Shown here: positions 1 through 64,000 of the stretch, in pieces
Layout of the letters: every line of letters begins with the position of its first letter
Numbering within the stretch: position 1 is the stretch's first letter
Origin: Armatimonadota bacterium
GTDB taxonomy: Bacteria > Sysuimicrobiota > Sysuimicrobiia > Sysuimicrobiales > Sysuimicrobiaceae
Length of the DNA stretch: 64,000 nucleotides
Reading direction: 5' to 3'
NCBI GenBank assembly: GCA_031432545.1
Contig: JAVKGX010000003.1
Coordinates: 134,012-198,011, forward strand
Notes under the pieces: generated by a model
The model's input: only the letters and a program-made list of their open reading frames with translations
Databases searched by the model: none
What the model was told of the DNA's origin: nothing
Made by a program: the position numbers and the translations under genes

Positions 1-2
1 TC

Positions 3-116
3 TACATCGTCGTGTGGCTGTTGGGCATCCCCCACGGGGGCTTCCTGTCGATGTTTGTGGTCTCGCTGCTCGTGACCCTGATCAGCGTCGTGCTCTCGCG
101 GGTCGTGACGTCTTGA
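3..116 (+). CDS. C-terminal end of a small membrane protein (partial)
   Basis: The frame is open from the window edge and stops with TGA at 114-116. The 37 visible residues are strongly hydrophobic and contain a G-I-P-H-G-G-F turn followed by one transmembrane helix and a short basic tail. This resembles the last helix of phage-holin-like four-helix membrane proteins (PF04020), but too little is present to be sure. The gene ends 11 bases before the proposed rapZ start, so the two are probably co-transcribed. Confidence 0.4.
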   Translation, partial: YIVVWLLGIPHGGFLSMFVVSLLVTLISVVLSRVVTS

Positions 117-127
117 CACCTCGCGCC

Positions 128-1039
128 GTGACCCCACAGCCCGAACCCCGAACGCGCAAACCGCCGCCAGCTGCCGATCTGCCCTTCGTCGTCATCACGG
201 GGCTGTCAGGGGCGGGCAAGTCCCACGCTGCCCACGTCTTCGAGGACATGGGCTTCTTCTGCGTCGACAACCTGCCGCCGGCGCTGGTTCCGCGCTTTGC
301 GGAGCTCGTGATGCGCGCCCACGACCGGTTCGAGGGCGTCGCGCTGGTGATCGACGTCCGCAGCGGCGAGTTCTTCGACGCGATCCCCGACGCCCTGCGG
401 TTTTTGGATTCCCGCGGCATCCGCTACCAGATCCTCTTTCTGGATGCGTCGGACGAAGCCCTCGTGCGCCGGTTCAAGGAGACGCGCCGCAAGCACCCGC
501 TGACTCCCACCGGCTCCGTACCCGAGGGGATTCGCGCAGAGCGCCGCCGGCTGGAGGCGATCCGCGAGCGGGCAGACAAGGTGATCGACACGACCCAGAT
601 GACGCCCCAGATGCTGCGCGACGAGATCCGCGCCCTGTTCGCGCCGTCTGGCGAGACGTCGAAAACGTTGGGGATCGGCGTTGTTTCCTTTGGGTACAAG
701 CACGGCGTGCCGACCGACGCAGATCTGGTGTTCGACGTTCGGTTCCTGCCCAATCCGCACTACGTCGAAGCGCTGCGGGCGCGGCCGGGAACCGACGAGG
801 AGGTCCGCCGGTACGTCATGCGCTGGCCCCAAGCGCAGGGGTTCCGGCAGCGGCTGGAGGAGATGGTCTCGTTCTTGCTTCCACAGTTCGTCGCGGAGGG
901 CAAGTCGCACCTGACGATCGCCATCGGGTGCACCGGAGGGCGGCACCGGTCGGTCGTGTTCGCGCAGGAACTGGTCACGTTCCTACGTGCGCAGGGATAC
1001 GAGGCGCACGTGCGGCACCGGGACATCGAGAAGGAGTGA
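128..1039 (+). CDS. rapZ: RapZ/YvcJ-family nucleotide-binding RNase adapter
   Basis: A 303-residue P-loop protein of the RapZ/YvcJ family, close to the usual length of about 285-295. The Walker A motif GLSGAGKS lies at residues 25-32, followed by the family-typical F-C-V-D-N-L-P-P segment. The C-terminal domain carries the conserved G-C-T-G-G-R-H-R-S stretch near residue 270, which belongs to the region that binds small RNA or metabolite in E. coli RapZ. The frame is open upstream to base 14, but residues before the GTG at 128 look unrelated to the family and overlap the preceding gene. TTG at 113 is an alternative start. It sits directly before yvcK, the conserved order in many Gram-positive-type genomes. 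In E. coli the protein controls GlmS mRNA decay; in Firmicutes it binds nucleotides and its role is less clear. Confidence 0.93.
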   Translation: MTPQPEPRTRKPPPAADLPFVVITGLSGAGKSHAAHVFEDMGFFCVDNLPPALVPRFAELVMRAHDRFEGVALVIDVRSGEFFDAIPDALRFLDSRGIRYQILFLDASDEALVRRFKETRRKHPLTPTGSVPEGIRAERRRLEAIRERADKVIDTTQMTPQMLRDEIRALFAPSGETSKTLGIGVVSFGYKHGVPTDADLVFDVRFLPNPHYVEALRARPGTDEEVRRYVMRWPQAQGFRQRLEEMVSFLLPQFVAEGKSHLTIAIGCTGGRHRSVVFAQELVTFLRAQGYEAHVRHRDIEKE

Positions 1040-1045
1040 GGTAGT

Positions 1046-2401
1046 GTGATCCGGGCCCTCGTCCAACGGACCCGCCAACTGGCCAAGTGGCTGGTACCGG
1101 GCATCCGCGTCAAGCGCTACGTGGCGTTGGTGTTCGTGGGCGTATCGCTCGTCGCCGTCGGCGCCATCCTGCTCGCCGACGTGGTCACCGTCGGCGTCGC
1201 GCAGGTCCTGTACGCCATCGTCAGAGCGGCACTGTGGGTGTCGGGGGGCGAACGGTGGGGTTTGGTCGGCGCCGGCGCACTGCTGATCGCACTGGGCGTC
1301 TACTGCGTGTTCCTCGGACTGCGGGCGACGGTGCGGTCGGTCGCCGGATTGTTCCTACCGCGCGGCGACCACCGATTGGCGGAGTTGATGGTCCAGCGCC
1401 GCGCCCTGGGGCGCGGGCCGCGGGTGGTCGCGCTGGGCGGCGGTACGGGTCTTTCCACGCTGCTGCGCGGCCTGAAGCGTTACACGATGTCGCTGACGGC
1501 GGTGGTCACCGTCTTCGACGACGGCGGCAGTTCCGGGCGGCTGCGGCGAGAACTGGGCATCCTCCCTCCGGGCGACATCAACGACTGTCTGGTCGCCCTC
1601 GCCGAGGCCGAGCCACTGATGACCCGGTTGTTCGAGTATCGCTTCGATCGGGGCGACCTGCGGGGGCACTCCTTTGGCAACCTGTTCTTGGCGAGCATGA
1701 TGGGTGTGGGTGGCGATCTGGTGTCGGCGGTCCGGCTGGCCAGCCGAGTGCTCGCCATCCGGGGCCAGGTCCTGCCCGCCACGGTGGACAACATCGTGCT
1801 GTGCGCGGAGTTCCTCGACGGGACGACCGCCGAGGGTGAGTCGGCGATCCCGGCTGCCCGCAAGGCGATCCGCCGTGTCTATCTGAAACCTGCCGACGCG
1901 CGAGCGGTGCCCGAAGTGCTCGACGCGATCACCCACGCCGACCTCATCTTGCTGGGACCCGGCAGCCTGTTCACCTCGGTGCTGCCGAACCTGCTCGTCA
2001 CCGGCATCGGCGATGCTCTGCGCCGCGCCGAAGCACCGGTGGTCCAGATCGTCAACGTCATGACCCAGCCGGGCGAGACCGACGGGTTCCGCGCGTCGGA
2101 CCACGTGCGGGCCGTCGTCGAGCACGCGGGGCCCATCGTCCGCGCCGCGATCGTCAACGACCAGATGCCACGCAACGCCGTGCTCCTGCAGCGCTACCGC
2201 GGCGAGGGGGCCGTACCCGTCGAGCCGGATCTGGACCGCATCCGGCAGATGGGCCTGGTGCCGTTCGCGTACGGGCTCATCAGCGAAACCGAACTGGTGC
2301 GCCACAATCCGACGAGCTTGGCCGAAGCGGTACTCGATGTGCTCGATCGCCTGTCCGGCGCCCGGCGCCGCGTCGCCCGCGTCAGCGTCATCAACCCATG
2401 A
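1046..2401 (+). CDS. yvcK: YvcK-type gluconeogenesis/cell-shape factor (CofD-like) with N-terminal membrane anchor
   Basis: A 451-residue protein with two predicted membrane helices (about 25-50 and 72-95) ahead of a CofD/YvcK Rossmann domain. The nucleotide-sugar-binding motif GGGTGLS is at 131-137 and the F-D-D-G-G-S-S-G motif follows near 157-164. Family members bind UDP-sugars and couple central carbon flux to cell-wall synthesis. The membrane anchor is found in some lineages and is absent from the B. subtilis protein. The start is GTG at 1046, preceded by AAGGAG 9-10 bases upstream, which overlaps the end of rapZ and suggests translational coupling. The usual third gene of this cluster, whiA, is missing; an MFS gene follows instead. 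Confidence 0.92.
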   Translation: MIRALVQRTRQLAKWLVPGIRVKRYVALVFVGVSLVAVGAILLADVVTVGVAQVLYAIVRAALWVSGGERWGLVGAGALLIALGVYCVFLGLRATVRSVAGLFLPRGDHRLAELMVQRRALGRGPRVVALGGGTGLSTLLRGLKRYTMSLTAVVTVFDDGGSSGRLRRELGILPPGDINDCLVALAEAEPLMTRLFEYRFDRGDLRGHSFGNLFLASMMGVGGDLVSAVRLASRVLAIRGQVLPATVDNIVLCAEFLDGTTAEGESAIPAARKAIRRVYLKPADARAVPEVLDAITHADLILLGPGSLFTSVLPNLLVTGIGDALRRAEAPVVQIVNVMTQPGETDGFRASDHVRAVVEHAGPIVRAAIVNDQMPRNAVLLQRYRGEGAVPVEPDLDRIRQMGLVPFAYGLISETELVRHNPTSLAEAVLDVLDRLSGARRRVARVSVINP

Positions 2402-2430
2402 TCGGGATCCGGCCAGTAGGTTTTGGGGCA

Positions 2431-2526
2431 CAAGACGCGAAACGCTATCGCCGAGGGTGTGCATCGTGGCGCCGAAGGCGCGTCTTGGGCCAGAGTCGAG
2501 CAGGATGAACGTCATTCGACTCGGCC
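2431..2526 (+). other. Two consecutive strong stem-loops in the yvcK-MFS intergenic region
   Basis: CAAGACGCG at 2431-2439 is perfectly complementary to CGCGTCTTG at 2479-2487, and a smaller G-C hairpin (around GGCGCCGAAGGCGC) lies inside. Immediately after, GGCC-A-GAGTCGA (2488-2499) pairs with TCGACTC-GGCC (2516-2526), giving an 11-bp stem with one bulge. There is no T-run, so this is not a standard terminator. The second stem ends about 16 bases before the ATG at 2543, close to its ribosome-binding site, so a leader or attenuator role is possible. It matches no RNA family I recognise. Confidence 0.4.
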
Positions 2527-2542
2527 GGCAGGGAGCCGGGGC

Positions 2543-4357
2543 ATGACCGAGCCCAGAGCCCGACCGAGGGTCTTCCAGGCGCTGCTGTGGCTGCCTCAGA
2601 ACCGCAACCTCTTCGTGTTTTGGACCGGGCAGGTGGTGTCCAACTTCGGCGACCGGGTGCACTGGCTGGTTGTCGGCCTGCTGGTCATCGAACTCACCGG
2701 ATCGGCCCTCCAGACCGGCCTGTACTACGCGCTGACCGTCATCCCCGAGGTCTTGTTGGGCTTCCTCGCGGGCGTGGTTGCCGACCGCGCCAACCGAAGG
2801 GCGCTGATGGCTTCCATGGACTTCGTGCGGGTGGGCCTGGTGGCGACAATTCCCCTGATGGCTGCCGCGGGTTTCCTGCGCGTGGAGTACCTGTATGGCG
2901 TCGTGGTCGCGCTGGCCGTATGCAACGTCTTCTTCGATACCGCTTCCGGTGCGTTCATCCCCCAGATCGTCCCCAAGGAAGACCTGCCGGCGGCCAACAG
3001 TGCGCTTCTGCTGGCGGTGCAGAGCGCGATGCTGCTGGGGCCACTGGCGGGCGGGTCGCTGGCCGCGACGCTGGGGCTGGCGAACAGCCTGTGGATCACG
3101 AGCGGCGGATACCTCGTCTCGGCGACGGCGATGCTGCTGGTGCGTACGACGCAACCGGCGTCCACCGAGGCGGACCGACGAGGCGTGCGCGACGACTTGG
3201 CCGAGGGGTTGCGGTACGCGTTGTCGCATCCTGCAGTCCGGGCGATCTCGTTCAAGTCTTTGGGCGCAAACCTGGCACTGGGCGCCTCGATCACCATGGC
3301 CATGTTCCACTTCCGCCATAACGTCGGCCTGGACACGCCCGCCATGGGTGCCGCCTTCAGCGCGGCCGGTGCGGCGGCGATCGCCGGAGCCGCCACCGGC
3401 GCAGCACTGGGGCGGCGGTTGGGAATCGCGCGCGCCGGAACCATGGCCAGCTACCTGGAGGTCGCCGGCATGGTCGTGCTGGCGTCCGTCGCCTCGTTCT
3501 GGGGACTGGCAGTTGGCTACGTGATGATCGGGTTCGGTGTCTCGGTCGCCAACGTCAACTACAGCGCGGCGCGCCAAACGGTCGTCTCCCCAGAGATGCA
3601 GGGTCGTGCGTGGGCCTTCGAGCGGACCGTCAGCCTGGCCTCCTTCCCGATCGGAACGTTGGCGGCCGGGGTGGTGGCGGAACTCACCTCCCCGCAGCTG
3701 GTCTTCCTGGCGGCCGCTGTTGTCGTGTTCGTCGCCGCCACGTACGCCTGGTACGGCGGCCTGCGCGACGCCTTTGCAGGCCCTGCACAGCGCCCGCAAG
3801 AGGACGCGGTCCATGTACCTGCCGCGTCCCCGCACAGCGAGCGCGCACGCCCGTGGCGGTGGCGCGCGGTCTTGGTGGCGGTGTTCGCATCCGGTGTGGC
3901 GATCGGGTTCGCCTTGGGGGCGACGCTGTCCAGCCGTATGCCGTCACCCACGGTGGCGACGACCGGGTCCCCTCCCGTCGCGGCGGCTCGGTCACCGGAT
4001 TCGCCCACTCCTGTCCCGGGTGCCTGGACGCCCGCGCCGCCGTCCCCGGGCCTGGTGGCGTCCACACCCGAGCCGTCGCCGACCGCCACCACGCCGGCGG
4101 TGCAGCCGGCCGCGATCCCCGCGCCCGCGACGGCCTCCGCACTGTACGCCGCCCAGGTTGGCGCGTACCGGGATCGCGCCAACGCCGAAGCCGTTGCCGC
4201 CCGTCTCCACGAGCTCGGCTACTCGCCGGCGGTGCGCGGCGCGGGGGGCTGGTACCGGGTCACCGTCGGCGAGTTCGACTCACCCGGACCGGCGCAGCGC
4301 CTCGTGCTTGAGTTGCGCGACCGGGGGTTCGAGGCGTTCGTGCGACGAATCCGTTGA
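2543..4357 (+). CDS. MFS transporter with C-terminal SPOR domain
   Basis: A 604-residue protein. Residues 1 to about 410 form a 12-helix major facilitator domain of the MFS_3 (EntS-like efflux) type, with N-F-G-D near the first helix and a D-R-A-N-R loop between helices 2 and 3. After a short basic stretch comes an extra hydrophobic helix (about 435-460), a Pro/Thr/Ala-rich linker and a C-terminal SPOR domain (about 530-604, with A-A-Q-V-G-A-Y and W-Y-R-V-T-V-G-E-F). SPOR domains bind denuded septal peptidoglycan, so the fusion predicts a transporter held at the division site with SPOR outside the membrane. The frame is open from 2423, but ATG 2543 has GGGAG 9 bases upstream and begins directly before the MFS homology. 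Substrate unknown. I see no frameshift or assembly joint between the domains. Confidence 0.85.
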   Translation: MTEPRARPRVFQALLWLPQNRNLFVFWTGQVVSNFGDRVHWLVVGLLVIELTGSALQTGLYYALTVIPEVLLGFLAGVVADRANRRALMASMDFVRVGLVATIPLMAAAGFLRVEYLYGVVVALAVCNVFFDTASGAFIPQIVPKEDLPAANSALLLAVQSAMLLGPLAGGSLAATLGLANSLWITSGGYLVSATAMLLVRTTQPASTEADRRGVRDDLAEGLRYALSHPAVRAISFKSLGANLALGASITMAMFHFRHNVGLDTPAMGAAFSAAGAAAIAGAATGAALGRRLGIARAGTMASYLEVAGMVVLASVASFWGLAVGYVMIGFGVSVANVNYSAARQTVVSPEMQGRAWAFERTVSLASFPIGTLAAGVVAELTSPQLVFLAAAVVVFVAATYAWYGGLRDAFAGPAQRPQEDAVHVPAASPHSERARPWRWRAVLVAVFASGVAIGFALGATLSSRMPSPTVATTGSPPVAAARSPDSPTPVPGAWTPAPPSPGLVASTPEPSPTATTPAVQPAAIPAPATASALYAAQVGAYRDRANAEAVAARLHELGYSPAVRGAGGWYRVTVGEFDSPGPAQRLVLELRDRGFEAFVRRIR

Positions 4358-4387
4358 GCCTTCGCACGGCACCGCCGGCCGCCCGTA

Positions 4388-4417
4388 TTGACACCCCGCG
4401 CGATCGATCCGTATGAT
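4388..4417 (+). promoter_or_regulatory. Near-consensus housekeeping promoter for the nuo operon
   Basis: TTGACA (4388-4393) and TATGAT (4412-4417) are separated by 18 bases. The -35 is a perfect match to the sigma-70/A consensus and the -10 matches at five of six positions. The predicted start of transcription is near 4424, so nuoA would carry a leader of about 260 nt. It is the clearest promoter in the window. Confidence 0.75.
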
Positions 4418-4423
4418 GCGTCT

Positions 4424-4685
4424 GGGCCGCCGTGGGCTGAAAGTCAGATCTGGCGCGGCATGCGGCGGTTCGCAGATCGGTTCCTTCGCCGTTGGGAACT
4501 CCCGATTCTTTGTGGGCGGTCAACGCTCCCTGCCCTGAGGCCGGCGTGGTTACAGACGAGCGCGTTGGACGGAAGGGATCGGCGCGCGCGATCGCTAAGA
4601 GTGGTCATGGGCCGGCCACGGGTGGTCGGCCGCCGCATCCGGCCAACGGGCGGTAGAGCGCCCTGACAGCTCAGCGGAGGTTGTG
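4424..4685 (+). other. Long structured 5' leader of the nuo operon
   Basis: This 260-base stretch between the promoter and nuoA has no convincing coding content. It holds a 9-bp hairpin (GGCCGGCCA at 4610-4618 with TGGTCGGCC at 4623-4631, one G-U pair) and a second hairpin, GGGCG/CGCCC, at 4648-4663, ten bases before the GGAGG ribosome-binding site. Upstream, from about 4470 to 4590, are further short self-complementary segments. The leader may host an uncharacterised regulatory RNA. I could not match it to a known riboswitch, RNase P RNA, tmRNA or 6S RNA. Confidence 0.4.
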
Positions 4686-5042
4686 GTGCCCCTTGACTGG
4701 GTGTATGTGGCCGTGTTCGCGCTCGTCGGCGCCGCCATGGCAGCCCTCCCGCTGGCCATCGTTTGGCTGATCGCCCCCCGCAGCCAGTACCCGCAGAAGT
4801 TGTTGGCCTACGAATCTGGGATCGTCCCGTTCGGGGAGGCGTGGTCACAGGTCAACATCCGCTACTACCTGTTCGCATTGATCTTCCTCTTGTTCGACGT
4901 TGAGGTGATGTACATCTATCCCTGGGCCGTGGTGCTGCGCAGCTTGGGCATGCAGGCGTTCGTGGCGATGGCGATCTTCCTCGTGTTGCTGTTCGTCGGA
5001 CTGCTCTACGAGTGGAAGAAGGGAGCGCTGGAGTGGGTCTAG
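4686..5042 (+). CDS. nuoA: NADH-quinone oxidoreductase subunit A
   Basis: A 118-residue membrane protein with three transmembrane helices, subunit A of complex I. The signature region reads Y-E-S-G-I then I-R-Y-Y-L-F-A-L-I-F-L-L-F-D-V-E, and the protein ends Y-E-W-K-K-G-A-L-E-W-V. The loop has Ser where proteobacterial and mitochondrial forms have Cys, as in cyanobacterial NdhC and Chloroflexi proteins. Tandem GTG codons at 4683 and 4686 could both start; 4686 gives the better spacing (5 bases) from GGAGG. It is the first gene of the nuo operon and is followed by nuoH rather than nuoB. Confidence 0.93.
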   Translation: MPLDWVYVAVFALVGAAMAALPLAIVWLIAPRSQYPQKLLAYESGIVPFGEAWSQVNIRYYLFALIFLLFDVEVMYIYPWAVVLRSLGMQAFVAMAIFLVLLFVGLLYEWKKGALEWV

Positions 5043-6049
5043 GACAGGTCCTGGACGCGCTCTGGCGGATCGACCTCGTCCGCGCCCTGGTCGCGGTGGT
5101 GGTGGTCTTTACCTTCATCGCCGTCTTCGTGGCGATGTTTTTGGTCTTGATGGAGCGAAAGGTCAGCGCCTGGATCCAGGCACGGATCGGGCCCAAGCAC
5201 GTGGGGCCGCACGGAACCCTGCAGACCTTGGCCGATACGATCAAGCTGTTGCAGAAGGAGAACATCGTGCCCGCGCGGGCCGACGTGCTCCTGTTCTCCG
5301 TTGCGCCGGTCCTCGTGGCGGTCAGCGGGCTGCTGGCCTACGTGGTGTTGCCGTGGGGTCCGGGCGTGATCGTGCGCGATTTGAACGTGGGCCTGGTGTA
5401 TTTCGCCGCGGTGCTGTCGGTCGGCGTCGTCGGGGTGCTGGTCGGCGGGTGGGCATCGAACAACAAGTACGCGCTGCTGGGTGGTTTACGGTCGGCGGCG
5501 CAGATGGTGTCCTACGAGATCCCGCTGGGGCTGGCGATCGCGACGATGGCAATCCTCACCGGGACGCTGTCGACCGTGCGCATCGTCGAGGCGCAACCGT
5601 ATCCCTGGTACCTGTACCCCTTTGTGGCGATCAACGCGCTGGTGTTCCTGACCGCGGCGACGGCCGAGACCAACCGCATCCCGTTCGACCTGCCGGAGGC
5701 GGAGTCCGAACTGGTCGCCGGATACTTCTCGGAGTACACGGGCATGCGGTTCGCGCTCTTTCAGCTGGGCGAGTACGGTTCGCTGTTCGCGAGCTCCGCG
5801 CTGTTCGTCACGATGTTCCTCGGCGGCTGGCGTGGCCCGTTCGACCTGCCGCTGGTCGGACCGGTGGCCAGCGGCGTGTTCTGGTTCCTGTTGAAGAGCT
5901 ACGCGATCGTGTTCTTCCTGATGTGGGTGCGCTGGACTTATCCACGCTTTCGGATCGACCAGCTGTTGAACCTTGCGTGGAAGATCTTGATCCCCGTGGG
6001 GCTGGTGAACCTGCTGATCGTCGGCTTTTTGGTGGCCCGGTGGGGGTGA
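5033..6049 (+). CDS. nuoH: NADH-quinone oxidoreductase subunit H
   Basis: A 338-residue, roughly eight-helix subunit that links the membrane arm to the quinone site of complex I. Family motifs include E-R-K-V-S-A-W-I-Q-A-R-I-G-P, the long loop E-T-N-R-I-P-F-D-L-P-E-A-E-S-E-L-V-A-G, and W-V-R-W-T-Y-P-R-F-R near the C terminus. The GTG at 5033 has AAGGGAG upstream and overlaps the last 10 bases of nuoA. NuoH normally follows nuoBCD(EFG), so its direct junction with nuoA shows that the peripheral-arm genes are not in this operon. The next gene is nuoJ; nuoI is also missing. Confidence 0.95.
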   Translation: MGLGQVLDALWRIDLVRALVAVVVVFTFIAVFVAMFLVLMERKVSAWIQARIGPKHVGPHGTLQTLADTIKLLQKENIVPARADVLLFSVAPVLVAVSGLLAYVVLPWGPGVIVRDLNVGLVYFAAVLSVGVVGVLVGGWASNNKYALLGGLRSAAQMVSYEIPLGLAIATMAILTGTLSTVRIVEAQPYPWYLYPFVAINALVFLTAATAETNRIPFDLPEAESELVAGYFSEYTGMRFALFQLGEYGSLFASSALFVTMFLGGWRGPFDLPLVGPVASGVFWFLLKSYAIVFFLMWVRWTYPRFRIDQLLNLAWKILIPVGLVNLLIVGFLVARWG

Positions 6050-6061
6050 ACGGGGTGGATC

Positions 6062-6556
6062 GTGTCGGGTGAGGTGGTCGCGTTCTACATCCTCGCGGGC
6101 ATGATCCTCGCCGGCGCACTCATCGTGGTCAACGCGCGCAACATCGTCCACGCGGCGGTGTCGCTGATTCCTGTGCTGCTTGGCGTGGCAGGGCTGTACG
6201 TGCTGCTGCACGCCGAGTTCGTGGCGGTCGTCCAGATCCTCATCTACGCCGGGGCGATTACGGTTCTCATCCTGTTCGTGGTGCTGCTGACCGAGGGCGC
6301 GACCGGCATCCGTCGGCGCCAGCGCAACGAACAGGTCCCGATGGCCCTGGCGGCGTCGGGTGTGCTGGCCGCCCTGTTGCTGTGGCTGTACGCACGTACG
6401 AGTTGGCCCATGGGGGCCGCACCGCCCCCCGCCTACAACCCCGGCGCGGTGGGCGAGAGCCTGTTCGGTCCGTACGTCCTGGTCTTCGAGGTCGTCGGCA
6501 TCGTCATCCTGGCGGCGCTGGTCGGCGCCATCGTCGTGGCGAGGCGCGAGGCATGA
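6062..6556 (+). CDS. nuoJ: NADH-quinone oxidoreductase subunit J
   Basis: A 164-residue, five-helix subunit of the complex I membrane arm. It shows the family pattern of N-A-R-N-I-V-H-A-A-V-S in the first loop and the third-helix segment I-Y-A-G-A-I-T-V-L-I-L-F, whose pi-bulge region matters for coupling electron transfer to ion translocation. Start is GTG 6062, 12 bases after the nuoH stop; the ribosome-binding site is weak. The stop codon overlaps the nuoK start as ATGA. Confidence 0.93.
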   Translation: MSGEVVAFYILAGMILAGALIVVNARNIVHAAVSLIPVLLGVAGLYVLLHAEFVAVVQILIYAGAITVLILFVVLLTEGATGIRRRQRNEQVPMALAASGVLAALLLWLYARTSWPMGAAPPPAYNPGAVGESLFGPYVLVFEVVGIVILAALVGAIVVARREA

Positions 6557-6861
6557 TCGGCCTCAACCACTACCTGGTCGTCGGCGCACTGCTGTTCGCG
6601 ATCGGGATGTACGGGGTCCTCACGCGGCGCAACGCGGTTGCCATCCTCATGGGGATCGAGTTGATCCTCAACGCGGCCAACATCAACTTCGTCGCGTTCA
6701 CGAAATTCGTCTCGCCGACGTTTGTCGCCGGCCACATCGCGGCACTGGTCATCATCACCCTGGCCGCCTGCGAGGCGGTCGTCGGACTGGCGCTGATCCT
6801 CAACCTCTACCGGCAGCGTGAGACGATCCAGGTCGACGAGATCAACATCATGAAGTGGTAA
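6553..6861 (+). CDS. nuoK: NADH-quinone oxidoreductase subunit K
   Basis: A 102-residue, three-helix subunit related to MnhC/MrpC. The conserved segment I-L-M-G-I-E-L-I-L-N-A-A-N-I-N-F carries the membrane-embedded glutamate, and a second conserved Glu sits in A-A-C-E-A-V-V-G-L-A. The ATG at 6553 overlaps the nuoJ stop by four bases; longer in-frame upstream codons lie inside nuoJ and are not family-like. Length is standard. Confidence 0.95.
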   Translation: MIGLNHYLVVGALLFAIGMYGVLTRRNAVAILMGIELILNAANINFVAFTKFVSPTFVAGHIAALVIITLAACEAVVGLALILNLYRQRETIQVDEINIMKW

Positions 6862-6863
6862 CG

Positions 6864-8945
6864 ATGGGCGCCCTCGCTTGGCTGATCCCGCTGTTTCCGC
6901 TGGCTGCCTACGCCGTCCTGATCTTCCGGGGCCGCGCCCTGGGTGACCGCGCGGCCTTCGTGGCGATCGGAGCGATGTCGGTCTCGACCCTGTTGGCGCT
7001 GGCGATCCTGGGCGCGAAGGTCTTCGGCGCCCCGGATTTCGTATGGCGTGCCGCCTGGGCGGTGGGTGGAGATCGCGAGATCACGATCGGGTTCACGGTG
7101 GACAACCTGTCGGCGATCATGACCGCCATGGTCACGTTCGTCGGCACCCTGATCTTTGTCTACTCGGTCGGTTACATGCACGGAGATCCTTACTACAGTC
7201 GCTTCTTCGCTTTCCTGTCGCTGTTCTGCTTCGGGATGCTCACGATGGTCCTGGCCAACAGCTTCCTGCTGATGCTGATCGGCTGGGAGATCATCGGGCT
7301 GTGCTCGTACCTGTTGATCGGGTTCTACTTCCGCCGGAAGTCGGCCAATGCGGCGCAGATCAAGGCGTTCATGACCACGCGCGTGGGAGACTTCCTGATG
7401 CTGATCGGCATCATGATGGTCTTCTGGCAGTTTGGTACCGTCGACTACCACGCGGTGTTCGACGCGATCCGCAAGGGAGGCGAAGGTGCGGCGCGGACGG
7501 TGGCGTTGGGAGGCTGGCAGATCCCGCTGGTCACGCTCACAGCGTTGATGATCTTCGGCGGCCCGATCGGCAAGAGCGGGCAGTTTCCCCTGCACGTGTG
7601 GTTGCCGGACGCGATGGAGGGTCCGACGCCCGTCAGCGCCCTGATCCACGCGGCGACGATGGTGGCCGCCGGCGTCTACCTGGTGGGGCGAGCGTACCCG
7701 CTGTTCTTCTTTACGCCGCATCACGAGGCGCTGCTGTTCGTGGCATGGATCGGCACGATTACGGCGCTGATGGCAGGACTGATTGCGCTGGCGCAGGACG
7801 ACATCAAGCGCATCCTCGCGTACTCGACGATCAGCCAGCTGGGTTTCATGATGGCGGGACTCGGGGTCCTGGGCTACGCGGCCGGTCTGTTTCATCTGCT
7901 GACGCACGCTTTCTTCAAGGCGCTGTTGTTTTTGGGCGCCGGCAGCGTGATCCACTCGGTGCACACGAACAACATCAAGGAGATGGGCGGGCTGCGCCGC
8001 CACATGCCGGTCACCTTTTGGACGTTCGCCGCGGGTTTTTTGGCGCTCGTGGGAATCTTTCCGTTCGCGGGCTTTTGGAGCAAGGACGAGATCCTACTCG
8101 AGGCGTTTCACCACAACCCGGCGATCTACTACGCGCTGACGGCCGGGGCGTTTCTCACCGCGCTGTACATGTCGCGGCTGATGGCCTACACGTTCTTCGG
8201 GGCGTACCGAGGCACGAAGCACCCCGAGTCGGACCCCTGGCTCCCGGAGGACTACGGCCGGCACTCTTCGCTCCACGGCCCATCCCCCATGGGGCACGGG
8301 GCGACGTCCGGTGAGCACCGTCCCCACGAGAGCCCGCGCGTAATGACGGCGCCGCTCGTCGTGCTCGCAGCCTGCTCGCTCGTCGTCGGGTTTGTCGGTG
8401 CCCCCGGGACGTGGGAAAAGGGTTCGTGGATCCACCACTTCCTGGAGTTCGAGGGGTTTAAGGCGGCCGGGATCGAAGCGCCGGCGTTCTCGTGGCCACT
8501 GGCGCTGCGGTCCCTGGCCGCGGCGCTGGCAGGGGTGGGCGTCGCGTGGGTCGTCTACGGCCTGCGGGTGGTCACCAGCGACCGCATCCGCGCCTGGACG
8601 GGCCCCCTGTACGGATTCTTGCGCAACCGCATGTACTTCGACCATGCATACGGCCTCGTCTTCGTGCGCGGCGGCCTCGCACTGGCCAGTTTGGTGCGGA
8701 TCTTCGACGAGCGTGTCGTCGACGGCATCGTGAACTTCGTCGGCTACCTGATCGTGGGCATCAGCCGGATCCACCGTTTCTTTGATACCTATGTGGTGGA
8801 CGGCCTGGTCAATCTGATCGGAGTGCTGACGCGCTGGATCGGCCTGGGGCTCCGCTACGTGCAGACGGGCCGCGTATACAACTACATCCTCGTGGTGGCC
8901 GTGGGCTTGACCGTCGTCGTGATCGTGGGCCTGTGGCGACTGTAG
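6864..8945 (+). CDS. nuoL: NADH-quinone oxidoreductase subunit L
   Basis: A 693-residue antiporter-like subunit, the distal ion-pumping module of complex I with the long lateral helix. Motifs include the G-W-E-I-I-G-L-C-S-Y-L-L-I-G-F-Y segment with the essential Glu, G-K-S-G-Q-F-P-L-H-V-W-L-P-D-A-M-E-G-P-T-P, and L-T-H-A-F-F-K-A-L-L-F-L. It is somewhat longer than the usual 610-660 residues because of a hydrophilic insert (about residues 455-495) and the C-terminal helix region. ATG 6864 is chosen; a GTG at 6855 inside nuoK would add three residues. Confidence 0.95.
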   Translation: MGALAWLIPLFPLAAYAVLIFRGRALGDRAAFVAIGAMSVSTLLALAILGAKVFGAPDFVWRAAWAVGGDREITIGFTVDNLSAIMTAMVTFVGTLIFVYSVGYMHGDPYYSRFFAFLSLFCFGMLTMVLANSFLLMLIGWEIIGLCSYLLIGFYFRRKSANAAQIKAFMTTRVGDFLMLIGIMMVFWQFGTVDYHAVFDAIRKGGEGAARTVALGGWQIPLVTLTALMIFGGPIGKSGQFPLHVWLPDAMEGPTPVSALIHAATMVAAGVYLVGRAYPLFFFTPHHEALLFVAWIGTITALMAGLIALAQDDIKRILAYSTISQLGFMMAGLGVLGYAAGLFHLLTHAFFKALLFLGAGSVIHSVHTNNIKEMGGLRRHMPVTFWTFAAGFLALVGIFPFAGFWSKDEILLEAFHHNPAIYYALTAGAFLTALYMSRLMAYTFFGAYRGTKHPESDPWLPEDYGRHSSLHGPSPMGHGATSGEHRPHESPRVMTAPLVVLAACSLVVGFVGAPGTWEKGSWIHHFLEFEGFKAAGIEAPAFSWPLALRSLAAALAGVGVAWVVYGLRVVTSDRIRAWTGPLYGFLRNRMYFDHAYGLVFVRGGLALASLVRIFDERVVDGIVNFVGYLIVGISRIHRFFDTYVVDGLVNLIGVLTRWIGLGLRYVQTGRVYNYILVVAVGLTVVVIVGLWRL

Positions 8946-9026
8946 CCGGTCGCGGGTCGAGGAACGGGGTTTGAGGATGCGGTTGGGAGGAAGTGTGCAG
9001 GAGATCGCAGCCGAGGAGCCGCGCGC

Positions 9027-10535
9027 ATGCCGATTTTGACCATCACGTTGTTTTTGCCGTTGCTGGGTGCGTTGGTGGTGCTGTTCTGGCCCAGGGACGA
9101 TCACGCGAGGATCCGCCGGTTGACACTGGGCTTTTCGATCGCGACGTTCGTGGCGTCGCTGCTCATCCTCACACAGTTCTCGTTCGGCCAGCGCGGACTG
9201 CAGCTGATCGAGCAGGCACCGTGGATCCCGTTCGTCGGCATCCAGTACAAGGTCGGCGTCGACGGCATGAGCGTGGCGCTGGCGATCATGACGGCGCTGC
9301 TGACGGTGATCTCCGTCGTGTACTCCTTCCGCGAGAATCATCGCGTAAAAGAGTACAATCTGCTGTTTCTGATCCTGGCAACCGGGATGCTCGGCGTCTT
9401 CTTCGCGCTGGATTTCTTCCTCTTCTACGTCTTCTGGGAGCTGACGCTGGTCCCGATGTACTTTCTCATCGGCATCTGGGGAGGGCCGAGGCGGGAGTAT
9501 GCGGCGATCAAGTTCTTCCTGTACACGCTGGTCGGGTCGTTGGCGATGCTGCTCGGCATCCTCCTCCTGTACTTCAACCTGCCGCCCGACGGGCGTACGT
9601 TCGACGTGGTGCGGATCATCGAGGCCAAGCCCCTGATGGACAAGGGGCTGGTAGCCCAGCTCGCGTTTTGGGGATTCTTCCTGTCGTTTGCGATCAAAGT
9701 GCCGATGTGGCCCTTCCACACGTGGTTGCCGGATGCGCACGTGGAGGCACCGACGGCGGGATCGGTGATCCTGGCGGCGGTTCTGCTGAAGCTGGGCACG
9801 TACGGGTTCGTGCGGTTCAGCCTGCCGATCTTTCCCGATGTGTTCGCCCAGCATGCGTGGTTCATCGCCGTCCTGGGCGTCATTGGGGTGATCTACGGTG
9901 CCCTCGTGGCAATGGCGCAGACCGACCTGAAGAAGCTCGTCGCGTACTCCTCGGTCAACCACATGGGCTATGTGATGCTGGCGATCGCGGCGGCGGCCGC
10001 CGCGTACGGACGCCCCGAGCTGGCGAACGCGGCGGCCACGGCGCTGAACGGCGCGACGATGGAGATGCTCGCGCACGGCGTGATCACCGGCGCCCTGTTC
10101 TTGATCGTGGGCGTCATCTATGACGACCGCACGCACACGCGGGGTGTGGACGACTTCGGGGGCCTGTGGGCGGTGCTGCCGAAGTACGGAGCCGTCACGA
10201 TCACCGCCATGTTCGCCTCCCTGGGCCTTCCCGGACTAATGGGTTTCGTCGCGGAGTTTCTGATCTTCGTCGGCGCGTTCAGCATCTTCCCGATCCTCAC
10301 CGCCCTCTCGGCGCTGGGCATCATCATCACCGCGGCGTTCTTTCTGTGGACGATCCAGCGGATCTTCTTGGGGTCGATCAACCCGAAGTGGGCGAATCTG
10401 CCGGACCTGGATCGCCGTGAGTCGTGGTCGTTGGTGCCGCTGGTGGTCCTGATGATCGTCTTCGGCGTGTATCCGAAGCCGCTGCTGGAACTGATCAACC
10501 TGACGTCCAGCCACGTCGTGGCGATGTTGCGATGA
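9027..10535 (+). CDS. nuoM: NADH-quinone oxidoreductase subunit M
   Basis: A 502-residue, 14-helix antiporter-like subunit of complex I. It carries the W-E-L-T-L-V-P-M-Y-F-L-I-G-I-W-G-G segment with the conserved Glu, K-V-P-M-W-P-F-H-T-W-L-P-D-A-H-V-E-A-P-T, and D-L-K-K-L-V-A-Y-S-S-V-N-H-M-G. The start ATG 9027 has GAGGAG eight bases upstream. The 81-base gap after nuoL contains nothing else recognisable. The stop overlaps nuoN as ATGA. Confidence 0.96.
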   Translation: MPILTITLFLPLLGALVVLFWPRDDHARIRRLTLGFSIATFVASLLILTQFSFGQRGLQLIEQAPWIPFVGIQYKVGVDGMSVALAIMTALLTVISVVYSFRENHRVKEYNLLFLILATGMLGVFFALDFFLFYVFWELTLVPMYFLIGIWGGPRREYAAIKFFLYTLVGSLAMLLGILLLYFNLPPDGRTFDVVRIIEAKPLMDKGLVAQLAFWGFFLSFAIKVPMWPFHTWLPDAHVEAPTAGSVILAAVLLKLGTYGFVRFSLPIFPDVFAQHAWFIAVLGVIGVIYGALVAMAQTDLKKLVAYSSVNHMGYVMLAIAAAAAAYGRPELANAAATALNGATMEMLAHGVITGALFLIVGVIYDDRTHTRGVDDFGGLWAVLPKYGAVTITAMFASLGLPGLMGFVAEFLIFVGAFSIFPILTALSALGIIITAAFFLWTIQRIFLGSINPKWANLPDLDRRESWSLVPLVVLMIVFGVYPKPLLELINLTSSHVVAMLR

Positions 10536-11986
10536 ACCCCGCCGACCTCCGCTGGATCGTCCCCGAGATGGTCGTAGCCGGCCTGGCGGTCGTCCTGCTC
10601 GTGGCCGATGTGTTCCTGCCCAAGGAACACAAGCGGCTGGTGGGCACCTTCGCCCTGCTGGGGCTGATCCCGGCGGTCGTCGCCTCCGGCCTGCTGCTGG
10701 GAACCCTTCGTGCCGCCGGCCTGGACGGCGTCCGCATCTTCGCCGACACCTACACCGTCGACACGTTCGCCGTGTACTTCAAGTTCATCGCGCTGATCGC
10801 GACGGCGCTGGTGATCCTCGTCGGCATGGACTACTTCCCCGGGCGGACGGCCTACGTGGCCGAGACCCACGTGATGCTCGTGTTCACCTGTTTGGGCTTG
10901 ATGCTTATGGCGGGGGCGTCCGACCTGATTCTGCTGCTGCTGAGCATCGAGTTCGTCTCGCTGGCCTCCTACCTGCTGGCCGGGTACCTGAAGGCGGACC
11001 CCAAGAGCAACGAGGCGGGTGCCAAGTACTTCCTGTACGGGGCGGCGACGACCGGCGTGATGTTCTACGGTTTCTCGCTGCTGTATGGCCTGACCGGTTC
11101 CATGAGCCTGTATCACATCGCCGATCGGCTGGGGGAGGCCGGGCCGCTGGCCTACGCCGCGGTTGCGATGGTGCTGGTGGGCTTTGGGTTCAAGATCTCG
11201 ATGGTGCCCTTCCACCAGTGGACCCCGGACGTCTACGAAGGCGCACCGACGCCGGTCACGGCGTACTTTTCGGTCGGACCCAAGGCCGCCGGTTTCGCCG
11301 TCCTGCTGCGGACGCTGGTCGTCGCCATACCGACCCCGCAGATCGATTGGACATTGCTGATCGCCGTCCTGGCCGCGCTGTCGATGACGGTCGGCAACCT
11401 GCTGGCGCTGGTGCAGCGCAACATGAAACGCATGCTCGCCTACTCCAGCATCTCCCACGCCGGCTTTTTGCTGATCGGCGTCGCGGCCTGGGAGTCGGCG
11501 TGGGCGCGGCCGGGCCTGCTCGTCTACCTGCTGGCCTACCTGTTCACGAACCTGGGAGCGTTCTTCGCCGCGATCGTCGCCGCGGAGGCGACCGGCTCCG
11601 ACGAGATCCCCGACCACGCCGGGCTCAGCCGCCGCGCGCCCTGGGTCGCCTTCGCCATGGCGGTCTTCATGCTGTCGCTGACCGGGATACCGCCTACGGC
11701 GGGGTTCTTCGGAAAATTCTATCTGTTCGCCGCGGCGGTGGACGGCGGGTTGCTCTGGCTGGCGGTCGTCGGTGTCGTCAACAGCGTGGTTTCTCTGTAT
11801 TACTACGTGGGGGTCATCCGGGCGATGTACCTGATGCCTCCCCCGGTGGCGGCTCCCGTCACGGAGACGCCCGGACTGCGGGCGGGGCTGGCGGTCGCCC
11901 TGACCGGGACGCTCGTCATCGGCCTGTACCCGCAGCCGTTCTTGCTGCTCATAGACTCCGCGAGACGACTGTTGGCCGGCCCCTGA
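10532..11986 (+). CDS. nuoN: NADH-quinone oxidoreductase subunit N
   Basis: A 484-residue antiporter-like subunit, third of the L/M/N set, with about 14 helices. Conserved segments include E-F-V-S-L-A-S-Y-L-L-A-G-Y, K-I-S-M-V-P-F-H-Q-W-T-P-D-V-Y-E-G-A-P-T-P, and N-M-K-R-M-L-A-Y-S-S-I-S-H-A-G. The ATG at 10532 overlaps the nuoM stop. It is the last gene of the nuo operon; the V-ATPase operon begins 160 bases downstream. Confidence 0.95.
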   Translation: MNPADLRWIVPEMVVAGLAVVLLVADVFLPKEHKRLVGTFALLGLIPAVVASGLLLGTLRAAGLDGVRIFADTYTVDTFAVYFKFIALIATALVILVGMDYFPGRTAYVAETHVMLVFTCLGLMLMAGASDLILLLLSIEFVSLASYLLAGYLKADPKSNEAGAKYFLYGAATTGVMFYGFSLLYGLTGSMSLYHIADRLGEAGPLAYAAVAMVLVGFGFKISMVPFHQWTPDVYEGAPTPVTAYFSVGPKAAGFAVLLRTLVVAIPTPQIDWTLLIAVLAALSMTVGNLLALVQRNMKRMLAYSSISHAGFLLIGVAAWESAWARPGLLVYLLAYLFTNLGAFFAAIVAAEATGSDEIPDHAGLSRRAPWVAFAMAVFMLSLTGIPPTAGFFGKFYLFAAAVDGGLLWLAVVGVVNSVVSLYYYVGVIRAMYLMPPPVAAPVTETPGLRAGLAVALTGTLVIGLYPQPFLLLIDSARRLLAGP

Positions 11987-12013
11987 CCGACCCTGGATTC
12001 CGGGGGGCTTTGC

Positions 12014-12087
12014 TGGTAGGATGAGGGGAGGAAGCGGTACCCTGACGCCGGGGGCGGTGGGCGGGGGCCGCTTCTCGCATGGTCAGG
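12014..12087 (+). promoter_or_regulatory. Candidate extended -10 promoter and interlocked inverted repeats before the V-ATPase operon
   Basis: TGGTAGGAT at 12014-12022 fits an extended -10 element (TGN plus TAGGAT). I see no good -35. Downstream, GAAGCGG (12031-12037) is complementary to CCGCTTC (12068-12074), and CCTGAC (12041-12046) to GTCAGG (12082-12087). The two pairings cross, as in an H-type pseudoknot. In DNA this GC-rich, short complements arise by chance fairly often, so the RNA fold is only a possibility. Confidence 0.3.
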
Positions 12088-12145
12088 CCTTCCCCAACCG
12101 ACAGCACAGCCGAGTATCCTGGGATCGGAGTTCGGAGGCACCGCC

Positions 12146-12517
12146 ATGGCAGAGGGCCGCGCGCACCAGTCCAGGCCGAACATCTTGCAGTTGATCGCCC
12201 AGAGGGAACAGGAGCTCGAACAGCAACTCGCCCAGGCCAAAGCGGAGGCCGAGCGGATCGTCGCCGAAGCGCACGCGGAGGCCGAGCGGATCCGCGAGCG
12301 CGCGCGCCGGCAGGTCGCTGAACTCCAGCGCGAAGCGGAGCGGCGCGGCCGCGAGGAGGCACGGGCGATCGAAGAGGAGGTCGTGCGGCGCGCGCAGGAG
12401 GAGGCCGAGCGCATTCGCGAGCGCGCGCAGGAACGGTTCGAGGAAGCCGTGCGTACGGTCGTGCAGGCGGTGCTGCGCGGGCTCGACGAGCAGGCGGCCG
12501 AGCGCGGCGACGGGTGA
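12146..12517 (+). CDS. V/A-type ATPase peripheral-stalk coiled-coil subunit (G/H)
   Basis: A 123-residue, highly charged protein that is almost entirely one long helix or coiled coil, rich in A-E-A-E-R-I repeats (E-A-E-R-I-V-A-E-A-H-A-E-A-E-R-I-R-E-R). Such proteins pair with subunit E to form the peripheral stalks of V/A-ATPases. Its position as first gene before subunit I matches subunit G of the Thermus operon. ATG 12146 is preceded by GGAGG with eight bases of spacing. No membrane helix is seen, which argues against an F-type b subunit. Confidence 0.8.
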   Translation: MAEGRAHQSRPNILQLIAQREQELEQQLAQAKAEAERIVAEAHAEAERIRERARRQVAELQREAERRGREEARAIEEEVVRRAQEEAERIRERAQERFEEAVRTVVQAVLRGLDEQAAERGDG

Positions 12518-12557
12518 GGGCGTTGGGCGGACGCGCGCCCGAGCGGGTGGTGATCGG

Positions 12558-14555
12558 ATGATCGTAGAAATGAGCCGGGTGATCGTCCTGGGTCCCAAGC
12601 GTCTGCTGGGACAGGTGACGGAGGCGATCCAGCGGGTGGGCGTGATGCACGTCGACCGCGTCGAAGCGGAAGAGGTCCCCTCCGTCCGGCCGTTGGAGCC
12701 CGGCAGCGAAGAGGAAGCCCGCCGCCGGCAGCTGGAGGCGCTGTCGTCCCGCGTCGGGGGACTGCTGGCCCTGCTGCCGCGCGTCGGGGGGGAGCAGGAG
12801 ATCCCGGATCTGTCCGGGCGGAGCCTCGAGGAGGTCGAGGCACTGCTCGAGCCGATCGAGCGCGAGGCCCGGGATCTCACCCGGCGCCGCCTGGAGGCGG
12901 AAGAAGAGAGGGAGCTGATCGCGGCCTACGAGAACGCGGTGCGGGTCCTGTCTCCCCTGCTGGGCGCACTGTCGGACAGCAAGCACTTCGAGACGTACGG
13001 CTTCGTGCTGAAGGGCAAGGCTCTGGACGCCGTCGCCGGCCTGCATAAGGAGCTCAACCGGCTGACCGAAGGCCGCGTCGAGGTGGTCAGCCGGCAGGTC
13101 GACGAGCGCCACGTCGGCGTCGTGGTAGCCTTCCACCGGCGCGACGCGGAAGCCGTGCGGTCGTTTCTTCAGCGGGCCAGCATCAGCGAGTTGCGGCTGC
13201 CGGCGAAGTTCGTAGGCCGGCCGGCGGCGGAGGCCATCCAGGAGATGGAGCGCCGGCGCCAGGCGCTCCCGCAGGAGATCGCCGAACTCGCACGTCTGCT
13301 GGAAGGCCTGAGCCGGCGTGCCCGGGCCACGGTCCAGGCGATCGAGGCGTATGTGCGCGACGAACTCGGCAAGCTCCAGGTCCTGCCACGCTTTGCGCAG
13401 TCGCGCTACACCTTCATCGTCCACGGGTGGGTGCCCACGCAGAAGGTGGGGCAGCTGCGCGGGGTGCTGCACCGGCAGTTCGGCGACGAGATCGTCGTTT
13501 ACGACGCGCCTGCAGATCCCCACGACCACCACGAGGCCGCGCGTGTGCCGGTCATCCTGCAGAACCCGCCCTGGGCACAGCCGTTCACCCTCCTGCTGGG
13601 GCTGTTCAAGCCGCCCCGGTACGGGTACCTGGACCCGACGATCTGGGTGGCGATCTTCTTTCCCATTTTCATCGGGATGGTGATCGGGGATGCCGCCTAC
13701 GGCCTGCTGTTCTTCTGGATGGGTTGGGGGTTGCGTAAGCGCGCGCGGGCCGGGGTCCCGCTGGGAGGTACGCCCCCCCGCGACCTCGCGGATCGGATCT
13801 TCCGCCTGCTCAACATCCGGATCGCTCCGCCTACCCTGGATGCGATCTCCTGGGTCGTGCGCGTCTGCGCGGCGTGGGTGATCCTGTTCGGTGTGCTGTA
13901 CGGTGAATTTTTCGGCAACCTGATCGAACACCACTTCCACCTCGAGCCAATCTTCAACCGCGTCCACAACACCGACGCGTTTTTGCGGCTGATCTTCGGC
14001 TTCGGGATCGTACAGGTGTTCTTCGGCCTGGGGCTGCACATGCTCGGCGCCTTGCGGCACCGCAACTGGTTCCACACGCTGGAGGCGCTGGCGCTGGCCG
14101 CGGGCGGCGCGGCCCTGCTCGTGTTCTTGGCCGCGCGCGGAGGGTTCTTCCCGGCGGAGTTTGCGCCGGTGGCCGGGCTGCTGGCGCTGGCGTTCGGGAT
14201 CATGTTTGTGGCGGTGTTCTTCGTCCGGGCCGGGTCGGTGCTGGAGAAGACGCTGTTGCCGCTGGAGTCGTTCTCGGCGCTCGGCCACATCCTCTCCTAC
14301 GCGCGATTGTTCGCCCTCGGGCTGGCCGCGGCGCTGCTGGCCAACGTGGCCAACGAGCTCGGTGGCCAGGCGGGGCCGCTGATCGTGGGCATCTTCTTTG
14401 GCATCTTCATCCAGTTGTTCTTTGTGCTGCTGACCCTGATCGGGCACGTCATCCAGCCGGCCCGTCTCAACTGGGTCGAGTTCTTCACAAAGTTCAAGTA
14501 CCATTCCGAGACCGGCGAGAAGTACCAACCATTCCAACGTGCGGGAGGTGAGTAG
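12558..14555 (+). CDS. ntpI: V/A-type ATP synthase subunit I (a subunit)
   Basis: A 665-residue protein with a soluble, partly coiled-coil N-terminal half (to about 330) that contacts the stalks, and a C-terminal half with about eight membrane helices that forms the ion half-channels next to the c ring. Family motifs are seen at Y-G-Y-L-D-P-T and G-M-V-I-G-D-A-A-Y-G-L, and the helix with the key arginine reads H-I-L-S-Y-A-R-L-F-A-L-G-L. ATG 12558 is chosen; another ATG four codons later is possible. It lies 41 bases after the G/H subunit and directly before the c subunit. Confidence 0.95.
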   Translation: MIVEMSRVIVLGPKRLLGQVTEAIQRVGVMHVDRVEAEEVPSVRPLEPGSEEEARRRQLEALSSRVGGLLALLPRVGGEQEIPDLSGRSLEEVEALLEPIEREARDLTRRRLEAEEERELIAAYENAVRVLSPLLGALSDSKHFETYGFVLKGKALDAVAGLHKELNRLTEGRVEVVSRQVDERHVGVVVAFHRRDAEAVRSFLQRASISELRLPAKFVGRPAAEAIQEMERRRQALPQEIAELARLLEGLSRRARATVQAIEAYVRDELGKLQVLPRFAQSRYTFIVHGWVPTQKVGQLRGVLHRQFGDEIVVYDAPADPHDHHEAARVPVILQNPPWAQPFTLLLGLFKPPRYGYLDPTIWVAIFFPIFIGMVIGDAAYGLLFFWMGWGLRKRARAGVPLGGTPPRDLADRIFRLLNIRIAPPTLDAISWVVRVCAAWVILFGVLYGEFFGNLIEHHFHLEPIFNRVHNTDAFLRLIFGFGIVQVFFGLGLHMLGALRHRNWFHTLEALALAAGGAALLVFLAARGGFFPAEFAPVAGLLALAFGIMFVAVFFVRAGSVLEKTLLPLESFSALGHILSYARLFALGLAAALLANVANELGGQAGPLIVGIFFGIFIQLFFVLLTLIGHVIQPARLNWVEFFTKFKYHSETGEKYQPFQRAGGE

Positions 14556-14556
14556 G

Positions 14557-14877
14557 TTGAAGCGAGCGTTGTTCGTCGTGGTCGTCGCGCTCACGGTGGT
14601 GGCGGTGGTGGCGAGTGGGGCGCTGGCGGCCGAGGCACCTGCGGCGCCGGGGGCAACGGGGCTGAACGCCGGCCTGCTGGGGATCGCCGCGGCGCTGGCG
14701 GTGGCGTTCGGCGCGGTCGGCACGGCGTGGGCCCAGTCACGGATCGGATCGGCCGCTGCTGGCGCCATGGCGGAGCGCCCGGAGATCGGCGGTCTGATGC
14801 TGGTCTTTTTGGCGCTGCCCGAGACGATGATCATCCTCGGGTTCCTGGTGGCGTTCTTCTTGATCGGCAAGATCTAG
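14557..14877 (+). CDS. ntpK: V/A-type ATP synthase c-ring subunit (K/L)
   Basis: A 106-residue c-ring protein. A TTG start at 14557 with GGGAGGTGAG upstream gives K-R-A-L-F-V-V-V-V, a signal-peptide-like first helix ending near A-L-A-A-E-A, followed by two membrane helices. The ion-binding glutamate is in helix 2 within L-P-E-T-M-I-I-L-G-F. A two-helix c subunit with a cleavable leader resembles that of Thermus rather than the four-helix duplicated form of many eukaryotes. I could not tell proton from sodium specificity from the sequence. The next gene lies 127 bases away across a stable hairpin. Confidence 0.9.
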   Translation: MKRALFVVVVALTVVAVVASGALAAEAPAAPGATGLNAGLLGIAAALAVAFGAVGTAWAQSRIGSAAAGAMAERPEIGGLMLVFLALPETMIILGFLVAFFLIGKI

Positions 14878-14929
14878 GCCGAAACGGAGCGAGCCGGGGG
14901 GACGCGCGTTGCCGCCGGCGGGCTCCCCG

Positions 14930-14953
14930 GGCGGATCCGGCAGGTGATCCGCC
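14930..14953 (+). other. Perfect 8-bp stem-loop between c-subunit and E-subunit genes
   Basis: GGCGGATC (14930-14937) pairs exactly with GATCCGCC (14946-14953) around an 8-base loop. A further GAGCC/GGCTC pair lies just upstream (14891-14925). There is no T-run. The site is directly downstream of the gene whose product is needed in about ten-fold excess, so it could protect the c-subunit transcript or reduce read-through into subunit E. Confidence 0.4.
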
Positions 14954-15004
14954 GCGAATCGTCACACGCCGCCGCAGACGGGATGCCCTGGGAGAGGGTA
15001 CGCA

Positions 15005-15610
15005 ATGGCGACGGCAACGGAAGCGAGGACGGGCATGGACTCTGAACTGATCGCGCTCCTCGAGCAGGAAGCGAATGCCGAGCGCGAACGGATCCTCACC
15101 GAGGCCCGACGGCGCGCCCAGAAGATCGTCGAGGACGCTCAGGCCGCTGCGGACGAGCAGATCGCGTCCCAGCGGCGCCGCGTCGACGCCGAGGTGGAGG
15201 CCGCGCGTGTGCGCGCGCGCGGGACGAGCAACCTGCGCGCGGCCTCGGTCCTGCTCCAGGCGAAGGACGAGACGATCGCATCGGTCTTCGCCGCCGCCGA
15301 GCGCGAGTTGGATCGGATCGCGTCTGATCGCCAGACGTACGAGCGCATCCTGGGGCGACTGCTCGCGGAGGCGGCGGAGGGCGTCGGCGGCCCCGTCGTC
15401 GAGTGCGCGGAAGAGGACGTGGCGGCCGTGCAGGAGACGGCGCGTCAGCTGGGTCTTGACGCAGAGGTCCGCCCGTCCCGTGACCTCCGTCGCGGCGTCC
15501 GCGTCCGCAGCGTGGACGGTCGCTTCGTGGTGGAGAACACCCTGCGCTCGCGGCTGGAGCGTGCGAAGGCGGTGCTCGTCGCTCAGGTCGCCGAACTCCT
15601 ATGGGGCTAG
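15005..15610 (+). CDS. ntpE: V/A-type ATP synthase subunit E
   Basis: A 201-residue peripheral-stalk protein. The first 100 residues are a charged helix (E-R-E-R-I-L-T-E-A-R-R-R-A-Q-K-I), and the C-terminal globular part has the family-like ending R-G-V-R-V-R-S-V-D-G-R-F-V-V-E-N-T-L-R-S-R-L-E, given here residue by residue because it is the most diagnostic stretch. It pairs with the G/H subunit to hold the catalytic head. ATG 15005 follows GGGAGAGG. It ends six bases before subunit C. Confidence 0.9.
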   Translation: MATATEARTGMDSELIALLEQEANAERERILTEARRRAQKIVEDAQAAADEQIASQRRRVDAEVEAARVRARGTSNLRAASVLLQAKDETIASVFAAAERELDRIASDRQTYERILGRLLAEAAEGVGGPVVECAEEDVAAVQETARQLGLDAEVRPSRDLRRGVRVRSVDGRFVVENTLRSRLERAKAVLVAQVAELLWG

Positions 15611-15616
15611 CCCGGG

Positions 15617-16645
15617 ATGCCGGACGACTTCGGGTACATCAACGCACGGGTCAAGGGCATGCGGTCCCGGTTGTTGCTGCCCGGCCGGATAGAGGAACTG
15701 CTGGCGCTGCCCGACCTCGACGGCTTGCTGGCGGCGCTGGGCAACACGCCCTATGGGCCCGAACTGCAAGAAGCCCTGACGCGCTATCAGGGCATCCGCG
15801 CCGTGGACGAAGCGCTGATGCAGCACTTCCAGAAGAACGTGCGCCGGATCCTCTCGTTCGCCGAGGGCAGGGCCAGGCAGCTGATCGAAGTCGTGTTGAT
15901 GGACTGGGACCTCCACAACCTGCGTGCCGTTCTGCGGGCCAAGCACGCCGGCCGCAACCCGGAGGAGGTCACCGAGAACCTGGTGCCCGCTGGCCAGCTG
16001 ACCGAGGTGCGCCTGCGCGAACTCGCCCAGCAGCCCGACGTCGCGGCGATCGCCTCCACACTGTCGACGTGGGGACACCCGCTGGCGGAGGCGCTGGTGG
16101 AGGGGCTGCGGGACTACCAGGAGACGAAGGACCTATTGGCGCTGGAACTCGGACTGGACCGCCACTACTTCGAGTGGGCGCTGCGGATGGCACGCGGATC
16201 CGGTCGCAGTGAGAGCGTCGTGCGCGAGATCGTCCAGATGGAGATCGATCACACCAACGTCAAGACGGCGCTGAAACTGCAGCGGATCCCGGACCTGCCG
16301 CGTGAGGACAGGCGCCGTTTCTTCCTCCCGGGTGGGGCCGTGGTCTCACCGGAGGTATTTTTGAACCTGGCCGATCCGCAGACGGCGGAGTGGGGCACCC
16401 GGGAGCTGCGCGCCCGCGGCATCCATCCGGAGGGCAGCACGATTGCCGACCAGGAGCGGTCGTTGGACGAGGAGTACGCGCGGCATCTGGCGCGCCTGTA
16501 CCTGGGCGACCCGCTGGCCATCGACGTGGTGATCGGGTTTGTCGCGATGCTGTACAGCGAGATCCGCAACCTGCGGCTGATCGCCCGCAGCAAGGTGCTG
16601 GGCATCCCCCGCGACGTCGTGCGCAGGGAGATGGCCCTTGTGTAG
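15617..16645 (+). CDS. ntpC: V/A-type ATP synthase subunit C (d-like)
   Basis: A 342-residue, all-helical protein of the V-ATPase AC39/C family. It forms the socket between the central stalk and the c ring. It starts D-D-F-G-Y-I-N-A-R-V-K-G-M and contains three pseudo-repeats, with the conserved D-W-D-L-H-N-L-R region and a late segment D-V-V-I-G-F-V-A-M-L-Y-S-E-I-R-N-L-R. Length fits the Thermus homologue (about 323). Gene order E-C-F-A-B-D is conserved. Confidence 0.92.
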   Translation: MPDDFGYINARVKGMRSRLLLPGRIEELLALPDLDGLLAALGNTPYGPELQEALTRYQGIRAVDEALMQHFQKNVRRILSFAEGRARQLIEVVLMDWDLHNLRAVLRAKHAGRNPEEVTENLVPAGQLTEVRLRELAQQPDVAAIASTLSTWGHPLAEALVEGLRDYQETKDLLALELGLDRHYFEWALRMARGSGRSESVVREIVQMEIDHTNVKTALKLQRIPDLPREDRRRFFLPGGAVVSPEVFLNLADPQTAEWGTRELRARGIHPEGSTIADQERSLDEEYARHLARLYLGDPLAIDVVIGFVAMLYSEIRNLRLIARSKVLGIPRDVVRREMALV

Positions 16646-16681
16646 GAACGCGATGAGCGATCAGCCCGCACCAGGCACCTC

Positions 16682-17002
16682 ATGGCCACCCGGATCGCGA
16701 TCCTGACCGATCCCGAGACCGCCACCGGTTTCCGGCTGGCCGGCGTCGAGGTCTTTGAGGCGGACACGCCGCAGGCGGCGCTGGAAATTCTGCGCAGCCT
16801 GATGTCCGGGGACTACGGCCTGGTCGCGGTCAACGAAGCGCTGCTGGCGGGGACGGAAGACGAGCGGGCCCGCCTGATGCGCGGCCGCGACATGCCGATC
16901 CTCGTGCCGTTCCCGGCCCCGAAGGCCCAGCTCGAGTCCGGGGAGGAGTACATCGCCCGGCTGGTCAAGGAGAACATCGGGTTCTACGTGAAGCTGAAGT
17001 AG
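16682..17002 (+). CDS. ntpF: V/A-type ATP synthase subunit F
   Basis: A 106-residue Rossmann-like central-stalk subunit. It begins with the family pattern I-A-I-L-T-D-P-E-T-A-T-G-F-R-L-A-G and has a central Y-G-L-V-A-V-N-E strand. In Thermus this subunit changes conformation and moderates ATP hydrolysis. It lies 19 bases before subunit A, within the ATPase operon. Confidence 0.93.
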   Translation: MATRIAILTDPETATGFRLAGVEVFEADTPQAALEILRSLMSGDYGLVAVNEALLAGTEDERARLMRGRDMPILVPFPAPKAQLESGEEYIARLVKENIGFYVKLK

Positions 17003-17020
17003 GACGAGGGAGGGTACACC

Positions 17021-18793
17021 ATGGCCAGCGCTGGCCGAATCGTCAAGATCTCCGGCCCGGCGGTGATCGCCGAGGGGATTCCCGGGGCACGGATGTACGA
17101 CATCGTGAAGGTCGGGCAAGAGGGGCTGCTCGGCGAGATCATCCGCCTCGACGGCCCGACGGCGTTCGTCCAGGTCTACGAGGACACCTCGGGCCTATAC
17201 GTCGGCGAGCCGGTCGTGTCCACGGGCGGACCGCTGATGGTCGAGCTCGGCCCCGGGATGTTGAACGCGATCTACGACGGCGTCCAGCGCCCGCTGAACG
17301 TCATCCAAGAGCGCGAGCAAACCCCCTTCATCCGCCGCGGTGTGGTCGTCCACAGCATCGATCGGGAGCGCACGTGGGAGTTTGAGCCGGGGGTAGCACC
17401 CGGTGACGAGGTCGGCCCCGGGGACGTGCTGGGCACCGTAAGGGAGTTCACGTTCACGCACCGCATCCTCGTCCCGCCAGACCACCGCGGGGGCCGGATC
17501 GCCGACGTCCGGGCCGGTTCGTACACGGTCGAGGCACCCGTCGTCCGGTTCGAGGACGGATCCACACTCAGTATGCTGCACCGGTGGCCTGTGCGGCAGC
17601 CGCGGCCCGTCCGGCGCAAACTCGATCCACGCGAGCCGTTCCTGACTGGCCAGCGGATCTTCGACGTGCTGTTCCCGATTGCGATGGGCGGGACGGCGGC
17701 GATCCCGGGTCCGTTCGGATCCGGGAAGACCGTCATGCAGCAGTCGCTCGCCAAGTGGGGCAACGCGCAGGTGATCGTCTACGTCGGGTGCGGAGAGCGC
17801 GGAAACGAGATGACCGACGTCCTGGTCGAATTCCCGGAACTCGAAGACCCGCTCACCGGCCGTCCTTTGATGGAGCGCACCATCCTCGTCGCGAACACGT
17901 CGAACATGCCGGTGGCCGCCCGCGAGGCCTCGATCTACGTCGGCGTGACGATGGCCGAGTACTTCCGGGACCAGGGCTATTCGGTGGCGCTGATGGCCGA
18001 CTCCACGAGCCGCTGGGCCGAAGCGCTGCGGGAGATCTCCTCGCGTCTGGAGGAGATGCCCGCCGAGGAAGGCTACCCGCCCTATTTGGCCGCGAAGCTG
18101 GCGGCGTTCTACGAGCGGGCCGGCCGCGCCGTGCTCGTCGGGAAGCCCGAGCGCAACGGATCGATCACGATCATCGGCGCCGTCTCCCCGCCGGGCGGCG
18201 ACCTGTCCGAGCCGGTCACCCAGTCGACGCTGAGGATCGTGGGCACGTTCTGGTCGCTGGACGCCAGCCTGGCCAACCGCCGGCACTTCCCGGCGATCAA
18301 CTGGAACCGCTCGTACAGCCTGTACGCGGTCGGGTTGGAGCGCTGGTATCGGGAGAACGTAGCCGAGGACTTCGTCGAAGCCCGCAACGAGATCTCCGCG
18401 CTGCTGGCGCGGGAGGCGGAGCTGCTCGAGATCGTCCAGCTCGTCGGTCCCGACGCGCTGCAGGACGAGCAGCGTCTGGTGGTCGAGGTCGGGAAGATGA
18501 TCCGCGAGGACTTCCTGCAGCAGTCGGCCTACTCGGACGTAGACGCCTACTGCCCGCCCGAGAAGTCCTACGGCATGGCCAAGGTGATCCTCGCCTTCTA
18601 CCACGCCGCCTCCGATGCGCTGCGCCGCGGGGCGATGACGATCGACGATCTGCTCAACCTGCCGCTGCAGGCGGAGATCGCGCGGCTGAAGGAAGTGAGG
18701 CGCGAAGACTGGGAAGCCCGCTATACGGACATCATGAACCGGATCCCGCAGGCGTTCGGGGCGGCGGTCCCCGCGGCGGCGACGGGGGCATGA
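17021..18793 (+). CDS. ntpA: V/A-type ATP synthase catalytic subunit A
   Basis: A 590-residue catalytic subunit. The P-loop reads G-P-F-G-S-G-K-T at about residues 229-236, followed by the catalytic-Glu region G-C-G-E-R-G-N-E and the non-homologous insert typical of V/A-type A subunits upstream (about 110-200). The arginine-containing [14 protein letters not shown] segment is intact. ATG 17021 has GAGGGAGGG upstream. All catalytic features are present, so the enzyme should be active; direction (synthesis or hydrolysis) cannot be read from the sequence. Confidence 0.97.
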
Positions 18794-18805
18794 GGGAGGC
18801 CGGCG

Positions 18806-20230
18806 ATGGAACTGGCGACGAAACGGTATCAGTCCCTCAGCTACATCTCGGGTCCGCTGCTGTTCGTGGAAGGTGCGCGCGACCTCTCCTACGGCGCGAT
18901 CGTCAACATCCACGTCGGAGACGGCAGCGTGCGCGGCGGCCAGGTGATCGAGGTGTCCGAGAAGACCGCGGTCATCCAGGTGTTCGAGGAAACCCGCGGG
19001 CTGGACCTGGCGACGACCTCGATCAGCCTCCGCGAGGACGTGGCCCGCATCGGCGTCAGCCGTGAGATGATCGGCCGCCGGTTCAACGGGCTCGGGGAGC
19101 CGATCGACGGCCTGCCGCCGATCATCCCAGAAAAGCGCGTTCCCGTGATCGGTTCGCCCATCAACCCGGTGGCGCGCGAGAAGCCCGCGGAGTTCATCCA
19201 GACCGGGATCAGCACGATCGACGGCCTGAACACGTTGGTGCGGGGGCAGAAGTTGCCCATCTTCTCGGGATCGGGCCTGCCGGGCAATGAGATCGCCGCG
19301 CAGATCGCGCGGCAGGCGAAGGTCCCCGGACAAGAAGAGGCGTTCGCCGTCGTGTTCGCCGCGATGGGGATCACGCAGCGCGAAGCCTCGTTCTTCATCG
19401 AGGAGTTCGAGTCCACGGGTGCGCTGAGCCGTTCGGTGGTGTTCATGAACCTGGCCGACGATCCAACGATCGAACGGCTGATGACGCCGCGCGTGGCGCT
19501 GACGACCGCGGAGTACCTCGCGTTCGAGCTGGACACCCACGTGCTGGTGATCCTCACGGACATGACAAACTACTGCGAGGCGCTGCGCGAGATCGGCGCC
19601 GCGCGTGAGGAGATCCCCGGCCGTCGTGGGTATCCCGGGTACATGTACACCGACCTGGCCACGATCTACGAACGGGCGGGCAAGATCCGCGGGAAGAAGG
19701 GGTCGATCACCCAGATCCCGATCCTGTCGATGCCCGACGACGACATCACCCACCCGATCCCAGACCTCACCGGCTACATCACCGAGGGGCAGATCCTGTT
19801 GAGCCGGGGGCTGCACCGCCAGGGCATCTATCCGCCGATCACGCCCCCGGGATCCCTGTCACGGCTGATGAACAACGGGATCGGAAAGGGCCGGACGCGG
19901 GAGGACCACAAGCAGGTCTCCGACCAGCTCTACTCCGCCTACGCGAACGGGCTGGACCTGCGGCGGCTGGTGGCGATCATCGGCGAGGAAGCTCTGACCG
20001 ACCTGGACCGGCTGTACCTGAAGTTCGCCGAAGAGTTCGAGCGCGTCTTCATCGGTCAGGGCAACACGGACCGGTCGATCGAGGAGACGCTGACGCTGGG
20101 ATGGGGGCTGCTGTCGGTGTTCCCCAAGACCGAGCTCAAGCGGTTGAGCCAGGATCACATCAACAAGTACTATGGTGCGGCGATGGAGGAGATCTGGGGC
20201 CGAAAGGGAGATCGGTTGAGTCAGATGTGA
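18806..20230 (+). CDS. ntpB: V/A-type ATP synthase regulatory subunit B
   Basis: A 474-residue non-catalytic subunit that alternates with A in the head. The P-loop position carries the degenerate G-S-G-L-P-G-N-E typical of B subunits. The conserved [13 protein letters not shown] segment and the [11 protein letters not shown] stretch are intact. The start ATG 18806 is 12 bases after subunit A with GAGGGAGG. It is followed by subunit D. Confidence 0.97.
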
Positions 20231-20306
20231 GCGAGCAGCCCCGGCGAGACGCCGTGGCGGCCGACGTCGAAGCGAGGAAGTCCCGGTACGGGCTCCGGAC
20301 AGATTG

Positions 20307-20951
20307 ATGCAGACGCTGAGTCCCACCCGCATGAACCTGCTGCAGCGCAAGAACCAGTTGCGCATCGCGCGGCAGGGCGTCGATCTGCTCAAGCGCAAGC
20401 GGGACGCGTTGGTGGCGGACTTCTTCAACGTGGTGCGCCAGGCGCTGGCCGCGCGCGAGCGGCTGAACGCGGCGTGCGAGAAGGCCTACGTCGTGCTGAG
20501 CCTGGCCAAGGCGGTCGAGGGGCGGCAGGCACTGGAGGCCGCGTCGATGGCGGACAGCCGGCGGCTGCTGGTGAACGTCGAGATCCACAACATCTGGGGA
20601 ATCAAGGTGCCGGAAGTGCGTGCCCCGGAAGTCCGTCGGCCGGTGCTGGAACGCGGGATGAACCCCGCGGCGGTGAGCGCCCGCACCATCGAGAGCGCTG
20701 ACAACTTCGAGGAAGTGGTGGCCGCGATCCTCGAGGTGGCCAGCACGGAGATCAAGCTGCGCAAGATCGGCGAGGAGATCAAGAAGACCACTCGTCGCGT
20801 CAACGCGCTGGAGCAAATCGTGATCCCGCGCATCCAGGTGGAGATCCGTTACATCAACGACGTGCTGGAGCAGCGGGCCCGCGAGGATGTCTTCCGGCTG
20901 AAGCGCATCAAGAAGAAGCTGGAAGCCAAACACGCAGCGGCCAGCCCGTGA
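20307..20951 (+). CDS. ntpD: V/A-type ATP synthase subunit D
   Basis: A 214-residue rotor shaft protein, two long helices forming a coiled coil. It opens with S-P-T-R-M-N-L-L-Q-R-K-N-Q-L-R-I-A, the family N-terminal pattern, and has the late segment V-N-A-L-E-Q-I-V-I-P-R. ATG 20307 is preferred over TTG 20304; ATG 20331 would also keep the core. It is the last ATPase gene. The stop overlaps nothing, and a new promoter follows. Confidence 0.94.
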   Translation: MQTLSPTRMNLLQRKNQLRIARQGVDLLKRKRDALVADFFNVVRQALAARERLNAACEKAYVVLSLAKAVEGRQALEAASMADSRRLLVNVEIHNIWGIKVPEVRAPEVRRPVLERGMNPAAVSARTIESADNFEEVVAAILEVASTEIKLRKIGEEIKKTTRRVNALEQIVIPRIQVEIRYINDVLEQRAREDVFRLKRIKKKLEAKHAAASP

Positions 20952-21018
20952 GCGAGCAGCGGCGGACGCCACACGGGGGGCGGAGTGCCCGACCAGCGCT
21001 TCTCCTCGACCACCCCCG

Positions 21019-21024
21019 TATACT
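21019..21024 (+). promoter_or_regulatory. -10 element placing transcription start at the DUF881 start codon
   Basis: TATACT at 21019-21024 matches the -10 consensus at five of six positions and ends six bases before the GTG at 21031. A transcript begun at the usual distance would be leaderless. I see no clear -35 and no Shine-Dalgarno site, which fits the leaderless arrangement common in Deinococcus-Thermus. Confidence 0.4.
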
Positions 21025-21030
21025 GGAACC

Positions 21031-21768
21031 GTGATGCGGCGCCTCCCCTTCACGCGCCTGCAAATTGTCCTCACCGCGGTGCTGCTGGCCGCGGGATTCC
21101 TGGTGGCCTGGCAGCTCCGGATCGAGAACCTGGTCCGCCGGGAGCTGCGCATCTCCTCTCAGCGCCTGGAAGAGCTGGCGTTCCTGCTGGAAGAACAGGC
21201 CCGTTACCGCGAGCGGCTGGAGGCCGAAATTGCCAGCCTGCGGGATCAGCTCGCGGCCTACGAGGACGCTGCGGCCCGCGACCAGGGGGCGTTGCTCCAG
21301 GTGCGCCGACAGCTGCGGGCGCTGCGGCTTCAGGCGGGACTGGAAGCAGTTGCGGGTCCGGGCGTGGTGGTCGAGATGCGCGACAGCCTGCGGCCGCTGC
21401 AGCCGGGAGACGACCCCAACCTTACGATCATCCACTATACGGACATACACGCGGTCGTCGCCGCGCTGTGGGCCGCCGGCGCCGAGGCCGTGGCGTTGAA
21501 CGGCGAACGCATCGTCGCCAGCACGGGCCTGAGCTGTGTGGGCACGACCATCCTGTGCAACGCGAAACGCATCGCTCCTCCGTACGTCGTCACGGCGATC
21601 GGCGACCCGGGAAAACTCTACGAGGCCCTGACGGGCCCCGGCAGCCCCGTGCGTCTGCTGCGGGCCTTCGACTTCCCGGTCCAGGTCACACGGGCGCGGC
21701 GGCTGGTGGTGCCTGCGTACCGCGGCGGCTTCCGCTTCTCGCACGTCAGACCCGATACGAGCGACTGA
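21031..21768 (+). CDS. DUF881 (YlxW/YlxX-like) membrane-anchored protein
   Basis: A 245-residue protein with one N-terminal membrane helix (about 10-28), a 60-residue coiled coil (L-E-E-L-A-F-L-L-E-E-Q-A-R-Y-R-E-R-L-E), and a C-terminal DUF881 domain with G-P-G-V-V-V-E-M-R-D and N-G-E-R-I-V-A-S-T. In Firmicutes, DUF881 genes sit beside the division gene sbp, as here (22 bases apart). Function is unknown; association with division or envelope genes is the main clue. GTG 21031 or ATG 21034 may start it. Confidence 0.8.
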   Translation: MMRRLPFTRLQIVLTAVLLAAGFLVAWQLRIENLVRRELRISSQRLEELAFLLEEQARYRERLEAEIASLRDQLAAYEDAAARDQGALLQVRRQLRALRLQAGLEAVAGPGVVVEMRDSLRPLQPGDDPNLTIIHYTDIHAVVAALWAAGAEAVALNGERIVASTGLSCVGTTILCNAKRIAPPYVVTAIGDPGKLYEALTGPGSPVRLLRAFDFPVQVTRARRLVVPAYRGGFRFSHVRPDTSD

Positions 21769-21789
21769 CTTCCTGCCGGGGGTGTCGTC

Positions 21790-22164
21790 ATGTGGCTACC
21801 TCTCGTCGGCCTGATCGCAGGTGTTCTGCTCGGGCTCCTCGTGGGCATCGAGATTCCGCTGGGCTTCGTCAAGTACACGGCCATCGCCGTGCTCGCGGCC
21901 CTGGACACGATCCTCGGTGGGGTGCGGGCACAGCTGGAGAAGCGGTTCGATCTGATGGTGTTCACAAGCGGATTCCTCGTGAACACCTCGTTCGCCGCGC
22001 TGCTGACCGCGATCGGGGACCTGCTCGGGGTGGACATCTACCTGGGGGCGGTGATCGTGTTCAGCATGCGGATCTTCGACAACGTGAGCTACGTCCGCCG
22101 GGACCTGCTGCGCCCGTACACGCGTGAGGGTGGGGCGGCAGCGCAGACTGCGGTGGACGGCTGA
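21790..22164 (+). CDS. sbp: DUF1290 small basic protein (Sbp)
   Basis: A 124-residue protein with three to four membrane helices. It shows the family pattern [21 protein letters not shown] and [18 protein letters not shown]. Sbp-family genes are found in Gram-positive division clusters next to DUF881 and ftsA/Z; their role is unknown. A 5-bp hairpin (CCCGTTTCACGGG) lies in the 50-base gap before gap, without a T-run. Confidence 0.85.
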
Positions 22165-22214
22165 TCTACGGGCGTCCCGTTTCACGGGTGGCCAACGGCA
22201 GGAGGAGGATTCCG

Positions 22215-23228
22215 ATGGCGGTGCGTGTGGGCATCAACGGCTTTGGAAGGATCGGACGGCAGGCGCTGAAGGCGATGCGTGAGCGCGCCCGGGGCGTCGT
22301 GCAGGTCGTGGCGGTTAACGATCTGGTCGACGCCGAGATGAACGCGCACCTGTTCAAGTACGACACCAACTACGGGATGTATCCGGGCAGCGTGGAGGTG
22401 CGCGACGGGGCCATCGTCATCGACGGAGACGAGATCCGGGTGTTCGCCCAGCGCGACCCGGCAGCCGTCCCGTGGCGCGACGTGGGCGTGGAACTCGTCG
22501 TGGAGTCGACCGGACTGTTCACCGACGCGAACCGGGCGCGGGGGCACATCGAGGCCGGAGCGAAGAGGGTCATCATCTCCGCGCCGGCCAAGAACGAGGA
22601 TCTGACGATCGTGCTGGGCGTCAACGAGGACCGGTACGATCCCAGCCGCCACCGCATCGTCTCGAACGCGTCCTGCACGACGAACGGGCTCGCGCCGGTG
22701 GCGCGCGTGCTGTACGAGGAGTTCGGGATCGACAAGGGCGTGCTGACGACCGTCCACGCCTACACGAACACGCAGCGGCTTCTGGACCTGGCGGCGGCGG
22801 ACCCGCGTGATGCGCGCGCCGCCCCGATGAACATCGTCCCGTCGGAGACGGGCGCGGCCAAGGCCGTAGGGCTGGTGATCCCGGAGCTGCAGGGCAAGTT
22901 CACGGGGATGGCCTTCCGGGTTCCCGTGTCCACCGTCTCGGTGATCGACTTCACGGCGGTGACCCGGCGGGACGTCGACAAGGCGACGGTGAATGAGACG
23001 ATGAAGCGCTGGTCCGAGGAGAAGTTGCGAGGGATCCTCGCGTACACCGAGGAGCCGCTGGTGAGCAGCGACCTGAAGGGGAACGAACACTCGTCGATCT
23101 TCAGCGCGATGGACACGCTGGTCGTGGGCGGCAACCTGGTCAAGGTGATCGCGTGGTACGACAACGAGTGGGGGTACGCATGTCGGGTGGCGGACCTGGC
23201 ACGATACATGGCGGAGAGAGGGGTGTAG
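22215..23228 (+). CDS. gap: Glyceraldehyde-3-phosphate dehydrogenase, type I
   Basis: A 337-residue glycolytic dehydrogenase that oxidises glyceraldehyde 3-phosphate to 1,3-bisphosphoglycerate. The N-terminal Rossmann motif is [10 protein letters not shown], and N-D-L-V-D carries the aspartate that favours NAD over NADP. The catalytic cysteine is in S-N-A-S-C-T-T-N, and the substrate loop in [12 protein letters not shown] 22215 follows GGAGGAGG; upstream in-frame codons are not family-like. It heads the gap-pgk-tpiA-secG order known from many Gram-positive and related genomes. No cggR-type regulator is present. Confidence 0.97.
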
Positions 23229-23268
23229 CGGCCGCCCCCCTGCGCCTGGCAGCATTTGTGCAACGGAG

Positions 23269-24477
23269 ATGACGAAGAAGACCGTCCGGGACGTAGACGT
23301 CCGCGGCAGGCGGGTCCTGGTGCGGGTGGATTTCAACGTTCCGCTGGACGACAGAGGAACGATCACCGACGACCGCCGGATCCGCGAAGCGCTGCCGACG
23401 ATTCGCCACCTGCTCGATGCAGGCGCTGCGGTCATCCTCATGTCGCACCTGGGGCGTCCGAAGGGCAAGGTGGTCGAGTCGTTGCGGCTGCGCCCGGTGG
23501 GCCGTCGCCTCGCCGAGCTGCTGGGGCGGTCCGTGGCGACGCTGGGCGACTGCGTCGGCGAGGAGGTCGAGGGTGCCGTCGCCCGCATGGAGCCCGGGGA
23601 CGTCGTGCTGCTGGAGAACCTCCGGTTCCATCCCGAAGAGGAGGCGAACGACCCAAAGTTCGCTGCACGCCTCGCACGGTTGGGCGACCTGTACGTCAAC
23701 GATGCGTTCGGGACCGCCCACCGGGCCCACGCGTCGACGGTCGGGGTCGCGCGGTACCTCCCCGCGGTCGCCGGGCTGCTGATGGACAAGGAGATTCGTT
23801 TCCTCAGCCGCGTACTCGAAAGCCCCGACCGTCCGCTCGTGGCCGTCCTGGGGGGCAAGAAGGTGTCTGACAAGATCGGGGTCGTGCGTAACCTCCTGAC
23901 GCTGGCCGATAGCGTCCTGATCGGAGGTGGGATGGCCTACACGTTCTTGCGGGCGCAGGGGCACAGGGTGGGCGCCTCGCTCCTGGAGGAAGACAGAGTC
24001 GCGCTGGCGGCGGAGTTGCTGGAGCAAGCGCAACGCTCGGGCGTCGAGCTGCTGCTGCCCTCCGACGTCGTGGTGGCCGACCGGTTGGCCCCCGAGGCGC
24101 GGACCCAGGTCGTCTCCGCCGACGCCATCCCGGACGGGTGGATCGGCCTGGACATCGGCCCGCAGACCGCGCGCCGCTTCGCGCAGATCGTTCGGGGCGC
24201 CGGCCTGGTCGTCTGGAATGGACCCATGGGTGTCTTCGAAATGCAGCCGTTCGCAGCCGGCACGCGCGCGATCGCCGAGGCGGTGGCGGAGTGCGGGGGA
24301 ACCGTGATCGTCGGCGGGGGGGACTCCGCGGCGGCACTCGAGCAGTTCGGCCTCGCCGATCGGGTGGACCACATCAGCACCGGTGGCGGGGCCTCCCTGG
24401 AGTTTCTCGAGGGCAGGCAGCTGCCCGGGATCGCCGTCCTGCAAGACGACGACGCCCCACCGGACGACGGGGAGTAG
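23269..24477 (+). CDS. pgk: Phosphoglycerate kinase
   Basis: A 402-residue two-domain kinase that makes ATP from 1,3-bisphosphoglycerate. Motifs include R-V-D-F-N-V-P-L-D near the N terminus, H-L-G-R-P-K-G, the hinge region with G-G-K-K-V-S-D-K-I, and [10 protein letters not shown] near the C terminus. Length is standard. The start ATG 23269 lies 40 bases after gap. It is not fused to triose-phosphate isomerase as in Thermotoga; tpiA follows three bases later. Confidence 0.97.
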
Positions 24478-24480
24478 CGG

Positions 24481-25254
24481 ATGCGGGCGCGCCTACCCCT
24501 CATCGCCGCGAACTGGAAGATGCACAAGACTGCCGGCGAGGCGCACGCCTTCTGCGATGTCGCGCTCCCGCGGTTGCTCGCGCTGACCGACGACGTGGAG
24601 GTGGCGCTGTGCCCCCCGTTCACGGCCCTGCACGCGGTCGCAGAGCGCGTTCGGGCGACACCGGTCCGCCTGGGGGCGCAGGACCTCCACTGGGAGCGGG
24701 CGGGTGCGTTCACAGGGGAGGTGTCCGGTCCGATGCTCGTCGCCGCCGGCTGCACGTACGTGATCGTGGGGCACTCGGAGCGGCGCGAGCTGTTCGCAGA
24801 GACCGACGATCGGGTGCGGCGGAAGGTGAGGGCGGCCTTCGACGCGGGGCTGGTGCCCATCCTGTGCGTCGGCGAGACGCTTCGGGAGCGCCAGGACCGC
24901 CTCACCGAGGAGCGGATCGCCGCACAGCTGGCCGAGGGAACCGCGTCCATCACGTCCGAGGAGGCCGCACGGTTGGTCATCGCCTACGAGCCGGTCTGGG
25001 CGATCGGCACCGGCCGTGCCGCCACCCCCGAAGACGCGCGCCGCGTCATCGGATGGATCCGGGACGTGATGCGCCAGCGCTTCGGCCCGTCGGCGGACCG
25101 GATGCGCATCCAGTACGGGGGCAGCGTCAATCCGGACAACGCCGCCGGCTTCCTGCAGCACCCGGAGATCGACGGGTCGCTGGTCGGCGGCGCGAGCCTG
25201 GACCCGGAGGCGTTCGTCCGGATCGTCGAGGCGGCGTTGCCCGCGAGGGTGTAG
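24481..25254 (+). CDS. tpiA: Triose-phosphate isomerase
   Basis: A 257-residue TIM barrel. Catalytic residues are visible: Lys 13 in N-W-K-M-H, His in V-G-H-S-E-R-R-E (about residue 100), and Glu in A-Y-E-P-V-W-A-I-G-T-G (about residue 170). The phosphate loop Y-G-G-S-V-N-P-D-N-A is intact. ATG 24481 sits three bases after the pgk stop, so the two are likely coupled in translation. Confidence 0.97.
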   Translation: MRARLPLIAANWKMHKTAGEAHAFCDVALPRLLALTDDVEVALCPPFTALHAVAERVRATPVRLGAQDLHWERAGAFTGEVSGPMLVAAGCTYVIVGHSERRELFAETDDRVRRKVRAAFDAGLVPILCVGETLRERQDRLTEERIAAQLAEGTASITSEEAARLVIAYEPVWAIGTGRAATPEDARRVIGWIRDVMRQRFGPSADRMRIQYGGSVNPDNAAGFLQHPEIDGSLVGGASLDPEAFVRIVEAALPARV

Positions 25255-25288
25255 CATCCAGTTGCAGGTCGGCTGCACTTCAGGGGGT

Positions 25289-25317
25289 TTGCCGACGGGG
25301 TGGCCGTCTGTTAGCAT
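25289..25317 (+). promoter_or_regulatory. Candidate promoter for secG
   Basis: TTGCCG (25289-25294) and TAGCAT (25312-25317) are 17 bases apart; each matches consensus at four of six positions. It would start transcription near 25324, between the possible ATG at 25316 and the TTG at 25352, which supports the TTG as the true secG start. secG may also be read through from tpiA. Confidence 0.35.
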
Positions 25318-25351
25318 GGCGGAGGTTGTTGACGCCAAACGAGGTGGGACT

Positions 25352-25573
25352 TTGGACAGGGCGCTTCTGATCGTGCACTTCGTGCTGGCGGCCACGCTGA
25401 TCGGGCTGGTCATCCTCCAGGGACCCAAGGGCGAAGGCCTGGGAGCCATCGGCGGCAGCGCGCGGCTGTTCCACGGCCCTCGGCCCCGCGAGACGTTTTT
25501 CACGCGCACGACGGCCATCTTCTCGGTGCTCTTCGCGCTCAGCGCCATGTACCTGGCCTTCGTTCCCCGCTGA
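25352..25573 (+). CDS. secG: Preprotein translocase subunit SecG
   Basis: A 73-residue, two-helix subunit of the Sec channel. The family motif G-P-K-G-E-G-L-G-A-I-G-G follows the first helix (L-L-I-V-H-F-V-L-A-A-T-L-I-G-L-V-I-L-Q), and F-F-T-R-T-T-A-I-F precedes the second. TTG 25352 has GAGGTGGG about five bases upstream and puts the first helix at the N terminus, as usual. ATG 25316 would add 12 residues without homology. It lies 97 bases before tRNA-Leu. Confidence 0.88.
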   Translation: MDRALLIVHFVLAATLIGLVILQGPKGEGLGAIGGSARLFHGPRPRETFFTRTTAIFSVLFALSAMYLAFVPR

Positions 25574-25618
25574 TCGAGACATCTCGGACCGTCTGTGGTG
25601 CGTGGTCGGTTGGCTCGC

Positions 25619-25624
25619 TATAAT
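25619..25624 (+). promoter_or_regulatory. Consensus -10 element upstream of tRNA-Leu
   Basis: A perfect TATAAT lies 45 bases before the 5' end of the tRNA. No -35 close to consensus is seen at 16-18 bases. The tRNA therefore probably has its own promoter, in addition to any read-through from secG. Confidence 0.45.
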
Positions 25625-25669
25625 CCAAAGGCGGAGGTTCGACGAAGACGTGGTCGGCCTCCACGTTGT

Positions 25670-25754
25670 GCCCGGATGGCGGAATTGGCAGACGCGCACG
25701 TTTGAGGGGCGTGTGGGGAAACCCGTGGGAGTTCGAATCTCCCTCCGGGCACCA
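25670..25754 (+). tRNA. tRNA-Leu (anticodon GAG), CCA encoded
   Basis: The 85-base sequence folds as a class II tRNA with a long variable arm. The acceptor stem is GCCCGGA/TCCGGGC with discriminator A and an encoded CCA at 25752-25754. The anticodon stem is CACGT/GCGTG with loop TTGAGGG, giving anticodon GAG, which reads CUC and CUU. The T loop GTTCGAATC is canonical. It closes the gap-pgk-tpiA-secG block, the usual place for tRNA-Leu in related genomes. Confidence 0.96.
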
Positions 25755-25758
25755 ACCT

Positions 25759-25806
25759 TGCGGGGCCGACCCGGCCGACACCCCGCAGGCGGACATCCTG
25801 GTCCGC
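25759..25806 (+). terminator. Two GC-rich stem-loops between tRNA-Leu and the convergent transporter operon
   Basis: TGCGGGG (25759-25765) pairs with CCCCGCA (25781-25787), and GCGGAC (25789-25794) pairs with GTCCGC (25801-25806). They begin five bases after the tRNA CCA and end 14 bases before the stop of the opposing permease gene. Neither has a T-run, so they may be factor-assisted or RNA-end structures shared by both strands. Confidence 0.4.
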
Positions 25807-25819
25807 TTCCGATCTCCGG

Positions 25820-26695
25820 CTAGTCCGACGGGTATGGCAGGCCTAGGGCTTCGGGCTTCGCCAAGCCCCACCGCGTGCGAAACCACGGTGTGGAGATGAT
25901 CGTCAGGATCAAAATCGTCGTCACGAAGGGGACCGCGCGCCAGACGTAGCGGGAGAAGACGCCGGGCAGGACGAGTTCGGGACTCAGCGACAGCTGCCAC
26001 ATCGTGCCGAACAGAACTGACCCCACGAGCAGGATCCACGGGTTCCACATCGCAAAGAACACCAGGGCGAGGCTCACGAACCCCCATCCGCCGAGGAAGT
26101 TGTAGTTCCACACCGGGTTGTACGACAGCGTGTAGGCGGCTCCCGCCAGTCCACCCAGGGCGCCCCCGACGAGCGTGCACCCGTAGCGGGTGAGCGCGAC
26201 GTTGATCCCCGAAGCGGCCGCGGCGGCGGGGTTTTCCCCCACGGATCGGATGGCGAGCCCAAGACCCGTTCGGAACAGTACGAACCAGGCGACGCAGACC
26301 AGCGCCACCGCCAGGTACGGGAACGGCGAAAGCCCCCCGATCGTGGAGATGCGCTCCATGCCCAACGGTCCGGTGTAGGGGTTGCCGATGTACGTGGTGA
26401 GGCCGAAGCTCAAAATCCAAAGGCCCATCCCGCTCACGACCTGGTCGCCGCGCAACGTTACGGAGACGAAGGCATGCACCAGCCCCAGCAGCGCTCCGAC
26501 CGCGACCCCGGCGGCCAGTCCGAGCCCGTGGTCGCCCGCAGTCTGGGCGACGATGAACCCCAGCGTGCCGCCGAACAGCATCACGCCCTCCAGGCCGACG
26601 TTCAGCACACCGGATCGCTGGTTGGTCGTCTCGCCCAGGGCCGCCAGCAGGAAGATCGCCGACGCTTCCAGGCTGCGCAGAAGCAGTTCCGACAT
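25820..26695 (-). CDS. BMP-family ABC transporter permease 2 (cassette 1)
   Basis: A 291-residue inner-membrane permease of the BPD_transp_2 family (NupQ/YufQ type) with about nine helices. The family signature is visible in N-Q-R-S-G-V-L-N-V-G-L-E-G-V-M-L and in the cytoplasmic coupling loop G-L-A-I-R-S-V-G-E-N-P-A-A-A-A-A-S-G. ATG 26695 follows GAGGAG; it lies 10 bases after the first permease gene. With the other three genes it forms a complete uptake system. Homologues import nucleosides or related bases, but specificity is set by the binding protein. Confidence 0.87.
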   Translation of the reverse strand: MSELLLRSLEASAIFLLAALGETTNQRSGVLNVGLEGVMLFGGTLGFIVAQTAGDHGLGLAAGVAVGALLGLVHAFVSVTLRGDQVVSGMGLWILSFGLTTYIGNPYTGPLGMERISTIGGLSPFPYLAVALVCVAWFVLFRTGLGLAIRSVGENPAAAAASGINVALTRYGCTLVGGALGGLAGAAYTLSYNPVWNYNFLGGWGFVSLALVFFAMWNPWILLVGSVLFGTMWQLSLSPELVLPGVFSRYVWRAVPFVTTILILTIISTPWFRTRWGLAKPEALGLPYPSD

Positions 26696-26705
26696 GCCTC
26701 GCTCC

Positions 26706-27815
26706 TCACGCGTGCTCGGCGGTCGACTCCGCAAGCGCCGGGGCGGCCTGCGCCCGCGGGCGCAGCCGGAGCCGGTCGAGGAAGTGAGACGCCACGAACG
26801 TCACCATGAGCAGCCCCAGCATCGCGTAGTCGACGCCGAACGGCAGGTGCAGCGCGCCCTGGGCGAAGCGGCCGCCCAGCGACAGCCCGGCGAACAGCAC
26901 CGCGACCGGGACCGCGCCCAGCGCGCTGCCGCGGGCGATCAACGCGCAGATGATGCCGTAGAAAGCCAGGTCGCCGTAGTAACCGTAGTTGGTGGGGATC
27001 TTGTACAGACCGGGCACGGCCGCGAAGTAGTGGTAGCCGGCGAGCCCGGCGAAGGCGCCTCCGGTCGCGAACACCCAGACGGAGACGCGCAGCGGGCTGA
27101 TCCCCCCGTACCGGGCGGCGGGAGGGCTGTGGCCGAAGGCCCGGACCCTGTAACCGGCGGCTGTCCGGGCGAACAGCCAGTCCAGCACGGCCGCGCCGGC
27201 CAGCGCGACCAGCGCGGTGATCGGCACACCGGCCATCAGGGGTGCGCGCAGCGTCTCGGGCAAAGCGAAGCTCTCGCCCTCCGCCGTGGCGCTCATGAAG
27301 GGGCCGCCCTCCTTGATGAAATCGGAAACCAGCCAGAAAAGGATCGAGTTCAGCATCATCGTCACGAGGATCTCGTTCACCTGGAGGCGGGCACGCAGCA
27401 CGCCGGTGAGGGCGGCCAGTGCGGCTCCGGCGGCGGCCGCCGCGACAACCATCAGGACGACGTATCCGGTGCCGGGTGTGAAGGTGGACGCCGGGTCATG
27501 GACTCCCAGCGCGAACGGCACCGCGAAGGCCCCCAAACTGCCGGCGAAGACCTGCCCGGGCAGACCGATGTTCCACAGCCCGCCGCGCAGCGGGATCAAG
27601 AAGGCGAACGTGCACAGGACGAGGTAGATCGCCCGGTGAAGGGTGGCCACGAATCCATGCAAGTTGGCGAACGCATACGAGAAGATCATGCGGTACGCGG
27701 CGAGGACGCCGCCTTCAGCCGGCAAAAACAAAAGAGCCGACAGCGCCAGTGCCAGCAGGATGGCAGCCGCGGGGCCCACCAGAGCCCGCGTGATGCCGCG
27801 TGCTGTCCCTTCCAC
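26706..27815 (-). CDS. BMP-family ABC transporter permease 1 (cassette 1)
   Basis: A 369-residue permease (NupP/YufP type) of the BPD_transp_2 family. Visible signatures are G-L-W-N-I-G-L-P-G-Q-V-F, V-N-E-I-L-V-T-M-M-L-N, and the coupling loop G-Y-R-V-R-A-F-G-H-S-P-P-A-A-R-Y-G. The GTG start at 27815 shares one base with the stop of the ATPase gene and has GGAGG about eight bases upstream. The upstream open frame lies inside the ATPase gene and is a shadow. Pairs with the permease at 25820-26695. Confidence 0.88.
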   Translation of the reverse strand: MEGTARGITRALVGPAAAILLALALSALLFLPAEGGVLAAYRMIFSYAFANLHGFVATLHRAIYLVLCTFAFLIPLRGGLWNIGLPGQVFAGSLGAFAVPFALGVHDPASTFTPGTGYVVLMVVAAAAAGAALAALTGVLRARLQVNEILVTMMLNSILFWLVSDFIKEGGPFMSATAEGESFALPETLRAPLMAGVPITALVALAGAAVLDWLFARTAAGYRVRAFGHSPPAARYGGISPLRVSVWVFATGGAFAGLAGYHYFAAVPGLYKIPTNYGYYGDLAFYGIICALIARGSALGAVPVAVLFAGLSLGGRFAQGALHLPFGVDYAMLGLLMVTFVASHFLDRLRLRPRAQAAPALAESTAEHA

Positions 27816-29365
27816 TAGACCGCCTCCGCCGGCTGCAGGCCGGCCATCATCGCACCGACGGTCTGCGGCGTCACCTGGTCCCGCGGGAGTACGGCGACGA
27901 AGCGCCCCTCGTACATGGGCGCAACACGGTCGGCCACGGAGAGGATCTCGTCGAGGTCTTCGGAGATCAGCAGAACCGCGGCGCCCCGCGCTCGGGCTTC
28001 GAGGAGCTTGGCGCGCACGAATGCGGCGGCCTCCACATCCAGACCCTGCGTGGGCAGGTGCGCTACGATGCACCGCGGCTCGCGCGACAGCACGCGGCCG
28101 AGGATCAGTTTCTGGAGGTTCCCGCCGGACAGGTGCTGCGCGCGGACTTTCGTGTGCGGCGCACGGATGTCGAACGTCGACATGATCCGCGCCGTCAGTT
28201 GTTCCAGCACCGTCGGGTCGAGCAGGCCGCGGCGGCAGACCCTGCCGTCAAAGTGATAGTTGAGCGCGGTGTTCTCCACCAGCGAGAAGGCTCCGACGGA
28301 GCCCACGGTCGACCGCTCGGCCGGGACGTAACCCATGCCGATCCGCCAGCGGTCCAAGGGCCCAAGACCCGTGATGTCGCGACCGGCGAAGACCACCTTC
28401 CCCGAGGCAACGGGCCGCAGTCCGGCGAGGACCTGGGCCAGTTCATCCTGTCCGTTGCCGGTCACACCGGCGACGCCGAGGATCTCGCCCTCGCGCAGGT
28501 CGAAGGACATCCCGCGGATCGCGAGCGTCCCTCGGTCGCCGTACGCGGAGAGATCCTCCACTGACAGGAGCACGCGGTCCCCGGGGGCCTGCGGATGCGC
28601 ATCCCGCGCCGGCACGTCATGTCCGATCATGTGGACGACCAGGTCGTGTTCGGTCGCATCCGCGGTGCGCAGGCGTGCGACCACCCTGCCCGCCCGCAGG
28701 ACGGTGATGGAGTCGGCGGCGCGCATGACGATCGGCAGCTTGTGGGTCACGAGCAGGACCGTCACACCGTGCTCACGCACCAAGACATCGAGTGCGGCAA
28801 GCAACGTCTCCACCTCGGGGGGCGTGAGCGTAGCCGTCGGTTCATCGAGGATCAGAATCGCTGCCTGGCGGTACAGCGCCTTGAGGATCTCCACCCACTG
28901 CTTTTCTCCCTCGGAGAGCTGCCAGATCTTGGCGTCCAGATCGACGCGGAGTCGGTAGCGCGCGCACAGCGCTTCCACCTCCCGCCGCACGGATCGCAGG
29001 TCCAGCAGCCCCCGCGCGCGGGGATGCCCGAGCACGATGTTCTCCAGCACGTTGTGGGCGGTGACGAGGCGGCGGGTCTGGTGCACCATGCCGATCCCGG
29101 CGTCCAGCGCATCGTGGGCCGACCGGAAGTGCACCCTCCTGCCTCGCAGGTAGATCTCGCCTCCGTCCGGCTCCACCAGACCGAACAGGACGTTCATCAA
29201 CGTCGTCTTGCCCGCTCCGTTCTGTCCGAGGACGGCGTGCACCTCACCGGCACGGACCTCCAGATCGACGCGGTCGAGGGCGAGCACGCCGGGAAAGCGC
29301 TTCACAATCCCTCGCGCCGCGAGGATCACGTCGGGCGGGGAACCGTCAGGCGTCGGCTGCGGCAT
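27815..29365 (-). CDS. BMP-family ABC transporter double ATPase (cassette 1)
   Basis: A 516-residue protein with two fused nucleotide-binding domains, as in nucleoside (NupO/YufO) and sugar importers. Domain 1 is canonical: Walker A G-Q-N-G-A-G-K-T at 47-54, signature L-S-E-G-E-K-Q, Walker B L-I-L-D-E-P-T-A. Domain 2 has the degenerate site usual for this family (G-V-T-G-N-G-Q-D-E in place of Walker A, and a Walker B lacking D-E), with L-S-G-G-N-L-Q-K intact. ATG 29365 is preferred to TTG 29392; no strong ribosome-binding site is seen. The binding-protein gene lies 100 bases upstream. Confidence 0.92.
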   Translation of the reverse strand: MPQPTPDGSPPDVILAARGIVKRFPGVLALDRVDLEVRAGEVHAVLGQNGAGKTTLMNVLFGLVEPDGGEIYLRGRRVHFRSAHDALDAGIGMVHQTRRLVTAHNVLENIVLGHPRARGLLDLRSVRREVEALCARYRLRVDLDAKIWQLSEGEKQWVEILKALYRQAAILILDEPTATLTPPEVETLLAALDVLVREHGVTVLLVTHKLPIVMRAADSITVLRAGRVVARLRTADATEHDLVVHMIGHDVPARDAHPQAPGDRVLLSVEDLSAYGDRGTLAIRGMSFDLREGEILGVAGVTGNGQDELAQVLAGLRPVASGKVVFAGRDITGLGPLDRWRIGMGYVPAERSTVGSVGAFSLVENTALNYHFDGRVCRRGLLDPTVLEQLTARIMSTFDIRAPHTKVRAQHLSGGNLQKLILGRVLSREPRCIVAHLPTQGLDVEAAAFVRAKLLEARARGAAVLLISEDLDEILSVADRVAPMYEGRFVAVLPRDQVTPQTVGAMMAGLQPAEAV

Positions 29366-29465
29366 TGCGGACGCGGTGCCCTGCGGGCGCAAACGTGCGG
29401 CGAGGACAGCCCTGCGTGTCCGGGGCTGTCCCCGCCCGCCGCGCTGCCGTCCTCGCGGGACGGGC

Positions 29466-30710
29466 TCACCTCAAGATGGTAATGCCGTTCAGATCGAAGT
29501 TGAACTGCGACAGCAGCCACTCGTCGGTCGGCATCACACCGGCTCTCTTCACGACAGTGCCCTTGGGAGGGATCGGGGTGCCGCGCAGGGCCAGTCCCGT
29601 GCCGTTGCTCACGAGCGCGTGTGCCTGGAACGGGTCCCACTCACCGCGCATCATCTGCTGGCGCCGCTGCGTCACGAGCCGGAGGATCGAGGCCGGGATC
29701 ATCGGACGGGCTCTGGGGCTGATCGCGTCGACGCCGACCCGCCGGTTGTTCATGATGTCCACGGCGGAGACGACCGTCCCGTCCGCTAGCGTCATCGTGT
29801 CCCGCATGCCCAGATACAACAGGTTGCGCGGGTTGCGGTTGCCCGCCAGGTAGTCCCGGACCATTCGGTCGTAGATCACTTCCCAACGCGTGTCGAACGA
29901 GACCGCGACCGTGTTGGTGTCGGACCACCCGTAGAAACCCACGATGTCCATGTCCTTGCCGACGAACCAGATCCGCCGCTCCTGGGCGACGTCCAGCGGC
30001 GATCCGGAGTCGGTCTGCTGGGTGAGCACGTCCACGCGCTGCTGGCTGACCAGCGCCCGCGCCACGTCGCGCTCCTCGGTCGGCTTGTACCAGTCGCCGA
30101 CGTACTTCACGTAGACGTTGATGCGTTTGTTCAGGGTGCGGGCGGCGTCCTGCACGCCCAGGAAGAAACCGGCAGTGCGGCGGATGACCTGGATGTTCGG
30201 GAAGGCCGATACGATACCGATGTTGCCGGTACGGGTGAGCGCGCCCGCGATCAGGCCCTCGAGGTACAGCGCCTGATACTGGCGGGGGAAGTAGCGGATG
30301 AAGTTGCGCTTGCGGCTGACGTCGCTGGCCACCACCGAGCCGAAGTAGACGTTGGGGTACCGGTCCGCGATCTCTCCCAGCGGCAGCCCCATGAACTCAG
30401 CGTTGCCCACCACGATGCCAGCACCCTGGCGGATGAGTGCCTCCGCGAAGGGCACCGTCGAGTCGGGAGCCACCTCCTCACGGTACACGTACCGCACGTT
30501 GGGGTACTTCTGTGCGATCCTCTGCCCGGCGCGGTGGTGGGCGCCGGACCACGTGGTGCCGCGGATCACGCTGAAGTGCAAGATCGCCAGCGTCGTCTGC
30601 TGCTGCGGGGCGGCGAGCGTGGAGGTGAACTGCGCGGATCCGACCAGGAGGCCGAGCACCACCAGGAGTGCAGCTCCCCGGAACCACGACGATCGGAGCG
30701 GACACGGCAT
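29466..30710 (-). CDS. BMP-family ABC transporter substrate-binding protein (cassette 1)
   Basis: A 414-residue extracytoplasmic binding protein of the BMP/Med family (PF02608). A signal peptide spans residues 1 to about 34 (R-S-S-W-F-R-G-A-A-L-L-V-V-L-G-L-L-V-G) with an A-A cleavage region and no lipobox cysteine, so it seems to be released rather than lipid-anchored. Family features include I-V-V-G-N-A-E-F, Y-P-N-V-Y-F-G-S-V-V, and Y-Q-A-L-Y-L-E-G-L-I-A-G-A. It is about 60 residues longer than typical homologues at the C-terminal end. ATG 30710 follows GAGGGGGG. It is transcribed divergently from allF. Ligand likely a nucleoside or nucleobase by family; not proven. Confidence 0.87.
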   Translation of the reverse strand: MPCPLRSSWFRGAALLVVLGLLVGSAQFTSTLAAPQQQTTLAILHFSVIRGTTWSGAHHRAGQRIAQKYPNVRYVYREEVAPDSTVPFAEALIRQGAGIVVGNAEFMGLPLGEIADRYPNVYFGSVVASDVSRKRNFIRYFPRQYQALYLEGLIAGALTRTGNIGIVSAFPNIQVIRRTAGFFLGVQDAARTLNKRINVYVKYVGDWYKPTEERDVARALVSQQRVDVLTQQTDSGSPLDVAQERRIWFVGKDMDIVGFYGWSDTNTVAVSFDTRWEVIYDRMVRDYLAGNRNPRNLLYLGMRDTMTLADGTVVSAVDIMNNRRVGVDAISPRARPMIPASILRLVTQRRQQMMRGEWDPFQAHALVSNGTGLALRGTPIPPKGTVVKRAGVMPTDEWLLSQFNFDLNGITILR

Positions 30711-30865
30711 GCGATCTTCCCCCCTCTGCGGCGGAATGTGATGCCTTGGGTTTCGCGCGGGGGGTGCGCGATTCCTCCGTCACGTGTCTTCCCGACGCTG
30801 GAAACCGCACGCCGCGGTCGGGGACGGCAGGGAGGGCCCATCCGGGCAGGGAAACAGTAGGCGAC

Positions 30866-32626
30866 ATGGTGGTCCGTGCAGTCCTGCGAAAGGGCAGCTA
30901 CCACGACTCGGTGTCTTTGATGCAGGCCCAGCGCGCCCTCCGCGACCTGCCCGGCGTCGAGGAGGCGGGGATCGTGATGGGGACGCCCGCCAACCTGGAG
31001 ATGCTGCGGGCCGCTAGCCTGGACGCGCCGGAGCTGGCTCGGGCGGGACCCGACGACTTGGTCGTGGTGGTGCGCGCGCACACCGAGGCGGCGGCCCTCG
31101 ACGCGTTAGGCCGGATCGACGCGCTGCTGACCCGCCGCCCCTCGGCGGGCGGTGAGGAGTACCTGCCCAAGAGCATCCGGACGGCGCGGGCGACCCTCGA
31201 GGGCGCCAACCTGGCGCTCGTGTCGGTGCCCGGCCGGTTCGCCGCCCCGGTCGCGGAGGAGGCGCTGCGCGAGGGGCTGCACGTCATGGTGTTCAGTGAC
31301 AACGTGCCGGTCGACGACGAGGTGCGGCTGAAGGCGCTGGCTGCCCAGCGCGGGTTGTTGGTGATGGGGCCGGACTGTGGGACGGCGCTCATAGGGGGCG
31401 TCGGCCTGGGGTTCGCCAACGCCGTTCGGCGCGGACCGGTGGGGATCGTCGCCGCTTCGGGAACGGGGCTGCAGGAGGTCAGCTCGTTGCTGCACCGGTG
31501 GGGCAGCGGTGTCTCGCATGCCCTCGGCACCGGCGGACGAGACCTGTCTGATCGCGTCGGCGGCGCCGCGTTCGAGGCGGGGTTGGCGGCGCTCGCTGCG
31601 GACGAGCGGACGCGCGTCATCGTCCTGCTGTCGAAGCCGCCGTCCGCCGAGGTGGCCGGGCGTGTGCTGGCAATGGCCGCCGGATGCGGGAAACCGGTCG
31701 TCGTCAACTTCCTCGGCGCCGCCGGACGTCCTCCGGTCGGAGACGTACACTTTGCGACCACGCTGCACGACGCCGCGGCGATGGCCGCCGCGCTTGGCGG
31801 GGTTCGTGTGCCGGAGCCGGAGGAGTCGGCGCTGCCGGCGCTGGAGGCGTTCCGCTCGGCGCCGGGTGCGCGGTGGATCCGCGGTCTGTACAGCGGCGGG
31901 ACCCTTTGTGCCGAAGCGCAGGTGGTGGTGCGCGACCACGTAGGTCCGGTGTGGTCCAATGCGCCCTTGGAGCTCCAGTGGCGTCTGGACGACCCGCTGC
32001 GCAGCCGGGAGCACACGGTCGTCGACTTGGGCGCAGACGAGTTCACCGTAGGGCGGCTGCACCCCATGCTCGACCCGGAGGTGCGCAACAGACGGATCGT
32101 CGAGGAGGCGGCCGACCCCGAGGTGGCAGTCGTGCTGCTGGACGTCGTGCTCGGATACGGCGCGCACCCCGACCCCGCGGGCGAAGTCGCCTCGGCGGTG
32201 GAGGAGGCCCAGCGGAAGGCGGACCGGCGGGTGGTGTTCGTGGCGTCGGTGTGCGGGACGGACGCCGACCCGCAGGGACACACAGCGCAGATCACGGTCC
32301 TGCGCGAGGCCGGCGTGCACGTCGAGGAGACCAACGCGCGGGCGGCGCGGTTCGCCGGCCGCGTTGCGGAGGCTGTGGGGGCGCGCACCGGCGATGCCCC
32401 GCCGCTTGCAGCGCTGCATGCCACCCAGGGTTCCGCGACGGTGCCGCGCGTGTCCGATGCGATCCAGCGGTTGTTGCGCGACGGGCCGCGCGTGGTGAAT
32501 GTCGGCTTGGCGCTGTTCGAGCAGAGCCTGCGGGCCCAAGGGACGCCCGTCGTCTCGGTAGACTGGCGCCCGCCCGCCGGGGGCGACGCGGAGATGATGA
32601 ACCTGCTGGCGAAACTGGGAGGGTGA
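30866..32626 (+). CDS. allF: FdrA/AllF, oxamate carbamoyltransferase component
   Basis: A 586-residue protein of the FdrA family, related to succinyl-CoA-synthetase-like CoA-binding/ligase folds. It begins V-V-R-A-V-L-R-K-G-S-Y-H-D-S-V-S and has G-P-D-C-G-T-A and G-I-V-A-A-S-G-T-G-L-Q-E typical of the family. E. coli FdrA (AllF), with YlbE (AllG) and YlbF (AllH), forms the oxamate carbamoyltransferase that splits oxalurate to oxamate and carbamoyl phosphate in anaerobic allantoin use. ATG 30866 is chosen; the frame extends upstream without homology. allG follows 10 bases downstream. It is flanked by two BMP-type transporter cassettes on the opposite strand. Confidence 0.88.
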   Translation: MVVRAVLRKGSYHDSVSLMQAQRALRDLPGVEEAGIVMGTPANLEMLRAASLDAPELARAGPDDLVVVVRAHTEAAALDALGRIDALLTRRPSAGGEEYLPKSIRTARATLEGANLALVSVPGRFAAPVAEEALREGLHVMVFSDNVPVDDEVRLKALAAQRGLLVMGPDCGTALIGGVGLGFANAVRRGPVGIVAASGTGLQEVSSLLHRWGSGVSHALGTGGRDLSDRVGGAAFEAGLAALAADERTRVIVLLSKPPSAEVAGRVLAMAAGCGKPVVVNFLGAAGRPPVGDVHFATTLHDAAAMAAALGGVRVPEPEESALPALEAFRSAPGARWIRGLYSGGTLCAEAQVVVRDHVGPVWSNAPLELQWRLDDPLRSREHTVVDLGADEFTVGRLHPMLDPEVRNRRIVEEAADPEVAVVLLDVVLGYGAHPDPAGEVASAVEEAQRKADRRVVFVASVCGTDADPQGHTAQITVLREAGVHVEETNARAARFAGRVAEAVGARTGDAPPLAALHATQGSATVPRVSDAIQRLLRDGPRVVNVGLALFEQSLRAQGTPVVSVDWRPPAGGDAEMMNLLAKLGG

Positions 32627-32636
32627 CAGGGATCCC

Positions 32637-33878
32637 ATGGACATCGACGCGGCCAACGAAACCGCCGTGCGCAGGGTGCTGGACGCGCACCCCGTCCTCG
32701 TCGGAGTGGGGCGTGCCCTGGACGTCGTTCCGGGCATGCGCCCCAATCTGTTGCTCCACGCCGGGCCCCCAATTCCGTGGGACCGGATGTCGGGCCCGCT
32801 GCGCGGGGCGGTGATCGGTGCGTTGCTGTACGAAGGGCTCGCCCGTGATGCCGAGCACGCCCAATACCTGGCCGCCTCAGGCGAGATCGAGTTCGAACCC
32901 TGCCACCACCACGCCGCCGTCGGTCCGATGGCCGGGGTGACGTCGGCCTCGATGCCCGTGTACATCGTGGAGAACCGCGCGCACGGCAACCGCGCATACT
33001 CCAATCTCAACGAGGGCTACGGCAAGGTCCTGCGCTACGGAGCCTACAGCGCGGACGTGCTCGACCGGCTCCGGTGGATCAACGAGCGGCTCGCGCCTGC
33101 AATCGGCCGCGCCCTGGAGCTTGCGGGCGGGCTGGACATGAAGGCGACGATCGCCCGGCAGTTGACGATGGGCGACGAGGGCCACAACCGCAACATCGCA
33201 GGCTCGGCAATGTTCGCACGGATGCTGGCCCCGCACCTGGCAAGAGCCGACCTGGATGCACAGACACTGCACGACGTGCTGCGCTACCTGGCGGACAACG
33301 ATCTGGCGATCCTCAACCCCGTGATGGCGGCGTGCAAGGCGACGATGGACGCCGCCCACGGCATTGAGGGCAGCACGCTGGTCACCTGCATGGCCCGCAA
33401 CGGCACGGATTTCGGGATCCGCGTCTCGGGTCTGGGAGACAGGTGGTTCACCGCGCCGGCCGACATCCCCAAGGGCCTGTACTTCCCCGGATTCCGGGAG
33501 GAAGACGCCAACCCCGACATCGGCGACTCGACGATCACCGAGACCGCGGGCATCGGCGCGTTCGCGATGGCCGCCGCGCCGGCGATCGTCAAGTTCGTGG
33601 GCGGGTCGCCGCGCGATGCGTTCGCCGCAACGATGGAGATGTACGAGATCACGTTGGCCGAAAACCCGGCGTTTGGGATCCCGCAACTCGACTTTCGGGG
33701 GACGCCGACCGGCATCGACATCCGCAAGGTCGTGCGCACCGGCCTCACACCGCGCATCAACACCGGCATCGCCCACCGCGACGCCGGTGTGGGGCAGGTG
33801 GGCGCCGGGCTCGTTCGGGCGCCGATCGCGTGCTTCGAACAGGCCGTACGGACCATGGCGCACCTCGCGTCGCGTTAG
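32637..33878 (+). CDS. allG: DUF1116 protein YlbE/AllG, oxamate carbamoyltransferase component
   Basis: A 413-residue protein of the DUF1116 (YlbE) family. Typical stretches are C-H-H-H-A-A-V-G-P-M-A-G-V, G-D-E-G-H-N-R-N, and G-S-T-L-V-T-C-M-A-R-N-G-T-D-F-G-I. In E. coli this subunit works with AllF and AllH in oxamate carbamoyltransferase. ATG 32637 follows GGAGGGTGACAGGG. The third component, DUF2877/AllH, is not next to it but is encoded at 57282-58199. No carbamate kinase is adjacent. Confidence 0.9.
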   Translation: MDIDAANETAVRRVLDAHPVLVGVGRALDVVPGMRPNLLLHAGPPIPWDRMSGPLRGAVIGALLYEGLARDAEHAQYLAASGEIEFEPCHHHAAVGPMAGVTSASMPVYIVENRAHGNRAYSNLNEGYGKVLRYGAYSADVLDRLRWINERLAPAIGRALELAGGLDMKATIARQLTMGDEGHNRNIAGSAMFARMLAPHLARADLDAQTLHDVLRYLADNDLAILNPVMAACKATMDAAHGIEGSTLVTCMARNGTDFGIRVSGLGDRWFTAPADIPKGLYFPGFREEDANPDIGDSTITETAGIGAFAMAAAPAIVKFVGGSPRDAFAATMEMYEITLAENPAFGIPQLDFRGTPTGIDIRKVVRTGLTPRINTGIAHRDAGVGQVGAGLVRAPIACFEQAVRTMAHLASR

Positions 33879-33932
33879 GCCACCTGGTGGGAGTCACCGC
33901 CCGCCCACGGACCGGGACGTGGAGGTAGAGCC

Positions 33933-34871
33933 CTAGGCCATCGTTCGGCTCTCCCGGTCGTAGTTCTGGCCCAGCGCCGCGGGAGCGCGGACGCGCTGGA
34001 AGGCGAAGACCATGACGAAGATCGTGGCGACGTAGGGAAGCATGAGGACGAACTGGTAGGCGATCCCCACGCCCGTGACCTGTACGCGGAACGACAGGAC
34101 TTCCACCGCGGCGAAGAACAGCGATCCTGCCAGGATCCAATCCGGCCTCCACCCTCCGAAGAACGTGAGCACGATCGCCAGCCATCCCCGTCCCCGCACC
34201 ATTCCCTCGGTGAACGTCCCCGTGAAGACCATCGGCAGGTACGCTCCGGCCAGCCCCATCAACGCCGCACCGAGGATCGTGGTCGCGTAGCGCATGAGCG
34301 CCACGTTTACGCCCAGGCTGTCGGCTGCCATCGGATTCTCCCCGACCGCGCGCAGGTTTTGCCCCAGGCGGGTGCGGTACAGCCCATACCAGAACAGCAG
34401 CGAGAGCACCACGGCCGCGTACACCAACACGTTCTGCCGGAACAGGATCGGGCCCAGGACGGGGATGTCGCCCAGCCCCGGCAGGTGGATCTCCGGGAGG
34501 GTGGGGATCCGTGGCGGGGTAAGCGTGACGCCGATGGTGAGTTTGTACAGCAATGTCGACAGCGCGACGCCGATGAAGAACAGAGCCAGGCCGACGACGA
34601 ACTGGTTCAATCGCAGGGTGGTCGTGAAGGAGGCCAGCACCAGCCCGAAGAGCGCACCGGTGAGGGCGGCCAAGGCGAGTCCGTACCCGATGCTCCCCCA
34701 CGCGTAGGCCACCAGAAAGCCCACGGATGCACCTACGAGCATGATGCCTTCCTGCGCGACGTTGAAAACCCCCGTGCGCCCACCCAGCATGGTTCCCTGC
34801 GCGGCGAGCACGTAAGGCACCAGCGTCAGCATCACGAGTCGAGCGAAGAGCACGAAGCCGCCGTCCACCAC
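33933..34871 (-). CDS. BMP-family ABC transporter permease 2 (cassette 2)
   Basis: A 312-residue, about nine-helix permease (NupQ type). Visible family features are G-V-F-N-V-A-Q-E-G-I-M-L-V-G-A and the coupling loop G-Q-N-L-R-A-V-G-E-N-P-M-A-A-D. Two GTG codons (34871 and 34868) lie at the start; 34871 is six bases past the stop of the preceding permease, whose last codons contain GGAGG. It is the last gene of cassette 2 and ends 54 bases from the convergent allG. Confidence 0.87.
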   Translation of the reverse strand: MVDGGFVLFARLVMLTLVPYVLAAQGTMLGGRTGVFNVAQEGIMLVGASVGFLVAYAWGSIGYGLALAALTGALFGLVLASFTTTLRLNQFVVGLALFFIGVALSTLLYKLTIGVTLTPPRIPTLPEIHLPGLGDIPVLGPILFRQNVLVYAAVVLSLLFWYGLYRTRLGQNLRAVGENPMAADSLGVNVALMRYATTILGAALMGLAGAYLPMVFTGTFTEGMVRGRGWLAIVLTFFGGWRPDWILAGSLFFAAVEVLSFRVQVTGVGIAYQFVLMLPYVATIFVMVFAFQRVRAPAALGQNYDRESRTMA

Positions 34872-34876
34872 GTTCC

Positions 34877-35926
34877 CTACCGCCTCCGCACGACGTCCGA
34901 GAGCAGCACGAAGATCAGGACCAGGGCCTGGACGATAAATCCGATCTCGACGGGGACGCCCATCGTCCGCTGCAGGGCGCTGGCGCCCACGTCGAGCACC
35001 GCGATGAAGAACGCCACGAACGGCACGGCCGCGTTGTTGCCCTTGGCGATCAGACCGACGATGATTCCCAGCAGCAGGAAGTTCGACTGCATGCCCTCGA
35101 TCAATCTGTGGTGTACGCCGCTGACTTCGATCGCGCCCGACAGGCCGGCCAGAGCACCTCCCAACACGAGCGAGGACAGGAAGACGCGCCGGACGGCGAT
35201 TCCGTACACGCTGGCCGCACGGGGATTCGCGCCCGTGGCGACCAGTTCGTAGCCGCCTACGGTCCGCCGCACGTAGAAGTGGACCAGCACCGCTGCGCCA
35301 AGCGCGAGCAGGACACCCGCGTGCACGGGCGGTCGCACGACCAGCAGCGGCATCCACGCGCCGGCCCCGACTGCGACGGTGGTGGGGTGTCCCGCGGCGC
35401 GGTCGGGCCAGATCTCGGTCGCGACGTAGTCGATCAGACCGAACGAGACGAAGTTCATCAGGACCGTCGTCAGGATCTCGTTGATGCCGAATCGGTACAG
35501 CAGCCAGGCCGGCAGTGCGGCCCAAAGGGCACCGAACAGGATACCCGCGGCAACGGCCGCCGGCAGGAGAAACGCGGCGTGCAGGTCGGCGAGGGCGATG
35601 CCGACCGCCGCGGCGCCAATCGCCCCGACGATGAGTTGCCCCTCGCCGCCGATGTTGAACTTCCGGGCGGTGAGGGGGAGCGTGAAAGCGAGCGCCTGGA
35701 GCAGCAGCGGGGCGAACTTCACCAGCGTCTGGGCGAAACTGAAAGGCGTGCGAAAGGACGTCAGCAGGATCGTAGCGTAGGCCCGGCCGACGTCGAAGCC
35801 GAGGGCCGCCAGGAAGACGCCGGCGGCGGCGAACGCGGCGGCCACGGCGAGCGCATAGGGGAGCGCTCGCGCGAGCAGGCGCGCGACCACACGGGGCAGA
35901 GCGGCACGTTCAGCCAACGGAGGCAA
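34877..35926 (-). CDS. BMP-family ABC transporter permease 1 (cassette 2)
   Basis: A 349-residue permease (NupP type) with the segments R-K-F-N-I-G-G-E-G-Q-L-I-V-G-A, I-N-E-I-L-T-T-V-L-M-N-F-V, and the loop Y-E-L-V-A-T-G-A-N-P-R-A-A-S-V-Y-G. The TTG at 35926 overlaps the ATPase stop by 17 bases; a second TTG at 35917 is an alternative. Paired with the permease at 33933-34871. Confidence 0.88.
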   Translation of the reverse strand: MPPLAERAALPRVVARLLARALPYALAVAAAFAAAGVFLAALGFDVGRAYATILLTSFRTPFSFAQTLVKFAPLLLQALAFTLPLTARKFNIGGEGQLIVGAIGAAAVGIALADLHAAFLLPAAVAAGILFGALWAALPAWLLYRFGINEILTTVLMNFVSFGLIDYVATEIWPDRAAGHPTTVAVGAGAWMPLLVVRPPVHAGVLLALGAAVLVHFYVRRTVGGYELVATGANPRAASVYGIAVRRVFLSSLVLGGALAGLSGAIEVSGVHHRLIEGMQSNFLLLGIIVGLIAKGNNAAVPFVAFFIAVLDVGASALQRTMGVPVEIGFIVQALVLIFVLLSDVVRRR

Positions 35927-37481
35927 CCCCGCCCATCATCGCCCCGATCTCGTAGCGGTCGAACCGGTCCCGCGGCAGGGTTCCGACGACGCGGCCCCGG
36001 TAGAGGACCGCGATGCGGTCGCACAGCAGCAGCAACTCGTCGAGGTCCTCGGAGGCGAGCAGGACGCCCGCCCCCTGCGCACGGAGGTCGAGCAGCTTTC
36101 GGTAGACGAACTCCGTGGACACGATGTCCAGACCGCGCGTCGGGTTGTGGGCGATCAGCAACCGGCAGGGATGGGAGAACGCACGCGCGAGCAGGATCCG
36201 CTGGATGTTCCCACCAGACAATCTGCCGGCGCGCTCGCCGTGGCTGGGTGTGCGGATGCCGTACTCCCGGATCAGTCTGCGGGCCACGCGCGCCGCCGCC
36301 CGAGGGTCAAACAGCGCTCCGCGGCTGTACGGCGGGTGCCGGTGGAAGCCCAAGATCAGGTTGTCCGCGACGCTCGCGTCCGGGAGGAACCCGTCGTGCA
36401 GCCGATCCTCGGGGATGTAGGCCACCCCTCGGTCGAGCAGCGACCGCGTGTCGGCGCCGGTGACGTCGGTGTGATCGATCCACACCCGGCCGGCCGCCGC
36501 AGGGCGCAGACCGATGAAACACTCGACGAGTTCCCGCTGGCCGTTGCCGGCCACCCCGGCGATGCCGAGGATCTCGCCCGCGCCGACCCGGAGGTCACAG
36601 TCATCGACGCGCGCGGCGCCGGTCTCGTCCAGAACACGAAGACCCTCGACACGGAGGACCGGTGTGCCGGCGCTGCCGCCACCTCGCCCGTTCCGTCCTT
36701 CGCCGGCGAACAGCAGGCTCGTGCGCACGTCCAGCTCCTCGCCGACCATCGCACGCACCAGCGTCTGGTCGTCCGTTCCGGCGGGCGCGCCCGCCAGGAC
36801 GGTGCGGCCGTGCCGCATCACCGAGATGCGGTCGCAGACCGCGCGAACCTCGCGGATCTTGTGGGTAATGAAGACGACGCTCATTCCCTCGTCGACGATC
36901 GCCCGCAAGGACCCGAACAACGCATCCACTTCCTGCGGCGTGAGGTTCGTCGTCGGTTCGTCGAGGATCAGCACTCGTGATCCCCGGTACAGGGCCTTGA
37001 GGATCTCCACGCGCTGCCGCGCGCCCACGGGGAGATCGGCGACGCGGGCCAGCAGATCCACTGTCAGACCGTAGCGCCCGGCCAGGTCCCGGACGCGGGC
37101 GGCATCCCGCGCCGGGTCGGTCCGCAGGGGGTTGTCGACAGGCGTGCCCAGCGTGATGTTCTCGACCACGGTGTAGGTTTCCACCTGCAGGAAGTGCTGG
37201 TGCACCATGCCGATGCCGTAGCGCAGCGCGTCTCGCGGGGCACGGATCTCGACCGGGCGTCCGTCGACTTCGATCGTGCCGGCGTCCGCCCGGTACAGCC
37301 CGTAGAGGATGTTCATCAGGGTGGTCTTGCCGGCGCCGTTGCCGCCCAGGAGACCGTGGATCTCGCCGGGCGGAAGCGCAAAGTGCGCACCGTCGAGGGC
37401 GACCACCGGGCCGAAGGCCTTGTGCACGTCCCGCATCGCGACCAGCGCCGCGGCCTGCGCAGCAAAGCCGCGTTCGCTCAT
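35910..37481 (-). CDS. BMP-family ABC transporter double ATPase (cassette 2)
   Basis: A 523-residue tandem ATPase. Domain 1 has Walker A G-G-N-G-A-G-K-T at 46-53, Q-loop M-V-H-Q-H-F, a slightly unusual signature L-P-V-G-A-R-Q-R, and Walker B L-I-L-D-E-P-T-T. Domain 2 has the degenerate G-V-A-G-N-G-Q-R-E at the P-loop position and L-S-G-G-N-I-Q-R as signature, as normal for this family. The ATG start at 37481 overlaps the stop of the binding-protein gene as ATGA. About half identical by eye to its cassette 1 counterpart, so the two systems are paralogous rather than a recent duplication. Confidence 0.93.
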   Translation of the reverse strand: MSERGFAAQAAALVAMRDVHKAFGPVVALDGAHFALPPGEIHGLLGGNGAGKTTLMNILYGLYRADAGTIEVDGRPVEIRAPRDALRYGIGMVHQHFLQVETYTVVENITLGTPVDNPLRTDPARDAARVRDLAGRYGLTVDLLARVADLPVGARQRVEILKALYRGSRVLILDEPTTNLTPQEVDALFGSLRAIVDEGMSVVFITHKIREVRAVCDRISVMRHGRTVLAGAPAGTDDQTLVRAMVGEELDVRTSLLFAGEGRNGRGGGSAGTPVLRVEGLRVLDETGAARVDDCDLRVGAGEILGIAGVAGNGQRELVECFIGLRPAAAGRVWIDHTDVTGADTRSLLDRGVAYIPEDRLHDGFLPDASVADNLILGFHRHPPYSRGALFDPRAAARVARRLIREYGIRTPSHGERAGRLSGGNIQRILLARAFSHPCRLLIAHNPTRGLDIVSTEFVYRKLLDLRAQGAGVLLASEDLDELLLLCDRIAVLYRGRVVGTLPRDRFDRYEIGAMMGGVASVG

Positions 37482-38479
37482 CGGATCGGTGTGCTGTCCT
37501 TCGTCACCTGGATGCGACCCGCTTCGAGCTCTCCCGAAATCCGACGCATCTGTTCCTCCAGTTCCGGTGGCGCGTTGCGCAACGGGAACTGCAGCGCGAC
37601 GCCGGTGTCGAACCCGAGCGGGTAGTAGCCTCCGGTCTCGCCGGCGCGGATCCTGTCGAGGATCGCCCGCAGGGGCCCCGCGAAATCGTAGAGCACCGAT
37701 GTCACGTACTGGTCGGGCGCGAACTCCGACTTGTCGGTGTACTTCGCCGTCACCCAGACCCGACGCGGCGCGGCCTTCGCCGCTTCGAACACACCGAGCA
37801 TACCGAGGTTCAGCGACCCGACGAGCACGTCGACGCCGTCGGCGATCAGCGCGTCGGCGACCTGGCGCGCCTTCGTGGGGTCGTTGAAGTCCCCGGCCCA
37901 CACCGTGCGCAGGTCGACGTTGAGACCGGCATCGCGGATGGCCTGCCGCATCGCGTGAACCTCGGCGTAGGAGAACGGCAGCGCCAGCCCGCCGATGTAG
38001 CCCACGCGTCCGGTCTGCGTCAGGCGGGCGGCCAGCGCGCCGATGGCGTAGAAGCCTACCTGGAAGTTTCGGTCGATGATCCACAGGTTGGGCGGTGCGC
38101 CCTCGACGGGTGCATCGGTCTCCCCTATGAAGTAGACGTTGGGGAACTCCTCGGCGAGCTTCTGGGTCTGGCTGATGAACTGCCCGCCGTGCGTCCAGAT
38201 GACGTTGAACCCCTGGTCGACGTACTCGCGCATCACGCGCTCGACGTCGGGGACAGCGACCCTCTCGGAGTGAGCGATCTGCACGCCCTGTTCCTTCGCG
38301 ACCTCCTGGAGGGCAACGTATCCGAGGGCGTTGTAGTCGGCGTCCGTGACGACGCCAGGGAAGATTGCCGCGACTTTGAGTTCCACGGTGGGCGTCTGAG
38401 CGGCGCGCGGGGTGCACTGCGCGGTGAGCAGGGTTGCGGCGAGGAGCAATGCCAATCCCCAAGCCGGATGTCGCTGCAT
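37478..38479 (-). CDS. BMP-family ABC transporter substrate-binding protein (cassette 2)
   Basis: A 333-residue binding protein of the BMP family. The signal peptide (W-G-L-A-L-L-L-A-A-T-L-L-T-A-Q-C) ends in a cysteine, suggesting a lipoprotein, although Q before the Cys is not a good lipobox residue. Family features include V-A-A-I-F-P-G, E-F-P-N-V-Y-F-I-G-E-T, and Q-V-G-F-Y-A-I-G-A-L-A-A-R-L-T. ATG 38479 follows GGGAGGAAC. A promoter lies 39 bases upstream. It differs greatly from the cassette 1 binding protein, so the ligands probably differ. Confidence 0.88.
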   Translation of the reverse strand: MQRHPAWGLALLLAATLLTAQCTPRAAQTPTVELKVAAIFPGVVTDADYNALGYVALQEVAKEQGVQIAHSERVAVPDVERVMREYVDQGFNVIWTHGGQFISQTQKLAEEFPNVYFIGETDAPVEGAPPNLWIIDRNFQVGFYAIGALAARLTQTGRVGYIGGLALPFSYAEVHAMRQAIRDAGLNVDLRTVWAGDFNDPTKARQVADALIADGVDVLVGSLNLGMLGVFEAAKAAPRRVWVTAKYTDKSEFAPDQYVTSVLYDFAGPLRAILDRIRAGETGGYYPLGFDTGVALQFPLRNAPPELEEQMRRISGELEAGRIQVTKDSTPIR

Positions 38480-38517
38480 CGGCCGTTCCTCCCATGTACT
38501 GTGTTGGCTGCAGCGCC

Positions 38518-38546
38518 AGTATAGGGTCACGTCCGGGCTGCCGCAA
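38518..38546 (-). promoter_or_regulatory. Promoter for transporter cassette 2
   Basis: On the minus strand, TTGCGG (38546-38541) and TATACT (38523-38518) are separated by exactly 17 bases. The -10 matches five of six consensus positions, the -35 three of six. Transcription would begin near 38511, giving a leader of about 32 bases with GGGAGG before the ATG. Confidence 0.55.
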
Positions 38547-38697
38547 CGGCTTTGGGGCAGGCCGTGCGCGGACCGTGGAGAATCCAATAACCGTCGAACT
38601 GTCGGCCCTGACCCCCAACCCTGTCACCACATGGTGAGGGCGGTGCGGCCGGGGGAGTGCGGCTCCGCGCAGTCACCTTTACCGAAGGGAGGTTGGA

Positions 38698-39216
38698 ATG
38701 GAGCGCTTCGTGACGATCTGGTTGCACGTGGTCGCGGCCGCGGTGCTGGTAGGCGGCGGGGTGGTGCTCGCCCTGGCGGTGCTGCCGTACGCCCGCCGGC
38801 TCCAGGACACGGAACGCGCCGCGCTCGTGGAAGGGGTGGGCAGACGTCTTCGCGCTGTGACGTGGCTGGCAATCCTCGTGCTGTTCGTCACCGGCCTGTA
38901 CCAGCTGCACCTGCGCGGCCTTCCGGTCACGGCGATCTTCCAGCCGGACGCGATCCCCGGGCGGTTCGGACAGGCGCTGGCCTGGAAACTGCTCTTGTTC
39001 TGGCTGTTGGTGTTGCTGAACCTGTTCCACGACTTCTATTTCGGCCCGCGCGCGTTGCGCCTGGTCCGGGAAGCTTACGGGGCGCGGGCTGACCAGCGCG
39101 CCGATCTGCTGGCCCGGGCCGACCGTCTGCGTCGCACGTCGGGATGGATCGGCCGGCTGAGTGCGTTGATCGCGATGGTGATCCTTTACTTTGCGGTGAT
39201 CCTGGCACGATCGTGA
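38698..39216 (+). CDS. Four-helix membrane protein, CopD/DUF4149-like
   Basis: A 172-residue integral membrane protein with helices near 5-28, 52-70, 88-108 and 145-168. It has W-L-H-V-V-A-A-A-V-L-V-G-G in helix 1, T-G-L-Y-Q-L at the end of helix 2, and a H-D-F-Y-F-G-P segment. These histidines and the overall layout resemble CopD-like or DUF4149 proteins, sometimes linked to heme or copper. I am not certain of the family. ATG 38698 follows AAGGGAGG. It lies five bases before accD-accA, likely in one transcript. Confidence 0.55.
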   Translation: MERFVTIWLHVVAAAVLVGGGVVLALAVLPYARRLQDTERAALVEGVGRRLRAVTWLAILVLFVTGLYQLHLRGLPVTAIFQPDAIPGRFGQALAWKLLLFWLLVLLNLFHDFYFGPRALRLVREAYGARADQRADLLARADRLRRTSGWIGRLSALIAMVILYFAVILARS

Positions 39217-39221
39217 GGGGA

Positions 39222-40976
39222 ATGGTGGCCGACGAGCGCACGACCTGCCATCGCTGTGGAACGGAGCTGGACGCGGACGCGTTGAGGGCCAGGTTGTACG
39301 TTTGCCCGCGATGCGGCACCTACCTGCCGATGCCTGCCCGTGAGCGTATCGAACAGATGTGCGACCTGCGCTCGTTCCGAGAGTTCGACCGCGGCCTGGT
39401 GTCGGTCGACCCGTTGCACTTCGCCGACAGCCGTCCTTACCGTCAGCGGTTGGCGGAGGCAAGAGAGCGGACGGGCCTGCGTGAGGCCGTCGTCACCGGC
39501 GAAGGGACGCTGGACGGCCAGCGGTTCGTGCTCGTGGTCTTGGACTTCGCCTTCCTCGGGGGCAGCATGGGGTCGGCGGTGGGCGAGAAGGTGGCGCGCG
39601 CGTTCGAGCGTGCGACCCGCAGGCGGCTTCCGGTGATCGCGGTGACCACTTCCGGCGGGGCGCGGATGCAGGAGGGCATCCTCTCGCTGCTGCAGATGGC
39701 CAAAACCACAACGGCGGTCGCCGATCACGACCGGGCCGGCCTGCCCTACATCGTCCTGCTTGCCAACCCGACGTTCGGCGGCGTGGCCGCGTCGTTCGGG
39801 GCGCTGGGCGACGTGATCGTCGCCGAACCCGGGGCGCTGGTCGGCTTCGTCGGACCGCGTGTCGTCGAGATGATCCTCGGTGAGCGGGCGCCGGAGGAGA
39901 TGTACCGCGCAGAGACGTTGCTGGCGAACGGCATGGTGGATATGATCCTCGCGCGGCCGGACCAGCGGCACGTGTTGTCTTCGCTGCTGCACCACCTGCG
40001 CCGCGGTGCGCCCACCCGTACCCCGCGCGCAGCGCTACCAACGGGGGCGTACGCGGAGGCGATGTCCGCCTGGGAGACGGTGCAAATCGCGCGTCGGCAC
40101 GGCCGTCCGACCGCCGTCGACTATCTGGGGGGCCTGTTCGACGAGTTCCTGGAACTGCACGGGGACCGCGCACTCGGCGACGATCCCGCGATTGTAGGCG
40201 GGTTGGCCCAACTCGACGGGCAGAGCATCGTGGTGGTGGCCCAGGAGCGCGGGCGGACATCCGAGGAGCAAGCAGCGAGACGCCGTGGTATGGCCTATCC
40301 AGAGGGATACCGTAAGGCTCGCCGCCTGATGCGCCTGGCGGAGAAGTTCGACCTGCCCCTGGTGACACTGATCGACACGCCGGGAGCGCACCCCGGCCCG
40401 GAGTCCGAGCGGCGAGGCATCGCGGGAGCACTGGCGGAATGCCTAGCCGCGATGAGCTCGATCCGGGTACCGACGATTGGCGCCGTGATCGGAGAAGGTG
40501 GCAGCGGCGGCGCGCTGGCGCTGGCCACGGCTGACCGCGTCCTGATGCTGGAGCACGCGATCTACTCGGTGATCTCGCCCGAAGGCGCGGCGGCGATCCT
40601 GTACCGCGACCCCGCGCGCGCACCGCAGGTGGCCGATGCACTCCGGCTCACGGCACAGGATCTGTTCTCGCTCGGCGTGGTCGACCGGGTCGTCCCCGAG
40701 CCGCCCGGTGGTGCCCACGTCCAGCCGGCGGTAGCGGTGCGCCTCCTGCGGGATCACCTTGTGGACGCCCTGCGCGAACTCCGTGCGCTGCCCCGGCACC
40801 GGCGGATGCGCGACCGCTACCGCCGCTACCGCCACATCGGGAAGGTGGGTTCGTACTGGAGGCTGGTGCTGGACGAGCGGACCCGGGAAGTGCGCAACGT
40901 CCTGGCGCGCCACCTGCGCAGGTCGGCACCCGCTGTCGGAGCCGAGCCCACGCCCCAGGAGGGCGGTACCGGCTGA
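39222..40976 (+). CDS. accDA: Acetyl-CoA carboxylase carboxyltransferase, beta-alpha fusion
   Basis: A 584-residue fusion of AccD (about 1-285) and AccA (about 300-570). It transfers the carboxyl group from biotin to acetyl-CoA in the first step of fatty-acid synthesis. The N-terminal zinc ribbon has cysteines 9, 12, 28 and 31. The beta half contains T-S-G-G-A-R-M-Q-E-G and the alpha half A-Y-P-E-G-Y-R-K-A-R-R-L-M, D-T-P-G-A-H-P-G, and G-E-G-G-S-G-G-A-L-A. Both active-site loops are intact. The start is ATG 39222 or GTG 39225 after GAGGGG. Single-chain forms are known in some bacteria; no biotin carboxylase or carrier gene is nearby. Confidence 0.92.
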   Translation: MVADERTTCHRCGTELDADALRARLYVCPRCGTYLPMPARERIEQMCDLRSFREFDRGLVSVDPLHFADSRPYRQRLAEARERTGLREAVVTGEGTLDGQRFVLVVLDFAFLGGSMGSAVGEKVARAFERATRRRLPVIAVTTSGGARMQEGILSLLQMAKTTTAVADHDRAGLPYIVLLANPTFGGVAASFGALGDVIVAEPGALVGFVGPRVVEMILGERAPEEMYRAETLLANGMVDMILARPDQRHVLSSLLHHLRRGAPTRTPRAALPTGAYAEAMSAWETVQIARRHGRPTAVDYLGGLFDEFLELHGDRALGDDPAIVGGLAQLDGQSIVVVAQERGRTSEEQAARRRGMAYPEGYRKARRLMRLAEKFDLPLVTLIDTPGAHPGPESERRGIAGALAECLAAMSSIRVPTIGAVIGEGGSGGALALATADRVLMLEHAIYSVISPEGAAAILYRDPARAPQVADALRLTAQDLFSLGVVDRVVPEPPGGAHVQPAVAVRLLRDHLVDALRELRALPRHRRMRDRYRRYRHIGKVGSYWRLVLDERTREVRNVLARHLRRSAPAVGAEPTPQEGGTG

Positions 40977-41020
40977 TCTGCGCCGCCGAACCGCACGTGC
41001 AGTGGCCGACGGCCAGGCGC

Positions 41021-41039
41021 GCCCGCTCCCTGTGCGGGC
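41021..41039 (+). terminator. Stem-loop between convergent accDA and coiled-coil genes
   Basis: GCCCGC (41021-41026) pairs with GCGGGC (41034-41039) around a seven-base loop, 45 bases after the accDA stop. An AGGGGACCCCT palindrome follows at about 41053-41063, touching the end of the opposing gene. No T-run is present, so the terminator call is tentative. Confidence 0.35.
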
Positions 41040-41061
41040 ATGGGATTGAGGTAGGGGACCC

Positions 41062-41877
41062 CTAGGATGCGGTCTGCACCGCCCCGTCCACGACCACCAC
41101 GACACCAGACGCTCGTGCCTGCTCCTCGGCGTCGGGGCTGAGGCGTGTCCCTGCCACCGCCGCCAGCACCTTGGCCTGTAGGGCCCGTCCGAGGATCTCC
41201 GACCTCTGTGCCGCTCGCTCCACGTCGCGGACGTCGACGACCGCGGACACCTCGGCGACGAGGTAGACCTGCCCGCTGTCCCGAAGTCCGGTGACCAGGA
41301 CATCGAAGCCCAGCACGTCGGCGCGCTCTTCGGGAGTGATGCGGCCCGCTTCGACCGCATCGTCCAGGAGGTCGCCAGCTTGCTGGTGGTCCAGCACACG
41401 GATCCGGCGCAGAAGTCGCTGGAAGTAGGATGCTGCTCTCTCCCGGTACCGCCTCTCTAGGCTGTCGCCCTTGAGGTCTCCGACATCGACCTTGAGTCCG
41501 GCGACGTCGACCTTCAGTGCTCCGACGTCTTTCTTGAGCCCTGCGACTTCCACCTTGAGATCGGCGACCTCCGAGGTCAGCCGGGCCAGTGCTTGCTCTG
41601 TACGTTTCTGGGCCTGTACGAGTTCTTCGACACGCTGCTCGGTACGCTTCTGGGCCTCGGTGAGTTCTTCGACGCGTTGTTCTGTACGTTTCTGGGCCTG
41701 TGCGAGTTCTTCGACACGCTGCTCGGTGCGTTTCTGAGCTTCGGCCAGCTCGCGCACCACAAACGGGAGCTGCAGCACCTCCTCTCCCAGCAGAGACGCG
41801 CGCAGGGCACCCTTCCACTCCGGGTGCTGCTCAAGCAGCCGGATCAAATCCTGCAGATCCCCGACGACAAACGGCAT
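41062..41877 (-). CDS. Coiled-coil protein with degenerate nuclease-like C-terminal domain
   Basis: A 271-residue protein of unknown role. Residues 1-44 are globular. Residues 45-100 hold four 14-residue units of the type [12 protein letters not shown], and 101-140 continue as leucine heptads ([14 protein letters not shown]). The C-terminal 120 residues contain F-D-V-L-V-T-G and [10 protein letters not shown], which resembles the D...E-x-K core of PD-(D/E)XK nuclease-fold proteins but with Ser in place of Lys. Such EVS proteins recur in Chloroflexi, cyanobacteria and Deinococcus as uncharacterised genes. ATG 41877 is chosen over TTG 41883; no ribosome-binding site is visible. Confidence 0.7.
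41578..41745 (-). repeat. Four tandem 42-bp coding repeats
   Basis: Four consecutive 42-base units encode the 14-residue coiled-coil repeats at residues 45-58, 59-72, 73-86 and 87-100 of the gene at 41062-41877. The first three protein units differ only in their first two residues; the fourth changes its last four (A-L-A-R-L end). The DNA units are nearly identical apart from third positions, so the array looks recently expanded and likely to vary in copy number. Confidence 0.85.
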
Positions 41878-41886
41878 GGCCAAACC

Positions 41887-41892
41887 ATTCTA
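41887..41892 (-). promoter_or_regulatory. -10 element just upstream of the coiled-coil gene
   Basis: On the minus strand TAGAAT (41892-41887) is a five-of-six match to the -10 consensus and lies nine bases before the ATG at 41877. Transcription would start two or three bases before the ATG, giving an almost leaderless mRNA. No -35 was recognised. Confidence 0.35.
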
Positions 41893-41923
41893 GCAGGCGA
41901 ACCCGCCTGGCGTGCGGGGCCGC

Positions 41924-42448
41924 TCAAAGCAACCCCGCACGCCGCCGCAGCGCAGCCGACCACGCGCGCTCGACGGCTTCTTGGGGTGTCTGCGCGCGGA
42001 CGATTGGGTCCTGGTCCAGCCCCTCCCGCTCGATCCTCCAGGTGCGAAGCCCGATGACGGGTGTACCCATTCGCAGCGCGTAGGCGATCTCCGACAGCGT
42101 GCCGTACCAGCCGCCGACCGCGATCAATGCCTCGGAAGCCCGCGCGACGATGACGTTGCGCCCTTCGCCCATGCCGGTGGGGACCGGGATCGTCACGTGA
42201 GGGTTCGCGCCTTCGGCGGTGGGCGTGGGCAGGATGCCCACGACGATGCCGCCCGCCTCGGCAGCGCCCCGAGAGACGGCTTCCATCACGCCGCCCATCC
42301 CGCCGCAGACGACTACGCCCCCGCGCCGAGCGACCTCTCGCCCGACCGCGTGCGCCGCCTCCTGCAGGTCGGGTGCGGCTTCCCGCTCGCCTACGACTCC
42401 GATGCGAACCGGCCGGACCACTCGGCTCGCGGAGACCGCACCCACCAC
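41924..42448 (-). CDS. SLOG-fold protein, TIGR00725/LOG-like
   Basis: A 174-residue Rossmann-type protein of the SLOG superfamily. The motifs G-G-V-V-V-C-G-G-M-G-G-V-M-E-A-V-S-R-G and V-G-G-W-Y-G-T-L-S-E-I match TIGR00725-type relatives of LOG and PpnN, where the second motif usually reads P-G-G-x-G-T-x-x-E. Related enzymes cleave nucleoside 5'-monophosphates to free base and ribose 5-phosphate, but this branch is not characterised. GTG 42448 lies two bases after the codB stop. Being third gene after cytosine deaminase and permease, a role in nucleobase release or salvage is a reasonable inference. Confidence 0.75.
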   Translation of the reverse strand: MVGAVSASRVVRPVRIGVVGEREAAPDLQEAAHAVGREVARRGGVVVCGGMGGVMEAVSRGAAEAGGIVVGILPTPTAEGANPHVTIPVPTGMGEGRNVIVARASEALIAVGGWYGTLSEIAYALRMGTPVIGLRTWRIEREGLDQDPIVRAQTPQEAVERAWSAALRRRAGLL

Positions 42449-42452
42449 CGCC

Positions 42453-43760
42453 CTAAACGTACTCCGCCCGCGGGTCGACTTCGTGTTCGCTGCCCAGCCG
42501 CGCGGCGAACAGACCCTGAAGCACCAGGTGTGCCACCATCGCGACGACGACGCCGTTCACGGGCGGAATACCCGGCAGGTACTTCGCCGCCAGTCCTCCC
42601 AGTACGTAGGCGATGACCGCGGTCCAGCGGACCGGCACGAAGGTGACGTACTCCATGCGCGGCAGCCTGCGCTTCCACACGAACAGGTAGTCGGCGATGA
42701 TGACGCCGCCCAGCGGCGGGATGAACGTGCCCATGGCGATCATCCACGGGATGAGCAGGTTGTACGCGCCGGTGAGCGCGAAGATCGTGCCGATGACCGC
42801 GCCGATCAGGATGAACGGCCGTTTGTTGTTGACGTTGAACGCCTCGGCGCCGGCGACGCCGAAGGCGTAGGCCGCGTTGTCGTTCGTCGTCCACAGGTTC
42901 AGCGCCAGGAACAGAACGCCCCACAGCAGCAGGCCCTGCGCGGCGAGAACATCCGCGAGGTCTGGCTTCTGGTAGACGGCCCCACCGATCGCCCCGAACA
43001 GGAACATCAAGCCGTTGGCGACCATGAAGGCGGTGAGAGCCGCGGTGAAGGCGATGGTCGGCGTACGGGCGAACCGGCCCCAGTTGGGGGCCTGCGTGCC
43101 GCCGCTGGCGAAACTGCCGACGATCACCGTCATCGCCGCGGCGAGCGTCATCGTTTCGGTCGGTGTCTTGGCCGCGATCGACGCCAGGCCGCCGCCGTCG
43201 CGCAGCGCGATCGCCATCGACCAGAACCCCAGGATGGTCATCAGCGGTACGCCGATGTAGCTGAGCTTTTCCATCCCGCGGTACCCGAAGTACGCGGTCG
43301 CCGCGTGCAGCGTGCCCCACAGGATCATCATCGGCGCTGTCCAGCTCTCAGGCAGGTTCAGCGCGCGCACGAAGGGAACCGCCATGAACGCGACCGTGAC
43401 CCCGAACCAGCCGACCTGCGTTCCGCCAAGCAGCAGATCGGCCCACTTGGCGCCGTACCGTCCCAGGGTGTAACGGCTGAGCAGGACGGTGGTCAGGCCG
43501 GACCGCGCGGCGATCCCGGCCAGCGTCGCGACGTACAGCCCGAGCAGAAGATTCCCGATCAACAAGACCAACAGCAGCTGCCCGAACGGGTACGCCGCGC
43601 CGAGCTGCGCTCCGGCGAACATCGTGCCGGAGAAGAACGTGAAGCCGACCAGCACCGCGGTCACCGATACCAGCCCCTTGCGCGCCTCCACGGGAACGTG
43701 CTCGAGCGGGTAGTCGGGATCCCGCGCCGCGGGTTGCAGAGCCACTGCCTCTTGCGCCAT
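42453..43760 (-). CDS. codB: Cytosine permease, NCS1 family (CodB-like)
   Basis: A 435-residue, 12-helix transporter of the nucleobase:cation symporter-1 family. It shows the CodB pattern D-Y-P-L-E-H-V-P near the N terminus, F-S-G-T-M-F-A-G-A-Q-L-G in helix 1, and L-N-L-W-T-T-N-D-N-A-A-Y in the conserved eighth-helix region. ATG 43760 follows AAGGGGGGG. It lies 87 bases downstream of codA in the same direction. Import of cytosine or a related base is likely. Confidence 0.9.
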   Translation of the reverse strand: MAQEAVALQPAARDPDYPLEHVPVEARKGLVSVTAVLVGFTFFSGTMFAGAQLGAAYPFGQLLLVLLIGNLLLGLYVATLAGIAARSGLTTVLLSRYTLGRYGAKWADLLLGGTQVGWFGVTVAFMAVPFVRALNLPESWTAPMMILWGTLHAATAYFGYRGMEKLSYIGVPLMTILGFWSMAIALRDGGGLASIAAKTPTETMTLAAAMTVIVGSFASGGTQAPNWGRFARTPTIAFTAALTAFMVANGLMFLFGAIGGAVYQKPDLADVLAAQGLLLWGVLFLALNLWTTNDNAAYAFGVAGAEAFNVNNKRPFILIGAVIGTIFALTGAYNLLIPWMIAMGTFIPPLGGVIIADYLFVWKRRLPRMEYVTFVPVRWTAVIAYVLGGLAAKYLPGIPPVNGVVVAMVAHLVLQGLFAARLGSEHEVDPRAEYV

Positions 43761-43847
43761 GCCACCACCCCCCCTTGGTCAAGGTAGAACTGCCCGTGCC
43801 TGCCCTCTCCTCCAAGCTTCGTCCGCGCGCGAGGATCGGAGGGCCGA

Positions 43848-45119
43848 TCAACCGGTGAAGCGAACTTCCTCCTCGGTGCCGTCGAGCGCGACCACGGACC
43901 GGGCTGGTTCCGTCCTCGCCACGACCCGACCGTTGGCCACCACGTAGCGGCGCGCCGCCATCGTCCGAACGACGTCGAACTCCGTCTCGGCGTCAAACAC
44001 CACGAAATCGGCGCGGGCGCCGGGCCGGATGCGGTGGTCTCCTCCCAGGCCGAAGCAGTCACCGGCGCGCGTCGTGACCATCGCCAGTGTCTCGGCAATC
44101 TCTTCGTAGCCGGACATGTGGCCGTAGTGCACCAGCACGAAGGCCGCCTGCAGGGGGTCGCCGACACCCAGCGGGTACCAGGGGTCCATGATCGAGTCGT
44201 GACCGATCGCGACGTTGATCCCGTTGGCCAGCAGTTCCTTGATGCGGGTGAACCCGCGACGGACGGGGTAGCCGTCGAAGCGTCCCTGCAGCACCGAGTT
44301 GTCCAGCGGGTTGGTGACGAAGTGCACGCCGGCGTGGCGGATCCACCGGATCAGGCGGTAGGCGTAGGCGTTGTTGTACGAGTGCATCGCGGTCGTGTGG
44401 CTGGCGGTGACACGGCCCTGCAACCCCAGGCGGACCGTCTCCGCGCACAGCACCTCCAGGAACCGGGACTGTTCGTCGTCGGTCTCGTCGCAGTGCAGGT
44501 CCGCCAGCAGGCCCTGCTCGGCAGCCAGCGCCAGCGCGAACTTTACGTCGCGTTCGCCGTACTCGCGCGTCCACTCGTAGTGCGGGATGCCGCCGACGAC
44601 GTCGGCACCCAGTCGCACCGCCTCCCGCATCAGGTGCTCCCCTTCAGGGAACGAGTAAATGCCCTGCTGCGGGAAGGCGACGACCTGGAGCCGGATGGTG
44701 GGGGCCACCTCCCGGCGGACTTCGAGCAGTGCCCGCAGCGCGGTGAGGTCCGGGTCACAGACGTCGACGTGTGTGCGGACGTGCGTGACGCCGTGGGCGA
44801 GCATCCAGCGGATCGCGCGGTGCGCGCGCTCCTTGACGTCGGCGTGGGTCAGCGTCCGAACGCGCTCGCTCCAGATCTCGATGCCCTCGAACAGCGACCC
44901 GGTCCGGTTGTAACGCGGTTGCCCGACGGTGAGGACGGCGTCCAGGTGGATGTGTGTCTCGACGAGGGAGGGAGTGACGAGCCGGCCGCCGGCATCGATC
45001 TCGACGACTGCCCGGTCGCCGATCCGCGGCGCGATCTCGGCGATGCGCTCGCCGCGGACGCCAATGTCCACAAGATCACCGTCGCCCCGCAGCCGGGCGC
45101 GGCGCACGATGAGGTCCAA
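43848..45119 (-). CDS. codA: Cytosine deaminase-type amidohydrolase (CodA)
   Basis: A 423-residue amidohydrolase close to E. coli CodA throughout. Metal and catalytic residues are His56 and His58 (T-H-I-H-L-D), His209 and Glu212 (H-C-D-E-T-D-D-E-Q), His241 (S-H-T-T-A-M-H-S-Y) and Asp308 (G-H-D-S-I-M-D-P-W-Y-P-L-G). Ser309 stands where E. coli has Asp314, a residue whose changes are known to alter preference for 5-substituted cytosines. The enzyme would convert cytosine or a derivative to the uracil form. The start is TTG 45119 after a G-rich site. It heads the codA-codB-SLOG operon and is divergent from the cyclase gene. Confidence 0.9.
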   Translation of the reverse strand: MDLIVRRARLRGDGDLVDIGVRGERIAEIAPRIGDRAVVEIDAGGRLVTPSLVETHIHLDAVLTVGQPRYNRTGSLFEGIEIWSERVRTLTHADVKERAHRAIRWMLAHGVTHVRTHVDVCDPDLTALRALLEVRREVAPTIRLQVVAFPQQGIYSFPEGEHLMREAVRLGADVVGGIPHYEWTREYGERDVKFALALAAEQGLLADLHCDETDDEQSRFLEVLCAETVRLGLQGRVTASHTTAMHSYNNAYAYRLIRWIRHAGVHFVTNPLDNSVLQGRFDGYPVRRGFTRIKELLANGINVAIGHDSIMDPWYPLGVGDPLQAAFVLVHYGHMSGYEEIAETLAMVTTRAGDCFGLGGDHRIRPGARADFVVFDAETEFDVVRTMAARRYVVANGRVVARTEPARSVVALDGTEEEVRFTG

Positions 45120-45321
45120 GCCCCCCCCGGATGTCCCGTGGATGCACGGGGATTCGCCCCCGCCGGCTGGAAATCCTCTCGGCCCGAGTGCCGATCTCCC
45201 GAGTTTCGGACCCTCCCGCGATCGTCCCTTGCTCCGTGGGACATAGGGTGAGGGCCGTCATCGCAGGACATCCAGCCCGCGCCGACGTACTCTATGAAAC
45301 ACTCCCCGCAGGAGGTGCTCG

Positions 45322-46158
45322 ATGGCCTTCGACCTCTACGACCTGCGCGACTGCCGGGTCCTGGACCTGTCCCAGAACTTCAGCGTCGACTCGCCACCGT
45401 TCGCCTATTACGACGGGCCGACCATCAAGTGGGTCAAGAAGATCGCCTTCGAAGGCGTGAACGCCCAGCACATCTCCACGACCAACCACATCGCCACCCA
45501 CCTCGACTCGCCGCTGCATTTCTACGACCCCGGGCCCGACGTCTCCGGGATCCCGATCGAGCGGCTCGTGGGTCCGGCGTGCGTCGTGGATTTGCAGCAG
45601 TTCGGAATCGGCGACTACGACATCTACGGACCCCGCCACTTCGAAGAGTGGGAGCGCAAGCACAACATCAGGATCGAACCCGACGACATCCTCGTGATCC
45701 ACACCGGCTACCACGCCTACTACAACGAGGACTGGTCGCCGCACACGAGGGAGTATCACCCGGACGCCGGCCCGGATCTGCCGCGTTCGTTTTTGCGTCA
45801 CCCGGGCCCGCGCGCGGAGTTCTGCGAGTGGGTGCTGGACCGCAAGATTCGGTGGATGGCGGTCGACGCGATCTCCACCGACCATCCGTTCAACACCAAG
45901 GTGCGCGACGCCCGGCGCGACCTGATCCCGGTGGTCGAGCAGAAGATCGGCATGAGCATGGACGAGGCCTTCCCCTGGCCGCGCGACTACCAGGCGACGC
46001 ACACGATGCTGTTCCCCAAAGGCGTGTTCCACCTGGAGAACATCGGTGGGCACATCGACCTGGTCCTCAACAAGCGGGTGTGGGTCGGCGCGTTCCCGTT
46101 CCGTTTCAAGGGAGGCGAGGCCGCCTTCTGCCGGTTCGTGGCGTTCGTGAGAAAGTAG
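45322..46158 (+). CDS. Cyclase-family metal-dependent hydrolase (kynurenine-formamidase-like)
   Basis: A 278-residue protein of the cyclase/PF04199 family, which includes kynurenine formamidase and isatin hydrolase. The metal-binding signature is N-H-I-A-T-H-L-D-S-P-L-H-F at about residues 55-67, corresponding to H-x-G-T-H-x-D-x-P-x-H with Ala for Gly. A C-terminal H-L-E-N-I-G segment matches the second conserved region. ATG 45322 follows GCAGGAGG. The substrate is probably an amide or cyclic imide/lactam; which one is unknown. The CoA-transferase gene follows 37 bases later. The 203-base divergent gap from codA has no clear promoter. Confidence 0.83.
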   Translation: MAFDLYDLRDCRVLDLSQNFSVDSPPFAYYDGPTIKWVKKIAFEGVNAQHISTTNHIATHLDSPLHFYDPGPDVSGIPIERLVGPACVVDLQQFGIGDYDIYGPRHFEEWERKHNIRIEPDDILVIHTGYHAYYNEDWSPHTREYHPDAGPDLPRSFLRHPGPRAEFCEWVLDRKIRWMAVDAISTDHPFNTKVRDARRDLIPVVEQKIGMSMDEAFPWPRDYQATHTMLFPKGVFHLENIGGHIDLVLNKRVWVGAFPFRFKGGEAAFCRFVAFVRK

Positions 46159-46195
46159 GGGGGCCGTCGTCACCGAAAGGAGGATTCTACGTCCG

Positions 46196-47377
46196 GTGCG
46201 ACCGCTCGACGACCTGTTCGTAGTCGACCTCACGCGCGCGCTCGCGGGCCCGTACTGCACCATGATGCTGGCGGACCTCGGTGCCCGCGTTGTCAAGATC
46301 GAGACCCCGGACGGTGGGGACGACACACGCGGATGGGGCCCGCCGTTCCTCGAGGGGGAGAGCGCCTACTTCATGAGCGTGAACCGCAACAAGGAGTCGG
46401 TGACGCTCAACCTGAAGCACCCGCGCGCGATCGAAGTCCTCCACCGCCTGCTCGAGCGCGCTGATGTCCTCGTCGAGAACTTCCGCCCGGGCGTGATGGA
46501 ACGCTTCGGGTTGGCCTACGCGCAGCTGCGCGAACGCTACCCGCGCCTGGTGTACTGTTCGATCTCCGGCTTCGGCCAGGACGGTCCCTACCGCGAGCGG
46601 CCGGCCTACGACCTGATCCTGCAGGGCATGGGCGGGTTGATGGGGATCACCGGCGAGGAGGATGGGCCGCCGGTGAAAGTGGGCGTGGCGGTCGCCGACA
46701 TCTGCGCGGGCATGTTCGCCGCCTACGGCATCCTCGCCGCTTTGCGCGTGCGCGAGCGTACCGGCCGCGGCCAGTGGCTGGACGTCGCCATGCTGGACGG
46801 CCAGATCGCGTGGCTCACCTACGCGGCCGCCAACTACTTCGCGACCGGCCAGGACCCCAAGCGCCTGGGATCCGCGCATCCCAACCTGGCACCCTACCAG
46901 GCGTTCCGCACGGCCGACGGCTACCTGAACGTGGCGGTCGGCAGCGAGGCGATCTGGCGGCGGTTCTGCGAGGTCGTCGCTCCCGAACTCGCCGATGACG
47001 AGCGCTTTCGCACCAACCCGGATCGCGTGCGCAACCGCGACGTCCTCATCCCCGTGCTCGAAGCGCACTTCATGCGTCGGACGACCGCGCAGTGGGCACG
47101 GACGCTGGACGACGCCGGCGTACCGAACGGCCCGATCTACACGATCCGCGAGGTGTTTGCCGACCCGCAGACGCTGCACCGCCAGATGAAGGTGACCATC
47201 TCTCATCCCACGGCGGGAGAGATCAGCGTGACCGGTGTCCCGCTGAAGTTTTCCGACACCCCCGGCGACGTCCGCGCGGCTCCCCCGACCCTGGGTCAGC
47301 ACACCGCCGCGGTCCTGGAAGAGCTCGGCTACTCCGCGCAGGACATCGCGCGCCTGCGAGGCGAAGGCGCCGTCTGA
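46196..47377 (+). CDS. Class III CoA-transferase (CaiB/BaiF family)
   Basis: A 393-residue family III CoA-transferase. The N terminus reads [12 protein letters not shown], with [10 protein letters not shown] close behind. The catalytic aspartate is probably Asp168 in [10 protein letters not shown]. It likely activates a carboxylic acid by moving CoA from a donor thioester. The GTG start at 46196 is preceded by AAAGGAGG 12 bases upstream, a slightly long spacing. Pairing with the cyclase-family hydrolase suggests a short catabolic route in which the hydrolysis product is turned into a CoA ester. Confidence 0.88.
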
Positions 47378-47394
47378 GACGGCTGCCCTCACTT

Positions 47395-47865
47395 CGCTGC
47401 TGGAGCCGCTCCCACACCAGATCACCGCGGTGTACGAGGCCATGCTCCCACGTCAGCCCCTGAGGTTCCTCCTGGCGGACGACGCCGGCGCGGGAAAGAC
47501 GATCATGGCCGGGCTGCTCATCAAAGAGGTCCTGGTGCGTGGGGACGTCCGCCGCTGCCTGGTGGTGTGCCCCGGGAGCCTGGTGGAGCAGTGGCAGGAC
47601 GAGCTCCAGCAGCGTTTCCAGCTCCCCTTTGAGATCACCACCAACGACAAGCTGGAAACGGCGCGGACCGGCAACTGGTTCCTGGAAAACCACCTCGTGA
47701 TCGCGCGGCTTGGACAAGTCCGCCCGCGACGAGGCCGTGCAGGCGAAGCTCGCAGCCCCCGAGTGCCGGTGGGACATGGTCGTGGTGGACGAGGCCCATA
47801 AGATGTCCGCCACGTTCTTCGGTGAGGAGGTCAGGTACACGAAGCGATACAGGCTCGGCCAGCTC
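47395..47865 (+). pseudogene. N-terminal fragment of a SNF2-type defence helicase
   Basis: Homology begins just after the CoA-transferase stop with [12 protein letters not shown], then the Walker A region [20 protein letters not shown], motif Ia [11 protein letters not shown], and, after a one-base insertion near 47709, the D-E-A-H box in [13 protein letters not shown]. It breaks off after R-Y-R-L-G-Q-L at 47865, before the expected T-A-T-P-H motif. Homologues are about 900-1000-residue SNF2 helicases of defence islands. Not functional as it stands. Confidence 0.75.
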
Positions 47866-48172
47866 TGGGACCCCGAGCAGGACCGCCGGTTTACGGTCTG
47901 GGAGGCCACCCACCACTTGCTGCGCGTGTACTGGCACAAAAAGCCGGGGGCCAGGCTACGGCAGGCCTCTTGCGGAAGCTGGGCTCCCGCGGGGACGTGG
48001 CCCGCGAGCTCGCGTACCGGCTGTACAGCGTCTGCGAGAGGCGCCGCTGGTCCCGGGAGGCCCAGGCCTACAACGCCCTGGTCCTCGGCTGGCCGGAACT
48101 CGCCCGGCTGGCCCGGGAGCGCGTGGTCGTTACCGGCCCGTTGTTTGGGGGCGGGAGACCTGATGGACTGAT
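47866..48172 (+). pseudogene. C-terminal fragment of a DUF1156 adenine-specific DNA methylase
   Basis: Directly joined to the helicase fragment, the sequence W-D-P-E-Q-D-R-R-F-T-V-W-E-A-T-H-H-L-L-R matches the late part of DUF1156 (COG1743) DNA methylases. A frameshift around 47940-47960 (near CACAAAAAGCCGGGGG) moves the homology to another frame, where L-R-K-L-G-S-R-G-D-V-A-R-E-L-A-Y-R-L-Y and A-Y-N-A-L-V-L-G-W-P-E-L follow. The catalytic domain is missing. The junction at 47865/47866 shows a deletion that fused two formerly separate genes. Family assignment is from memory of the conserved C-terminal pattern. Confidence 0.65.
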
Positions 48173-48231
48173 GAGGGAAGGTCGTTGCGTGGGATGTTCA
48201 GGGTGGCTCGAAGGAGGAAAGGAGCGTAGCC

Positions 48232-48438
48232 ATGAGACAGGTCGTCTTGTATCCCGGCGAGGACGGCTACTGGGTGGCAGAGTGTCCGAGCCTTCCGGGT
48301 TGTGTGAGCCAGGGGAGGACAAGGGAAGAGGCAATTGCCAACGTTCGAGAAGCGATCCAGGCCTACGTTGGGGCGCTCGAGGATGACGGGCTGCCCGTCC
48401 CACCGGAGCGGTTCGAAGCCGTCGTGGTAGTGGTGTGA
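48232..48438 (+). CDS. hicB: HicB-family antitoxin
   Basis: A 68-residue protein of the HicB/UPF0150 family with the pattern E-D-G-Y-W-V-A-E-C-P-S-L-P-G-C-V-S-Q-G and E-A-I-A-N-V-R-E-A-I. This partial RNase-H-like fold blocks HicA. No C-terminal DNA-binding domain is present, so it is the short form. ATG 48232 follows AAGGAGGAAAGGAG. The stop overlaps the hicA start as GTGA, ensuring paired translation. Confidence 0.9.
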   Translation: MRQVVLYPGEDGYWVAECPSLPGCVSQGRTREEAIANVREAIQAYVGALEDDGLPVPPERFEAVVVVV

Positions 48439-48656
48439 GCAAGCTCCCGCGTGTTTCCGGGCGTGACTGCGTCCGGGCCCTGGAGCGAGCCGGCTTCTAC
48501 CGCAGGCGGCATACAGGCAGTCATATCGTCATGCGGAGGGACGATCCGTTCGCGCAGGTAGTGGTGCCGGATCACGACGAACTCGACCGCGGTACCTTGC
48601 GGGCGATCTTACGGCACGCGGGGCTCAGTGTGGAAGAGCTCCTGCGGCTTCTTTGA
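48435..48656 (+). CDS. hicA: HicA-family mRNA interferase toxin
   Basis: A 73-residue double-stranded-RNA-binding-fold toxin (YcfA/HicA). The catalytic histidine is His30 in the motif T-G-S-H-I-V-M, and the C terminus has the family pattern D-R-G-T-L-R-A-I-L-R-H-A-G-L. It cleaves mRNA when freed from HicB. The antitoxin-first order hicB-hicA is less usual than hicA-hicB but known. Both genes look intact while the surrounding defence genes are broken, so the pair may now persist as an addiction module. Confidence 0.9.
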   Translation: MSKLPRVSGRDCVRALERAGFYRRRHTGSHIVMRRDDPFAQVVVPDHDELDRGTLRAILRHAGLSVEELLRLL

Positions 48657-48668
48657 AGGGGACCGTGA

Positions 48669-49124
48669 CGACGGGGGGCCAGGTCGCTACCGGGGGATGC
48701 GGGCGGAGAGCAGGTGTCGCTGCCGGATGCCGACCCTCCAGGGCTGCTGGTGAAGCCCGAGGTCGCACGCGGGCGGCTCGATGCCGAGCAGCGGCGTGAG
48801 GGTCAGGACGCCTAGACCGCGCCCGCCCCCGCCGGCCCGACCGGCGTTCAGCCTACGACAACCGCCGCGCCACCACCTGTCACTGCGCTTCCGCGTCGAT
48901 TCCACGGAAGCGTGAGTCTCGACCCCCTCCGCGCCGGCGCTGACGCTGGCAAGATCGCCCAAGAGGTAGTTGCGCATCTCGCCGGCCTGCCGGGAGCCCA
49001 GCTTCGGGTAACCCTGGAAATCGAGGCGACCGTGCCCGCAGGTGTGCCCGAACACGTCGTGCGCACGGTCACCGAGAACAGCCGCACGCTGAGGTTCTCC
49101 ACCAGCGGCTTCGAGAGCGAGTGA
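48669..49124 (+). pseudogene. C-terminal remnant of a DUF499 (COG1483) ATPase
   Basis: One reading frame carries V-S-L-P-D-A-D-P-P-G-L-L-V-K-P-E-V-A, is stopped by TAG at 48813-48815, then continues through a Pro/Thr-rich linker into R-F-H-G-S-V-S-L-D-P and E-V-V-A-H-L-A-G-L-P-G-A and ends R-T-V-T-E-N-S-R-T-L-R-F. This is the conserved tail of DUF499 AAA-type ATPases that accompany DUF1156 methylases and SNF2 helicases in defence islands. The N-terminal ATPase part is absent. One nonsense codon and the large truncation mark it as dead. Confidence 0.65.
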
Positions 49125-49240
49125 AGCGAGTGAGTCGAGGGAAGGGCACGCAACTGCTCTTCACGGTGTCAGCGGTGTCGTGTCGGGTGCTTCTGAGGGC
49201 TGCGGTCGGGACTCCCGGCCGCGGTCGGGGGCCGAGCCGA

Positions 49241-50794
49241 CTAGGCGCCGAGCGGGATCGGGACGCCGGTTTGGGGCAGCACGACGTCAGTGCCCCGGAA
49301 GAGGTTGAGGAAGTCCGCCGGTCGCGCGGTGTGCACCGGGATGACACGACGCGGCCCGATCTCCTCGATGAGGTCGCGCAGTTCCGGTCCGCTGATGTGG
49401 CCCGAGGCGTGGTAGGGCGACGGTAAGTCGGTCAGGCCGACCGGCGTCAGACCGAAGCGCACAAGCCAGTTGCGCAGCCGCTGCATCTCGAACTGCTGCT
49501 CCTCGTCGTGGGGTTCGCTGGCCGAGTAGATCCAGATCCCTCCCACGGGGTCGATGTCGATCAGTTCCGTGATGTCGAAGAACGACATACACAGGAGGTA
49601 GTCTCCCGGGTGAGCGTTGACGTGCGCTGCGGTGACGTGGTCGGGATAGCGGTGGCGCACGAACTTCACCCAGGTCTGCGGCTTCAGCAGGGCGCGGCGG
49701 TAAATGGTGAGCGCAGGTTCGGTGACCGGTGTGGGGATCGCGGGATCGACGACGTGCATCGCGGCGAGCATGTAGGCGTCTTTTTCCGTGACGGCCAGTC
49801 GTCGGCCTGTGCGGCGCGCGATCTCCAGGAAGATCAGCAGCCGCTCGACGTTGCGCGGGCCGAAGTCCGCCACGACGAACTCGCCATGGGCGTCCTGCAC
49901 CGTGCGAAGGCACGCCTCCATCACTTCTTCCTCAGTTGGGCCCGGGCCGCGGTCGACGTTGGTGCCCTCGCACACCAGCGCGACCGGATCGAGGGCGCGA
50001 GCTTCCCGCACGAAGGCATCGGTGAGTGCACGGTCGCGGCCGTGGCGGCGCAGGTCACCGGTGTAGACGACCCATCCGGAGGAGGTCTCGACCGCGACGG
50101 CCGCCGAGCCGTGGATGGAGTGGTCGACGGGCAAGAAGCGCACCCGCAGGCCGGCGATGCGGTCGGCGACGCGCAGGGTCTGGGAGGGGAAGTACCGTCC
50201 GCGCGGCGCGGAGGGAGGTAGATTCCAAAATCGCTCCGGGTCGGCGGGCACCTCGTCGGTCAGTAGGTACGGCCGCCGCTGGAACGGGAAGTCCCGCGCC
50301 GGTAAGGCCCCCAGCGTCCCCTCGTCCGTGGCCTGCTTGGGGATCGCATAGCAAACCTCCCCTTCGAACTGGTGGGCGCCGCAGTCCTGGATCGCCTTGC
50401 ACAGGTAGGCCGTCATCGCCGTGCAGACGATGGGGACGAACGGGTCCAAGAACGAGATGTACCCGCAGTGGTCCAGGTGGGCGTGCGACAGCAGCACCGC
50501 GTCTGCGCGGCACTCGCGGAAGTGGGAGAAGCGGCCCGCCCGGTCCCAGACTCGGCCGTCGGGGTCTTCCATGTCGGCGCGGTAGATGCCGCGCAGCGGC
50601 GGCAGCAGCCCCATCTGGACCAAATCGAGCAAACCCGTGCGAGAGCGCGGGGCGAGGAACTCTTCGAAGTAGAGGTTGCGCGCGTGGAAGGACGCCCCGA
50701 AGTCCAGCCACAGCGAGGCGTCGCCGTCCTCCAGGAGGATCTTGTTGCCGCCGATGGTGTCGGTGCCGTCGTAGACGGTGATGGTGGCCGGCAA
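49241..50794 (-). CDS. Metallo-beta-lactamase/beta-CASP hydrolase, RNase J-like
   Basis: A 517-residue protein. The MBL motif H-A-H-L-D-H is at 104-109, with further metal-site segments D-H-S-I-H-G-S and Y-T-G-D-L. A beta-CASP insert follows (G-P-R-N-V-E-R-L-L-I-F-L) and the C-terminal RMMBL-type segment is S-G-H-I-S-G-P-E-L then V-I-P-V-H-T-A-R-P. This layout is that of RNase J-type or CPSF-like nucleases, but the N terminus and inserts differ from true RNase J and no C-terminal oligomerisation domain is seen. TTG 50794 has GGAG seven bases upstream; the longer open frame upstream shows no homology. Role in RNA processing is likely, not proven. Confidence 0.75.
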   Translation of the reverse strand: MPATITVYDGTDTIGGNKILLEDGDASLWLDFGASFHARNLYFEEFLAPRSRTGLLDLVQMGLLPPLRGIYRADMEDPDGRVWDRAGRFSHFRECRADAVLLSHAHLDHCGYISFLDPFVPIVCTAMTAYLCKAIQDCGAHQFEGEVCYAIPKQATDEGTLGALPARDFPFQRRPYLLTDEVPADPERFWNLPPSAPRGRYFPSQTLRVADRIAGLRVRFLPVDHSIHGSAAVAVETSSGWVVYTGDLRRHGRDRALTDAFVREARALDPVALVCEGTNVDRGPGPTEEEVMEACLRTVQDAHGEFVVADFGPRNVERLLIFLEIARRTGRRLAVTEKDAYMLAAMHVVDPAIPTPVTEPALTIYRRALLKPQTWVKFVRHRYPDHVTAAHVNAHPGDYLLCMSFFDITELIDIDPVGGIWIYSASEPHDEEQQFEMQRLRNWLVRFGLTPVGLTDLPSPYHASGHISGPELRDLIEEIGPRRVIPVHTARPADFLNLFRGTDVVLPQTGVPIPLGA

Positions 50795-50910
50795 GGCAAG
50801 CTCCAGACCCGACCGTGAAGATCTGGGTTCGGCGGGCGGGCTGGCGCACCTGCCGCTGTCTGAAACATCCTCCCGGCAGTACCGACCCTCGGAGGCCGGG
50901 CAGGCTCGAG

Positions 50911-51809
50911 TCAATCCGGAGCCGGTAGGGCGGTGGCCCTTTCGGCTGCGACCTGGGTCCACGCCACGGCGAGCACGATCAGCACCCCGCCGGCGACCTG
51001 CCGGACGTTCAGCCACTCCTCCAGCACCGCGTAGGCCACGAACGCGGCGACAACCGGCTCCAACGTCGCTGTCAGCCCTGCGCGGCTGGGCGAGACGAAG
51101 CGCAGCCCATACAAGAACAGCTCGAACGGCAGCACAGTCGCCAGCACGGCCAGGTGGGCGAACAGCAACCACTGCGAGGGTGTGTATGGTTGCAGCCACG
51201 CTGTGTGCGGCGGCACGCCGAGGCTCCAAACGACTGCGCCGGACAGCAGCGCCAAGACCAGAGTCCCCCACTGGTCGGCGCGCGCCACCCGTCGCCGCGC
51301 GAGCAGCGTGTAGGTCGCGAACAAAGCGGCCGAGGCTAGACCCCACGCGATGCCCGCCGGCGTGGCCACCAGCCCTACGGGACCGACGACCAGCAGGTAT
51401 GAGCCGGTGACCGCGAGTGCGACCGCGCCGGTGCGCGCGAACGTCAAAGGGGTTCGCGATCCACCAAGCGCGCCCACAGCACCAGCAGGATCGGCGCCAG
51501 CTACTGCAGGAAGATCGCCGTCGCCACGTTGGTGAGGTTGATCGCGGCGTAGTAGGCGAACTGGGTGAACGCGAGCACCAAGCCCAGGACGAAGATCGGC
51601 CCGCGGCTGGCCCAGGCCTGGCGCAGCGCATGCCGGCGGAACGCCAGGAGGTAGGCCAGCCCGACGACCGCGGCGCCCGTCAGACGGATCTCGATGAGGA
51701 CATGCGGGGGGATCTGCTCGTTGAACAGGGCCTTGGCGACCACACCGGAGACCCCCCACAGCGACGCCGCCGCGATGACGGCGAGGTATCTTCGGGTTTG
51801 GTCCTGCAT
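50911..51809 (-). pseudogene. EamA/DMT-family transporter, interrupted
   Basis: The N-terminal half (51809-51504) encodes the first EamA repeat, beginning R-R-Y-L-A-V-I-A-A-A-S-L-W-G-V-S-G and ending F-Y-Y-A-type helix sequence up to T-A-I-F-L-Q, then a TAG at 51503-51501 where the family has Tyr. The same frame continues with L-A-P-I-L-L-V-L-W-A-R-L-V-D-R-E-P before a frameshift around 51445-51458 (AAAGGGG run). The second repeat then reads L-T-F-A-R-T-G-A-V-A-L-A-V-T-G and runs normally to 50911. Together they would make a ten-helix drug/metabolite transporter of about 295 residues. Two lesions in 60 bases suggest a real pseudogene, unless both are sequencing errors. Confidence 0.75.
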
Positions 51810-51948
51810 CGGAGTGCGCGTGCCCCGGCCCGCCCCGGCGCTCGCGGAGGACGTGCGCGTGCACAGGCCGCCCGAAAGCGAGACTCCGATCTTCGGCGTC
51901 TGCGGGGCTCACTTCCGCATGGGCTCGTAGTACGATCATAGCCGACGC

Positions 51949-52518
51949 ATGCTGCGCAGGATTCTCCCCCTATCGGTGTTCGCACGGTACGAGCGCTGGT
52001 GGGAGCGCCGCCACGGCCTCATCCACTACGCCCCGGGCAGCCTCCTGCGGTTGGAGATCCGGACGCATCGCGGCCGACCGGTCGTGGTGGGGGACGGGAC
52101 GGTGGTCCGGCCGGGGGACCCGATCGGCGAGATCCACATCGACAACATGGTGGTGGCGGACTACCACCGGCAGACTTCGGATCCGCGGCGCCTGGGGTTG
52201 CTGTTCGGCCGGGGCATGGCCGAGGCGCTGCGCCTGTTGGCTTCTTACCTCAAGGCGAACCCCGACAGGCGTATCGTGGCGGTGCACGCGGTGTCCCTGT
52301 ACTGGGAGGGGTCGGAGCGCCTGGGTTTCGAGATCCGCCCGATCCGCAGTTGGTGGGCGCGGTGGGCCGCCAACGCGTGGCTGAAGTTCCTGCTGTGGTA
52401 CTACCACCCGGAGGGGGTCCGGCGCAGCCGGGGCCGTGAGCGCCTCAGGGAGCCGCGCGAGGCGTGGATGTCCTTCCAGCGGCTGATGGAGCGCCACGGG
52501 TCGGATGGCGCGCAGTAG
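51949..52518 (+). CDS. YkoP-like protein
   Basis: A 189-residue soluble protein with the segment V-R-P-G-D-P-I-G-E-I-H-I-D-N-M and a helical middle (L-L-A-S-Y-L-K-A-N-P-D), which resembles the YkoP-like domain found near glycosyltransferase and polysaccharide deacetylase genes in Gram-positive bacteria. The function of that domain is unknown. The matching neighbours, a deacetylase and a UgtP-type glycosyltransferase, lie just downstream on the other strand. Start ATG 51949; no clear ribosome-binding site. Confidence 0.55.
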   Translation: MLRRILPLSVFARYERWWERRHGLIHYAPGSLLRLEIRTHRGRPVVVGDGTVVRPGDPIGEIHIDNMVVADYHRQTSDPRRLGLLFGRGMAEALRLLASYLKANPDRRIVAVHAVSLYWEGSERLGFEIRPIRSWWARWAANAWLKFLLWYYHPEGVRRSRGRERLREPREAWMSFQRLMERHGSDGAQ

Positions 52519-52625
52519 GGAGGTTTGTCGCACTTCGCCGGACCGACCGGGCGGGCCGGGAGTGCGGTGCCTGGCAGAACACCGGGCGGACGGAAGACGT
52601 CTGCTCAGATGCGGAGGGTGGCAGC

Positions 52626-54032
52626 GTGACTGCGATCGACAGAGTGCTGGCAGCGAACCGGGCGTACGCCGAGGGATTCTGCCACGCCGGGTTGCCGGGC
52701 AGCCCGACCCGGCTCGGGCTGGCCGTGGTGGCCTGCATGGACAGCCGGCTCGACGTCTCGAGCCTGTTGGGCTTGGAGCTCGGAGACGCCCACATCGTTC
52801 GGAACGCGGGCGGCATCGCGACTGAAGACGTCCTGCGGTCGCTGATCATCTCCTGCCACGTCGCGGGCACCCGGGAGATTATGATCGTCAACCACACGAA
52901 GTGCGCCATGCTCGCGCTGCGGGACGACGAGCTGGCAGCGAGACTGCGGCAGCAGACGGGGAAGGCACCCGTCTCCCCCGCCTGCTTCTACACGTTCACC
53001 GACTTGGAGGCAAACGTACGGGAGCAAGTGCAGAAGGTGAGGTCGCATCCGTGGATCCCCGAGGACATCGTCGTGAGGGGCTTCGTCTACGACGTGGACA
53101 CGGGCCTGTTGACGGAGGTTCCCGCGCCGTCGGGTGGTGGCCCCGGGGTGCTGTGCAACGGGGGACGTAGCGTTCGGCCTCCCGCGGGCCGCCGTCGGCC
53201 AGCGGCACTGCGCCGCTCAGCCCGGATGCTCGACTCCCGACTCCCGCCCGCTGCATTCGGACGCCAGCAGATCCGACAGCGTGACCGGCTCCAATCCTCT
53301 GGCCCGCAAGCCCGCGATGATCTCCGGCAGAGCGCCCAGGACACGCTCGGGGGTGTCGGGGAAGCCTCCGCGGTCGTGCAGGTTCACGATCGCGCCGGGG
53401 TGGCAGCGGCGCACCACCTCTCGGGCCATCTCCGAGGCCGCAGGTCGCCAGCGGTAGCCCTCGCCGCGGACGGTCCACAGCACCGGGATCAGGCCCTCCG
53501 CTCGGCACGCTCGCAGCGCCGCCGCGTTGAACGTTCCCCACGGTGGACGGAAGTAGCGCGGGTCGACCCCTGCGGTCCGCTCCACCGCCCGGCGTCCGCG
53601 GGCGATCTCCTCGCGCGTGGCGCGCGGTCCCAGACGCCACAGGTGGCGGTGGCGGTAGGTGTGACTGCCAACGTCGTGCCCGGCCTGGCCGATCGCGCGC
53701 GCGACGTCCGGTGCCTCCTCAGCGTGCTGCCCGATGAGAAAGAACGTCGCGCGGACGCCGTACCGGGCAAGGGTCTGGAGGAACCGCGGGGTACATTCGG
53801 GATGTGGGCCGTCGTCGAAGGTGAGCGCGACGCGCATCACCGCGGGACCGCGGCGAACCGCACCGCCGGCGCGCGCCGCGGCCTGAGCACCCACAGTGTA
53901 GGCGAGTGCACACACACCGGCTCCCCCCGCGATCCACAAGAGGCTCACGGATGCGGCCCCGTGCGGTCCACGGCGCGCCGAGCGCGGCGGTTTAGCACCG
54001 GCTCGACCGACTTCGGCAGCAGCGCCACGTAG
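52626..54032 (+). CDS. Beta-carbonic anhydrase with abnormal C-terminal run-on
   Basis: Residues 1 to about 165 are a complete small beta-carbonic anhydrase: Cys37, Asp39 and Arg41 in C-M-D-S-R, His90 and Cys93 in N-H-T-K-C-A-M, and the closing strand V-R-G-F-V-Y-D-V-D-T-G-L-L-T-E-V. It should interconvert carbon dioxide and bicarbonate. The frame then lacks a stop and runs for about 300 more codons, mostly antisense to the deacetylase gene, with low-complexity Arg/Ala/Pro-rich sequence. A TAG lies in another frame at about 53168, so a one-base change near 53130-53160 may have removed the normal end. GTG 52626 follows GGAGG. Core confidence is high; the extension is probably not a real domain. 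Confidence 0.7.
   Translation: MTAIDRVLAANRAYAEGFCHAGLPGSPTRLGLAVVACMDSRLDVSSLLGLELGDAHIVRNAGGIATEDVLRSLIISCHVAGTREIMIVNHTKCAMLALRDDELAARLRQQTGKAPVSPACFYTFTDLEANVREQVQKVRSHPWIPEDIVVRGFVYDVDTGLLTEVPAPSGGGPGVLCNGGRSVRPPAGRRRPAALRRSARMLDSRLPPAAFGRQQIRQRDRLQSSGPQARDDLRQSAQDTLGGVGEASAVVQVHDRAGVAAAHHLSGHLRGRRSPAVALAADGPQHRDQALRSARSQRRRVERSPRWTEVARVDPCGPLHRPASAGDLLARGARSQTPQVAVAVGVTANVVPGLADRARDVRCLLSVLPDEKERRADAVPGKGLEEPRGTFGMWAVVEGERDAHHRGTAANRTAGARRGLSTHSVGECTHTGSPRDPQEAHGCGPVRSTARRARRFSTGSTDFGSSAT
53217..53948 (-). CDS. Polysaccharide deacetylase (NodB/CE4 family)
   Basis: A 243-residue protein with an N-terminal membrane helix or signal (L-L-W-I-A-G-G-A-G-V-C-A-L-A-Y-T-V-G-A) and a CE4 domain. 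The motifs are T-F-D-D-G-P-H (catalytic and metal Asp), G-S-H-T-Y-R-H (metal His pair), R-P-P-W-G and L-H-D, all intact. Such enzymes remove N-acetyl groups from peptidoglycan or other glycans outside the cell. GTG 53948 overlaps the stop of the MFS gene (GTGA). It is the last gene of the minus-strand operon. Confidence 0.88.
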   Translation of the reverse strand: MSLLWIAGGAGVCALAYTVGAQAAARAGGAVRRGPAVMRVALTFDDGPHPECTPRFLQTLARYGVRATFFLIGQHAEEAPDVARAIGQAGHDVGSHTYRHRHLWRLGPRATREEIARGRRAVERTAGVDPRYFRPPWGTFNAAALRACRAEGLIPVLWTVRGEGYRWRPAASEMAREVVRRCHPGAIVNLHDRGGFPDTPERVLGALPEIIAGLRARGLEPVTLSDLLASECSGRESGVEHPG

Positions 54033-55165
54033 CCCATGGCCACGACGACGAGCAGCACGGCAGCGGCGTGAAACGGGGTGGACGGGCCGAACGAGTCCCA
54101 CAGCACGCCGCCGATCGTGGTGCCGAACGCGATTCCCATCCCCTCGATCGACATCGCCAGCCCCAGCAGCGTGGCACGCCGCGAGGGCGGCAGCAGGTCC
54201 ATGATGAGCGCGTTCCACGCCGGCAGCATCGTCGCGTAGCCCAGGCCGAGGATCGCGACGAGCGGGATGAGGATCCACAGCGACCGGAAGAACGGCAGCG
54301 CGAACAGGACCGCCGCGCCCAGGGCGAGCGCGGCGGGCAGGACCTCCACGCGGTCGACCCGGTCGATCGTTCGGCCGAGCGGGACGAGCAACAGCACCGT
54401 CAGACCCGGCCCGGCCACCAGCAGGACGCCGATCCAGAACGGGCTCAGACTCAGCACCTCGCGTGCGTAGGGCGACAGGATCGGCATGAGCATGCCGATG
54501 GAGACGGTCTGCAGGAACATCCCCCCGATGAGCGGCCACAGCCGCGCGGCGGTGATCTCCACCTCGTGCACCGATTCCCGCAGCGCCTCCTGTACCCGAC
54601 CCGTCGACCGGTCGGCGATGATCCGGCGTGCGAGGACGAGCGCGCCCGTCAGGCAGCCTGCGACGAACCCAAACGCCACGGCGGTGTGGATCTCCAGCAG
54701 GAAGTTGGCGACGACGAACCCAGTACCGGTGCCGATCATCCAGCTGGTAAACACCGCCCCCATCGCGCCGCCGCGGCCTCCCGGTTCGGTCGCCTCTGCG
54801 ACGCCGCTGACCACCGACGGCCAGACCGGTGACGCGCCCAGTCCCCCGATCGCTGCGGCCAGCAGGATCGCCGCGGTCGACTCCACTCGGGAGAACATCA
54901 CGACCGCCAGCAACGACAGCGTGATGCCGCCGTACAGGGGGACGCGCCGGCCCCAGTGGTCGACCAGCCACCCCGAAGGTACCTTGGCTGCGAGTTCGGC
55001 GATGTAGTAGGCGGAGAGCGCCAGACCGACCACCGACATCTGGTGACCGACCCCGAAGCGGAGGTGGTTCGGCAGCAGTGTGAACAGCAGCGCCCCGCGG
55101 GCGCACTCCACCAGACCGATCACGGCGACGTGAGGGGCGAGCGGAGTGCGGGCCGCGGCGATCAT
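53945..55165 (-). CDS. MFS transporter
   Basis: A 406-residue, 12-helix major facilitator with the loop 2-3 motif G-W-L-V-D-H-W-G-R-R-V and the second-half equivalent G-R-T-I-D-R. The ATG at 55165 overlaps the glycosyltransferase stop (ATGA). Its place between a diacylglycerol-sugar transferase and a polysaccharide deacetylase recalls LtaA-type flippases that export lipid-linked sugars in Gram-positive bacteria, but the sequence alone does not show substrate. Confidence 0.85.
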   Translation of the reverse strand: MIAAARTPLAPHVAVIGLVECARGALLFTLLPNHLRFGVGHQMSVVGLALSAYYIAELAAKVPSGWLVDHWGRRVPLYGGITLSLLAVVMFSRVESTAAILLAAAIGGLGASPVWPSVVSGVAEATEPGGRGGAMGAVFTSWMIGTGTGFVVANFLLEIHTAVAFGFVAGCLTGALVLARRIIADRSTGRVQEALRESVHEVEITAARLWPLIGGMFLQTVSIGMLMPILSPYAREVLSLSPFWIGVLLVAGPGLTVLLLVPLGRTIDRVDRVEVLPAALALGAAVLFALPFFRSLWILIPLVAILGLGYATMLPAWNALIMDLLPPSRRATLLGLAMSIEGMGIAFGTTIGGVLWDSFGPSTPFHAAAVLLVVVAMGYVALLPKSVEPVLNRRARRAVDRTGPHP

Positions 55166-56334
55166 GCGCTCGCGACGAGGTCGAGGACCACGCGCGCGAC
55201 GTCGTGCGCGGCGCGCGGCCGCTTGAGGCGCCGGGCTGCCCGTCGCATCGACTCGATCTCTCCGGGGTCGGCCAGCAACGCGTCCAGCACCCGCGCGAGG
55301 TCCTCGGGGTCCCTGGCAACCTTGGCCGCGCCGGCGCCGGCGACGGTGCGCGTGTTCCAGTCCTCCTGGCCGGGGATCGGGCGATAGACGACCATCGGCA
55401 GTTCCTTGGCCAGGGCCTCGGAGACCGTGATCCCGCCTGCCTTCGTCACGAGCAGGTCGGCTGCGCTCATCCACTCGTGGACGTTCGTCACATACCCGTG
55501 GACGTGGAAGTCCGGCCGCCGCCGGCTGCGCTGTCGGAGCCTTTCCACCAGGGCCGGATCGCGGCCGCAGATGAACACCGCCTGCACCGGCCGGGAGCTG
55601 TGCATCAGCACACGATGGACGTCCACGACGCCGCCGAGCATCGCGTACGCACCGGCCATGACCAGGACGGTTGTCCGTGCAGGGTCCAGCCCCAGGCGGC
55701 GCGCGGCCTCCGTCCGGTCCATCGGTGTGGCGAACACCGGGTCGATCGGGATGCCGGTGACGGTGATGCGTTCGGGCGGGATGCCGCGGTCCTCCAGCCC
55801 GGCTCGGATCTCGTCCGTCGCGACGCAGTAGCGTTCGACGTGAGGGTGGATCCACTGTGAGTGGATGGCGTAGTCGGTGATCACGACCGCCGCCGGCCGG
55901 TCGACGATCGATTCGGCCTTGAGATCGGACATCACGCCCGCCGGCGTCGGGTGCGTGTGGACGACGACGTCGGGCTTGTGCTCCCGGATGTAAGCCGCCA
56001 ACCGCCGGCGGCCGAGCCGATTGATCCACTTCTGGGTCGGTGAGTCGGGGCGAATGTTCCCGGTGGCATAGTAGAACGCGCCCCACAGCCGGGGCGCGTG
56101 CCGCACGCTGTTGATGTACAGAGAGCGCGTGAGATGGTTGAGCGTCGGGTTCACGAACGCGTCGAAGAAGTCGACGATCTCAACCCGGACACCGGGCGCG
56201 GTTTCGCGCCAGACCCCGTCCAGCACCTCGGCTACGCGCTGGTGGCCGCCCCCGTAGGTCGCGGACAGCACAAGGATCGCCGGTCCCGCTTGGGCGGGCT
56301 GGGCGCGCGCGGGGTTGTCCGATGCGGTTGTCAT
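55162..56334 (-). CDS. UgtP/MGDG-synthase-type glycosyltransferase
   Basis: A 390-residue GT28-family enzyme. The N-terminal domain has the MGDG-synthase pattern L-S-A-T-Y-G-G-G-H and H-T-H-P-T-P-A, and the C-terminal domain has V-T-K-A-G-G-I-T-V-S-E-A, the UDP-sugar-binding motif. Relatives move glucose or galactose onto diacylglycerol to make glycolipids. ATG 56334 is five bases after the lipid-kinase stop. Co-transcription with a diacylglycerol-kinase-like gene fits a membrane-lipid function. Confidence 0.88.
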   Translation of the reverse strand: MTTASDNPARAQPAQAGPAILVLSATYGGGHQRVAEVLDGVWRETAPGVRVEIVDFFDAFVNPTLNHLTRSLYINSVRHAPRLWGAFYYATGNIRPDSPTQKWINRLGRRRLAAYIREHKPDVVVHTHPTPAGVMSDLKAESIVDRPAAVVITDYAIHSQWIHPHVERYCVATDEIRAGLEDRGIPPERITVTGIPIDPVFATPMDRTEAARRLGLDPARTTVLVMAGAYAMLGGVVDVHRVLMHSSRPVQAVFICGRDPALVERLRQRSRRRPDFHVHGYVTNVHEWMSAADLLVTKAGGITVSEALAKELPMVVYRPIPGQEDWNTRTVAGAGAAKVARDPEDLARVLDALLADPGEIESMRRAARRLKRPRAAHDVARVVLDLVASA

Positions 56335-56338
56335 CGGA

Positions 56339-57280
56339 TCAGCGCGCGGCCGCTTCGACAGGACGCGGCACCGGCCTCCACGGCAGGGCGTCGGGTGGCA
56401 GCAGCACGCGGATGCCGCGCGGCACCACCCGTGCTTCCAACCGCCGCGCGCGCCCCAGGGGATTGCCATCCACGTGCGCGTCGATGCTGCGGTCGGCCTC
56501 GACGGTGACCCGCCCGCAGCGCTGCATGAGCACCTCGGGGACCGGCGTCCGCCGGATCACCTTCCACGTCACGTTGATCGACCGCATCCGGTGGGTTTCC
56601 CGTACGATGTACAGGTCGAGCAGGCCGTCGCGCAGACCGGGTGCGGGGAGGGAGGGGACGCGCTCGCCGTACATGCGGCCGTTGACAGCGACGATCGCCA
56701 GGACAGAACCGCTGAAGGCGTCCGACTCGGTGACCACCTCGACGCGGACGGGCTCGCGGCTGCTCACCAGTTCTAGCAGGCTGGCGAGGTAGTAGACGGC
56801 ACGCCCGCGCATGCTGAGCCGGTCCCGCAGCCGGCTGGCTCCGGCGGCCACGCGGGCGTCCAGCCCGATCCCCAGTACGTTGGCGAAGTAGCGTCCGTTC
56901 ACCTCGGCCACGTCGATCGCTGCGGGTACGCCCGTCGTGAGGACCTGCGCCGCCTTCTGCACGCCCCGCGGGATGGGGAGGCTGCGGACGAACTCGTTGG
57001 CGGTGCCGGCGGGGATGATGCCCACGGGGATGCGGGCGCCGGCGCGCATCACCCCGTTGACCACGGCGTTGACGGTGCCGTCCCCCCCGACAGCGACCAC
57101 GGCCCCGAATCCCTCGTCGGCCGCGCGCTCGGCCAACGAGGCAAATGCCTCGAACCCCGAGGCCGTACGGACTTCGTGCGCGGCCCCGCGGGACCGCAGG
57201 ACGCGCGCGATCGTCGGCATCAGGTCGCCGATGCGTCCCCCGCCGGCATAGGGGTTGGCGATCAGCAACAGCGGCTCCAT
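56339..57280 (-). CDS. YegS/DgkB-type lipid kinase
   Basis: A 313-residue kinase of the diacylglycerol/sphingosine kinase family. The nucleotide-binding motif is V-A-V-G-G-D-G-T-V-N, preceded by N-P-Y-A-G-G-G near the N terminus, and I-P-A-G-T-A-N-E-F follows. It probably phosphorylates diacylglycerol or a related lipid. ATG 57280 is preferred: GGAAG lies eight bases upstream inside the end of allH, and the start is just after the allH stop. ATG 57295 would overlap allH. The coupling to allH shows that one transcript spans both. Confidence 0.88.
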   Translation of the reverse strand: MEPLLLIANPYAGGGRIGDLMPTIARVLRSRGAAHEVRTASGFEAFASLAERAADEGFGAVVAVGGDGTVNAVVNGVMRAGARIPVGIIPAGTANEFVRSLPIPRGVQKAAQVLTTGVPAAIDVAEVNGRYFANVLGIGLDARVAAGASRLRDRLSMRGRAVYYLASLLELVSSREPVRVEVVTESDAFSGSVLAIVAVNGRMYGERVPSLPAPGLRDGLLDLYIVRETHRMRSINVTWKVIRRTPVPEVLMQRCGRVTVEADRSIDAHVDGNPLGRARRLEARVVPRGIRVLLPPDALPWRPVPRPVEAAAR

Positions 57281-57281
57281 C

Positions 57282-58199
57282 TTAGACGCTTCCATTGTAC
57301 CGGGTGACGGGCGGCCGTCCGCCAACACATCCATTCCACCATGCAAAGAAGCCCGCCATCATGTCCGCACCGGACGTCTCGCCCCAGCGCAGCAGTCTGC
57401 GCGCCGACGGCTCCCAGCCGCCTTCGCTCCGTAACGCCTGCAGCAGATCGTGCCACGGTTCGTTCGCCTGTCCGTGGGCCGCCGCCTCGAGGTAGGCGCG
57501 CGAGATGCGCGTGGTGTCGGTGGCCGCCTCGACGATGGGTCGCGGATCGGCGCCGGCGAGCCGGAGGCCGATCAGCACGCCGACCAAAAAGTCGTCGCCC
57601 GAGGGCGTCAACCCAAGACCCAGGCCGCACAGCCGCTGCGCTCCGCTTCGGATCTCATCCGCCTCGTCCGTGCGTAGGCCGCGCAGCAGGGTCTGCGCGG
57701 CGGCGAGCGCCTTCTGTTGCCAGGCGGACGGCAGCGCACGCGTGCGGGGCGTCGCGTCCAGCACCGACAGCAGGACCGCCAGACCGTCGGCGGGCCCTTC
57801 TCGCGCCACGAACGCGGCGCACGCAGACACGGCCTTTGGATCGAGATCTGTGGCACAAAGGCGCAAGTGAGGGTCGTGCGGGCGGGCTTCGCGCACCGAT
57901 AGGGTGAGCGGCTTCGCGCCAGGAAACGAACCGCCGCCCACGGTCATCTGGCCGTCGACCAGACAGACGCGATCGCCCTGGCGCAGGCAGAACTGTTCCG
58001 TGTCGAGGCGGTCCGCGACGAGATTGAGCGGTCCGTTTCCCAGCTCGGCGTCCACGATCGCGAGGATGGCGCCGCCCGTCGGAGGCCTCAGTTCCACGTA
58101 CACGCTGCGGCGGTGTACCGACAGGACGCGCCCGGCGGCCGTGCCTTCGAGGAGGGGGCGTCGGGGCGCCGGATACGAGACGATCCGCCGTGAAGCCAT
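57282..58199 (-). CDS. allH: DUF2877 protein, AllH-like oxamate carbamoyltransferase component
   Basis: A 305-residue protein of the DUF2877 family, to which E. coli YlbF/AllH belongs. The diagnostic segment is G-L-G-L-T-P-S-G-D-D-F-L-V-G-V-L in the second half, with R-V-L-S-V-H-R-R-S-V-Y near the N terminus. In E. coli AllH is the third subunit of oxamate carbamoyltransferase. Here it lies 23 kb from allF and allG, inside a molybdenum hydroxylase operon. ATG 58199 has no good ribosome-binding site and is 23 bases after the upstream gene. The gene looks complete. Confidence 0.82.
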   Translation of the reverse strand: MASRRIVSYPAPRRPLLEGTAAGRVLSVHRRSVYVELRPPTGGAILAIVDAELGNGPLNLVADRLDTEQFCLRQGDRVCLVDGQMTVGGGSFPGAKPLTLSVREARPHDPHLRLCATDLDPKAVSACAAFVAREGPADGLAVLLSVLDATPRTRALPSAWQQKALAAAQTLLRGLRTDEADEIRSGAQRLCGLGLGLTPSGDDFLVGVLIGLRLAGADPRPIVEAATDTTRISRAYLEAAAHGQANEPWHDLLQALRSEGGWEPSARRLLRWGETSGADMMAGFFAWWNGCVGGRPPVTRYNGSV

Positions 58200-58221
58200 G
58201 GGAGGTGGGGCGGGTCGGCTC

Positions 58222-59682
58222 CTACGAGCCGGACCGGCCCTGCCGCATCAGCGCCGCCGCGCGTTCCACGGCGTCCACGATGTTCACGTATCCGGTGCAG
58301 CGGCACAGGTTTCCGGAGATCGCCTCGCGGATCTGCTCGCGCGTGGGCGCGGGGTTGTCTCGGAGGAATGCGACGAGCGTCGTCAGGAATCCCGGTGTGC
58401 AGAATCCACACTGCAGTCCGTGGTGCTCCCAGAATGCCTGCTGCAGCGGGTGCAGCCTGTCGGGAGAGCCAAGACCCTCGACCGTGATCAGTTCTGCGCC
58501 GTCCGCCTGGACCGCCAGCAGCAGGCAGGAGCGCACCGCCTCGCCGTCGAGCAGCACCGTGCAGGCGCCGCACACCCCGTGCTCGCATCCCAGGTGGGTC
58601 CCGGTCAGGCCCAGGTCTTCTCGCAACGCATCGGCCAGCGTCTTGCGCACCGGGACCGTCAGCGCGTGCTCGACGCCGTTGACCCGCATGCGGATCCGGC
58701 GGGCGGGTTCGCCACCCAGCTCAAGCGGCGGCTGCGTGCGTTCGCCCAGCGTCACCCCGCGGTCCCCGATCCCGGCCGCCAGGTCGGGTGGGGTCGCGGG
58801 CGCTTGCACGGCTCGATCCCCAGATGCCGTTCTCTGGTGGGCGCGGTGGAGCGCGCGCCGTGTGAGCACACCGGCCAGGTGTCGGCGGAACTCCGCCGAC
58901 GCGTGCATGTCCCCGTCCGGTTCCAGGCGCGATGCGGCCTCTGCGGCAGCGGCGCGGGCACCCTCGTCGACGGCCTCGCCGCAAGCGGCGGCCCGCTCCG
59001 CCTCGACCAGGCGCACCGGCACCGGGCCCACCCCGACGTAGGCCAGCCGAGCTTCGACGACCCGCCCCTCTTCCACCCGGACGCCGGCCGCCACGCCGCA
59101 CAGCGCATAGTCGCCGTGACGGTTGCTCACCTCCTCGAACGCCCAGCCCCATCCGTTCGGGAAGACGGGGAACCGCACCTCGACCAGCATCTCGTCGGCT
59201 CTCAATCCGGTGGTCAGGTAGTGGACGAAGAATTCCTCCGCCTGTAGCAGGCGCTCACCCGCGGCGCTGCGCACGACGAACGTCGCGCCCACGGCCGCGG
59301 CCACGCCGGGCAACTCCGCCGCCGGATCGGCATGGGCGAGGCTGCCGCACACCGTCCCGCGGTTGCGGATCTGCGGGTGTCCGATCCAGCGGATCGCATC
59401 GAGGAGCAGCGGCAAGCGTCGTGCGGCGTCACTGCGTTCGATCCTTCGCTGCCGCGCCGTCGCCCCGATGCGCACCTCTTTGTCCGTGGCGCGCACGTAG
59501 TCGAGTTCAATGAGGCGGTTGATGTCGATCAGTACCCGCGGGCGCGCCAGGCGCATGCTCAGCAGCGGCAGGAGGCTCTGGCCGCCGGCCAGGATCTTCC
59601 CTTCGTCGCCGTGCTCCGCCAGCAGCGCCAGCGCCTCGTCCAGCGTGTGCGGATCGTAGTAGTCGAAGCGTGGGGGCTTCAT
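58222..59682 (-). CDS. Molybdenum hydroxylase FAD subunit fused to 2Fe-2S subunit (CoxM-CoxS)
   Basis: A 486-residue single chain. Residues 1 to about 290 are the FAD-binding medium subunit (A-G-G-Q-S-L-L-P-L-L; G-T-V-C-G-S-L-A-H-A-D-P; D-Y-A-L-C-G-V-A). A linker of about 45 residues rich in Ala, Pro and Arg follows. Residues about 335-486 are the small iron-sulfur subunit with C-E-H-G-V-C-G-A-C, C-G-F-C-T-P-G and C-R-C-T-G-Y, so both clusters should form. No stop or frameshift separates the parts. Separate genes are the rule in the CO dehydrogenase-like family, and the M-S order differs from xanthine dehydrogenase, where Fe-S comes first. ATG 59682 overlaps coxG (ATGA). Confidence 0.9.
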   Translation of the reverse strand: MKPPRFDYYDPHTLDEALALLAEHGDEGKILAGGQSLLPLLSMRLARPRVLIDINRLIELDYVRATDKEVRIGATARQRRIERSDAARRLPLLLDAIRWIGHPQIRNRGTVCGSLAHADPAAELPGVAAAVGATFVVRSAAGERLLQAEEFFVHYLTTGLRADEMLVEVRFPVFPNGWGWAFEEVSNRHGDYALCGVAAGVRVEEGRVVEARLAYVGVGPVPVRLVEAERAAACGEAVDEGARAAAAEAASRLEPDGDMHASAEFRRHLAGVLTRRALHRAHQRTASGDRAVQAPATPPDLAAGIGDRGVTLGERTQPPLELGGEPARRIRMRVNGVEHALTVPVRKTLADALREDLGLTGTHLGCEHGVCGACTVLLDGEAVRSCLLLAVQADGAELITVEGLGSPDRLHPLQQAFWEHHGLQCGFCTPGFLTTLVAFLRDNPAPTREQIREAISGNLCRCTGYVNIVDAVERAAALMRQGRSGS

Positions 59683-60119
59683 GGGGCCTCGGCCAGTTTG
59701 CGGTCCAGACACTGGAAGAACTGACCGGCCAGCATCTTCGCGATGCCGGGGATCATCCGCGTGCCGATGACCAGCGCCCCGCCGACCTGGACGTCGCCCG
59801 ACCAGCGCACGCCGGTCTCGCCGCCGCGGTCCTCGAGTTCGATGGCGCCGCTGGCGCGCACGAACCCCGCGCCGCTGCTGCCCTCGACCTGGATCGCGTA
59901 CCGCTGCGGCGCGGCCCGCTCGGTGATCCGCAGCTTCCCCTTGTAGGTCCCCTTGACCGCTGCGATGCCGATCGAGATCACCGCCTCGAACTCGTCGGGC
60001 CCGAGGGGGTTGAGTTCCTTCAGACCCGGCGTGCAAGAGGCGAGCGACTGCGGGTCGTTGAGCATCTGCCACACCCGGTCGCGCGGGGCGTGAAGCGTCT
60101 CGGCGCCCTCGATTCTCAT
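59679..60119 (-). CDS. coxG: CoxG-like SRPBCC protein
   Basis: A 146-residue SRPBCC/START-fold protein of the CoxG family, beginning A-P-R-D-R-V-W-Q-M-L-N-D-P and with G-L-K-E-L, followed by Y-K-G-K-L-R-I-T-E. In CO dehydrogenase systems CoxG helps attach the enzyme to the membrane. Here it lies between large and fused medium/small subunit genes. No C-terminal membrane anchor is seen, unlike longer CoxG proteins. It starts 13 bases after the large-subunit stop. Confidence 0.85.
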   Translation of the reverse strand: MRIEGAETLHAPRDRVWQMLNDPQSLASCTPGLKELNPLGPDEFEAVISIGIAAVKGTYKGKLRITERAAPQRYAIQVEGSSGAGFVRASGAIELEDRGGETGVRWSGDVQVGGALVIGTRMIPGIAKMLAGQFFQCLDRKLAEAP

Positions 60120-60132
60120 AGGAATCCCTCCG

Positions 60133-62475
60133 TCATACGTTTCTCCTCTTCCCGGCCTGCTGGATCAACTGGAACAACGCGTCCGGGTGCAGGGGCATCT
60201 GCGTGACGACCAGGTCTAGGTCGTCGAGGGCATCCTCGATCGCCTGGGCGACAACGGCCGGTACCGGGATCACGCCTCCCTCGCCCGCGCCCTTCACCCC
60301 CAGCGGGTTGAGGGGCGTCGGCGTCTGGCGGTGCACGATCTCGATGTCGGGCACCTCCATAGCCGTGGGAATCTGGAAGTCCATGAACGACCCCGTCAGC
60401 AGCTGGCCGTCTTGGTCGTACACGAGACGTTCGTAGAACGACCCGCCGATGCCTTGCGCCACGCCGCCGTGGATCTGGCCGTCGAGGATCATCGGATTGA
60501 TGACGACCCCGCAGTCGTGGACGACGACGTATCGCAGGAACCGGATCGTCGCGGTCTGCGGATCCACCTCGACGAGCGCCGCGTGCACACCGTTGGCGAA
60601 CGTCCCGCGCGGCGGGGCGAAGTAGCGGGTCGCCTCCAACCCAGGCCCTTCCCACTCGGAGGGGATTACGCCGCGCAGGGGGTTGGCAGCGCGCGCCACC
60701 TCCCCGAGCGGGACCGACCGCCCGGGCGCTCCGCGCACCGCGACCCGACCATGGGCCAACTCGAGATCCTCGGGGCTCGCCTCGAGCATCGTGGCGGCGA
60801 CCGTAAGCGCCTTCTCGCGTACCGCTTGGGCCGCCAGGTGGACGGCGGTCCCGGCCACCACCGCGGCGCGGCTGGCGAACGTACCGGTCCCCCAGCCAAA
60901 CGCCCCGGTGTCTCCGGTCGTCACGTGCACGTCCCCGACGTCCACACCCAGCGCGTCGGCGACGATCTGAGCGAACGACGTGAAGTGCCCCTGACCCTGC
61001 GTGCCCACACCCGTGGCCACGTGTACCTTGCCGGAGGGCTCGACCGTGACGCGGCAACCCTCGTAGGGTCCGATGCCCGACCCTTCGACGTAGCAGGCGA
61101 ACCCCAGGCCAACACGGCGCCCCTGCGCCCGGAACTCGGCCTTTCGCTGCGGCCACCGCTCGTAGTCGACGGCCCCAAGCGCGTCTTCGAGCGTCGCGGG
61201 GTAGTCGCCGCTGTCGTAGACGAGCGTGGCACCGTCCTGGTAGATGAGCCCGACGTCGTAGGGGAACTCGTCGGGCCGGATGAAGTTGCGGCGGCGGATC
61301 TCCGCGCGGTCGATGCCCATGCGGCGCGCCGCCAGGTCCAGCAGCCGCTCCATAACGAACACGCCGTGCGGCCGGCCCGCGCCGCGGTAGGGGCTGACCA
61401 TCGTCTTGTTCGTGAACACCGCACGGAACTCCGCGTGGTAGTTGGGGATCCTGTACGGACCGGGCAGCGTGCACTCGGCCACGATCGGGACGATCAGCCC
61501 GTACGGGATGTAGGCTCCGGCGTCGTAGAGGAACACGGTGCGCACGCCGAGGATACGCCCGTCGGAGGTAAGCGCGATCTCTGCGTCGTGGATTTGCGTG
61601 CGCTCGTGGTTGGTCGCCAAGAAATGTTCGCGGCGGTCCTCGATCCACTTGACCGGGCGGCCCAGGCGCATCGCGGCCAGCGGCACGAGGATCTCCTCCG
61701 GGTAGCACATCATGATCTTCGGCCCGAAGCCGCCGCCGACGTCGGGCGCGATCACCCGCACATCCTTCTGCCCGAGATCGAACAACTCGGCCAGGTAGTT
61801 GCGGATGCGGATGGGCGCCTGCGTGCTGTCCCAGACGGTGAGTTGCCGCGTCCGGGCGTCCCAGTGGGCGACGACGCCCCGGGACTCCATGGGCGCGGCC
61901 ATCCCGCGGTCCATGACGAACCGCTGGGCGACCACGACGTCCGCCTGCGCCCGGGCGGCCTCGTAGTCGCCAACCCGCTGGGTGTAGTGGGCCGCGGTGT
62001 TGGTCCCGGCGTCAGGGTGCACCAGGGCCGGCCTGTCGGCCGCCGCCTCCTCCAGGTCGACGACGGCCGGCAGTTCCTCGTAGTCCACCTCGATGAGCTC
62101 GGCGGCATCCTCGGCCACGTACCGGTTCTCGGCGACCACGAACGCGACCGGCTCACCGACGTGGCGGACCACCCCGGGGGCGAGCGCGTACTGGGTCTTG
62201 TGGTGCACCAGGGTGGGGTGCGGGATCAGCTTGGGCAGGGGGTCTCCGAGCCCAGGTGGCAGGTCGGCGTGCGTCAGCACGGCCAGCACACCGGGCAGTT
62301 CCCGCGCGCGCCGGGTGTCGATCCGGCGGATGCGGGCGTGGGCGTGGGGGCTGCGCAGTACCGCGGCGTGGGCCACCCCCGCCAAGCGGACGTCGTCCAC
62401 ATACGTCCCCTGGCCGGTCAGCAGCCTAGGGTCCTCGTTGCGTCGTACACGCTCACCGAACAGTCGAGTGGTCAT
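60133..62475 (-). CDS. Molybdenum hydroxylase large subunit, form II CoxL/xanthine dehydrogenase-like
   Basis: A 780-residue molybdopterin-cytosine-dinucleotide-type subunit. The active-site loop at about residues 360-367 reads P-Y-R-G-A-G-R-P, matching form II (A-Y-R-G-A-G-R) and not the A-Y-x-C-S-F-R of true form I CO dehydrogenase. The catalytic glutamate lies near 731 in K-G-A-G-E-G-G. Other motifs are D-V-G-G-G-F-G-P-K and G-Q-G-H-F-T-S-F-A-Q. It should hydroxylate a heterocycle or aldehyde; CO oxidation is unlikely. ATG 62475 follows AGGTGA. It begins the minus-strand operon that continues to allH and lipid genes. Confidence 0.92.
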   Translation of the reverse strand: MTTRLFGERVRRNEDPRLLTGQGTYVDDVRLAGVAHAAVLRSPHAHARIRRIDTRRARELPGVLAVLTHADLPPGLGDPLPKLIPHPTLVHHKTQYALAPGVVRHVGEPVAFVVAENRYVAEDAAELIEVDYEELPAVVDLEEAAADRPALVHPDAGTNTAAHYTQRVGDYEAARAQADVVVAQRFVMDRGMAAPMESRGVVAHWDARTRQLTVWDSTQAPIRIRNYLAELFDLGQKDVRVIAPDVGGGFGPKIMMCYPEEILVPLAAMRLGRPVKWIEDRREHFLATNHERTQIHDAEIALTSDGRILGVRTVFLYDAGAYIPYGLIVPIVAECTLPGPYRIPNYHAEFRAVFTNKTMVSPYRGAGRPHGVFVMERLLDLAARRMGIDRAEIRRRNFIRPDEFPYDVGLIYQDGATLVYDSGDYPATLEDALGAVDYERWPQRKAEFRAQGRRVGLGFACYVEGSGIGPYEGCRVTVEPSGKVHVATGVGTQGQGHFTSFAQIVADALGVDVGDVHVTTGDTGAFGWGTGTFASRAAVVAGTAVHLAAQAVREKALTVAATMLEASPEDLELAHGRVAVRGAPGRSVPLGEVARAANPLRGVIPSEWEGPGLEATRYFAPPRGTFANGVHAALVEVDPQTATIRFLRYVVVHDCGVVINPMILDGQIHGGVAQGIGGSFYERLVYDQDGQLLTGSFMDFQIPTAMEVPDIEIVHRQTPTPLNPLGVKGAGEGGVIPVPAVVAQAIEDALDDLDLVVTQMPLHPDALFQLIQQAGKRRNV

Positions 62476-62890
62476 CGGAAATCACCTGGACGGCACGTAG
62501 GCGCCCTCGCGGTCGCACAAGCCCCTGCCGATCCCCCTCTTCCCCGGGTAGGGTGTCCTAGAACGAATCACCGCCCCCGCACCGGTTCGCGGGCCGGCGG
62601 TGATCCGGGGTATGGCTAGCGCGAAGCGACTTTGGGTATATAGGGTTCGGCAGGTTGGCCCGGGAACCCTACCGGCCGAGCGCGGTGGCGCGGTTGGGGT
62701 CGTCCTTTCGGTCGAAGCCGGGATGATCTTTTGGAGGAATGGTGAACCCGATGACGGAAAACCTGGTGGGCCGGGGAGGAATTGACGACTTCGGCTCCGA
62801 AGGCACTTAAGATAGATCCGTACCCCATTCCCCGTGCGCAACGTCTCCGGCCCGATGGTCCAGAGTTCTGTGCCCCCGCAGGAGGTCGCG
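62476..62890. promoter_or_regulatory. Palindrome-rich divergent intergenic region
   Basis: This 415-base gap separates the hydroxylase operon from the diguanylate cyclase gene. It holds a large hairpin (ATCACCGCC at 62567-62575 with GGCGGTGAT at 62596-62604, plus inner CCCGC/GCGGG), a perfect inverted repeat TAGGGTTC (62641-62648)/GAACCCTA (62664-62671) beside a TATATA box, and a compact palindrome CTTCGGCTCCGAAG (62789-62802) just after TTGACG (62782-62787). The last could be an operator in a promoter whose -10 is TAAGAT (62808-62813), though that spacing of 20 is long. No known riboswitch was recognised. Confidence 0.45.
62739..62810 (+). CDS. Possible 23-residue small ORF
   Basis: An ATG at 62739 directly after GGAGGA opens a 23-codon frame ending in TAA. 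The peptide is acidic near its C terminus (G-G-I-D-D-F-G-S-E-G-T). The ribosome-binding site is too close for the ATG but well placed for the next GTG codon. It overlaps the candidate promoter of the next gene, so both cannot be fully right. I have no homology for it. Confidence 0.2.
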   Translation: MVNPMTENLVGRGGIDDFGSEGT

Positions 62891-63919
62891 GTGACACGTA
62901 CGCTTGCCCGAGGACCCAAGCCGGACCCGGCCTGGCGCATGGCCAGGGTGAGCCACCAGACCATGCTCGAGACCACCAAGCGGCTGCTGCGGCCGATGGA
63001 CATGGCCGCGGTCCTCGACGAGATCCTCACCCAGGTCCACACCCTGTTCGGTTACCGGATCGCGGCCGTGCTGTTGGTCGATCGCCAGGCGCGTGAGCTG
63101 TACTGTGCGGCACAGCGGGGCTGCAACCCGGACGTCGCAGAGAAGCGGCGGTTCCGCATCGGGAAGGATGGATTGGTGGGCTGGGTGGCCTACACCGGGT
63201 GGCCGTACTACGCCCCCGACGTCCATCGAGAGCCCCGATACATCGAAGCCGCCACCGGTGTGCGCTCCGAACTCGTGCTGCCCCTGCGCATCGAGGGTGA
63301 GGTCATCGGCGTCCTCAGCGTCGCCAGCACAGAGCCCGAAGCGTTCCCCGACGAGATGCGAGGGATGCTGGATGCGTACGCGACGCTGGCTGCCGCGGCC
63401 GTCCAGCGCGCCGACAGGGACGCCGAACTGGAGCGCATGGCCCTGACCGATTCCCTGACGGGGCTGGCGAACCACAGGGCGCTGCACCAGATGCTGCAGC
63501 GGGAACTCGCCCAGGCGGCCCGCTACACCTATCCCGTGGCGCTCCTGCTCCTGGACCTCGACGGGTTCAAGCAGGTCAATGACCTGTTCGGCCACATGTA
63601 CGGCGACGAGGTCCTGCGGCAGGTGGCCCGCATGATGACTGAGGTCAGCCGTGGCATGGACCTGCCGGCGCGCCTGGGCGGGGAGGAGTTCGTCCTCGTG
63701 CTGCCGCGCGCCCCCAAACTCGCCGCCCTACAGGTCGCCGAGCGGCTGCGCCGGCGGATCGAGGACGCCGCCCGCGAGGCCGAGATGCGCCTGAGCGCGA
63801 GCGTGGGCGTAGCCGTCTTCCCCGACGACGCGAGCACCCCCGACGCGCTGCTGCGGGCTGCGGATGAAGCGATGTACCGCGCCAAGCGCGCCGGCGGCAA
63901 CCGCGTGGAAGCTTCCTGA
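62891..63919 (+). CDS. Diguanylate cyclase with GAF sensor domain
   Basis: A 342-residue cytoplasmic signalling protein. A GAF domain spans about 36-171 (G-L-V-G-W-V-A-Y-T-G and S-E-L-V-L-P-L-R), and a GGDEF domain about 184-339. The active site is G-G-E-E-F at 263-267, with D-L-D-G-F-K-Q-V-N-D for metal and substrate. The product-inhibition site R-G-M-D (254-257) lies exactly five residues before it, so feedback control by cyclic di-GMP is expected. GTG 62891 has AGGAGG upstream; GTG 62834 would add 19 residues without homology. No membrane helix or EAL domain. Confidence 0.92.
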   Translation: MTRTLARGPKPDPAWRMARVSHQTMLETTKRLLRPMDMAAVLDEILTQVHTLFGYRIAAVLLVDRQARELYCAAQRGCNPDVAEKRRFRIGKDGLVGWVAYTGWPYYAPDVHREPRYIEAATGVRSELVLPLRIEGEVIGVLSVASTEPEAFPDEMRGMLDAYATLAAAAVQRADRDAELERMALTDSLTGLANHRALHQMLQRELAQAARYTYPVALLLLDLDGFKQVNDLFGHMYGDEVLRQVARMMTEVSRGMDLPARLGGEEFVLVLPRAPKLAALQVAERLRRRIEDAAREAEMRLSASVGVAVFPDDASTPDALLRAADEAMYRAKRAGGNRVEAS

Positions 63920-63952
63920 AACCGGCCGGCGGGTTGTGCTAGACTTCCCTTG

Positions 63953-63975
63953 ACCCCGGGTGCTCCCGGGGTTTT
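63953..63975 (+). terminator. Intrinsic terminator after the diguanylate cyclase gene
   Basis: ACCCCGGG (63953-63960), loop TGCT, and CCCGGGGT (63965-63972) form an 8-bp GC-rich stem followed by a short T-run (63972-63975). It lies 33 bases after the stop codon. It is the only hairpin in the window with a clear T-run. The last 25 bases of the window hold nothing I can identify. Confidence 0.65.
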
Positions 63976-64000
63976 GTAATGTCGGGGCCCTCAACCCAGC

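Follow-up and report, generated by a model that had tools for sequence, protein, structure and literature searches.

Probable remains of a complete Hma (Type-1 BREX-related) operon around an open hicBA pair in an Armatimonadota bacterium

The locus and its flanks

The window, a stretch of 64,000 nucleotides from contig JAVKGX010000003.1 of an Armatimonadota bacterium, carries pieces of three genes homologous to hmaA, hmaB and hmaC of the Hma defence system, together with a hicBA pair and an RNase J-like gene, between a CoA-transferase gene and a transporter gene. The features are listed below by position in the window, with L numbers designating the loci used for comparison.

46196 to 47377, plus strand: intact CoA-transferase family III gene, left flank (Pfam CoA_transf_3, E 4e-142; syntenic in relatives)
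47382 to 47711, plus strand: hmaA remnant, residues 96-205, with Walker A, in the first reading frame (tblastn, 90% amino-acid identity to L101 HmaA; PDLC00659)
47712 to 47865, plus strand: hmaA remnant, residues 206-256, with the DEAH box, put into the second frame by a 1-nt insertion at about 47711 (PADLOC HMMs, DNA alignments, tblastn)
47865 to 47866, no strand: putative hmaA::hmaB deletion junction, in frame (hmaA alignments end at 47862-47865, hmaB begins at 47865)
47866 to 48157, plus strand: C-terminal remnant of hmaB, in which 1 nt is deleted at about 47937-47949 (PDLC00660; blastn, 75.7% to L103, and also to L104; tblastn, 69% amino-acid identity to L104 residues 914-975)
48229 to 48438, plus strand: hicB-like antitoxin gene, open, 48229-48231 being the codon that precedes the ATG at 48232 (Pfam HicB_lk_antitox, E 1.6e-8)
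48435 to 48656, plus strand: hicA toxin gene, 73 aa, open, with the GSH motif, overlapping hicB (Pfam HicA_toxin, E 1.4e-19)
48660 to 49124, plus strand: hmaC (DUF499 ATPase) C-terminal remnant, residues about 960-1120, with a frameshift at about 48705 and a TAG at 48813 (tblastn, E 2e-35 to L104 HmaC; PDLC00662; blastn to L104)
49241 to 50911, minus strand: RNase J-like MBL/beta-CASP gene (TIGR00649, E 9e-15, below its cut-off)
50911 to 51790, minus strand: EamA-type transporter gene, right flank, frameshifted at about 51435-51450 (comparison with relatives)

In four genomes of the same family (L121-L124) the CoA-transferase and EamA genes are convergent neighbours, at most tens of bases apart and with no gene between them. 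At that site the window holds 47378-50910 (about 3.5 kb), which comprises the hma remnants, hicBA and the RNase J-like gene. The base composition of this stretch is unremarkable, and no integrase, tRNA or convincing flanking direct repeat was found at it, the window's only tRNA lying at 25670. The RNase J-like gene lies inside the part that relatives lack here and is unlinked to hma in the loci examined; its candidacy as hma cargo, unsupported by those loci, was rejected.

Remnants of the three core genes

The tblastn queries were intact proteins (HmaA of L101, HmaB and HmaC of L104). Positions 47382-47865 encode residues 96-256 of the SNF2-type helicase HmaA, including the Walker A motif and the DEAH box, and the last 100 or so residues of the HmaB (DUF1156) methylase are encoded from about 47866. 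With the PADLOC HMMs, the HmaA profile PDLC00659 matches 47430-47798 (E 7.3e-46, positions 113-209), while in the ORF at 47710-48168 an HmaA match (E 4.3e-16, 206-271) is followed by one to the HmaB profile PDLC00660 (E 4.1e-6, 858-895), and the HmaB profile also matches 47970-48383 (E 8e-12, positions 908-955). Pfam alone detected the SNF2/ResIII start and left the methylase tail undetected. Three-frame translation places Walker A (AGAGKT) in the first frame, up to about 47711, and the DEAH box (VVVDEAHKM) in the second, which runs unbroken into RLGQLWDPEQDRRFTVWEATHHLLRVYW; a further frame change falls near 47940 in the hmaB piece. These results bear out an earlier note on this DNA, which had described a SNF2 helicase start with Walker A and DEAH box joined in frame at 47865 to the tail of a DUF1156 methylase, with one frameshift on each side (here about 47711 in hmaA and 47937-47949 in hmaB).

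The DNA alignments to hmaA stop at 47862-47865 (82.6% identity for L101, 81.1% for L102), the blastn alignment to hmaB of L103 begins at 47865 (75.7% identity), and the reading frame is uninterrupted through this position. Because the hmaA alignments end and the hmaB alignment starts at one point, the junction is real at the level of sequence and its position is known to within a few nucleotides. The nearest relatives, which at just 76-83% identity cannot settle the question of microhomology, suggest 0-1 nt at 47865: hmaA of L101 and hmaB of L103 have no more than 1 nt (C) in common, and a longer shared CTCTGGG is possible with L102 if an extra small gap is allowed. At the other end of the piece, the hmaA-like sequence starts about 15 bases or less from the CoA-transferase stop at 47377, with the first 95 codons missing, and the left breakpoint lies just 5' of the remnant, between 47378 and 47391.

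The hmaC remnant begins directly behind the hicA stop, a few bases past 48656. By tblastn, HmaC residues 974-1120 lie at 48693-49115, with the in-frame stop at 48813, and a weaker piece extends from about 48660 in another frame. In a genome-wide profile search PDLC00662 matched the place corresponding to 48795-49115 (E 2e-20), the sole HmaC match in the genome. No second copy of hmaA, hmaB or hmaC was found in the genome, and the presence of another Hma system elsewhere in it was rejected.

The earlier note had also attributed the locus to a single deletion of most of two genes, within limits of 47395-48172. One deletion can explain the junction at 47865 and with it the hmaA-hmaB fusion, and to that extent the proposal stands; as a full account it is ruled out by the hmaC remnant beside the hicA stop and by the missing hmaA start. 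In addition to what was lost at the junction, the first 95 codons of hmaA and about the first 960 codons of hmaC are gone, and at least three breakpoints are required: one where the hmaA start was lost, one at the hmaA-hmaB fusion and one where most of hmaC was removed. The limits likewise have to be widened, since hmaA-like sequence is present from about 47382-47391 and the object runs to about 49124. The model of one large deletion joining two defence genes, with no other event, leaves the hmaC tail at 48660-49124 and the intervening hicBA unexplained and is thus very unlikely.

Several 1-nt indels are clustered here and the flanking EamA gene is frameshifted too, so that individual frameshifts could be assembly errors. 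An origin of the whole structure in a chimeric join or indel errors is nevertheless extremely unlikely: indel errors are unable to remove kilobases from three genes, the surrounding contig is 198 kb long, the flanks show conserved synteny, the remnants of all three genes are collinear, and between 45 and 63 kb of the window most of the other genes compared align in one frame.

Intact and decayed Hma operons

The Hma system was originally described in PMC8565338 and is treated as Type-1 BREX-related in PMC12839542. Among the Hma operons fetched, which come from many phyla, the usual arrangement is hmaA-hmaB-hmaC, all on one strand (intact examples are L020, L022, L024, L146-L148 and L152-L154), and a few are rearranged (L036, L149, L157). 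In many of the fetched operons, variable cargo genes are carried between hmaA and hmaB or between hmaB and hmaC (the A-B and B-C gaps). By the look of their sequences, some of these are Schlafen-type, AAA/OLD-type, sacsin-like or DUF3800 genes; Pfam identified a nucleotidyltransferase/HEPN pair in L026 (6407-7504, A-B gap), another in L103 (1105-1868, B-C gap), a genome from the family to which the window belongs, and a Gp49/RelE-like protein in L151 (B-C gap); and plasmid records have four-helix-bundle, XisHI and AAA genes in these gaps. Auxiliary effectors, HEPN-MNT among them, are described at Type-1 BREX-related systems (PMC12839542).

The three remnants in the window lie on one strand and are collinear with the intact operons, and HmaA, HmaB and HmaC are each represented by a fragment that matches its profile (PDLC00659, PDLC00660, PDLC00662). 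Compared with the PADLOC Hma system (PMC8565338), the pieces are homologous and alike in order and strand, whereas the window keeps only about 14% of HmaA, 10% of HmaB and 14% of HmaC. None of the core genes retains an intact ORF: each is reduced to a fraction by deletion of most of its length and bears at least one frameshift (about 47711, 47940 and 48705), and hmaC has the TAG at 48813 as well. Since intact operons show the same succession of hmaA, hmaB, cargo and hmaC and often hold variable genes in their gaps, 47382-49124 is very probably what is left of a single complete operon of the Hma (Type-1 BREX-related) system, comprising hmaA, hmaB (an N6-methylase gene), hicBA cargo and hmaC. 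Against this reading, the closest intact copy found has 83% DNA identity, so that the ancestral operon is not directly seen. The tripartite core is that of the Type-1 DUF499-centred BREX-related (BR) system, a later name (PMC12839542), in the majority of which the DUF499 ATPase has an N-terminal HEPN (Swt1) domain. HmaC of L104, a relative of the same order, has a Swt1-type HEPN domain (HEPN_Swt1, E 9e-40), whereas the HEPN end of hmaC is deleted in the window, and the Type-1 BR subtype is for that reason predicted from relatives.

With no helicase motor past motif II, no methylase catalytic part and no ATPase, the Hma system is, as judged from its sequence, dead. It is scarcely credible that the locus is a functional miniature whose short HmaA-HmaB fusion continues to be produced and to serve, for instance, as a regulator or decoy. 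The junction does preserve the frame, and in L161 an HmaA-HmaB fusion and a mini-HmaC are both open; in the window, however, every piece has a frameshift or a stop, the hmaA start is missing and neither a motor nor a methylase domain is left. The locus is a case of ordinary gene decay and a degraded member of an already known system.

For the decay of this operon, the most likely mechanism is illegitimate recombination: once selection had ceased, at least two deletions would have arisen inside the operon, and a third event would have affected its left edge. One deletion, several kb long (about 5.4 kb for a compact ancestor), would have joined hmaA codon 256 or so to hmaB codon 890 or so; a separate one, reaching from the hicA stop to the surviving tail of hmaC, would have taken hmaC codons 1 to about 960; and the hmaA start would have disappeared as the stretch became attached to the end of the CoA-transferase gene. 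We infer both the order of events and the joining mechanism. The first hmaA piece has a dN of 0.054 and a dS of 0.95 against L101, and the intact copies of L101 and L102 have a dN of 0.083 and a dS of 1.42 against each other. As the dN/dS of the remnant is not raised, most of the divergence would have built up under selection, and the decay looks recent relative to divergence, a rough statement of age because dS is close to saturation.

The hicBA pair and collapsed operons elsewhere

Between what remains of hmaB and of hmaC lies the hicBA pair (48229-48656). Its HicA and HicB domains are adjacent and both frames are open, as in a HicBA toxin-antitoxin module; the pair looks intact and may still be a working one. 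A short hicB followed by an overlapping hicA is also the arrangement of the HicBA modules in PMC10865869, where hicA genes are often located in defence islands; the pair in the window differs in its location, precisely between hmaB and hmaC in an operon that has decayed, and that paper makes no mention of Hma, DUF1156 or BREX.

Since the A-B and B-C gaps of other Hma operons hold variable cargo, hicBA appears to occupy a known cargo slot. Neither the best hicA loci of 386 genomes nor the fetched hma loci included a relative with hicBA in the hmaB-hmaC gap, and the pair could therefore post-date the decay. The nearest hicA homologues (66-70% at the amino-acid level) are in distant genomes, with no hma within 1.5 kb.

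The notable point of the locus is a toxin-antitoxin pair that outlasts the surrounding defence system, and the pattern is one by which a large BREX-related operon erodes, with core genes lost by separate deletions while the toxin-antitoxin pair in the gap stays open. A tentative explanation, which we consider on the whole unlikely, is that toxin-antitoxin pairs in Hma gaps are addiction cargo: hicBA would have been original to the operon, deletions that kept it would have been favoured, and it would have outlived the defence system on both sides, having had a role in sparing its own neighbourhood. If true, this would give a testable reason for small toxin-antitoxin pairs inside defence operons. 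If it is wrong, the locus is one more pseudogene locus and mainly an annotation warning, because such pieces are easily named helicase or hypothetical proteins.

Collapsed Hma operons resembling that of the window occur in at least two other genomes, found with the HmaA start as query; loci that keep this piece are thus over-represented and no rate can be derived. In a Nitrospirae locus (L018:8860-9520) HmaA residues 65-245 are directly joined to HmaC at about 968-1009, with breakpoints near those of the window. In L161 (4263-9348, minus strand; G090:C2) HmaA residues 1-147 are fused in frame to HmaB in a single long open ORF, and the mini-HmaC (220 aa) consists of a Swt1 HEPN domain and a C-terminal tail, the ATPase core being gone; such an arrangement may be a reduced form that still functions. 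In a plasmid of Thermus oshimai, hmaB is unannotated between hmaA and hmaC, and an NYN-domain gene and an IS4 transposase are present there. In the HmaB variants of L023, L158, L159 and L161, residues 457 and 470 or so (L104 numbering) are separated by a large insertion.
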